From Alphaproteobacteria bacterium (GTDB lineage: Bacteria > Pseudomonadota > Alphaproteobacteria > SMXQ01), in NCBI GenBank assembly GCA_030831315.1, contig JAURLI010000050.1, forward strand, positions 1 to 34,300: DNA of 34,300 bases. The letters are read 5' to 3'. This document shows positions 1 to 34,300 of the stretch, piece after piece. Position 1 is the first letter of the stretch. Each line of letters starts with the position of its first letter. The notes below the pieces were generated by a model. The model searched no databases and was not told the DNA's origin. It saw only the letters and a list, made by a program, of their open reading frames with translations. The position numbers and the translations under genes were made by a program.

Positions 1-537
1 ATCCATGCGGCTGCCGGCGTCGTCACCACCGCGGTCGCCTATCGGCACGTGGCGTCGCACGGCAACCAGATCGCCGGCGCGCTCGATCCCTACAAGCAGG
101 CGCGCAAGATCGCGTCTTTCGAGGACGGCATCGACAACATCCATTTCCGTACCGCCATGCGCCGCTACGACATGCTGATGGACCAGATCGACGCGGCCCT
201 GTCGGGCAAGGGCCCGGGGGCGGCGCTGGCGGGCGGCGGCCCGGACTGGCTGGTGGGGGACTACTCGCTGGCCGACGTCGCGCTCGCCCCTTACATGGAG
301 CGGCTCAACTGCTGCGCCATGGATTTCCTGTGGACGGACCGGCCACGGGTAGCCGCCTGGTATGCCCGCCTCAAGGCCCGGCCCGCCTACAAGACCGCCA
401 TCCTGGATTGGTTCGACTGGGACGTTACCTGGACCGACCTGATGCGCACGCAAGGGGAAAAGGTCCGCGACAAGGTACGATCCATGGTTCTGGAACTCAG
501 GGATCCGGCCAGCCGGGCATGGTCGCCCACCCCCTGA
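1..537 (+). CDS. Glutathione S-transferase family protein, C-terminal part (5' end outside window)
   Basis: The reading frame is open from the first base and ends at a TGA at 535-537, so the gene begins upstream of the window. The visible part (about 178 residues) is mostly helical and carries the GST C-terminal signature: a stretch reading GDYSLADVALAPYMERL, followed by an aromatic and Arg-rich segment (W..RLKARPAY) of the kind that closes GST C-terminal domains. GSTs conjugate glutathione to electrophiles or reduce substrates in the cytosol; the N-terminal thioredoxin-fold half with the catalytic Ser/Cys/Tyr is not visible, so class and substrate cannot be given. An internal GTG at 49 is not the start, because homologous-looking residues continue upstream. 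Family assignment is fairly secure, specific function unknown. Confidence 0.8.
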   Translation: MHAAAGVVTTAVAYRHVASHGNQIAGALDPYKQARKIASFEDGIDNIHFRTAMRRYDMLMDQIDAALSGKGPGAALAGGGPDWLVGDYSLADVALAPYMERLNCCAMDFLWTDRPRVAAWYARLKARPAYKTAILDWFDWDVTWTDLMRTQGEKVRDKVRSMVLELRDPASRAWSPTP

Positions 538-655
538 AACGTGGCCTTCCCCTCTCTAAAAGGTCCCACTTCCAAGTCTTTACGGAAATGGTATTCTTTT
601 CACTGGCCTCCCGCTTTGGGGGGGTCGTGTATCAACTCTAGAGAAGAGAACACAC

Positions 656-886
656 ATGAAGATCGCACGCTTGGCTACTTTCGGCACGGCGGCTCTGGTT
701 GCCGCCCTGCTCACCACCACCGCCCCGATGTCGACCGCGTCTGCCGCCCAGGGCAGCGACACGGTCGTCAAGACCCAGCAGGGCGATATGATCCAGATGG
801 CCGGTGGCCACTCTGGCAAGGGTACGGTCGCCGATCCGAAGAAGGCAAAGAAGAAGGGCAAGGGCAAGAAGAAGAAGGAAGGCTGA
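656..886 (+). CDS. Small putative exported lysine-rich protein, unrecognised
   Basis: This 76-residue frame starts at an ATG preceded by a purine-rich GAGAAGAG. Residues 1-31 look like a Sec signal peptide: a basic start (MKIAR), a hydrophobic core rich in Ala, Leu and Val, and a likely cleavage after SASAA. The mature part is only about 45 residues, with a central QQGDMIQMAGGHSGKG and a tail made almost only of Lys and Gly (KKAKKKGKGKKKKEG). Such a tail could bind nucleic acid, lipopolysaccharide or another polyanion, but this is inference. I do not recognise a family. The next gene also appears exported and highly charged, which suggests but does not prove a shared envelope role. Confidence 0.6.
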   Translation: MKIARLATFGTAALVAALLTTTAPMSTASAAQGSDTVVKTQQGDMIQMAGGHSGKGTVADPKKAKKKGKGKKKKEG

Positions 887-918
887 GTAAGCCCCTCTTT
901 TTCGCCTGGTGAGCGGCC

Positions 919-1233
919 TTGAGCCGCTTACGGTTTCCGCGGCGGGTCCGGCGCTTCATGGCGCCGGGCTTCGCCGCGGTTCTCTTTTTGGGGGGTGGCT
1001 TTCCCACTGATCTTGTGGGCTGGACAGGGGAAACGGCCCGGGCCGCCGAACGCGACAGCCCCGGCGTGCGCGAGGGGCGCGAAAGACGCTGGTACGAGGA
1101 ACGGCGGGAGCGCCAGCGCAGCCGCGACATCGAGCGCCGCCGCGAGGAAACCACCCGCGAAAGGCGCGAGCGCACCGATACCGAGCGCGCGCGACTGGGA
1201 CACCCGGCGCCGGGGACTGGAAGCCCTGCCTGA
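919..1233 (+). CDS. Putative exported Arg/Glu-rich protein, possibly frameshifted near its end
   Basis: A 104-residue frame with a TTG start; a GGTGAG five bases upstream is a plausible ribosome binding site. An in-frame ATG at 958 would give a shorter form beginning at the hydrophobic stretch. The N-terminus is basic (SRLRFPRRVRRF) and leads into a hydrophobic segment (APGFAAVLFLGGGF) and an ARAAE site, consistent with a signal peptide. The rest is dominated by Arg and Glu (repeated RRERQRSRD-like text), probably helical and strongly charged. Past about 1190 the character changes and the frame ends soon after, while another plus frame continues the charged composition to a TGA at 1268-1270. 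A single base removed from the CGCGCGCG run would join them. No family recognised. Confidence 0.45.
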   Translation: MSRLRFPRRVRRFMAPGFAAVLFLGGGFPTDLVGWTGETARAAERDSPGVREGRERRWYEERRERQRSRDIERRREETTRERRERTDTERARLGHPAPGTGSPA

Positions 1234-1301
1234 GCCGCCGCCCGCGGAAGGCCGCGAACGGTCGGACTGACAACCGAATACCTGAACCGGAAACATCTGG
1301 C

Positions 1302-1375
1302 TGGCTGGGGCGGCAGGATTCGAACCTGCGGTCGCGGGACCAAAACCCGCTGCCTTACCACTTGGCCACGCCCCA
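1302..1375 (-). tRNA. tRNA-Gln (anticodon UUG)
   Basis: Read on the minus strand, the sequence folds as a standard tRNA. The acceptor arms TGGGGCG and CGCCCCA pair over seven bases, the anticodon stem GCGGG/CCCGC encloses the loop TTTTGGT with anticodon TTG, the T arm holds GGTTCGAATCC, and the 3' CCA is encoded. It reads CAA and, by wobble, CAG glutamine codons. The gene is 74 bases long including CCA and stands alone, with no other tRNA near. I see no convincing terminator next to it. Confidence 0.97.
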
Positions 1376-1551
1376 ATATGCCTGTCCGCCCGTTTGCCGA
1401 AGGCTACCGGGCGCCTGCGAAATGCGCGGCACCTTACGCCCAATGATCTTCCCCGCGCAATACCGGCCCCGGATCGAATACCGCGCCCGGCCCCTTAACA
1501 GACCGCTTCACGCGGGTTAGTGTTGTGCCGGTCGAACCTGCGGAGTGAGAC

Positions 1552-1755
1552 TTGAGCGACACGCCCGACGATAATGCCGATCCCATCGGCTTGCCCCCGT
1601 GGGAAATAGAGGGGGTCTCCGCCGAGGCCATCGAGCGCGCCAAAAAAGAGGCCGAACGCCGGGGCCTGCTGCTGGCTGAGTTGATCGAGGAAGTGATCGA
1701 GCACGCCCTGATCGCCGAAAAGAATGCCGCCCCGGATCCCGACGCGGGTATCTGA
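1552..1755 (+). CDS. Small protein with PodJ-type N-terminal motif
   Basis: A 67-residue acidic protein; the start is TTG, with GGAGTGAG a few bases upstream as ribosome binding site, and no better start lies nearby. After a short acidic leader (SDTPDDNADPIG) comes a segment of about 35 residues, roughly 14-49, with the pattern PPWEI-x-GV followed by a helix rich in Ala, Glu and Arg (EAIERAKKEAERRG) and a second short helix (LLLAELIEEVI). The same PW-x-[IV]-x-G and AARRAG-type helix begins each of the two genes that follow, and is known from the N-terminus of PodJ and related Sel1 proteins of alphaproteobacteria. Here the motif makes up nearly the whole protein. Its role is unknown; it could bind a partner of the larger protein encoded downstream. 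Confidence 0.6.
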   Translation: MSDTPDDNADPIGLPPWEIEGVSAEAIERAKKEAERRGLLLAELIEEVIEHALIAEKNAAPDPDAGI

Positions 1756-1867
1756 CGGCGCGGACCGAACACCCGGCACTACGCAGTTTCTGCGATCAGG
1801 CAAAAAGTATTGCCTGGGGGCAGATCGCCTTTTCTCTGTAAAACCAGCATTTTGAGATATATTTTCT

Positions 1868-1893
1868 ACCCATTTACTTTTTATGGGTTTTTT
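1868..1893 (+). terminator. Possible intrinsic terminator in AT-rich gap
   Basis: ACCCAT (1868-1873) and ATGGGT (1883-1888) form a six-base-pair stem with a nine-base loop, followed by a run of six T. It could end the small gene at 1552-1755. The stem is short and only half GC. The surrounding 1800-1920 is AT-rich, unlike the genes on both sides. Just downstream, TGATAGTAT (1901-1909) resembles an extended -10 element that might serve the next gene, but no good -35 accompanies it. Confidence 0.4.
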
Positions 1894-1945
1894 GGATATG
1901 TGATAGTATGACTTTAGGTAGTAACCAAAACGGCCCCCTAGTCGC

Positions 1946-2488
1946 ATGAAGTCGAACTCGCCCTGGAGCGTGAAAGGCGTCGAACCCGAAGCCCGCGAAG
2001 CCGCTAAATTGGCAGCGCGGCGGGCCGGCGTGCCGGTCGGGGTATGGCTTTCCACCATGATCCGCAAGGGTGCCGCAGAACAGCTCAAGTCCGGCGGTAG
2101 CGCCGCCTCGTCATACCAAGCCGTGGCCCAGGCCGCGTCAGGTAGTGATGGTGAAAGCCCGCAGAACGGCGCCGGCACCCATCGCCCGCCGGCCCCCACG
2201 ACCGAAGTAGTGCTGGAGAGCATTAACCGCCTCGCTGCCAAGATCGAGGCCGCCGAGGCGCGCACAAGCGAGGCCATTGCCCCGCTGGCGGATAAGGTCA
2301 AGGAACTGTCCGAACAGATGGACGAGGTCAAGGAAACCAAGGCTCTTGAATCGGCGCCGCTGGAGCGCGCCCTGGCACGCATGTCAGAACGCCTCGACCA
2401 CATCGAGGATGGCCCCCGGCTGGCGGGCAAGCCGCCGGTCGATGACCGCCGCAGGCAGGGATTTCTCTCCCGCCTGTTTTCCGACTGA
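1946..2488 (+). CDS. Coiled-coil protein with PodJ-type N-terminal motif
   Basis: This 180-residue protein starts at an ATG. Residues 4-38 carry the motif SPWSVKGVEPEAREAAK and then AARRAG and a Trp-containing helix ending in STMI, the form typical of PodJ/Sel1 proteins in alphaproteobacteria. A linker rich in Ala, Ser, Gly and Pro follows (about 45-88), then a heptad-like region (about 90-155) with hydrophobic residues at regular spacing (INRLAAKIEAAEART, LADKVKELSEQMDEVK), so probably a coiled coil. The protein ends in a short amphipathic stretch, GFLSRLFSD. It has no signal peptide or membrane span. It resembles the cytoplasmic half of the protein encoded next, without the membrane and periplasmic parts. 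Function is unknown; a role as cytoplasmic partner or competitor is inference. Confidence 0.7.
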   Translation: MKSNSPWSVKGVEPEAREAAKLAARRAGVPVGVWLSTMIRKGAAEQLKSGGSAASSYQAVAQAASGSDGESPQNGAGTHRPPAPTTEVVLESINRLAAKIEAAEARTSEAIAPLADKVKELSEQMDEVKETKALESAPLERALARMSERLDHIEDGPRLAGKPPVDDRRRQGFLSRLFSD

Positions 2489-2576
2489 TCATCTCATGGG
2501 GTTGTTTCGGCCGGACCTAGCGATAGAGTTCGGCTTTCGTGGTCCGACCACCGGTTGGACCGGGTAGGACTGGACC

Positions 2577-4280
2577 ATGGCCTGGCGCATTGACGGCATC
2601 GGCAATACCTACCGGCACGCGGCCGCCGCCGCGGCGCGGCGCGCGGGTGTCAGCCTCGGCGAGTGGCTGGACGACGCCATACGGAAACACCCGGACGGCC
2701 CTACCCGCCAGGATGCCGACGCCGAGATCGCAAAGGCGCTCAAGGCCCTCGAATCGCAGATCGAGGAGTCGAGCCAGAAGCTCCACGACATGATCGCACC
2801 GCTGCGTGCCGAGGTAGACCGGCTGGCTGTCGAGTCGCACCAGTTGCGCCAGGGCGACCAGGAAAACCTGGCCCGGGCCGAGCGCGAGGTCGCCCGGCAG
2901 ATGGATCGCCTCGAGAAGCTCGCCCGCGGGGAAAAAGCCGGTGATGGTTCGCGGCCGAAGGCGGTACCGACCCCCGACGACATGGATGTGCCGCGGCCCT
3001 ACTTCGATATCGACGTTCCCGCCGCCAGAACCGGTCAGGACGCCCCTTCCCCCGAACCCGATCCCGAAGCCGACAACCACGACCCTTGGACACGCCACCG
3101 TCCCCATGGCGGCCCAAAGGTCCCGAATGCGCAGGGGCTGCGAAAGCGCAAGCTGGTGCGGATGGCTGCCGGCGCCGGCGCCGTCGTGCTCATCGCCGGA
3201 TCGATCAGTGCCGGGGTATGGGTCATCGAGGAACATGGTCGTCCCGAGACGCCAAGGGCGCCCCTGCCCCCGGGCCTGACGACACCGAGCGCCGACCAGA
3301 CGCCACCGCGGGTGATCGCCGAGATCGTCCCCAACGCCAGCCAAGCCCCCGCCAAGAACGGGGATGTTGGCGGCCCGGCCGCGGCACTACCAGATAAGGC
3401 CCTACCCGGTGCCACCGCACTACCGAAGGCAGCCATACCCCCGAAAACCGGCGGAAATACGGGCTCTGTCGCGCAGTTGCGGGCGCGCGCCGAGGGCCGC
3501 GATGTCGAGGCGTCATACCAGCTTGGCCTTGCGCTGATGGAGGGCCGGGGCACGCCGGCGGCCCCCAAGGAAGGCGGCGAGTGGATATCGACCGCCGCCG
3601 TCGCGGGACACCCCCAGGCGCAGCTGCGGCTGGCGCGTATCTACGCGAATGGCCCCGCGACCACTGGCCTCCCCCGCGACCCGGCACAGGCGTTTTTCTG
3701 GACCCAGTCCGCCGCCGACCAGGGCATCACCGAAGCCGAATACGAGCTCGGCATGATCTATTCCCAGGGCATCGGGGTCGAGCGCTCCCATGCGCTCGCC
3801 GCCCGCTGGTTCCGCATGGCGGGAGAAAAGAACCATGCTCCCTCGCTCTACCAGCTCGGCCTGATCTACGAGCTTGGCCTCGACTACCGGGCCAACCGGA
3901 CCCGTGCCATCGAGTGGTACCAGAAGGCCGCCGCCGCCGGATCGCAGGCCGCCCGCGACAAGCTGCGCGAGCTGGCCGCCACCCCGAAAGCGCCCAAACA
4001 AACCCCGGCGCCGGTAAGGACGACGGTTCCTGCCCCGAGCGCCCCGGCCATACCCGCGCCCGCCGCTCCGGCTGCGAAACCGACGCGCGCCGACATCGCC
4101 GAGATCCAGCGTCTGCTCAAGAGCCTCGATTTCGATCCGGGTTCCGCCGACGGGCGCATGGGCGCCAAGACCGCTGACGCCATCCGGCAATACCAGGGCA
4201 TTGCCGGCATGCCGGCGACAGGAGAGCCGAGCGCCGAACTGCTGCGCCAGTTGCGCGAAGTTACGGGTTTCCAGCGCTAG
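2577..4280 (+). CDS. PodJ-like membrane protein: coiled coil, one TM, Sel1 repeats, peptidoglycan-binding domain
   Basis: This 567-residue protein starts at an ATG at 2577. In order: the N-terminal PW-type motif (1-38, MAWRIDGIG then AARRAGVSLGEWLDD); a coiled-coil region (about 45-120); a Pro- and Asp-rich linker; one membrane segment (about 193-213) after the basic RKRKLVR; a second Pro/Ala linker; Sel1-type repeats (about 300-466, units such as EASYQLGLALMEGRG and EAEYELGMIYSQGIGVE); another Pro/Ala linker; and a PG_binding_1-like domain (about 501-565, IQRLLKSLDFDPGSADGRMG). The positive-inside pattern puts the coiled coil in the cytoplasm and the repeats in the periplasm. Caulobacter PodJ, a polar organelle localisation factor, has this layout, so a role in polarity or envelope organisation is a fair inference. 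Its stop codon shares the palindrome CTAG with the convergent ispE stop. Confidence 0.85.
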   Translation: MAWRIDGIGNTYRHAAAAAARRAGVSLGEWLDDAIRKHPDGPTRQDADAEIAKALKALESQIEESSQKLHDMIAPLRAEVDRLAVESHQLRQGDQENLARAEREVARQMDRLEKLARGEKAGDGSRPKAVPTPDDMDVPRPYFDIDVPAARTGQDAPSPEPDPEADNHDPWTRHRPHGGPKVPNAQGLRKRKLVRMAAGAGAVVLIAGSISAGVWVIEEHGRPETPRAPLPPGLTTPSADQTPPRVIAEIVPNASQAPAKNGDVGGPAAALPDKALPGATALPKAAIPPKTGGNTGSVAQLRARAEGRDVEASYQLGLALMEGRGTPAAPKEGGEWISTAAVAGHPQAQLRLARIYANGPATTGLPRDPAQAFFWTQSAADQGITEAEYELGMIYSQGIGVERSHALAARWFRMAGEKNHAPSLYQLGLIYELGLDYRANRTRAIEWYQKAAAAGSQAARDKLRELAATPKAPKQTPAPVRTTVPAPSAPAIPAPAAPAAKPTRADIAEIQRLLKSLDFDPGSADGRMGAKTADAIRQYQGIAGMPATGEPSAELLRQLREVTGFQR

Positions 4281-5164
4281 GCGCGGGCGGTGAAACGGCC
4301 CGACCAGGTCCACCAGCCGGGCTGACGGGCGGCGATCTCCGCCGCCGCATTCGCCGCGGCACCGGCATCATCGAACAGGCCGAAGCAGGTCGCGCCCGAA
4401 CCGCTCATGCGGGCAAGGCGGCAACCGAGCGCCTCCCCGATCGCTGCCAGCACTTCGGCCACGACGGGCTGCAGGCTGCAGGCGGCGCCGGTCAGGTCAT
4501 TGCGGCAGGACTCCAGCGCGCGGATCATGGCCGGTACGTCGTCCGGTAGGACCGGCGGCACGGGGGCCGTCGTACCGGCATTCCCTTCCTTGGCGTCGAA
4601 GGCGTCAAACACCGCTTTGGTCGCGAGCCCGACGCCGGGATTGACCAGCATGACCGCGCCGGGCGGCGGCGGGCCCGCAGGCGCCACCCCCTCGCCGATG
4701 CCGGTCACCCGCGCCGTTTGTGACGACAGGCATACCGGCACGTCGGCGCCGAGGCCAAGCGCGATAGCCGCCAGGTCCGCCGGACGGCCCAATCCCCAAA
4801 GACCGCAGAGCGCCAGCAGCGCCGCCGCGGCATCGGCGGACCCGCCGCCAAGGCCACCCGCCGCCGGTATGACCTTGGTCAGGCGCAGCCGCGCCCCGGC
4901 ACCTATGCCCTGGGCACGGGCCAACGCCCGGGCCGCACGCAGCACCAGGTTATCGTCGCCAAGACCGGCAAGGGCCGGGGCAAAGGGCCCATCGACGCTC
5001 AGGCTGATTTGGCCGCTTTCGGCCGGTGCGGCCTCGACACGGTCGGCGAGGTCGACGAAGGCCATCAGCGAATCAAGGGTGTGGTAGCCGTCGGCGCGAC
5101 GGCCCGTGACATGAAGGCAAAGGTTGATCTTGGCCGGCGCCAGGATGGCGACTGGAGTGCTCAC
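4277..5164 (-). CDS. ispE: 4-diphosphocytidyl-2-C-methyl-D-erythritol kinase
   Basis: IspE phosphorylates 4-diphosphocytidyl-2-C-methylerythritol with ATP, the fourth step of the MEP pathway to isoprenoid precursors, in the cytosol. At 295 residues it has the usual length. The GHMP-kinase motifs are clear: PAKINLCL with Lys12 near the N-terminus, the ATP-binding loop GGLGGGSAD at 103-111, Asp141 in GADVPVC, and the C-terminal motif MSGSGATCFGLF. The start is GTG at 5164; it overlaps the stop of the upstream TPR gene by four bases (GTGA), so the two are probably translationally coupled. Its 3' end overlaps the convergent PodJ-like gene by four bases. Confidence 0.95.
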   Translation of the reverse strand: MSTPVAILAPAKINLCLHVTGRRADGYHTLDSLMAFVDLADRVEAAPAESGQISLSVDGPFAPALAGLGDDNLVLRAARALARAQGIGAGARLRLTKVIPAAGGLGGGSADAAAALLALCGLWGLGRPADLAAIALGLGADVPVCLSSQTARVTGIGEGVAPAGPPPPGAVMLVNPGVGLATKAVFDAFDAKEGNAGTTAPVPPVLPDDVPAMIRALESCRNDLTGAACSLQPVVAEVLAAIGEALGCRLARMSGSGATCFGLFDDAGAAANAAAEIAARQPGWWTWSGRFTARA

Positions 5165-6936
5165 CCGCCGCTACGGCCGCGGCCGCTCCCTGCGGCCTCG
5201 CGCTTCACGCCCGCACCGGGCAGACCGTCGGCCAGTTTCTTCTCGATCTTGGGGGCTTCGCCCGGCTCGGGTCCGAGCGAGAGCGCCCGGCTCCACTGGA
5301 AGCGGGCCTCGTAGTACCGGCCCACCCGCCAGAAGGCATCGCCCAGGTGATCGTTGATGGTGGGGTCCTGGGGCGTCAGTTCCACGGCGCGCTCGAGGAA
5401 GGTCACGGCACGGGTGAAGTTCTTGAGCTGGTAGTGCGCCCATCCGAGGCTGTCGATGATGAAGCCGTCGCTCGGCCGCAGGCGGACGGCCTTTTCGATC
5501 ATGCCGAGCGCGCGGTCGAGATGACGGCCTTTTTCCACCCAGGAATAGCCAAGGTAGTTGAGGACCAGCGCCTGGTTGGGTTCGAACTCGAGCGCCTTGA
5601 GGAAGTCGGCCTCGGCCCGGTCCCATTTCTTGGACCGCTCGAGGGCGATGCCGCGGGCATAGAGAAGCGACCAGTAGCGCGGCTGCAATTCGCCGATGCG
5701 CTTGAAGGCGGCGTCATAAGCCTCGACCGCCTCGGCATAGCGCTTCTGGTAGCGCAGCAGGTCGCCCAGCGTCACCAGCGCGTCCGAGCGTTCGGGCCTT
5801 TCGGCGGCCATGTCGCGCAGGCGCGCATAGGCGACCGGCCCCTTGCCGATGCGATCGAGAAGCTGCGCCGCGCGCAGGCGCGCGGGCCAGCCGAGCGGCC
5901 CTGTCCGCGATACCCGGTCGTAAGCGGCGATGGCATCCACGTCGCGGCCCATGCCCGCCAGAATGTCGCCCCGCAGCACACGCGCCGGATCGAAATCGGG
6001 GCGCAGGTGCAATGACAGCTGCAACACCATCATGGCGATATCGGAGACGTTTTCCTGGTTGAGAAGCGTGGCGATGTTGTAGAGCGCCTCCGCCGCGCCC
6101 TGGTAGGCATCGTTCACCGTGCGCGCGGCCTTGCCGCCATCGGCGCCGAGGCGCGCCGCCGCGATCTCGATGGGCGTCGCATCCGGCCGGCGCTTGAGAT
6201 ACTCGGAATAGATGTCGCGCGCCTTGGCGGTTTCCCCGCCCCGTTCCCAGAAGCCGCCCGCGGCCTCGACGAAACGCACGTAACCGGAGAAGCCGTCGGC
6301 CGAAAGCTTTTCGAAGTGCTCGGCGGCCCGCTCGTTCTGGTTGGCCAGGTCGAGCATCAGCGCCGAATGATAATCGACGAAGGGCTGGCCGCCGCGCAGC
6401 TTGGCGAGTGGCGCCAGCGTCTCAAGCGCGCCATCGACATTGCCGCGCGCGAACTTCGTCCAGCTGAGCGTCAACGGAATGAAATAGCTGCCGAGCCCGC
6501 GCATGGGCAGCTTCGCCAGCCGTTCCTCCGCCGCCCCGGTCTTGCGTGCGGCAAGTTCCGCCATCGCAAGGGTCAACCCGGCCAGCACGCTTTCCGGCTC
6601 GTGCTTCATGTAGCGCGCGGCGACGGCCGCGGCCTCCGCCACCCGGCCGGTCGCCAGCAGCTGGTTGGTGGCCTGGCGCATCAGCGCCGGGTTGTCGGGC
6701 GAATGGGTCAGGATGCTGGTGAACAGCTCCGCCGCCCGGGCGGCGTCATTGGTGCGCTCGGCATGGCGGGCGGCAAGGAAATCACCGAAGGGCGAGCGCA
6801 GCGTATCGGCATCGCCGGCCGCCTGGGCCGGGGCTTCGGCGCGCAGGCTACCCGTGCAGGCGCCCGCAACGGCTAGGGCAACCAGCGCGGCAAGGCCGCG
6901 GGCGGTGGAAAACGAAAGCATCGATCGAAGGGTCAT
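5161..6936 (-). CDS. TPR-repeat protein, exported, possible lipoprotein
   Basis: A 591-residue protein. The N-terminus has a basic start, a hydrophobic core (ARGLAALVALAVAGAC) and a Cys at the end that could be a lipidation site, although AGAC is not an ideal lipobox; a normal Sec signal peptide is the alternative. The rest is made of tetratricopeptide-like helical pairs, clearest from about 380 to 560 (LVTLGDLLRYQKRYAEAVEAYDAAF, ALEFEPNQALVLNYLGYSW, DSLGWAHYQLKNFTRAVTFLERAVEL, INDHLGDAFWRVGRYYEARFQW; hydrophobic and Gly/Ala positions repeat every 34 residues). TPR proteins act as protein-binding scaffolds. This one sits directly before ispE in many alphaproteobacteria as far as I recall, but a functional link to isoprenoid synthesis is not implied. 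An extended -10 lies about 30 bases upstream. Confidence 0.85.
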   Translation of the reverse strand: MTLRSMLSFSTARGLAALVALAVAGACTGSLRAEAPAQAAGDADTLRSPFGDFLAARHAERTNDAARAAELFTSILTHSPDNPALMRQATNQLLATGRVAEAAAVAARYMKHEPESVLAGLTLAMAELAARKTGAAEERLAKLPMRGLGSYFIPLTLSWTKFARGNVDGALETLAPLAKLRGGQPFVDYHSALMLDLANQNERAAEHFEKLSADGFSGYVRFVEAAGGFWERGGETAKARDIYSEYLKRRPDATPIEIAAARLGADGGKAARTVNDAYQGAAEALYNIATLLNQENVSDIAMMVLQLSLHLRPDFDPARVLRGDILAGMGRDVDAIAAYDRVSRTGPLGWPARLRAAQLLDRIGKGPVAYARLRDMAAERPERSDALVTLGDLLRYQKRYAEAVEAYDAAFKRIGELQPRYWSLLYARGIALERSKKWDRAEADFLKALEFEPNQALVLNYLGYSWVEKGRHLDRALGMIEKAVRLRPSDGFIIDSLGWAHYQLKNFTRAVTFLERAVELTPQDPTINDHLGDAFWRVGRYYEARFQWSRALSLGPEPGEAPKIEKKLADGLPGAGVKREAAGSGRGRSGG

Positions 6937-6966
6937 CGGCCGGAGCGTCCAAGATTGCAGGCGGGC

Positions 6967-6975
6967 ACTATAGCA
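6967..6975 (-). promoter_or_regulatory. Extended -10 element before the TPR-ispE operon
   Basis: On the minus strand the sequence TGCTATAGT (TG-n-TATAGT) stands 30 bases before the ATG at 6936. It also fits most of GCTAnAwC, the -10 form described for the main sigma factor of Caulobacter. No good -35 is visible. It would give a leader of about 24 bases. Confidence 0.55.
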
Positions 6976-6995
6976 CGGCCCCGCCGCCGGGCGCG

Positions 6996-8621
6996 CTACA
7001 TGTTGGGATAGTTGGGACCGCCGCCGCCTTCGGGCGCCACCCAGGTGATGTTCTGGGTCGGGTCCTTGATGTCGCAGGTTTTGCAGTGGACGCAGTTCTG
7101 GGCATTGATCTGAAGGCGTGGGCCCGATGCCTCTTCGACGATCTCATAGACGCCCGCCGGACAGTAGCGCGTCTCGGGCGAAGCGAAACGCGCATGGTTC
7201 ACCGCGATCGCCGCGGCCGGGTCGGCAAGGCGCAGGTGGCAGGGCTGGTTTTCCTCGTGGTTGGCATTGGAAATGAACACCGAGGACAGCCGGTCGAAGG
7301 TCAGCACCCCGTCGGGCTTCGGGTACGCGATGGGCTTGCAGACGGCGGCGGGCTTCAGGCTTTCGTGATCGGCATGGTGGTGCAGCGTCCACGGCGCGTG
7401 GCCGCGCAAGAGATAGGTGTCGATCCCGGCATGGACGATGCCCGCCAGCAAGCCGCCCCGGAAGGCGGGGCGGATGTTGCGCACGCGCCTGAGGTCCGCC
7501 ATCAGCCATGTCGCATCGAGACGGCTCCGCAAATCCGCCGCCTCGTTGCCGGTGCCTGCCTGCAGCAGGTCGAACACGCTTTCCGCAGCGACCATGCCCG
7601 ACTTCATCGCGTTGTGGATGCCCTTGATCCTGGGCACGTTCATGAACCCGGCACCGCAACCGATCAGGGCACCACCCGGGAATGTCAGTTTCGGGATCGA
7701 CTGCCAGCCGCCCTCGGTCAGCGCGCGCGCACCATAGGCGATGCGGCGCCCGCCTTCGAACACACCGCGGATGGCGGGGTGGGTCTTGAAGCGCTGCATT
7801 TCCTCGAACGGCGAGAGATACGGATTGGCATAGTCGAGGCCGGTGACGAAGCCGACGGCCACCTGGTTGTTTTCAAGATGATAGAGAAAGCTGCCGCCGT
7901 AGGTCGCGCCATCCAGCGGCCAGCCCACCGTGTGCACCACCGTGCCCGGCCGGTGTTTCGCGGGATCGACTTCCCACAGTTCCTTGATGCCGATGCCGTA
8001 GGTCTGCGGATCGCTCGCGGCGCCGAGATCGAAACGCGCCATCAGGCCCTTCGTCAGCGAGCCGCGCGCGCCTTCGCCGAACAGCGTCTGGCGGGCGCGC
8101 AGTTCGACGCCGGGCTGGTGATTGGGGCCGGGGGTACCGTCCTTGCCGATACCCAGATCGCCGGTGGCAATACCCGCCACCGCGCCCGCGTCGTCATAAA
8201 GCACTTCGGCGGCGGCGAAGCCCGGATAGATTTCCACGCCCAGTTCCTCGGCCTGGGCGGCGAGCCAGCGCGCGAGGTTGCCGAGCGAGATGATGTAGTT
8301 GCCTTCGTTGCGCATCTGCGGGGGCGTCGGCAGGCGCAGCGCCGAACCTTCGGTCAGGAACAGGAAGCGGTCGTCCGTCGCGGGCGTATTGAGCGGCGCG
8401 CCCTTTTCCTTCCAGTCGGGGATCAGCTCATTGAGCGCGCGCGGATCGAGCACCGCACCCGACAACAGGTGCGCGCCGACTTCCGAACCCTTCTCGACGA
8501 CACAGACGGCGAGTTCGGTGCCCTTGGCGGCCGCCAGCTGCTTCAACCGGATCGCCGCCGCAAGACCGGCCGGCCCGGCGCCGACGATCACCACGTCGAA
8601 TTCCATGGATTCACGGGACAT
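6996..8621 (-). CDS. Electron transfer flavoprotein:ubiquinone oxidoreductase (ETF-QO)
   Basis: ETF-QO is an FAD and 4Fe-4S protein at the inner face of the cytoplasmic membrane. It passes electrons from reduced electron transfer flavoprotein, and so from acyl-CoA and other dehydrogenases, to ubiquinone. At 541 residues the length is normal. The N-terminal FAD-binding motif [18 protein letters not shown] is at about 9-26. The C-terminal cluster domain has the Cys residues in RYCPAGVYE and [13 protein letters not shown], and the protein ends in the typical [10 protein letters not shown]. The ATG at 8621 has GGAG about nine bases upstream. The gene appears to be transcribed alone; the etfAB genes are not in the window. 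Confidence 0.97.
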
Positions 8622-8692
8622 GAACGGAACTCCGCAACACGATCAGCGCACCTGACTTAGCGCAATCGGGCGGCGGGGGCAAATGGCCCGCT

Positions 8693-9460
8693 TCAAGCCT
8701 TCAGCCGCCAGCCGGTGCGGAAGATCCAGGCCACCACGGCGAGGCAGAGCGCGAGAAAACCCGCGATGGCGGCGAGGCTGACCGCCACCGGCACGTCGCC
8801 CTTGTCGAAGAAGGCCCAGCGGAAGCCCGAGATCAGGTAGACGACCGGGTTGAACAGCGACACCGTGCGCCAGAACGGCGGCAGCATGTCGATGGAATAG
8901 AAGCTGCCGCCGAGAAACGCGAGCGGCGTGACCACCAGAAGCGGCACCAGCTGAAGTTTCTCGAAGCCGTCGGCCCAGATGCCGATGATGAACCCGGCAA
9001 GGCTGAAGGCGACCGAGGTGAGCACGAGGAAGGCCAGCATCCAGAACGGATGCGCCACCTGCAGCGGCACGAACAGGTTGGCGGTCAGGAGGATGATAAG
9101 GCCGAGCAGCATCGACTTGGTTGCCGCGGCACCGACGAAGGCGATGACGATTTCGACGAAGCTGGCCGGCGCGGACAGGATTTCGTAGATGGAGCCGGTG
9201 AAGCGAGGAAAATAAATGCCGAACGATGCGTTGGCGAGGCTCTGGGTCAAGAGCGACAGCATGATCAGCCCGGGCACGATGAAGGCGCCGTAGGACACGC
9301 CGTGGACGTCGGTAATGCGCGAGCCGATGGCCGCGCCGAAGACGACGAAGTAAAGGGTCGTCGTGATCACCGGCGAAACGATGGTCTGCGCCAGCGTGCG
9401 CCAGGCGCGCGCCATTTCGTAGCGGTAGATCGCCCGCACGGCGTAGAAATTGAAGCTCAT
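8693..9460 (-). CDS. ABC-2 type transporter permease
   Basis: A 255-residue integral membrane protein with about six hydrophobic segments, starting roughly at 27, 60, 105, 135, 170 and 225. It matches the ABC-2 permease layout: a cytoplasmic N-terminal helix ending in [22 protein letters not shown], and the late conserved region with [20 protein letters not shown] and [15 protein letters not shown]. It resembles the YadH group. It forms an exporter with the ATPase encoded immediately upstream; its ATG overlaps that gene's stop by four bases (ATGA). The substrate is unknown: this family includes drug, lipid and polysaccharide exporters. Confidence 0.92.
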
Positions 9461-10404
9461 CGCCCATCCCCCTCGCGCACAAGATTCACGAAGATTTCCT
9501 CGAGGGAGCTTTGCTCGGTCTGCAGATCGCGGAAGCGGATGCCGATCTCGTTGAGGTCGGCAAGCAGCGCGGTGATGCCCGTGCGCTCGCCGCGCGTGTC
9601 ATAGGTGTAGACAAGCTCCGTCCCGCCCGCCGCCAGTTCCAGGCCGTAAGGCCCGAGTGCCGGCGGGATCGCCGCCAACGCCTCGTGCAGGTGCAGGGTC
9701 AGCTGCTTGCGGCCCATGCGGCGCATCAGTCCGGCCTTTTCCTCGACCACGATCAGCTCGCCCTTGTTGATGACGCCGACGCGGTCGGCCATCTCCTCGG
9801 CCTCTTCGATGTAATGGGTGGTGAGGATGATGGTGACGCCCGATTCCCGAAGCCCGCGCACCAGCTTCCACATGTCCTGGCGCAGTTCCACGTCGACGCC
9901 CGCCGTCGGCTCGTCGAGGAAGAGCACGTCCGGCTCATGCACCAGCGCCTTGGCGATCATCAGGCGGCGCTTCATGCCGCCGGACAGCGCAATGATGCGC
10001 TCGTCGCGCTTGTCCCACAGCGAAAGATCACGCAGCACCTTTTCGATGATGTCGGGTGCCGGCGCCTTGCCGAACAGTCCGCGCGAAAAACGCAGCGTGG
10101 CAAGCGGCGTCACGAAAGCGTCGTTGGTCAGTTCCTGCGGCACCAGGCCGATCATCCCGCGCGCCTTGCGGTAGTCCGAAACGATATCGAAGCCGCCGAC
10201 GGAAACGCTGCCGCCGCTCGCATTGACGATGCCGCAGATGATGCTGATCAGCGTCGTCTTGCCCGCGCCGTTGGGGCCGAGGAGGGCAAAGATCTCGCCT
10301 TGTTCGATGTCGAGGCTGATACCCCGCAGCGCCGTGAAACCCTTGCCGCGCCTTGACGGCGCGTAGGTCTTGGTCAGGTCGCGAATGGAAACGATGGCGG
10401 TCAT
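9457..10404 (-). CDS. ABC transporter ATP-binding protein (ABC-2 exporter)
   Basis: The 315-residue ATPase partner of the permease at 8693-9460. It has the Walker A motif GPNGAGKTT (43-51), the Q-loop Gln in LVPQELTND (about 90), the signature LSGGMKRR (140-147), Walker B LFLDEP (161-166) and the switch His in [16 protein letters not shown]. The C-terminal 70 residues resemble the accessory domain of DrrA/YadG-type ATPases. The open frame extends much further upstream, but the part before 10404 has no family similarity and overlaps the divergent uracil-DNA glycosylase gene; the ATG at 10404 ([14 protein letters not shown]) is the natural start. The two genes overlap by four bases and are surely one operon. 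Confidence 0.95.
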
Positions 10405-10465
10405 GGCGGGCAAGATATCCGAAGCGGACGGGGCTGCGGGAAATTTCGCGGCCCCCGCCGGGCGT

Positions 10466-10473
10466 GCTAGTCT
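10466..10473 (+). promoter_or_regulatory. Candidate -10 element, seven bases before the UDG start
   Basis: GCTAGTCT matches the first half of GCTAnAwC. It ends seven bases before the ATG at 10480, so transcription from it would start at about the start codon and give a leaderless mRNA. No Shine-Dalgarno sequence is visible. The -35 region is poor, so this is a weak call alone; it is supported by the same arrangement at 11403-11410 and 18422-18429. Confidence 0.35.
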
Positions 10474-10479
10474 GACGCC

Positions 10480-11355
10480 ATGAATACGCAGATGACCCGC
10501 GAAGAGATGATCGAGGCCCTGCGCTGGCAGATCGAGGCCGGCGCGGACGAGGCCATTCTGGATGCGCCCATCGACCGCTTCGCCGAGGCACCGCAGGCGG
10601 CGCCGCAGACAACACCGAAGCCGCAAACGCAATCCACGGCACCGAAGCCGCAACCGCGGCCTGCAGCGGCAAAAGCGCCGCCGCCGCCGAAGGCGTCCGC
10701 ACCCGCGCCTGCCACGCCCGCCGCCGCGCCTGCGCAACGCAACGCGGGCGCCCACGAACTGGCGGCGGGCGCAAAAACCATCGAGGAACTGCGCGCCGCG
10801 CTGCAGGCCTTCGACGGCTGCGCCCTCAAGGCGACGGCGACGAACCTCGTGTTCTGCGACGGCAATCCGCAGGCGCGCATCGTCTTCGTCGGCGAAGCGC
10901 CGGGCGCCGAGGAAGATCGCCAGGGCATGCCCTTCGTCGGCCCGGCCGGCAAGCTGCTCGACCGCATGCTGGATGCGATCGGCCTCGACCGCTCGCAGGC
11001 GCTGATCACCAACACCATCTTCTGGCGCCCGCCCGGCAACCGCAATCCGTCGCCGGACGAGGTCGCCGCCTGCCTGCCCTTCGTCGAACGGGTGATCGAG
11101 ATCGTCGATCCCGCCGTGCTGGTTCTGGTCGGCGGTATCGCCAGCAAGACGCTGCTCGCCACCAACGACGGCATCATGAAGCTGCGCGGCAAATGGGCCG
11201 CCTTCGAGACCCCGCGCATGAGCCGCCCGGTACCGACCATGCCGATCTTCCACCCGGCCTTCCTGCTGCGCTCGCCCGGGCAGAAGCGCCTCGCCTGGCG
11301 CGACCTGATCGAAATCCGCCAGCGCCTCGACGCCGAGACCGGGACCGGGGCCTAG
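10480..11355 (+). CDS. Uracil-DNA glycosylase, family-4-like, without the full Fe-S ligand set
   Basis: This enzyme would remove uracil from DNA after cytosine deamination. The 291-residue protein has an N-terminal helix ([17 protein letters not shown]), an Ala/Pro-rich linker (about 30-85) and a UDG domain from about 95. Motif 1 is GEAPGAEED (138-146), then [28 protein letters not shown] (182 on) and motif 2 FHPAFLLR with His258. Classical family 4 enzymes hold a 4Fe-4S cluster with Cys in CxxC, KCRPPGNR and CxPxL. Here the first pair is reduced to one Cys (FDGC, Cys114), the third position is Trp182, and Cys198 remains. A similar pattern is, as I recall, common in alphaproteobacteria, with a characterised Bradyrhizobium member reported as a separate class. 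The gene is divergent from the ABC operon. Confidence 0.88.
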
Positions 11356-11381
11356 GATTCCCGCGGGACTCCCGCTGGTCA

Positions 11382-11410
11382 TTGCCCGTTAACCAAGGCC
11401 GGGCTAGAAA
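11382..11410 (+). promoter_or_regulatory. Candidate promoter of the lytic transglycosylase gene
   Basis: TTGCCCG (11382-11388), a 14-base spacer and GCTAGAAA (11403-11410) fit the Caulobacter housekeeping pattern TTGaCgS-N10-14-GCTAnAwC closely. The element ends seven bases before the ATG at 11417, so the transcript may be leaderless. No Shine-Dalgarno sequence is present between them. Confidence 0.55.
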
Positions 11411-11416
11411 AGTCCC

Positions 11417-13279
11417 ATGAATTGGGGGGACAGCACCATTTCGGGCCGGCTGGACCGCGACAAACGGCACCGGCCCCGGGCAGGAGCTTTTGCGCGCGGG
11501 ACGCTGTCCGTGCTCGCGCTGATGGCCTGTCTCTCGGCACCGCTCGCCGCGCGCGCCGATTCCTCGAGCGCCTCGATCCCCGTCCTCAACCGGCCCGCCG
11601 ACATGGCGCTGGCGCTGCCCGAAATCCTCGGCGTGCGCGATGCCGAACTTTACCGCGACATCTTCGGACTTCAGGAAAAGGGACTGTGGGCGGCGGCCGA
11701 CCGGCGCATCCGCCATATCGAGGACCGCCTGCTGATGGGCCATGTGCTGGCCCAGCGCTACCTGCACCCGACCCATTACCGCGCGAGCTTTGCCGAACTT
11801 TCGACCTGGCTGCGCCATTACGCCGACCATCCCGATGCGGCGCGTATCTACGGCCTCGCGATCAAGCGCAAGCCCGCCTCGGCCCGGGCACCCGCCGCGC
11901 CGCGCGAACGCTTCATCGTGTCGTCGGACAACATCGATAATGACAGCATCACCCGCCCCGCGTGGCGCGAAACGCCGGGCGAGAATCGCATTCGCCGCGT
12001 TGTCTTCGGCATGGTGAAACGCGAACGCATGAGCGAGGCGGAAAAATACCTCGGCCAGGCTTCCGTGCAGCGCGCCTTGGGCCGCGCCGGCACCGACCGC
12101 GCCCAGGCGATGATCGCCGCCGGCTGGTTCCGCCTCGGCGACGACAAGACCGCGTATCGGATCGCCGCCGCCGCCGCCCGTCGTTCGGGCGCCGAGGCAC
12201 CCCGCGCGCTCTGGTGGGCGGGGCTTGCCGCCTTCCGGCTGGGCCGTTTTGAGGACGCCATCGCGCATTTCGACCGGCTCGCCAATGCGCGCGGCCTCGC
12301 GGGACGCGATATCGCCGCCGCCAGCTTCTGGGCGGGACGCGCGGCGCTGCGCGGCGGCCATGCCGAGCGCGTCGGCCCCTACATGGACCGCGCCGCCCAG
12401 TACAGCCGCACCTTCTATGGCCAGCTTGCCGCGCGCATCCGCGGCACCGGCCCCGTTTACGACTGGACCTCGCCCGCGGCACCACCCGCCGACATCATCG
12501 CCTTCGCCGCCCACAAGTCGGGGCGGCGCACCCTTGCGCTGATCCAGGTCGGCGACGAGGCACGGGCCGAAACGGAACTGCGCACGCTGCGCGTCGGCGC
12601 CTCGCCGCGCCTGCTGCGCACGGTAATCGCATTGGCCGAGGCCGCCGACATGCCGGGTACGGCGCTGCGTGCGGGCCGTGTGCTGCTGCGCGCGCAGAAC
12701 GAGCGGGTCGATGCCGCGCTCTATCCCATTCCGCACTGGGTGCCTGAAAACGGCTTCCAGATCGACCGCGCGCTGGTCTATGCGCTGGCGCGCCAGGAAT
12801 CGGCCTTCAACGTCAATGCGCGTTCGCGTTCGGGCGCACGCGGCCTTCTGCAACTGATGCCCGCGACCGCGCGCTTCATCGCCGACAGCGGCCAGACCTT
12901 TCGCGGGCGCAACCGCAACCAGCTTTACGATCCCCGGCTGAACCTCTCGCTCGGGCAGAAATACGTCGATCACCTGCTGTCGGGGGAGGTCTCCTCGGGC
13001 AACCTGCTCCTCTCCGTCGCCTCCTACAACGCAGGGCCGGGCAACGTCGCCAAGTGGCAACGCAAGGTGCGCCACGGCTCCGACCCGCTGATCTTCATCG
13101 AATCGATCCCCGTCACCGAGACCCGGCTGTTCGTTCAGCGGGTGATGGAAAACCTGTGGATCTACCGCGCCCGCCTCGGGCAGGACACGCCGTCGCTGGA
13201 AGCCCTTGCGTCGGGGCACTGGCCCGCCTATGTAGGGCTCGACGGCGCGCGCTTCGGCGTCGCCGAAGAACGCCGCTAG
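11417..13279 (+). CDS. Soluble lytic murein transglycosylase (Slt70-like)
   Basis: The enzyme cleaves the MurNAc-GlcNAc bond of peptidoglycan in the periplasm to form 1,6-anhydro products, during wall turnover. The 620-residue protein has a basic N-terminus and a hydrophobic segment (TLSVLALMACLSAPLAARA, about 29-47) that fits a signal peptide, unusually far from the start; a later start cannot be excluded. A long alpha-helical superhelix follows (about 60-440). The SLT domain is C-terminal (about 452-575): catalytic Glu461 in ALARQESAFNVNARS, then GARGLLQLMPATA, YDPRLNLSLGQKYV and SVASYNAGPGNVAKW. These are the standard motifs of family 1 lytic transglycosylases. It is followed by moaB after 28 bases. 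Confidence 0.93.
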   Translation: MNWGDSTISGRLDRDKRHRPRAGAFARGTLSVLALMACLSAPLAARADSSSASIPVLNRPADMALALPEILGVRDAELYRDIFGLQEKGLWAAADRRIRHIEDRLLMGHVLAQRYLHPTHYRASFAELSTWLRHYADHPDAARIYGLAIKRKPASARAPAAPRERFIVSSDNIDNDSITRPAWRETPGENRIRRVVFGMVKRERMSEAEKYLGQASVQRALGRAGTDRAQAMIAAGWFRLGDDKTAYRIAAAAARRSGAEAPRALWWAGLAAFRLGRFEDAIAHFDRLANARGLAGRDIAAASFWAGRAALRGGHAERVGPYMDRAAQYSRTFYGQLAARIRGTGPVYDWTSPAAPPADIIAFAAHKSGRRTLALIQVGDEARAETELRTLRVGASPRLLRTVIALAEAADMPGTALRAGRVLLRAQNERVDAALYPIPHWVPENGFQIDRALVYALARQESAFNVNARSRSGARGLLQLMPATARFIADSGQTFRGRNRNQLYDPRLNLSLGQKYVDHLLSGEVSSGNLLLSVASYNAGPGNVAKWQRKVRHGSDPLIFIESIPVTETRLFVQRVMENLWIYRARLGQDTPSLEALASGHWPAYVGLDGARFGVAEERR

Positions 13280-13307
13280 TTCCCAACTCCATCAAGGCAG
13301 GCCCGCC

Positions 13308-13838
13308 ATGCCCGGCATCGACGAATCGCGCAAGTTCATCCCCGTCAACATCGCCGTGCTCACGGTTTCCGACACCCGCGACGAATCAACCGACGAATCG
13401 GGCAAGACCCTGATCGAGCGCCTGCAGGGTGCCGGCCACAAGCTCGCGGCCAGGCGTGTCGTCAAGGACGACCCCAAAGTCGTTCAGGAACAGGTCAAGG
13501 CGTGGATCAGCGATCCCAGCGTCGATGTGGTGATCACCAACGGCGGTACCGGCATCACCGGCCGCGACGTCACGCCGGAAGCGCTCAAGCCGCTTCTCGA
13601 AAAGGAGATCGAAGGCTTCGGCGAGCTGTTCCGGATGATTTCCTTCCAGAAGGTCGGAACCTCCACCATGCAGTCGCGGGCGCTCGGCGGGCTTGCGGGC
13701 GGCACCTACATCTTCGCCCTGCCCGGCTCGCCCTCGGCCTGCCGCGACGGCTGGGACGAGATCCTGAAGTTCCAGCTCGATTCGCGGCACACGCCGTGCA
13801 ACCTGGTCGAGCTGATGCCCCGCCTGACGGAAAAATAA
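13308..13838 (+). CDS. moaB: Molybdenum cofactor biosynthesis protein B
   Basis: A 176-residue protein of the MoaB/Mog fold. In this family molybdopterin is adenylylated before molybdenum insertion. Conserved motifs are VLTVSDTRDESTDESG at the N-terminus, ITNGGTGITGRDVTPEA (about 70-86) and the C-terminal ALPGSPSACRDGWDEIL. Length and the LDSRHTPCNLVELMPRL ending favour MoaB over the longer MogA or MoeA. It may be cotranscribed with the lytic transglycosylase, but no functional link is apparent and no other molybdopterin genes lie in the window. It ends three bases from the convergent channel gene. Confidence 0.94.
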   Translation: MPGIDESRKFIPVNIAVLTVSDTRDESTDESGKTLIERLQGAGHKLAARRVVKDDPKVVQEQVKAWISDPSVDVVITNGGTGITGRDVTPEALKPLLEKEIEGFGELFRMISFQKVGTSTMQSRALGGLAGGTYIFALPGSPSACRDGWDEILKFQLDSRHTPCNLVELMPRLTEK

Positions 13839-13841
13839 ATC

Positions 13842-14690
13842 CTATCCGGACCGTCGCTGATCGAGCAGCGACTTGATCTCCGCCAGTTCGGCGCGGACCT
13901 TTCCGATCTCGCGCTTGATCAGCGCCTGGTCGTCGGCGTGGGCTTCCTCGATCGCCGCCATTTCTTCCTTGTGATCTGAATCCGTCTGCTCCTGCATCGC
14001 CGAAACGATGATGGCGATGAATAGGTTCAGCATGGTGAAGGTGGCGATCAGGATGAACGGCACGAAGAACGCCCAGGCAAAGGGATAGTCCTTCATCACC
14101 GGGCGCACGATGCCCATGGACCAGCTTTCCAGCGTCATGATCTGGAACAGCGAATACATCGACCGCCCGATGGAGCCGAACCATTCGTCGTACTTTTCGC
14201 CGAACAGGTTGGTGGCAATCACCGAGAAAACATAAAAGACCAGCAGCAGGATCGCCGCGATGGAGGTGATCCCCGGCACCGCGCGCAAAAGCGATTCGAC
14301 GACGCGGCGCAGCTTCGGCACCGCTGACAGAAGACGCAGAACACGCAGGATGCGCAGCGCCCGCAAAACGCTGAGCGGTCCCGTCGCCGGCACCAGTGCG
14401 ATGCCGACGACGATAAAGTCGAAGGTGTTCCAGCCGGAGCGGAAGAATTTCAGCCCGTGACCGAGCAGCTTGGCGACGATCTCGATCACGAAGATCGCAA
14501 GCAGCATGTGATCGAGATTGACGAGCAGCCCGCCGATGGCGCCGCGCACGGTCGCCGAGGTTTCCAGCCCGAGGATCACGGCGTTGAGGACGATCAGCGC
14601 CATGATGATCTTCTGCATCCGCGGACTTTCGATGAACGCGCAGAAGCGGCCGCGCCAACCGCCGGCGGTGGTCATACTATCGACTGTCAT
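13842..14690 (-). CDS. Bacterial voltage-gated sodium channel (NaChBac/NavMs family)
   Basis: A 282-residue single-domain channel that would assemble as a homotetramer in the cytoplasmic membrane. S1-S3 span about 25-105. S4 is clear, with Arg110, 113, 116 and 119 every third residue (RALRILRVLRLL). S5 is at about 140-163, the pore helix and selectivity filter TLESWSM at 186-192, and S6 at about 208-232. The filter with Glu188 is that of known sodium-selective prokaryotic channels. After S6 there is an acidic neck and a heptad-rich C-terminal helix (about 240-278), as in characterised members that form a four-helix bundle. The length is typical. The start chosen is the first ATG in frame; the second Met at residue 6 is an alternative. 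Confidence 0.94.
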   Translation of the reverse strand: MTVDSMTTAGGWRGRFCAFIESPRMQKIIMALIVLNAVILGLETSATVRGAIGGLLVNLDHMLLAIFVIEIVAKLLGHGLKFFRSGWNTFDFIVVGIALVPATGPLSVLRALRILRVLRLLSAVPKLRRVVESLLRAVPGITSIAAILLLVFYVFSVIATNLFGEKYDEWFGSIGRSMYSLFQIMTLESWSMGIVRPVMKDYPFAWAFFVPFILIATFTMLNLFIAIIVSAMQEQTDSDHKEEMAAIEEAHADDQALIKREIGKVRAELAEIKSLLDQRRSG

Positions 14691-14808
14691 GGAAGGTCTC
14701 TCCGGTCACAAACGCGGGAGCACCCCGCGGCCTGCATCGTCGGAGAACGCGTGTAGCAAACGCCGCGAGAACCCGCCACGGGAATCTTGCGGGGATTATG
14801 GGAAAGGC

Positions 14809-15423
14809 TCAGGCGCGGCGCAGCCAGGCGGCGCGGTCATCGACATCTTCGAGAACGCCAAGGGGCGGTGCCTCGGCGCGGGCAGGCAGGTTGGCCCGGG
14901 TATCGGCAAGGGCATTCGGGCTCGACCAGCGCACGTTTGCAAACAGGCGGCGGCAAAGCGCGCGCGGGGCAAGGCGTCGGCGGGCAAGGCCGATCAGCCA
15001 GTAGCCGCCGTCGGCGGCAGGACCGAAGACGGCCTCGAAGCGGTCAAGGCGGCGAAAGGCTTCGGCAACATGATCCGCCCGGATGCCCGGGATATCGGCG
15101 CCGACGATGACGACGGGACCGGGCGGCAAGGCGGTGAAGAGCCGCGCCATGCGTGCCCCGAGATCGCCACCCCCTTGCGCGCGCGTCCCAAACGGGCGGG
15201 CGAGCGCAGGCCAGAAGCGGCCATGCCGAGAGAGTCTATCGGGCGTGACAGCCAGCACCGTCTGCCAGCGGCGGTCTTGCCCAAGGCGGCGGATGATGTC
15301 GCGAACCTGCGAGCGGTAGAAGGAAAACGCGGCGCTCTCGCCGATACCGGCGGCCAACCGGCGCTTGACCGCGCCGTGCTGCGGCGCACGCAGGAAGATG
15401 ACGAGGACGGGTCGCCTCGTCAC
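14809..15423 (-). CDS. DUF2064 / TIGR04282-type glycosyltransferase-like protein
   Basis: A 204-residue protein of the GT-A-like nucleotidyl/glycosyl transferase superfamily. It has the N-terminal LVIFLRAPQHGAVKRRLA, in which a Lys/Arg-rich loop follows the first strand, the central VVIVGADIPGIRADHVAEAF and the FGPAADGGYWLIGL motif, all typical of DUF2064 proteins. The GTG start at 15423 lies five bases after the stop of the TIGR04283-type glycosyltransferase gene, so both are probably one operon. The open frame runs further upstream but only as a shadow of that gene. TIGR04282 and TIGR04283 proteins are commonly encoded side by side; their substrate is not established to my knowledge. Confidence 0.85.
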   Translation of the reverse strand: MTRRPVLVIFLRAPQHGAVKRRLAAGIGESAAFSFYRSQVRDIIRRLGQDRRWQTVLAVTPDRLSRHGRFWPALARPFGTRAQGGGDLGARMARLFTALPPGPVVIVGADIPGIRADHVAEAFRRLDRFEAVFGPAADGGYWLIGLARRRLAPRALCRRLFANVRWSSPNALADTRANLPARAEAPPLGVLEDVDDRAAWLRRA

Positions 15424-15428
15424 CCCGT

Positions 15429-16163
15429 TCAGCGTCCGTAAAGGCGCGCGATCACCGGCGCAGGCAGGCCGAGGAACCACAGCCCAAGACAGGACAGATT
15501 GCGCAACGGGCGCAGGATCCAGCCCGCCTTGCCTTCGCGGTAACGCGCGGCCGAGGTGATCGCCGCGGCATCGAGCATGCGCAGGCGCATGGAGCCGATG
15601 CGGCAGACGATATCGACGTCTTCCATCAGCGGGTCCTTGCCGAAGCCGCCGAGCGCGCGATAGAAGCCGCGCGAGATCAGCAGGCCCTGATCGCCATAGG
15701 GAAGCGCCAGCTCGCGCGAGCGCCAGCCGACGACGGCTTCGAGGAACCGCGCGGTGCGGGACGGATCGTCGAGGACGAATCGGAACGCCGCCGCCTTGCC
15801 CGGATTGGCCGGGTTGTTGATATGGCCCGACGCCGCGCACAGCCAGTTGTCGGCCAGGCGCGTGTCGGCATGAAGGAAAAGAAGCCAGTCGCCGTTCGCC
15901 GCATCGGCCCCGGCGGCAAGCTGGGAGCCGCGACCCTTGGGCGCGCTGGCGACGCGGGCGCCGAGCTGGCCGGCGAGCGCGACGGTGTCGTCGCTCGAGC
16001 CGCCGTCGACGACGATGATCTCGATTTCGGGGGCGATGACGCCGGCATCGCGGGCCATGCGGACGCCCTGGACGATGGACGTGAAGCAAGCAGGCAGATG
16101 GGCCGCCGCATCCAGCGTCGGAATGACGATACTCAACAAGATGGACTTCTCCTCGATACGCAT
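15429..16163 (-). CDS. Family 2 glycosyltransferase (TIGR04283-type)
   Basis: A 244-residue GT-A glycosyltransferase. The N-terminal LSIVIPTLDAAAHLPACF begins the nucleotide-sugar binding fold, VVDGGSSDDTVALA (about 51-64) is the second conserved segment, and the DXD-like motif lies in FLHADTRLADNW. Further on are YGDQGLLISRGFYRALGGF and MEDVDIVCRI, the acidic acceptor-side motif of family 2 enzymes. There is no large membrane domain, though the C-terminal LRNLSCLGLWFLGLPAPVIARLY is hydrophobic and may contact the membrane. The start ATG at 16163 is preceded by GGGAGG. It forms an operon with the DUF2064 gene. The sugar transferred is unknown. Confidence 0.88.
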   Translation of the reverse strand: MRIEEKSILLSIVIPTLDAAAHLPACFTSIVQGVRMARDAGVIAPEIEIIVVDGGSSDDTVALAGQLGARVASAPKGRGSQLAAGADAANGDWLLFLHADTRLADNWLCAASGHINNPANPGKAAAFRFVLDDPSRTARFLEAVVGWRSRELALPYGDQGLLISRGFYRALGGFGKDPLMEDVDIVCRIGSMRLRMLDAAAITSAARYREGKAGWILRPLRNLSCLGLWFLGLPAPVIARLYGR

Positions 16164-16166
16164 GAC

Positions 16167-16218
16167 GCCTCCCGCGAATAGGCATCTGCCTTATATCGGG
16201 AGGCCGGGCAGCCCGCAA
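16167..16218 (-). promoter_or_regulatory. Candidate promoter with an 8-base inverted repeat before the glycosyltransferase operon
   Basis: On the minus strand, TTGCGG (16213-16218), a 17-base spacer and TATAAG (16190-16195) form a plausible promoter about 27 bases before the ATG at 16163. An exact inverted repeat, GCCTCCCG (16197-16204 on this strand) and CGGGAGGC (16167-16174), brackets the -10; its downstream arm contains the ribosome binding site GGGAGG. A smaller inverted repeat (AGGC-AGAT-GCCT) lies between the arms. If transcription begins at this promoter the upstream arm is not in the mRNA, so a DNA operator is more likely than an mRNA hairpin; a promoter further upstream would allow the hairpin to hide the ribosome binding site. 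Confidence 0.45.
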
Positions 16219-16323
16219 ATCCCTTAACGTCGCAAAATCAACGATCCTTGGGCCTTATCCACAGGCTAGGGCCGCGCCCGTGAAAAAAACCTTACCAGCC
16301 GATACCGCTTTAACGTCTTAAAT

Positions 16324-16338
16324 GTTCTTGATTTGTTC
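16324..16338 (+). promoter_or_regulatory. Candidate LexA (SOS) operator, GTTC-N7-GTTC
   Basis: The sequence GTTCTTGATTTGTTC is an exact match to the direct repeat GTTC-N7-GTTC that LexA of alphaproteobacteria binds. It lies 25-39 bases upstream of the ATG at 16363, where it could block transcription of the radical SAM gene. The neighbouring gap is AT-rich. Identification is by motif only. Confidence 0.7.
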
Positions 16339-16362
16339 TATTTGCGGCGCCATCCTGCCAGA

Positions 16363-17475
16363 ATGGATATCTTGCCCGATCTTCCGGGCGCCAGGCCGCT
16401 CAAGGGCCGGGGCGCCGTATCGAACCCGACAGGGCGGTTCGAACGCGAGCGCCGCCAGCGCGCCGACGACGGCTGGGCGGCGGAAACGGTCGAACCAACC
16501 GAGGGGGCCCGGCCGCGCACGCGTATCCTCGTCGATGCGACGCGCACCACGATCACGCGCAATTCTTCCCCCGATGTGCCGTTCGACCGCTCGATCAATC
16601 CCTATCGCGGCTGCGAGCACGGCTGCATCTACTGCTTCGCACGCCCCACCCATGCCTATCTCGGCCTGTCGCCGGGCCTTGATTTCGAGACCAGCATCCT
16701 CGCCAAGCCCGACGCGCCGCGCTTGCTCGCGAAGGAGCTTTCGCGCGCCGGCTACCGCTGCCGGCCGATCGCCATGGGCACCAATACCGATCCCTACCAG
16801 CCGATCGAACGGCGCCTGCGAATCACGCGCGGCATTCTCGACGTGCTGTCGGCCTTCAATCACCCGGTCAGCATCGTCACCAAGTCCGACGCCATTCTCG
16901 CCGACCGCGACCTGCTCGCCGACATGGCGGCACGCAACCTGGCGAAAGTTTACCTGTCCGTCACCACGCTGGACGGCGATCTCGCCCGCAGGCTGGAGCC
17001 GCGCGCGTCAACGCCTGCGCGCCGCCTTGCCGCGGTGCGCGCGCTGCGTGATGCGGGCGTGCCCACGGGCGTCATGGTGGCACCGATCATCCCGGCGCTG
17101 ACCGACGCCGAAATCGAATCGATCCTCGATGCGGCGAAGGACGCGGGCGCGGAGGAAACCGGATATATCCTGCTGCGCCTGCCGCTCGAGGTGAAAGACC
17201 TGTTCGCCGAATGGCTGGCGGCACACTATCCCGAGCGCGCCGCCAAGGTTCTGGCGCTGGTGCGCGACACGCGCGCGGGCGAATTGAACGATGCCACTTT
17301 CGGGCGGCGTATGCGGGGCGTTGGCGCCTATGCGGCGCTGATCGAAAGGCGCTTCACCATCGCTGCAAGGCGGCTCGGCCTCGGCCACGAAAAGGGCCGC
17401 GAAGGCATGACCTCGCTCGATTGCTCGCGTTTCGCGCCGCCCGTGGCGCCCGCCCGCCAGCTCGCGCTGTTTTAA
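16363..17475 (+). CDS. PA0069-family radical SAM protein
   Basis: A 370-residue radical SAM enzyme of the SplB-like PA0069 group. The 4Fe-4S motif CEHGCIYC (Cys84, Cys88, Cys91) sits in INPYRGCEHGCIYCFARPTH, followed by YLGLSPGLDFET, IAMGTNTDPYQPIER and SIVTKSDAILADRDLL, all characteristic of this family. It uses S-adenosylmethionine to form a 5'-deoxyadenosyl radical; the substrate is not known to me, although similarity to spore photoproduct lyase makes a DNA repair role possible. A TTG at 16333 would lengthen the protein but falls inside the candidate LexA site and adds no family sequence, so the ATG at 16363 is preferred. The stop overlaps the convergent methyltransferase stop in a TTAA palindrome. 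Confidence 0.93.
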   Translation: MDILPDLPGARPLKGRGAVSNPTGRFERERRQRADDGWAAETVEPTEGARPRTRILVDATRTTITRNSSPDVPFDRSINPYRGCEHGCIYCFARPTHAYLGLSPGLDFETSILAKPDAPRLLAKELSRAGYRCRPIAMGTNTDPYQPIERRLRITRGILDVLSAFNHPVSIVTKSDAILADRDLLADMAARNLAKVYLSVTTLDGDLARRLEPRASTPARRLAAVRALRDAGVPTGVMVAPIIPALTDAEIESILDAAKDAGAEETGYILLRLPLEVKDLFAEWLAAHYPERAAKVLALVRDTRAGELNDATFGRRMRGVGAYAALIERRFTIAARRLGLGHEKGREGMTSLDCSRFAPPVAPARQLALF

Positions 17476-18326
17476 GCGGCCTCAGAGCCGATCAGCCACA
17501 CCGCGCCGGGCAGGCTGACGGTGCCGCCCTTGGCATAGGGCGACAGCGCCTCGCGCAGGGAGGCGACGGAGGCCGAGACGATCTCCGGCGGCTGGTTGCG
17601 CAGCCAGCTGTTGACCGCGCCGATCTGGGTGGACTGGATGACCGCTTCCTCAAGCCCGCGTCCGGCGGCGATGTCGAGATCGACGTTCAGCTTCTCGAAA
17701 CGCGGCGCAGCCCATCCCGCTTGCGTCAGCACCCGCGTGACATGATCGGGATCGGCGAAGGCGAACATGCCGGGCGCGTTCGGCTGGCCCTTGGGCCGCG
17801 GCGGCAGGTGCTGGGCAACCGCCGTCATGGGAACTTCCATCCACGGGTTTTCGGCAAGCGGCCGCCAGCAGGCGAGCGCCATGCGCGCGCCCGGACGCGC
17901 GGCGCGCCGCATGTTCGCGAACGCCGCCACGGTGTCGCCGAAGAACATCACGCCGAAGGCCGAGACCAGAAGATCGAACGGATCGAGCGTCGCCGAAGCG
18001 GGGTCGGCGTGCCGCCAGTCGATGTTGGAAAGGCCTGCCGCTTTCGCCCGCGTCTCGCCCTCTGCGAGCATCGGCCCGGAAATGTCGAAGGCGGCGACGC
18101 GGCCCGCGGGCCCGATGGCGCGCGCGAAATCCAGCGTCGGCCCGCCGCAGCCGCAGCCCACGTCCAGCACCGTTTCGCCAGCGCGCGGCGCGGCGAAGGC
18201 CAGCAGGGCATCGGTGACCGGCGTCAGGGTCATGTAGGTATGCGCCTGTCGGGCAACCCAGATATGCCCGCCCTGCCCGTTCCAGAACGACAACATGTCG
18301 GCATTGACTTGATCTGCATTGGACAC
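17472..18326 (-). CDS. Class I SAM-dependent methyltransferase
   Basis: A 284-residue Rossmann-fold methyltransferase. Motif I is VLDVGCGCGGPTLDFA (53 on), the acidic end of strand 2 is in VAAFDISGPML, then the DPFDLLVSAFGVMFF segment (motif IV region) and LACWRPLAENPWM, which resembles UbiE/COQ5-like and other small-molecule methyltransferases. The N-terminal WARQAHTYMTLTPVTDALL-like stretch is typical of a group often annotated only as class I methyltransferase. The GTG at 18326 is chosen because a strong AAAGGAGG stands six bases before it; the open frame runs 25 codons further with no support. Its substrate is unknown. The gene is divergent from the antiporter gene. Confidence 0.9.
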   Translation of the reverse strand: MSNADQVNADMLSFWNGQGGHIWVARQAHTYMTLTPVTDALLAFAAPRAGETVLDVGCGCGGPTLDFARAIGPAGRVAAFDISGPMLAEGETRAKAAGLSNIDWRHADPASATLDPFDLLVSAFGVMFFGDTVAAFANMRRAARPGARMALACWRPLAENPWMEVPMTAVAQHLPPRPKGQPNAPGMFAFADPDHVTRVLTQAGWAAPRFEKLNVDLDIAAGRGLEEAVIQSTQIGAVNSWLRNQPPEIVSASVASLREALSPYAKGGTVSLPGAVWLIGSEAA

Positions 18327-18421
18327 GGGCGCCTCCTTTATTTTTCGTGCGGGCATGCTGCACCATCGATAACGAAGCGGCAAGACATTGACCCGCGCCA
18401 TCTGCCGGCCGCAATTGTCGT

Positions 18422-18429
18422 GCTACAAT
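18422..18429 (+). promoter_or_regulatory. Candidate -10 element of the antiporter gene
   Basis: GCTACAAT fits GCTAnAwC at seven of eight positions and contains TACAAT, close to the general -10 consensus. It ends seven bases before the ATG at 18436, which would give a leaderless mRNA; no Shine-Dalgarno sequence is visible. The matching -35 is poor: TTGACC at 18388-18393 is too far away. Confidence 0.45.
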
Positions 18430-18435
18430 GCTCGC

Positions 18436-19827
18436 ATGGATGGACATACCGACCTGACCGGCATTGCTGTCGTCGGCCTCGCCGCGCTGATCTGCGGCAT
18501 GGTGATGACGCGCCTGCGCCAGCCCGCCGTCGTCGGCTACATCCTCGCCGGCATCCTGCTCGGCCCCACGGCAGCGGGGCTGGTCGCCAACCAGGACCAG
18601 ATCCGCCTGCTCGCCGATCTCGGCGTTCTCATGCTCCTGTTCATGGTCGGCCTGGAACTGCCGGTGGCGCAGTTCATGAAGGTCTGGCGCATGGCGATCG
18701 TGATCACGCTGGGCCAGATCGCGGGCTTCCTGCTGATCGCCTGGGGCATCGCGCACCTGATGGGCTGGCCGCCCGCCTTCGCCGTGCTGCTCGCCTTCGC
18801 CGCCGCCCTGTCATCGACCGCCGTCGCCATCAAGATGCTCGAAGATATCGGCGAGCGCGACAGCGACACCGGCCGCATCGCCGTCGCCGTGCTGATCGCC
18901 CAGGACCTCGCCGTTGTCCCGATGATGCTGATCGTCGCCGACATGGGCGGCACCGGTTTTTCGGCCTCGGGCGTCGCCAAGGTGATCGTGTCGGGCGCGA
19001 TGCTGACCGGGCTCATCGTCTTCTTCGCCAAGAAGGGGCCTGTGGCCCTGCCCTTTGCAGAACGCATCGCGGCGCATCCCGAACTGCGCCCGGTGGGCGC
19101 CATCGCCTGCTGCCTCGCCGCTGCCGCCCTCGCCGGCCTGTTCGGACTATCTGCGGCCTATGGCGCGTTCCTCGTCGGGCTCGTGCTCGGCAACGTCAAG
19201 GGTGCCGACGACCTAACCCATGCGGCGAAGCCCATCGAGGGGCTCCTGATGATGGTGTTCTTCCTGTCGGTCGGACTGTTGATCGACCTCGATTTCATCT
19301 GGGCCAACCTTGGGCGCGTGCTGTCGTGGCTCGCCATCGTCACCGTGGTCAAGACGGCGCTCAACATCGCGCTCATCCGGGCACTTGGCCAGCCGTGGCC
19401 GCGCGCCTTCCTTGCGGGCGTGCTGCTCGGCCAGATCGGGGAATTCTCCTTCCTGCTCGCCGCCCAGGGCAACGCTGCGGGGATCGTGCCCGAAGGGCAA
19501 GGCCCGCTGGTGATCGCCGTCGTCGCACTTTCGCTGCTGATCAGTCCGCTGTGGCTGTTGACGGCGCGCCGCCTGCATCTTGTCGCCTCGCGCCGCGGCG
19601 CCACCCTCGGCCTCATGCTCGGATATCTCTGGCGCGGCAACTGGCGCCGGGCGGCGGCACGGGTGCGGCCTCTTGCGCGCGCCGCGGTCAACGGCGCCAA
19701 TGGGCTTGCGCGCAAGGCGGGAAACAAACTGCGCCGGCGCAAGACCGCCAACGACAACGCCGGTGCAACGCCCGTCGTATCGGCACCCGAAAAACCGCAA
19801 GATGATGGCAACCGGGACCGTGCCTGA
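18436..19827 (+). CDS. CPA2-family cation:proton antiporter (Kef-type membrane domain)
   Basis: A 463-residue polytopic membrane protein with about 12 membrane segments up to residue 390. Family motifs include [24 protein letters not shown] (about 28-51), [27 protein letters not shown] and the [14 protein letters not shown] segment containing the conserved Gln-Asp, which are shared by KefB/KefC-like potassium/proton and sodium/proton antiporters. The C-terminal 70 residues are basic and hydrophilic ([11 protein letters not shown]); the TrkA-N/RCK nucleotide-binding domain of KefB/KefC is absent, so gating must differ. The ATG at 18436 is preferred to a TTG 16 codons upstream, which has no family sequence. 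The 3' end overlaps rnhB by 26 bases. Confidence 0.92.
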
Positions 19828-20452
19828 TTTCGCGCTCGAGGCGGCACTTGGCGGAAATGTCTGCGGCGTCGACGAAGCGGGCCGCGGCCCCTGGGCGGGA
19901 CCGGTGGTGGCGGGCGCCGCCGTCATCGACATCGAATATTTGCCTGCTGCCTTGCGCGAGCGTCTCGACGATTCGAAAAAGCTGACGGCCAAGCGGCGCG
20001 AACAGGTCTTCGCCATGATGGAGGCCGCCGCCGCCGACGGCGCGATGCATTTCACCATCGCCGAAGCGAGCGTCGCCGAAATCGATGCCCTGAATATCCT
20101 GCGCGCGACCATGCTGGCCATGACGCGCGCCGTCGCCGCCCTGCCGCTTGTACCCGATCACGCTCTGATCGACGGCAACCGGGTGCCCGAAGGCCTGCCC
20201 TGTCCGGGCCGCAGCGTCATCGGGGGCGATGCGCGTTCGCTCTCCATCGCCGCGGCAAGCATCGCCGCCAAGGTCAGCCGCGACCGCATGATGGCGGCGC
20301 TCGATGCCGAGTTCCCGGGTTACGGCTTCGCCCGCCACGCGGGCTACGGCACGCCCGACCACCAGGCGGCGCTCGCCCGCCTCGGCCCCTCGCCCGCCCA
20401 CCGCAGGAGCTTCGCCCCGGTGCGCCGGCTTCTGGACGCCCACAATATCTAG
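19802..20452 (+). CDS. rnhB: Ribonuclease HII
   Basis: RNase HII cuts RNA in RNA-DNA hybrids and starts the removal of single ribonucleotides from DNA. With the ATG at 19802 the protein has 216 residues, a normal length. The catalytic acids are present: Asp24 and Glu25 in [14 protein letters not shown], Asp124 in LIDGN and Asp143 in [24 protein letters not shown] at 57-61 is the other family hallmark. The true start may be 19802, the adjacent ATG at 19805 or GTG at 19820; all lie inside the end of the antiporter gene, suggesting coupled translation. ccrM follows after 97 bases. Confidence 0.95.
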
Positions 20453-20462
20453 TGGTGAATTA

Positions 20463-20478
20463 CGGGGATAACTCCCCG
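20463..20478 (+). repeat. Short inverted repeat between rnhB and ccrM
   Basis: CGGGG (20463-20467) and CCCCG (20474-20478) form a five-base-pair stem with a six-base loop just after the rnhB stop. No T run follows, so it is not a standard intrinsic terminator. It may stabilise the rnhB 3' end or be a protein site. Confidence 0.3.
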
Positions 20479-20495
20479 ATATAGTTTAAGTTATT

Positions 20496-21683
<1,188 letters not shown>

Positions 21684-21699
21684 TCGACGGCCTGACCGG

Positions 21700-22785
21700 C
21701 TAGTCGAGCAGCGAAGGCGCACCGGCGCCGATCACCTTCTTCATGATGCTGGGAAGTGCGTGGGCCGCGAGGTTGTCCCGCGATACCCACTTCGCATCCG
21801 CGCCGAAATGCGCGAGCGCCTTGGCGGGAAGCCGCGCGCGCCTGATCTCCATCTCGAGACGGAAATGGGTGAAGACGTGGAAGATCTCCCCGCCCCGGTG
21901 CCAACGCGCCCGCGCGGGGGGTACTGCGTCGAATGCGCCGTCGACGATCCACTCGCTCGACGGCACTTCCCACATGCCGCCCAGCAGGCCCTTTTCCGGG
22001 CGGCGGCGCAGCGCCACTTCGCCCTTGTCGTTGAGCGCGAGCCACGCCACCGCCCGGCGCACGGGGCGCGCCGCCTTGCGGGCGCGGCGCGGCAGGCCGG
22101 CGGCAATGCCCTTGGCATGGGCGGCACAAGACTGGATGAGCGGGCAGGCGTCGCAATCGGGGCTTCGCGGCGCGCAGACGGTGGCGCCGAGATCCATCAT
22201 CGCCTGGGCGTAATCGCCCGCCCGCCTTGCCGGCGTCAGCGTCGCGGCCAGTTCACGCAGGCGCGGCTTCGCCTGCGGCAAGGGTTCCGTTACCGCGAAC
22301 AGGCGGGCGATGACGCGTTCGACATTGCCGTCCACCACCGTCGCCGCCTCGTCATATGCGATGGCCGCGATCGCCGCCGCCGTATAGGGGCCGATGCCGG
22401 GCAATTCCTGCAACCGGGCAGAGCTCGCCGGAAAGACGCCGCCCAGATCGTGGGAAACCGCTTCGGCGCATTTCTTCAAATTGCGCGCGCGCGCGTAATA
22501 GCCGAGCCCCTGCCACTGGGCGAGCACATCATCGAGGGGGGCTGCCGCCAGCCCGTGAACATCGGGCCAGCGGGCCAGGAAGCGCCCGAAATAGGGAATG
22601 ATGGCGGCCACCGTCGTCTGTTGCAGCATGATTTCCGAAAGCCACACCCGGTAGGGATCGGGCCGCACGCCCGGCGCCGCGCGCCAGGGCAGATCACGCC
22701 TTGCGCGGTCGTACCAGGCAAGCAGGCGGCGCGCGTGAGCCTTGGGGGCCGGGGCGATATGGCTGTGGTCTTTGCGTGGCGGCAT
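21700..22785 (-). CDS. mutY: A/G-specific adenine DNA glycosylase
   Basis: MutY removes adenine mispaired with 8-oxoguanine or guanine. The 361-residue protein has the HhH-GPD fold: LPWRAAPGVRPDPYRVWLSEIMLQQT-like N-terminal region with the catalytic Glu in SEIMLQQTTV, the helix-hairpin-helix LPGIGPYTAAAIAAIAY, and the catalytic Asp in VVDGNVERVIARL. The 4Fe-4S ligands fit C-x6-C-x2-C-x5-C exactly in the segment CAPRSPDCDACPLIQSC. The C-terminal third is the NUDIX-like domain that reads 8-oxoguanine (RRRPEKGLLGGMWEVPSSEW). The ATG at 22785 is preferred: the frame continues upstream but overlaps the divergent gene and adds no family sequence. Confidence 0.96.
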   Translation of the reverse strand: MPPRKDHSHIAPAPKAHARRLLAWYDRARRDLPWRAAPGVRPDPYRVWLSEIMLQQTTVAAIIPYFGRFLARWPDVHGLAAAPLDDVLAQWQGLGYYARARNLKKCAEAVSHDLGGVFPASSARLQELPGIGPYTAAAIAAIAYDEAATVVDGNVERVIARLFAVTEPLPQAKPRLRELAATLTPARRAGDYAQAMMDLGATVCAPRSPDCDACPLIQSCAAHAKGIAAGLPRRARKAARPVRRAVAWLALNDKGEVALRRRPEKGLLGGMWEVPSSEWIVDGAFDAVPPARARWHRGGEIFHVFTHFRLEMEIRRARLPAKALAHFGADAKWVSRDNLAAHALPSIMKKVIGAGAPSLLD

Positions 22786-22861
22786 TTCCGGTCCATCATG
22801 CCGCCGTTGGACCGCACACGCCAGCGCGGCACACGAACCGACAGGACATGAGCGAACACCC

Positions 22862-23404
22862 GTGAGCGAGGACAAGGACAGCGCGATCAAGGCCAGGCGC
22901 GGCATGACCACGCTCGGCCAGAGCATCGGCCGGGTGACATCGCCCGCCATGCGCCGGCGCGGCTTCGCCGAAGCGGCGATCATCACCAACTGGCCCGCCA
23001 TCGTCGGACGGCCCTTGTGCGAGCATACCCAGCCGTCGCGCATCGTCTTTCCGCGCGGCGAAAGGCTGGGCGGCACTCTGCATCTTCTGGTATCGGGCGC
23101 CTTCGCCCCGGACGTCCAGCACCTCGCGCCCCAGATCATCGAGCGCATCAACGGCCATTTCGGCTACGGTGCCATCGCCCGCATCGAACTGCATCACGGC
23201 CGCATCGATGGCCCCGACCACTCCCCCGCTGAGGACACACCGGCGCCCGAGCCGCCCGCCGAGGTCAAGGCCGCCATCGGCAAGGTCGCCGATGAAGGGC
23301 TGGCCACGGCGCTCGACCGCCTGGCGCGCGCCCGCGAAGCGGCCGAAAGCCGCCCGCCCCGCGCCCGTCGCCTGCGCCCGGGCGAGCGCCGCCGCCCCGT
23401 ATAA
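22862..23404 (+). CDS. DUF721 / DciA-like protein
   Basis: A 180-residue protein with a DUF721 domain. The domain covers about 20-105 and includes RRRGFAEAAIITNWPAIVG and the later strand-helix segment GTLHLLVSGAFAPDVQHLAPQIIERINGHFGYGAIARI. DciA, the widespread bacterial loader of the replicative helicase DnaB, belongs to this family, so a replication role is likely but not proven by sequence alone. The C-terminal part (about 115-180) is a charged, Ala- and Arg-rich extension. The GTG at 22862 (VSEDKDSAIKARRGM) is the most probable start; upstream codons in frame look non-coding and overlap the mutY promoter region. The gene is divergent from mutY. Confidence 0.8.
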   Translation: MSEDKDSAIKARRGMTTLGQSIGRVTSPAMRRRGFAEAAIITNWPAIVGRPLCEHTQPSRIVFPRGERLGGTLHLLVSGAFAPDVQHLAPQIIERINGHFGYGAIARIELHHGRIDGPDHSPAEDTPAPEPPAEVKAAIGKVADEGLATALDRLARAREAAESRPPRARRLRPGERRRPV

Positions 23405-23464
23405 GCGGTCCAGGGACGCCTTAAAGGCGCCTGATTTTTCCTGTGGATAGCCTGGTTTCGGCGC

Positions 23465-23494
23465 TGGACGGGTTTAGCCGCCAACCGCTATATT
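23465..23494 (+). promoter_or_regulatory. Candidate promoter of the dsbA-like/smc operon
   Basis: TGGACG (23465-23470), an 18-base spacer and TATATT (23489-23494) match four of six -35 and five of six -10 consensus positions. It stands about 20 bases before the ATG at 23515, which has an ACGGAGG ribosome binding site at 23502-23508. Confidence 0.5.
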
Positions 23495-23514
23495 TTGTGG
23501 TCACGGAGGCACGC

Positions 23515-24201
23515 ATGCGTAACATATTGATAATTCTGGGGGCCGTTGCGGTCCTGGTGGTGGCCGGCGTCGGCGTCTACCAGTGGCAATCGACCCCGCG
23601 CGGCTCCACCCCCGCGCCCGGCCCCGCGGCGCGCGCCGCCAGCGCCGAGGAAATCGCCCGTGCGCGCGCCATCGGCGACGACGATTTCACCCTCGGCACG
23701 GCCGATGCCCCGGTGACGGTGATCGAGTACGCCTCCTTCACCTGCCCGCACTGCGCCAATTTCCATGTCGAGCAACTGCCCCGCATCAAGGCCGAATACA
23801 TCGATACCGGCAAGGTGCGCATGGCCTTCCGCGACTTCCCGCTCGACCAGGCGGCGCTTGCCGCGGCCATGGTGGCGCGCTGCGCCGGCAAGGACCGTCA
23901 CGCGGCGATGCTGGGCCTGTTCTTCACCCGCCAGCAGGCCTGGGGCGGTGCCGCCGATCCGATTACGGCGATGGCCCGCCTTGCGGCGCTCGCCGGCATG
24001 GGCGAGGCCGACGTGCAGGCCTGCCTGAAGAAACCGGACATCGAGAAAGCCGTCCTCGACCAGCGCCTGCTGGCCGAAAAGGTCTTCGACATCGAAGCCA
24101 CCCCCACTTTCATCATCAACGGCGTCAAGCATTCGGGAAACATCACCTTCGACGAATTCAAAAAGAAGGTTGATCCGCTGCTCGCCAAGACGGCCAAGTA
24201 G
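23515..24201 (+). CDS. DsbA-family thiol:disulfide oxidoreductase, membrane-anchored or exported
   Basis: A 228-residue protein with an N-terminal hydrophobic segment (NILIILGAVAVLVVAGVGVY, about 3-22) that serves as signal anchor or signal peptide. After an Ala/Pro-rich linker comes a thioredoxin-fold domain of the DsbA type (about 57-226). The active site is CPHC (Cys77, Cys80) in EYASFTCPHCANFH, the fold has an inserted helical domain (about 110-180), and the cis-Pro loop is EATPTFIING. It would form, reduce or rearrange disulfides in periplasmic proteins. The ATG at 23515 is chosen for its ACGGAGG site. smc follows after 20 bases, a neighbour found in other alphaproteobacteria as far as I recall; no functional link is known. 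Confidence 0.9.
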   Translation: MRNILIILGAVAVLVVAGVGVYQWQSTPRGSTPAPGPAARAASAEEIARARAIGDDDFTLGTADAPVTVIEYASFTCPHCANFHVEQLPRIKAEYIDTGKVRMAFRDFPLDQAALAAAMVARCAGKDRHAAMLGLFFTRQQAWGGAADPITAMARLAALAGMGEADVQACLKKPDIEKAVLDQRLLAEKVFDIEATPTFIINGVKHSGNITFDEFKKKVDPLLAKTAK

Positions 24202-24221
24202 GCCAGCAGAAAGGTACGCGC

Positions 24222-27200
24222 GTGCAGTTCTCGAAACTCGTCCTCACCGGCTTCAAGTCCTTCGTTGATGATACCGAACTCCTGATCGAGCCGGGCATGA
24301 CCGGCATCGTCGGGCCCAACGGCTGCGGCAAGTCCAACCTCGTCGAAGCGCTGCGCTGGTGCATGGGCGAAGTGTCGGCGCGCAAGCTGCGCGGCGAAGG
24401 CATGGACGACGTGATCTTCGGCGGCACCGTGAACCGTCCGGCGCGCAACGTCGCGCAGGTGACGCTGATGCTCGACAATGCGGCGCGCACCGCGCCCGCC
24501 GCCTTCAACGACGCCGACGAACTGGAAATCATCCGCCGCATCGAACGCGGCACCGGGTCGAACTACTACGTCAACGGCAAGGAAGCGCGCCAGCGCGACG
24601 TCCAGCTGCTGTTCGCAGACGCGGCCACCGGCTCGCGTTCCACCGCGCTGGTCAGCCAGGGCCAGATCGAAACCCTGATCCAGGCCAAGCCGCAGAACCG
24701 CCGCCTGATTCTGGAAGAAGCCGCCGGCATCACCGGCCTCTATTCGAGGCGCCACGAAGCGGAACTGCGCCTCAAGGCCGCGGAAGGCAACCTTTCGCGC
24801 CTCGAGGACGTCATCGCGGCGCTTGAATCCCAGTTACAGAACCTCAAGAAGCAGGCCCGCCAGGCGACGCGCTACATGAACCTGTCGGACCTGATCCGCA
24901 AGGCCGAGGCCGCCGTGCTGCACCTGCGCTGGGTTGCAGCCAACCAGGTGCTCGATGCCGCCTCGGCGCGTTTCGATGCCGCCGTCGCGCGCGTCGCCGA
25001 ACTGACCGCCGAGGCTTCCGCCTGCGCCACCACCCAGGCCAATGCCGCCGCCGAACTTCCGGCCCTGCGTCAGGCCGAAGCGGAAGCCGCAGCGGCGCTG
25101 CAGCGCCTTGTTCTGGCGCGCGACCAGCTCGCCGAGGAAGAGGCCCGCGTCAGCCGCGCGCTGGAAGCGGCACGCGAACGCGCCGCCCAGAACGCTGCCG
25201 ACGGCGAACGCGAACGCGGCCGCCTTGCCGACGCCGAAGGGGCCATTGCCCGCCTCGATACGGAAAAGGGCGATCTCGAAGCGCGCGCTGCCGCCGAAGC
25301 CGACGCCGAAGCCACCGCCGAAACCGCGCTTGCCGCCGCCAAGCGCGAAGCCGAGGCGATCGAGACCCAGCTGTCCGACCTTGCCGAGCGCGTCGCTGCC
25401 GCCGAAGCGCGTCGCGCCGATCTCGCCAACCGTCTGATCGGCATCGAGGCGCGCAAGGCCCGCCTCAACGACCGCAAGGCCGAGGCCGAACGCACCCGCG
25501 CCGAGATCGCCGCCGAACCCGGCAACCGCGAGGAAGTCGCCGCGCTGGAAGCCGTCATCGAAGGCATGCGCCAGTCGCTCGAAGACCTGCGCGCCCGCAC
25601 GACGAAGGCGGAAGAAGACCGCAGCAGCCGCGAAAAGACCGAACAGGGTGCCCGCGAACAGCTGCGCGCCGCGGAAGCGGAAGCTGCAAGGCTCAAGGCC
25701 GAAGCGCGCGCGCTCAACGATCTTCTCGCATCGGACGATTCCGACCTGTGGCCGCCGCTCATCGACGCTGTCTCGGTCGATCCCGGCTTCGAAGATGCGC
25801 TCGGCGCCGCACTTGGCGACGATCTTTCCGCACCCGCCAACGAAGCGGCCCCCATTCACTGGCGCACGCTCGGCCCCCTTGCCGCGTCTCTCGACCTGCC
25901 TGCCGGTGCCGATGCGCTGTCGCGTTTCGTGCGTGCGCCCGAAGCACTTTCCCGCCGCCTGTCGCAGATCGGCGTCGTCGCCGATGCCGAGACCGGCCAC
26001 CGCCTTGCCCCGATGCTGGCCGTCGGCCAGCGGCTGGTGTCGAAGGACGGCCGCCTGTGGCGCTGGGACGGCTTTACCGTCGCCGACCAGGGTGCCACCG
26101 CCGCCGCCCGCCGCCTTGCCCAGCGCAACCGGCTGCGGGAAGTCGAGGTTGAAGCCCGCATCGCCGAAGACGCCCTTGCCGCCGCCCGCGCCACGCTGGA
26201 CACCGCCCATGCAGATACCCAGGAAGCGGTCGAGCGCGAACGCAACCTGCGCGCCCAGGCACGCGATACCGAGGCCGATCTGGAAACCCGGCGCGAGGAA
26301 CGCGGCCGCCTGATCCAGGAAGCGGCGGAAGCCAATTCGCGCCTGCAGGCCGCCGAAGAAGCGATCGAGCGGCTGGGTGCCGACATCGAGGAAGCCGACC
26401 GCGAGCTGGCCGATGTGCGCGCCTCGCAGGCGGCGCTCGCCGACACCGACAAGCATCGCGCGCGCCTTGAAGACCTGCGCCGCGAAATGACCACGATGCG
26501 CGCCACCCTGGCCGACCGCCAGCGCGCCTACGACCTGCTCGCGCGCGAAGCCGAAGCCCGCCGCGAACGCATCGGCGAGATCGAGCTCGAGCGCGGTTCC
26601 TGGCAGGAACGCGCCGAAGCGGCCCAGACCCAGGTCGCGGAATTCGACAAGCGCCGCGAGGCCGCACAGGCCGAGGTCGCCGAGCTTGCCCCGCGTCCCG
26701 CGGCCATCGCCGCCGAGCGCATGGGCCTTGCCGACAAGGTCGAAGCGGCCGAAGCCGCCCGCAGCCGGGCGGCCGATGCCTTGGCCGTCGCCGAAACCGC
26801 GCTGCGCGCCGCCGACGAAGCGCTGCGCGCCAAGGAAGCCGAGCTTTCCGGCGCGCGCGAGGACCGTGTGCGCAACGAAGGCCAGGTCGAGCAGGCCAAC
26901 CAGACCATCCAGACCCTGCGCGAGCGGGTGAGCGAACGGCTGGAAGCGACGCCCGACCAGCTGCTGGCCATCGCCGAAGTGACCGAGGACAAGCTGCCCG
27001 AGGCAGAACAGGCGGAAAAGCGCCTGGAACGCCTGCTGCGTGAACGCGACACGATGGGGGCGGTCAACCTGCGCGCCCACCAGGAGGCCGAGGAACTTTC
27101 GGCCCAGATCAACTCGATGGAGACCGAGCGCGAAGACCTGATCAAGGCCATCGCCCGCCTGCGTCACGGCATCGGCGAACTGAACCGCGAAGGCCGCCAG

Positions 27201-27680
27201 CGCTTTTTGGCCGCCTTCGAACAGGTCAATGCCCATTTCAGCGAGCTGTTCACCCGGCTGTTCGGCGGCGGCCGGGCGCATCTGGAACTGACCGAATCGG
27301 AAGATCCGCTCGAAGCCGGCCTCGAAATCATGGCGAGCCCGCCGGGCAAGCGCCTGCAGATCCTGTCGCTGCTCTCGGGCGGCGAGAAGGCGCTGACCAC
27401 CATCGCGCTCCTGTTCGCGGTGTTCCTGACCAATCCGGCGCCCATCTGCGTGCTGGACGAAGTGGACGCCCCGCTCGACGATTCCAACGTCACGCGCTTC
27501 TGCGCCATGGTCGAGGAACTGGCCCGTTCGGCAAATACCCGCTTCCTGCTGGTCACCCACCACCGCATCACCATGGCGCGGATGGACCGGCTGTTCGGCG
27601 TGACCATGCCCGAGCGCGGCGTTTCGCGTCTTGTTTCGGTCGATCTGCAGGGCGTTTCGCACCTTAAGGCGATCGCCTGA
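24222..27680 (+). CDS. smc: Chromosome segregation protein SMC
   Basis: SMC dimers with ScpA/ScpB extrude DNA loops and organise the replicated chromosome. The 1152-residue protein has a standard length and layout. The N-terminal head has Walker A GPNGCGKSN (31-39). A long coiled coil follows (about 170-500), the hinge is at about 508-620 (DLWPPLIDAVSV, ALGAALGDDL), then the returning coiled coil (about 640-990). The C-terminal head has the signature LSGGEKALTTIALLF (1051 on) and Walker B VLDEVDAPLDDSN (Asp1079, Glu1080). The GTG start is preceded by GAAAGG. The coiled coils are very rich in Ala, Glu and Arg, which also opens long false frames on the other strand. scpA and scpB are not in the window. 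Confidence 0.97.
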   Translation: MQFSKLVLTGFKSFVDDTELLIEPGMTGIVGPNGCGKSNLVEALRWCMGEVSARKLRGEGMDDVIFGGTVNRPARNVAQVTLMLDNAARTAPAAFNDADELEIIRRIERGTGSNYYVNGKEARQRDVQLLFADAATGSRSTALVSQGQIETLIQAKPQNRRLILEEAAGITGLYSRRHEAELRLKAAEGNLSRLEDVIAALESQLQNLKKQARQATRYMNLSDLIRKAEAAVLHLRWVAANQVLDAASARFDAAVARVAELTAEASACATTQANAAAELPALRQAEAEAAAALQRLVLARDQLAEEEARVSRALEAARERAAQNAADGERERGRLADAEGAIARLDTEKGDLEARAAAEADAEATAETALAAAKREAEAIETQLSDLAERVAAAEARRADLANRLIGIEARKARLNDRKAEAERTRAEIAAEPGNREEVAALEAVIEGMRQSLEDLRARTTKAEEDRSSREKTEQGAREQLRAAEAEAARLKAEARALNDLLASDDSDLWPPLIDAVSVDPGFEDALGAALGDDLSAPANEAAPIHWRTLGPLAASLDLPAGADALSRFVRAPEALSRRLSQIGVVADAETGHRLAPMLAVGQRLVSKDGRLWRWDGFTVADQGATAAARRLAQRNRLREVEVEARIAEDALAAARATLDTAHADTQEAVERERNLRAQARDTEADLETRREERGRLIQEAAEANSRLQAAEEAIERLGADIEEADRELADVRASQAALADTDKHRARLEDLRREMTTMRATLADRQRAYDLLAREAEARRERIGEIELERGSWQERAEAAQTQVAEFDKRREAAQAEVAELAPRPAAIAAERMGLADKVEAAEAARSRAADALAVAETALRAADEALRAKEAELSGAREDRVRNEGQVEQANQTIQTLRERVSERLEATPDQLLAIAEVTEDKLPEAEQAEKRLERLLRERDTMGAVNLRAHQEAEELSAQINSMETEREDLIKAIARLRHGIGELNREGRQRFLAAFEQVNAHFSELFTRLFGGGRAHLELTESEDPLEAGLEIMASPPGKRLQILSLLSGGEKALTTIALLFAVFLTNPAPICVLDEVDAPLDDSNVTRFCAMVEELARSANTRFLLVTHHRITMARMDRLFGVTMPERGVSRLVSVDLQGVSHLKAIA

Positions 27681-27733
27681 AAGCACACGGTTTTCGCTTA
27701 CGTTTCAGTCGCTTAACCGGGGGGTTTTGTCCC

Positions 27734-27762
27734 TTGACAGGCCGGGGGCCTGCCCGTAAGGT
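27734..27762 (+). promoter_or_regulatory. Candidate promoter of the F0 ATP synthase operon
   Basis: A perfect TTGACA (27734-27739) is followed after 17 bases by TAAGGT (27757-27762), a weak -10. The spacer holds an inverted repeat, CAGGCC (27738-27743) and GGCCTG (27747-27752), which could be an operator. Transcription would give a leader of about 115 bases before atpI; I see no known RNA element in it. The stretch 27681-27883 holds no convincing gene. Confidence 0.5.
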
Positions 27763-27883
27763 GCCCGCGCTTTCGCACGCGGCGCGCCGTTTTCCGGGCG
27801 CTTCCGCGCTTCTTTTTTCAGGAACGCGCGCGCCTCCCCTCGGAGACAGTTTTCCACCAGGAAGCGGGGTCGACGGAGACGGG

Positions 27884-28264
27884 ATGACGAAGCGCGGTCC
27901 GGACGAAAAGAAACCTTCGCTTTCGGATTTACGGGGCCGTATCGCCCGCGTCCGCGAGCGCGAAGCGGCGGAAGCGAACCGGCAGGGCCGCGCCAGCCTC
28001 TCGGGAGGCGGCGTCGTTCTCAGGGTCGGCATCGAAATGGCGGGTACCCTCGCCGTCGGTGTCGCCATCGGATGGGGGCTCGACCGCTGGCTCGGGACAG
28101 GCCCCTGGTTGATGGTGGTGTTTTTGTTTCTCGGGGGCGCTGCGGGCGTCCTCAATGTTTACCGGGCGGTGAGCAACATCGGTCTTGCCCCCGGATACCG
28201 CTTCCCCGGCGCCGACGACAAGTCCGGCGACGGCGAAGGGGACCAAAAAGGCAAGTCCGGTTAA
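27884..28264 (+). CDS. atpI: AtpZ/AtpI-family F0F1 ATP synthase accessory protein
   Basis: A 126-residue protein encoded first in the F0 operon. The N-terminal half is charged and helical (LSDLRGRIARVREREAAEANRQG), followed by two membrane segments (about 48-68 and 74-95) with VGIEMAGTLAVGVAIGWGLDRWLGTGPWLMVVFLFLGG-type sequence, here described by its Gly-rich GWGLDRWLGT turn. The tail is hydrophilic. Members of this family help assemble the c ring or carry magnesium or calcium for it. The ATG at 27884 has CGGAG close upstream; a longer frame from 27734 would start inside the promoter. Confidence 0.88.
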   Translation: MTKRGPDEKKPSLSDLRGRIARVREREAAEANRQGRASLSGGGVVLRVGIEMAGTLAVGVAIGWGLDRWLGTGPWLMVVFLFLGGAAGVLNVYRAVSNIGLAPGYRFPGADDKSGDGEGDQKGKSG

Positions 28265-28282
28265 GCGGGGGAATATCCTAAC

Positions 28283-29005
28283 GTGGCATCGCCGCTCCAG
28301 CAGTTCGAGATCAAGACCATCGCCGCGGCCAATATCGGCGGCGTGAACGTCTCTTTCACCAACTCCTCGCTGTTCATGGTCATCGCCATCACGGCGATCA
28401 CCGCCTTCCTGCTGCTCGGCGTGCGCAAGCGCGCGCTGGTGCCGGGCCGGCTGCAGTCGATGGCGGAACTGATGTACGAATTCGTCGCCGGACTTGTCCG
28501 CGACAACGTCGGCAGCGCCGGGCGCGCCTATTTCCCGTTCATCTTCTCGTTGTTCATGTTCATCCTGTTCTGCAACACGATCGGGCTGATCCCCTACACC
28601 TTCACGGTCACCAGCCACATCATCGTCACCTTCGCGCTGGCGATCGTGGTGTTCATCGGCGTCACCATCGTAGGCATCGCCAAGCACGGCATGAAGTGGT
28701 TCAGCTACTTCTTCCCGCCGGGCGCGCCGATCTACATGGCGCCGCTCCTGGTCCCGATCGAGGTTCTCAGCTATCTCGCGCGCCCCGTCACGCTGGCGCT
28801 GCGACTGTTCGCCAACATGATGGCGGGCCACACCATGCTGAAGGTCTTCGCCGGCTTCGTCATCGCCCTTGGCGTGGCGGGCGTGGCGCCGCTCGCGATC
28901 CTGATCGCGCTCTACATGCTGGAGCTGATCGTCGCCGTGCTGCAGGCCTTCGTCTTCGCCATCCTGACCTGTCTTTATCTCCACGACGCGCTGCACCTCC
29001 ACTAG
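28283..29005 (+). CDS. atpB: ATP synthase F0 subunit a
   Basis: Subunit a forms the two proton half-channels against the c ring. The 240-residue protein has five to six membrane segments. The essential Arg is Arg174 in LALRLFANMMAGH, and the last helix includes ELIVAVLQAFVFAILTCLYL with the conserved Gln. NTIGLIPYTFTVTSHI (98 on) is another family mark. The start is GTG at 28283, 18 bases after atpI, with a GGGGGA upstream. Length is typical for alphaproteobacteria. Confidence 0.97.
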   Translation: MASPLQQFEIKTIAAANIGGVNVSFTNSSLFMVIAITAITAFLLLGVRKRALVPGRLQSMAELMYEFVAGLVRDNVGSAGRAYFPFIFSLFMFILFCNTIGLIPYTFTVTSHIIVTFALAIVVFIGVTIVGIAKHGMKWFSYFFPPGAPIYMAPLLVPIEVLSYLARPVTLALRLFANMMAGHTMLKVFAGFVIALGVAGVAPLAILIALYMLELIVAVLQAFVFAILTCLYLHDALHLH

Positions 29006-29059
29006 AGGCCGGCGCGTTTTTTTGTCCATCAGCAACCTAGTTACGAAAAGGATACAGAT

Positions 29060-29284
29060 ATGAGCGTTGAAGCCGCCAAGTTGATCGGCGCCGGTCTTGC
29101 CGTCATCGGTCTCGCCGGCGTGGGCGTCGGTATCGGCAACGTGTTCGCCGCTTTCATCAATTCGGTCGCGCGCAACCCGTCGGCCCAGTCCACGGTGTTC
29201 CCGTTCACCATGCTGGGCTTCGCGCTGGTTGAAGCCATTGCGCTGTTCGCCCTGCTGATCGCCTTCCTGATCCTGTTCGGCTAA
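29060..29284 (+). CDS. atpE: ATP synthase F0 subunit c
   Basis: Subunit c is the proton-carrying ring protein. The 74-residue hairpin has a Gly-rich first helix ([13 protein letters not shown]), a polar loop with the conserved Arg-Asn-Pro (38-40) and a second helix with the proton-binding Glu58 in [16 protein letters not shown]. The packing and ion-site residues point to protons rather than sodium: the second helix lacks the extra polar ligands of sodium rings. The ATG is preceded by AAAAGGA. Confidence 0.98.
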
Positions 29285-29315
29285 GCCGGACGGAACCGAA
29301 AGGGGATAAGGGCCC

Positions 29316-29807
29316 ATGCCTCAGCTCGACGTCGCTTCCTACGCGCCGCAGCTCGTCTGGCTCGTCATCAGCTTCGTGCTCCTGTACGTGCTGATGGCGC
29401 GCGTGGCGCTGCCGCGCATCGCCGACGTACTCGAGGAACGCAGCCGCCGCCGCGAGGACAACCTCGCCAAGGCGGAAGAGCTGGAAAAGGAAGCCGAGGA
29501 CGTTTCCGCGGCTTACGAAACCGCTCTGGCGGAAGCCCGCACCCGTGCCCAGGCTGCGCTGGCCAAGGCCCAGGACGCGGCCAAGACGAGCGCCGAGGCG
29601 AAAGTCGCCGAGCTCGACAAGGCGCTGCATGCCCGCACCCGCGAGGCCGAGGCCGCCATCGCGCGGGCGCGTGAAAGCGCGCTCGGCGAAGCGGCCGCCA
29701 TCGCCGCCGACGTGGCGCGCATGGCCGCACAGAAGGTCGCCGGACTGGTCGTGGACGAGGCATCCGCCCGCGCCGCGGCCGACGCCGCGAGAAAGGCACG
29801 GGCATGA
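29316..29807 (+). CDS. atpF2: ATP synthase F0 subunit b'
   Basis: The 163-residue b' subunit forms, with b, the heterodimeric peripheral stalk found in alphaproteobacteria, cyanobacteria and chloroplasts. It has one N-terminal membrane segment (about 10-30, PQLVWLVISFVLLYVLMARV), then ALPRIADVLEERSRRREDN and a long charged helix rich in Ala and Glu. The MPQLDVASYAPQLVW start is typical of b'. It overlaps the next gene by four bases (ATGA), so the two stalk subunits are translated together. Confidence 0.93.
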   Translation: MPQLDVASYAPQLVWLVISFVLLYVLMARVALPRIADVLEERSRRREDNLAKAEELEKEAEDVSAAYETALAEARTRAQAALAKAQDAAKTSAEAKVAELDKALHARTREAEAAIARARESALGEAAAIAADVARMAAQKVAGLVVDEASARAAADAARKARA

Positions 29808-30340
29808 TCGGCATCGCTTACGCCGCAGACGCCGCCCAGGCCGGCCACAAGCTGTCCTTCTGGCAGGAGCCGGAAACCTGGCTGGCGGTCGCCTTCCTGA
29901 TCTTCATCGGGCTGCTCGCGCGGCCCGTGTGGAAGAAGGCTACCACCGCGCTCGATTCCCGCGCCGCCCAGATCGAGGCGGAACTGGAAGAGGCCCGCAA
30001 GCTGCGCGAGGAAGCGCAGGCGATGCTCGCCTCCTACCAGCGCAAGCAGCGCGACGCCGCCAAGGAAGCGCAGGCCATCATCACCCACGCCGAGGAAGAG
30101 GCGAAGCGCATCACGGCCAATGCCGAGAAGGCGCTCGTCGAGACCCTCAAGCGGCGCGAGACCCTGACCACCGACAAGATCGCCCAGGCCCAGGCCAAGG
30201 CGGTGCAGGAAGTGAAGGCGGAAGCGGTCGAGATCGCGCTGGCCGCGACCGAGCAGCTCCTGAAGGATCGCCTCGACGAGGCCAAGGCCGACGCGCTGGT
30301 GGACGCCGCCGTGCAGGATCTTCCCGCCCGGCTGCGCTAG
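29804..30340 (+). CDS. atpF: ATP synthase F0 subunit b
   Basis: The 178-residue b subunit of the peripheral stalk. A short N-terminal part precedes one membrane segment (about 25-44, ETWLAVAFLIFIGLLARPVW), followed by KKATTALDSRAAQIEAEL and a continuous charged helix to the C-terminus, where it would bind subunit delta of F1. It is the last gene of the F0 operon; the strong terminator 20 bases later shows that the F1 genes are transcribed elsewhere. Confidence 0.95.
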   Translation: MIGIAYAADAAQAGHKLSFWQEPETWLAVAFLIFIGLLARPVWKKATTALDSRAAQIEAELEEARKLREEAQAMLASYQRKQRDAAKEAQAIITHAEEEAKRITANAEKALVETLKRRETLTTDKIAQAQAKAVQEVKAEAVEIALAATEQLLKDRLDEAKADALVDAAVQDLPARLR

Positions 30341-30361
30341 GCATCTCCGGATACAGAAATC

Positions 30362-30391
30362 AAAAACCCCGGCCTCGCGGCCGGGGTTTTT
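30362..30391. terminator. Strong intrinsic terminator after the F0 operon, probably bidirectional
   Basis: AAAAACCCCGGCC (30362-30374), the loop TCGC and GGCCGGGGTTTTT (30379-30391) make a perfect 13-base-pair stem, GC-rich at the loop side and flanked by A and T runs. It ends atp transcription and, read from the other strand, could also stop transcription from the PIN-like gene pair. Confidence 0.95.
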
Positions 30392-30433
30392 GCTAACGTG
30401 CATCACAGCATCGTAAGAGCTACCTCATAAACC

Positions 30434-30877
30434 TTATGCATCTATGAGTTCTAAAAATTCGACGAAATCTAAGGTATCAATACCGGCATCAGACCCCAAT
30501 TTTCTCAGCAGTTCTGCGTTTTTCGACTGGCCACCCACTACCAGTTTGCATTTCATCTCGGAGGCCAATGCGGCAGCGAACAAATCATCGTCGCTAAGTC
30601 TCTGCGCACCCTCAGCTTCCTGGTACAGGCGAGCCTTTTGAATGACCTCCACACTCGGATTGTGTGAAATTGCATCTGGATCAAAATGCGAATTAAAAAA
30701 TTCCTTAACTGACTTACTCATTCCAACAATGGATGCTTTCGACGAGTGGTGACAAATGATGCCCCCGCTCGAAACTGCTTTTTGGATTTTTTTTATACAT
30801 CCCTTATCCGATTTATTTTGATAAATCGCCCAGAGGGAACTTGTGTCCAGAACGTATTCCGTTTCATTCTTGGACAA
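30434..30877 (-). CDS. PIN-like domain protein (DUF4411-like), probable toxin
   Basis: A 147-residue protein with features of a PIN ribonuclease fold: the first strand and acid in YVLDTSSLWAIYQ (Asp11), a central helical part, the acidic SDDDLFAAAL (Asp96-98) and a last strand-helix segment KLVVGGQSKNAELLRKLG. PIN toxins cleave RNA with magnesium held by such acids. The best match I know is the DUF4411 group, commonly encoded beside XRE/ImmA-IrrE proteins. The start is TTG at 30877, within the last 14 bases of that upstream gene, so translation is coupled. Codon and base use is AT-rich, unlike the surrounding genes, which suggests transfer. Active RNase function is inference. Confidence 0.75.
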   Translation of the reverse strand: MSKNETEYVLDTSSLWAIYQNKSDKGCIKKIQKAVSSGGIICHHSSKASIVGMSKSVKEFFNSHFDPDAISHNPSVEVIQKARLYQEAEGAQRLSDDDLFAAALASEMKCKLVVGGQSKNAELLRKLGSDAGIDTLDFVEFLELIDA

Positions 30878-32078
30878 TTTTTTCTATTTCCCGCAAACGA
30901 GAATTCAGCGGACGCGATAACGCCTCTAATTGTTCCAGTTCAATTCCAAATTCTCGAAATATATCCAGTTCGCTTCTTGTGCCAGAACGTACGGCAGCCA
31001 CCGTACAGCGAGCGATTAGCAACCCGATACGCGCCAGCTTGTTCGTTCCTCGACCACCTCTTCGAATTTGATTAGTAGTCTCCTCCGAAAAAATCGGATC
31101 GAGCACGCCGTCTGAAATTGCTTTCTGTGATTTCTTCGGCAGGGACTCAAGCCAACGTCGGACAAAGCCTTCTCGCACCAACTCCAGTTCACTCAAACGA
31201 ATTGCCGTGCTGTATTGGCTAGCACCAATTTCGCCACTAAGAATGCGCAAGTCATCATTAGAGATTGACTTATCGCTGACATATTGTTTCGCGTGCTTAG
31301 CAAACAATTCTTGTGGCATTAAAATGTTTGCAGCAACGGCGTTACAATACCGCTCCACGCTATTATTTATTTTTGTGAAATCGCTTATGCCCTGTTTCCG
31401 TAAGAGAACATGGATTAATTCGTGAAGCAGGGTAAAGCTTCTCACTGCTCGATTAGAGCGGGTGCGATTGATGACGACTATCGGGACATTGTGCCCATCA
31501 CTTGAGAGGCAGAATCCTCGCGCATCTTCAAAAGGATAAGATTCTTCGCAAACGCTTATTCCGCGTAATTCTATTTGAGCTCGTATGAAGCGATACAAAT
31601 CAAGCGTCTTGTCATAAGACACCTGATAGTTCCAGCTAAGCTCCAGTGATTTGCGAATATTTTTCGCGATATCCACTGGGGCATCAGAAATTGAAAAACG
31701 ATCAAAATAACGGTTTGCTTTGAGTTCCGGATTGTCATCAAACAAATTACCTAGAGCGACCTGAAATTTTTTAGCCTTATGAACGTATTTGAGCGTGGCC
31801 GCTGTAATTCGCGCAGGAAGATTGTTTGACGTACGAAAATCAATAAGTTTTGGTAGGTGCTCTGGTAACTCGTCAGATGAAAGGTCGATTGAATTGACAC
31901 CGAGAATGGCGGTGGCCAACCTGACCTGGCCGTAGCCAATTTTTGTGGTTTTAGAATTTTCAATCTTCCTCAATCTTTGAGGATCAATTTTCAGAGCAAT
32001 AGCAAAATCGCTCTGCGAAAGGTTATTCGCCTTCCGCAACCTTGAAATCGTATTTCCATTCACAGGATATCTCGCCAC
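30864..32078 (-). CDS. XRE-family HTH protein with ImmA/IrrE metallopeptidase domain
   Basis: A 404-residue protein. Residues about 8-55 form an XRE-type helix-turn-helix (TISRLRKANNLSQSDFAIALKIDPQRLRKIE, shown here by its LSQSDFA and RKIE marks). The middle holds the COG2856-type domain with the zinc-binding motif HELIH at 219-223, in SFTLLHELIHVLLRKQG, and a later Asn/Glu-rich helix NSVERYCNAVAANILMPQELF, which supplies the third ligand in this family. ImmA and IrrE/PprI proteins cleave a partner repressor under stress; XRE-COG2856 proteins are also predicted antitoxins. Together with the overlapping PIN-like gene it forms a toxin-antitoxin-like module. The C-terminal 100 residues are unassigned. 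The gene is AT-rich against GC-rich flanks. Confidence 0.88.
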   Translation of the reverse strand: MARYPVNGNTISRLRKANNLSQSDFAIALKIDPQRLRKIENSKTTKIGYGQVRLATAILGVNSIDLSSDELPEHLPKLIDFRTSNNLPARITAATLKYVHKAKKFQVALGNLFDDNPELKANRYFDRFSISDAPVDIAKNIRKSLELSWNYQVSYDKTLDLYRFIRAQIELRGISVCEESYPFEDARGFCLSSDGHNVPIVVINRTRSNRAVRSFTLLHELIHVLLRKQGISDFTKINNSVERYCNAVAANILMPQELFAKHAKQYVSDKSISNDDLRILSGEIGASQYSTAIRLSELELVREGFVRRWLESLPKKSQKAISDGVLDPIFSEETTNQIRRGGRGTNKLARIGLLIARCTVAAVRSGTRSELDIFREFGIELEQLEALSRPLNSRLREIEKIVQE

Positions 32079-32085
32079 AACCCTT

Positions 32086-32104
32086 AATATTATTTGATAT
32101 TCAA
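32086..32104. promoter_or_regulatory. Candidate operator between divergent genes of the AT-rich island
   Basis: Two overlapping short palindromes lie in the 58-base gap between the XRE gene and the divergent membrane-protein gene: AATAT-N6-ATATT (32086-32101) and TTGA-TAT-TCAA (32094-32104). XRE proteins usually bind such dyads near their own promoter. The gap is so AT-rich that chance palindromes are likely, so this is a weak call. Confidence 0.35.
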
Positions 32105-32136
32105 AATGGTCAATTTCGAATTATGGGTGTTACTTG

Positions 32137-32628
32137 ATGGTTGATATCGGCTCCCTGCTAGAAACCTCAGCTGCGCTTAATTTTGGTCATGCCGCAATTC
32201 GCGCTCTCGTTGAGCACGAAGCGGAGAGAAGAATTTCAAAAATTAACAAATACTTAAATCTTTACCGCGCCCTCAATGATCGGGGAAAACTTGGAGAAGA
32301 AAATAAACTAAGTTTTTTGGTTGAGTACGAAAGCGCGATTTTTCAAATCGAAAAAAACAAATCTGAGCTAGATAGCAAAGTTTATATTGTAATTGGCTTA
32401 TCTATTATTTTCGGCTTTCTTGCAATTACGTTGCTTTTTAATAATTCTTTTAAATTTCTCGAAGTTCATAACGCACTTCAATTTATAATTTGCTTAGTTT
32501 TGATTTTAGCTCCGTTTGTGATGACCATTTCTGTGCGCGTTAAGGCATCTTCCCTTTTCATCAAAGGAGACGAGCACATTGAAAATTTGCGTCTTACTCT
32601 GATAAGAAACCACAAAGTCGGCCAATGA
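32137..32628 (+). CDS. Unrecognised protein with two membrane segments
   Basis: A 163-residue protein starting at the ATG at 32137 (a TTG one codon earlier is possible). Residues 1-85 are hydrophilic and helical, rich in Glu, Lys and Asn (VEHEAERRISKINKYLNLY, LVEYESAIFQIEKNKSEL). Two hydrophobic segments follow (about 88-106, VIGLSIIFGFLAITLLF, and about 118-138, FIICLVLILAPFVMTI), then a short charged tail. Both ends would be on the same side, probably cytoplasmic. I recognise no family. It is AT-rich and diverges from the XRE/PIN pair, with which it shares a 58-base intergenic region; it may be part of the same unit, for instance as a membrane effector, but nothing in the sequence proves this. 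Confidence 0.7.
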   Translation: MVDIGSLLETSAALNFGHAAIRALVEHEAERRISKINKYLNLYRALNDRGKLGEENKLSFLVEYESAIFQIEKNKSELDSKVYIVIGLSIIFGFLAITLLFNNSFKFLEVHNALQFIICLVLILAPFVMTISVRVKASSLFIKGDEHIENLRLTLIRNHKVGQ

Positions 32629-32678
32629 TCTTCGCATCACGGCCTTACAGATTTCTCTCCAAAAATATTAAAAGGCGA

Positions 32679-34265
32679 TTACTCCGCCGCCTGTTTGGGC
32701 GCGGGTGGCGACCAGCGCAGCACCGGCTGGCGCGCGGCGCGGGTTTCATCGAGGCGCCGGCGCGGGCTGAAATGGGGCGCCGTGCGCAGGCGGTCGGCGC
32801 CGCCCGAATCGAGGCGCGCCTTCAACCCCCGGACCGCGGCGATGAAACGGTCGAGCTCGGCCTTGGGTTCGGTCTCGGTCGGTTCCACCAGCATGGCGCC
32901 GTGCACCACCAGCGGGAAATAGATGGTGGTCGGGTGGAAGCCCTCATCGATCAGCGCCTTGGCGAAGTCGAGCGTCGAGACCTCGTACTTGCGCAGGCCC
33001 TCGTCGTCGAACAGGCATTCATGCATGCAAGGGCCGGGATAAGCGGGCGTCAGCGTGTCCTTCAGCGCCGCCAGCAGGTAGTTGGCCGACAGCACCGCGT
33101 CCTCGGCCACCTGGCGCAACCCGTCCGAGCCGTGGCTCAGCATGTAGGTATAGGCGCGCACGAACATGCCCATCTGGCCGTGGAAGGACTTGAGGCGGCC
33201 GATGCTGGCGGCAGCCGCGCCCGTCGCCTGTTCCTGCAATCGTAGCCCGTCCGGCCCCGAGACCAGCCAAGGCAGCGGCGCGTAAGGGGCAAGGGATGCG
33301 GCGAGCGCCACCGGGCCCGAGCCCGGGCCGCCGCCGCCATGCGGCGTCGAGAAGGTCTTGTGCAAGTTCATGTGCATGACGTCGATGCCGAGATCGGCCG
33401 GGCGCACCTTGCCGACGATGGCGTTGAAGTTGGCGCCGTCGCAGTAGAAATAGGCGCCTGCATCGTGCACCGCCTTGGCGATCTCGACGATGTCAGGTTC
33501 GAACAGCCCGCAGGTATTGGGGTTGGTCAGCATCAGCGCGGCGACGTCGGGACCGAGCTTCGCCTTCAGTGCCGCGACATCGACGCGGCCCCTGTCGTTG
33601 GCCGGGATCGAATCGACATGGTAGCCGCACAATGCCGCCGTCGCCGGGTTGGTGCCGTGTGCCGATTCGGGCACCAGCACGCGGCGGCGCTCATTATGGC
33701 CGTGGGCGTCATGGGCGGCGCGGATGGTCATCATGCCGCAGAGCTCGCCCTGGGCCCCGGCGGCGGGCGGCAGCGCGATGGCGGGCATGCCGGTCAGCGC
33801 CTTGAGCCAGCGCGTGAGGTCGTCCATCAGCGCGAGTGCCCCCTGCACCGTGCTGTCGGGCTGCAACGGATGCAGGTCGGCGAAGCCCGGCAGGCGCGCC
33901 ATCTTTTCATTGAGCCGCGGGTTGTGCTTCATGGTGCAGGAGCCGAGCGGGAACAGGCCTGCGTCGATGGCGTAGTTCTTCTGCGACAGGCGGGTGAAGT
34001 GGCGCACCACTTGGGGCTCCGACAGGCCGGGCAGGCCGATGGCGCCCTTGCGCTCCAACCCGCCGAGGCGCGGCTTGAAGTTTTCGGGCTCCGGCAGATC
34101 GACGCCGCAGCGCCCGACCTCGCCCTGTTCGAAAATCAGGGATTCCTCGATGGCCAAGGCGCGGTTGCCCGAAACGGTCCCGGCGAGGCCGCCGTCCGTG
34201 GGCACAACGGCGGCTTCCACGGTGCCCGAGGCGCGGCGCGGGCCGGTCGGCTTGGTGTCGCTCAT
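32679..34265 (-). CDS. gcvPB: Glycine dehydrogenase (decarboxylating) subunit 2
   Basis: The P protein of the glycine cleavage system decarboxylates glycine and passes the aminomethyl group to the H protein. Here it is split in two subunits; this is the C-terminal, pyridoxal-phosphate-binding one. The 528-residue protein has the family segments LGSCTMKHNPRLNE, QGELCGMMTIRAAH, VPESAHGTNPATAALCG and the cofactor Lys303 in NLHKTFSTPHGGGGPG. It is a little longer than many GcvPB proteins because of an N-terminal extension of about 35 residues and a Pro/Ala tail. The ATG overlaps the gcvPA stop by four bases, with AAGGAG upstream. Its 3' end borders the AT-rich island. Confidence 0.97.
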   Translation of the reverse strand: MSDTKPTGPRRASGTVEAAVVPTDGGLAGTVSGNRALAIEESLIFEQGEVGRCGVDLPEPENFKPRLGGLERKGAIGLPGLSEPQVVRHFTRLSQKNYAIDAGLFPLGSCTMKHNPRLNEKMARLPGFADLHPLQPDSTVQGALALMDDLTRWLKALTGMPAIALPPAAGAQGELCGMMTIRAAHDAHGHNERRRVLVPESAHGTNPATAALCGYHVDSIPANDRGRVDVAALKAKLGPDVAALMLTNPNTCGLFEPDIVEIAKAVHDAGAYFYCDGANFNAIVGKVRPADLGIDVMHMNLHKTFSTPHGGGGPGSGPVALAASLAPYAPLPWLVSGPDGLRLQEQATGAAAASIGRLKSFHGQMGMFVRAYTYMLSHGSDGLRQVAEDAVLSANYLLAALKDTLTPAYPGPCMHECLFDDEGLRKYEVSTLDFAKALIDEGFHPTTIYFPLVVHGAMLVEPTETEPKAELDRFIAAVRGLKARLDSGGADRLRTAPHFSPRRRLDETRAARQPVLRWSPPAPKQAAE

Positions 34266-34300
34266 CGCAGGGCTCCTTCGAGGGCGCGGCCCAGGGCTTC
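34262..34300 (-). CDS. gcvPA: Glycine dehydrogenase subunit 1, last codons only (gene continues outside window)
   Basis: On the minus strand the last 39 bases read in frame EALGRALEGALR and TGA, and this stop overlaps the gcvPB ATG by four bases. Such coupling and the usual gene order gcvPA-gcvPB make this the end of gcvPA. Only 12 residues are visible, so the identity rests mainly on context. Confidence 0.6.
   Translation of the reverse strand, partial: EALGRALEGALR

Follow-up and report, generated by a model that had tools for sequence, protein, structure and literature searches.

The radical SAM gene that begins at position 16363 of the window (the whole 34.3-kb stretch of alphaproteobacterial DNA that was analysed) stands very probably under the control of LexA, as judged by the comparison of its upstream region with those of its relatives. 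I propose that a LexA operator covers the -35 of a promoter of the sigma-70 type whose transcript is leaderless, and that the promoter serves a radical SAM enzyme that would act on damaged DNA or nucleotides. Taken whole, this is the best explanation of what was found and a highly probable one. The site, its conservation, its geometry, and the family and predicted fold of the protein are established directly. The features are collected in Table 1.

Table 1. Features of the window and the grounds on which each was placed. Offsets are counted from the first G of the box (offset 0).
Feature	Position	Strand	Grounds
LexA operator GTTCTTGATTTGTTC (alphaproteobacterial SOS box)	16324..16338	+	exact GTTC-N7-GTTC; conserved before orthologues
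Probable -35 element TTGATT, within the operator spacer	16328..16333	+	conserved offsets 4-6; from sequence
Probable -10 element, weak: CATCCT, 17 bases after the -35	16351..16356	+	offset 27; from sequence
Probable transcription start at the A of ATG, leaderless mRNA	16363	+	start-codon spacing, Shine-Dalgarno count
PA0069-family radical SAM protein of 370 aa, with CxxxCxxC (residues 84-91)	16363..17475	+	NF033668, PF04055
RNase HII gene (rnhB)	19580..20452	+	PF01351; conserved downstream neighbour in the class, two genes between here
DNA methylase with RAMA domain, presumably CcrM-like	20550-21683	+	domain match
MutY-like glycosylase gene	21700-23151	-	stands with rnhB and the DNA methylase gene

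The initial annotation had claimed an SOS box 25 bases before the start of this gene. The box is exact and lies where it had been placed, shortly before the ATG as claimed, with 24 bases rather than 25 between the two. It is the single match to GTTC-N7-GTTC in the window. Chance would be expected to give 0.73 matches in a window of this kind, and 52 of 100 shuffles of it have at least one, so the match by itself is no proof of anything.

Then there is the conservation of the site. The model of the PA0069 family, NF033668, was run against an even draw of 153 genomes from the class, which the named relatives indicate to be Alphaproteobacteria. Among 14 control genomes, Caulobacter included, one exceeds the cut-off. 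In the draw of 153, matches over the cut-off were found in 81 and not in the other 72, and since 68 of the 153 have no match at all, the radical SAM gene is not a core SOS gene. When the window's own genome and a family member that is counted with the family are set aside, 79 upstream stretches are left. The exact box occurs within 350 bases of the gene in 69 of these; the coding strand carries it in 68, the opposite strand in 1. Boxes occur in at least one genome of 55 of the 62 GTDB families. The ten orthologues that lack an exact box divide into six with a one-mismatch site and four with none. In the window's own family, one of 11 genomes has no match to the model, and the nine other genomes with the gene all carry the box. 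The initial annotation had suggested that the box be sought before orthologues in related species, and it is present there, both across the class and within the family.

These counts are far from what the same 79 stretches give for related patterns. Spacings of 3 to 6 and 8 to 12 occur in at most 3 loci, and 11 other arrangements of the letters in at most 2, while the remainder of the class loci has 1 GTTC-N7-GTTC site in 179,693 bases. A second set, consisting of the best 80 of 589 loci (the named set), has the box within 450 bases upstream in 53 of the 80, with 56 sites in 27,340 upstream bases compared to 9 in 507,211 bases elsewhere. One of the 53, L134, is from Pseudomonas and matches on the reverse strand, probably by chance.

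The strongest argument for LexA control is that the type of operator changes with the class of the host. A draw from the whole phylum provided 34 genomes of other proteobacterial classes over the NF033668 cut-off. None of the 34 has the alphaproteobacterial GTTC-N7-GTTC upstream of the gene; 25 have instead the unrelated E. coli-type box, CTGT-N8-ACAG, within 300 bases, and 9 are without it. Other spacings of CTGT-N8-ACAG are found in at most 1 of the 34, and CTGT-N8-ACAG itself in 1 of the 79 stretches from the alphaproteobacterial sample. Among the best 80 of 589 loci, 13 of the 14 from Pseudomonas have CTGT-N8-ACAG just ahead of the start codon. PA0069 is reportedly in the LexA list of the P. 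aeruginosa regulon study made by Cirz and colleagues in 2006. On the evidence of sequence, the operator of the PA0069-family gene matches in type the LexA of its host. A change from GTTC-N7-GTTC to CTGT-N8-ACAG with LexA control retained would mean that the link to DNA damage is under selection and not the accident of one lineage. The comparative evidence thus argues strongly for the control by DNA damage, through LexA, that the initial annotation had considered probable.

The site also keeps telling company within its own genome (2.70 Mb in 89 contigs), which contains 65 exact GTTC-N7-GTTC sites, whereas the reversed pattern occurs 32 times. A simple home-made gene caller based on codon usage classified 64 of the 65 (the last has a G+C-rich spacer): 12 are intergenic, 2 partly genic, and 50 inside genes. 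Only five of the 64 have spacers with six or seven A/T, and all five are intergenic. They precede recA, lexA, an imuA-like gene (NF033429, 76.6 bits, under the cut-off of 150), a gene resembling staphylococcal nuclease, and the radical SAM gene. The window site, AT-rich and intergenic like those of recA, lexA, and the imuA-like gene, therefore belongs to a small group that resembles an SOS regulon. The genome's LexA (TIGR00498, 176 bits, with S24 and LexA DNA-binding domains) itself has such a box, 20 bp before the called lexA gene.

Some of the sites in this genome deserve mention for their own sake. The box before the imuA-like gene (L049:1501-1515, on C65) is in the opposite orientation, and in that frame an ATG likewise lies 39 bases from the first base of the box. 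The gene resembling staphylococcal nuclease is preceded by a 15-mer identical to GTTCTTGATTTGTTC (L051:1501-1515, equivalent to C69:9735-9749), followed by TAGGTT as a -10, at offset 27 as well, and, only near offset 97, by a start codon; this gene is probably a further SOS gene of the genome. About 256 bases upstream of mraZ is GTTCGCTTTATGTTC (L034:1501-1515, equivalent to C46:46555-46569), which is possibly a LexA site ahead of the cell-division cluster.

There is more to the conserved region than the two GTTC half-sites. In the 77 loci with a box on the coding strand (68 from the class and 9 from the family), offsets 4 to 6 are T, T, and G in 65, 65, and 61 loci, respectively. Further along, TAnnnT or TAnnAn is most frequent at offset 27, where 29 of the 77 loci have it; the adjoining offsets 26 and 28 have it in 8 and 7 loci. 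The same peak is seen in 30 of the 53 loci drawn from the best 80 of 589 plus the window. Judged from sequence, these conserved elements are probably a -35/-10 pair separated by 17 bases, with the -35 inside the operator, and such a position of the -35 would account for the constant orientation of the site. In seven loci (L069, L085, L097, L099, L119, L120, and L139), TTGAC or TTGA directly follows the box, which suggests that in these the promoter is displaced some ten bases while the operator is unchanged.

The distance from operator to start codon is equally constrained. An in-frame ATG or GTG is found at offset 38 to 40 in 46 of the 68 class loci (23 of them at exactly 39), compared to a mean of 1.8 and a maximum of 5 in shuffled sequence. 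Over all 77 loci, the in-frame starts at offsets 38, 39, and 40 number 7, 31, and 16. A Shine-Dalgarno core precedes the start in 3 of the 46 loci, where shuffled sequence would lead one to expect 3.2. Since the -10 predicts a transcription start that falls on the start codon itself, and there is no enrichment of Shine-Dalgarno sequences, the mRNA of the radical SAM gene is likely to be leaderless. Leaderless expression is not universal, because rhizobial loci keep the geometry of -35 and -10 while their start codons lie further downstream. The spacing of about 39 bases between operator and start provides a simple rule by which start codons of the PA0069 family may be corrected.

A second gene recurs near the first. 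RNase HII is a nuclease of DNA repair, and in the window two genes stand between its gene and the radical SAM gene, one for a Na/H exchanger and one, on the opposite strand, for a methyltransferase. Of 81 class genomes, 46 have rnhB on the same strand no more than 3 kb downstream, and in 20 the distance between the two models is within 300 bases. In 19 of these 20, compared by eye, the exact box precedes the radical SAM gene. In the species where the two are within 300 bases, rnhB is probably part of the LexA-controlled transcript. The linkage suggests a candidate partner for the radical SAM enzyme. Synteny may simply be inherited, so gene neighbours are not accepted here as direct proof of function. 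On the other side of the promoter, the divergent neighbour (15429-16163, minus strand) is near to the TIGR04283 family of arsenosugar glycosyltransferases, at 181.9 bits with a cut-off of 182; upstream genes on the reverse strand that look similar by eye occur in 10 of the named loci (the best 80 of 589).

The protein belongs to the PA0069 family of radical SAM proteins, as initially annotated: it matches NF033668 over positions 1-348 of 348 at 503 bits, with a curated cut-off of 360, and contains the Radical_SAM domain, PF04055. The second-best NCBIfam match is to the Rv2578c family (NF038135, residues 68-297), yet its 228 bits are below the cut-off of 430. An AlphaFold2 model (mean pLDDT 81.6) was built on an alignment, A1, of 50 sequences: the window protein and 49 from the best 80 of 589 loci. 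Chains of spore photoproduct lyase (SPL; PDB 4fhc and mutants) are the best match of this model in Foldseek (E 3.2e-9) and come first in a fold comparison as well, at Z 19.3-19.6 compared to 15.3 for the next protein. The likeness covers the radical SAM domain and, with a trimmed model, extends at its widest over residues 27-349, but identity in the structural alignment is only 15-16%. A search of PDB profiles with A1 gave only SkfB at E 0.0023, plus a weak and probably spurious match to a globin sensor.

If the window were all that one had, the operator might well be a chance repeat, given how often shuffled windows contain a match and that most of the 65 sites in the genome fall within genes. 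It is too great a coincidence, however, that a chance repeat should recur before the orthologues when control patterns do not, hold a constant distance to the start codon, and give way to a different operator in different classes. These observations refute the idea, it is rejected, and its probability is negligible. Scarcely more credible is translation from the TTG at 16333, which would make the box partly coding. The open frame does extend to this TTG, but the codon is part of the operator and comes before the predicted start of transcription, and a relative, L142, 77% identical, has its ATG at the same offset of 39. The ATG at +39 is the conserved start position, and the case previously made against the longer TTG start holds good.

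With the operator accepted, there is still the matter of what the enzyme does. The initial annotation had related it to spore photoproduct lyase, a claim that holds at the level of fold, with SPL at the top in both structure searches, and weakly at the level of sequence. A phmmer comparison of the window protein with SPL gives E 0.83 and pairs C133 with a stretch of SPL that has a cysteine before TSD. The SPL model TIGR04070 (photo_TT_lyase) has no match to the window protein at E 0.001 and is matched weakly by 9 of the 50 members of A1 (best 1.3e-5), fewer than the 15 of 50 that match MoaA. The cluster cysteines C84, C88, and C91 are invariant in all 50 members, and a search of the 50 for a further conserved cysteine found none, the next best being C133, in 23. 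In the PDB titles the cysteine of SPL is numbered C140, and I take it to be the hydrogen donor of the Geobacillus enzyme. Since only the three cluster cysteines are invariant, that donor is not a trait of the PA0069 family. C133 precedes strand 136-138 of the model and, for that reason, should sit at the end of the barrel away from the active site. On the other hand, SPL is the best fold match, and a comparative study of 2012 (PMC3323433), in the part of its text available, takes its splB to be a true SPL. With only the cluster cysteines conserved, it is improbable that the window protein is one, and the label was rejected for want of a TIGR04070 match and a conserved donor. A different view is that the operator is real but the enzyme has no part in DNA repair and serves a side branch of the SOS response, with RNA, the nucleotide pool, or a peptide as what it modifies. 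The same core fold serves many radical SAM reactions, chains of SuiB, NifB, lipoyl synthase, SkfB, and viperin-like proteins come after SPL in the fold list, and NF033668 is of the NCBI type hypoth_equivalog, with no activity of its members that I know of. Such a side branch is quite possible, if rather doubtful: SPL leads the rest of the fold list by about 4 Z units, the gene appears to be co-regulated with recA, lexA, and the imuA-like gene, and the conserved neighbour, found in 46 of the 81 class genomes, is RNase HII. I lean, with some reserve, towards an enzyme that repairs DNA or nucleotides. The repair function in the initial annotation is plausible from regulation and fold; its reaction is a matter of inference.

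From these observations I infer LexA binding, induction, a point of transcription start, and a substrate as follows. In undamaged cells, LexA on GTTC-N7-GTTC would bar RNA polymerase from the -35 TTGATT. Upon DNA damage, LexA, stimulated by RecA, would cleave itself and free the promoter. Transcription would then begin on the A of the ATG or immediately beside it, and the enzyme would be made from a message with no 5' leader. With a 4Fe-4S cluster held by C84, C88, and C91, S-adenosylmethionine, and an SPL-like fold, the enzyme would most probably apply radical chemistry to damaged DNA or nucleotides, and either its lesion or its hydrogen donor would differ from that of SPL.

The regulation is of a known kind, because LexA control of splB homologues was predicted in 2012, for alpha- and beta-proteobacteria (PMC3323433), and later regulons are similar. 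The available part of that study has the same argument from divergent motifs, applied to an SPL homologue with lineage-specific LexA sites, but it describes the control as absent from gamma-proteobacteria, where 13 of the 14 Pseudomonas loci among the best 80 of 589 have the gamma-type box here. COG1533 is absent from its main text, and its splB need not be the PA0069 family. Neither promoter geometry nor a leaderless start nor rnhB was found in the available part. A radical SAM protein appears to be a recurrent member of SOS regulons: SplB/COG1533 or a radical SAM protein is in those of Bacteroidetes (PMC8565304) and of Gram-positives and Balneolaeota (PMC7739468), and vnz_31145 of Streptomyces venezuelae is tabulated with LexA ChIP-seq and mitomycin RNA-seq results (PMC9380542), so far as the accessible text of each extends. 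These cases differ in phylum and operator, and it is the label SplB/COG1533 or radical SAM that likens them to the present one. In the portions of the published literature at hand, I found no operator laid over the -35 of a leaderless gene of this kind, no Pseudomonas boxes of the PA0069-family gene, and no linkage to rnhB. Such portions of the papers on PA0069 or Rv2578c (including PMC7485682) yielded no link to SOS, and those on leaderless genes and LexA (including PMC4287350) nothing on the PA0069-family radical SAM gene.

For an enzyme with no assigned substrate, the regulation of its gene is often the best clue, and here it renders the question of substrate testable. The broadest reading, speculative and on balance unlikely in its entirety, is that the PA0069 family is a widespread SOS repair enzyme of proteobacteria, with radical chemistry that is not that of SPL, expressed from a leaderless, LexA-gated gene and often co-transcribed with rnhB in alphaproteobacteria. 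If it is true, SOS induction in those bacteria would couple a radical repair step with the removal of ribonucleotides or RNA-DNA hybrids.
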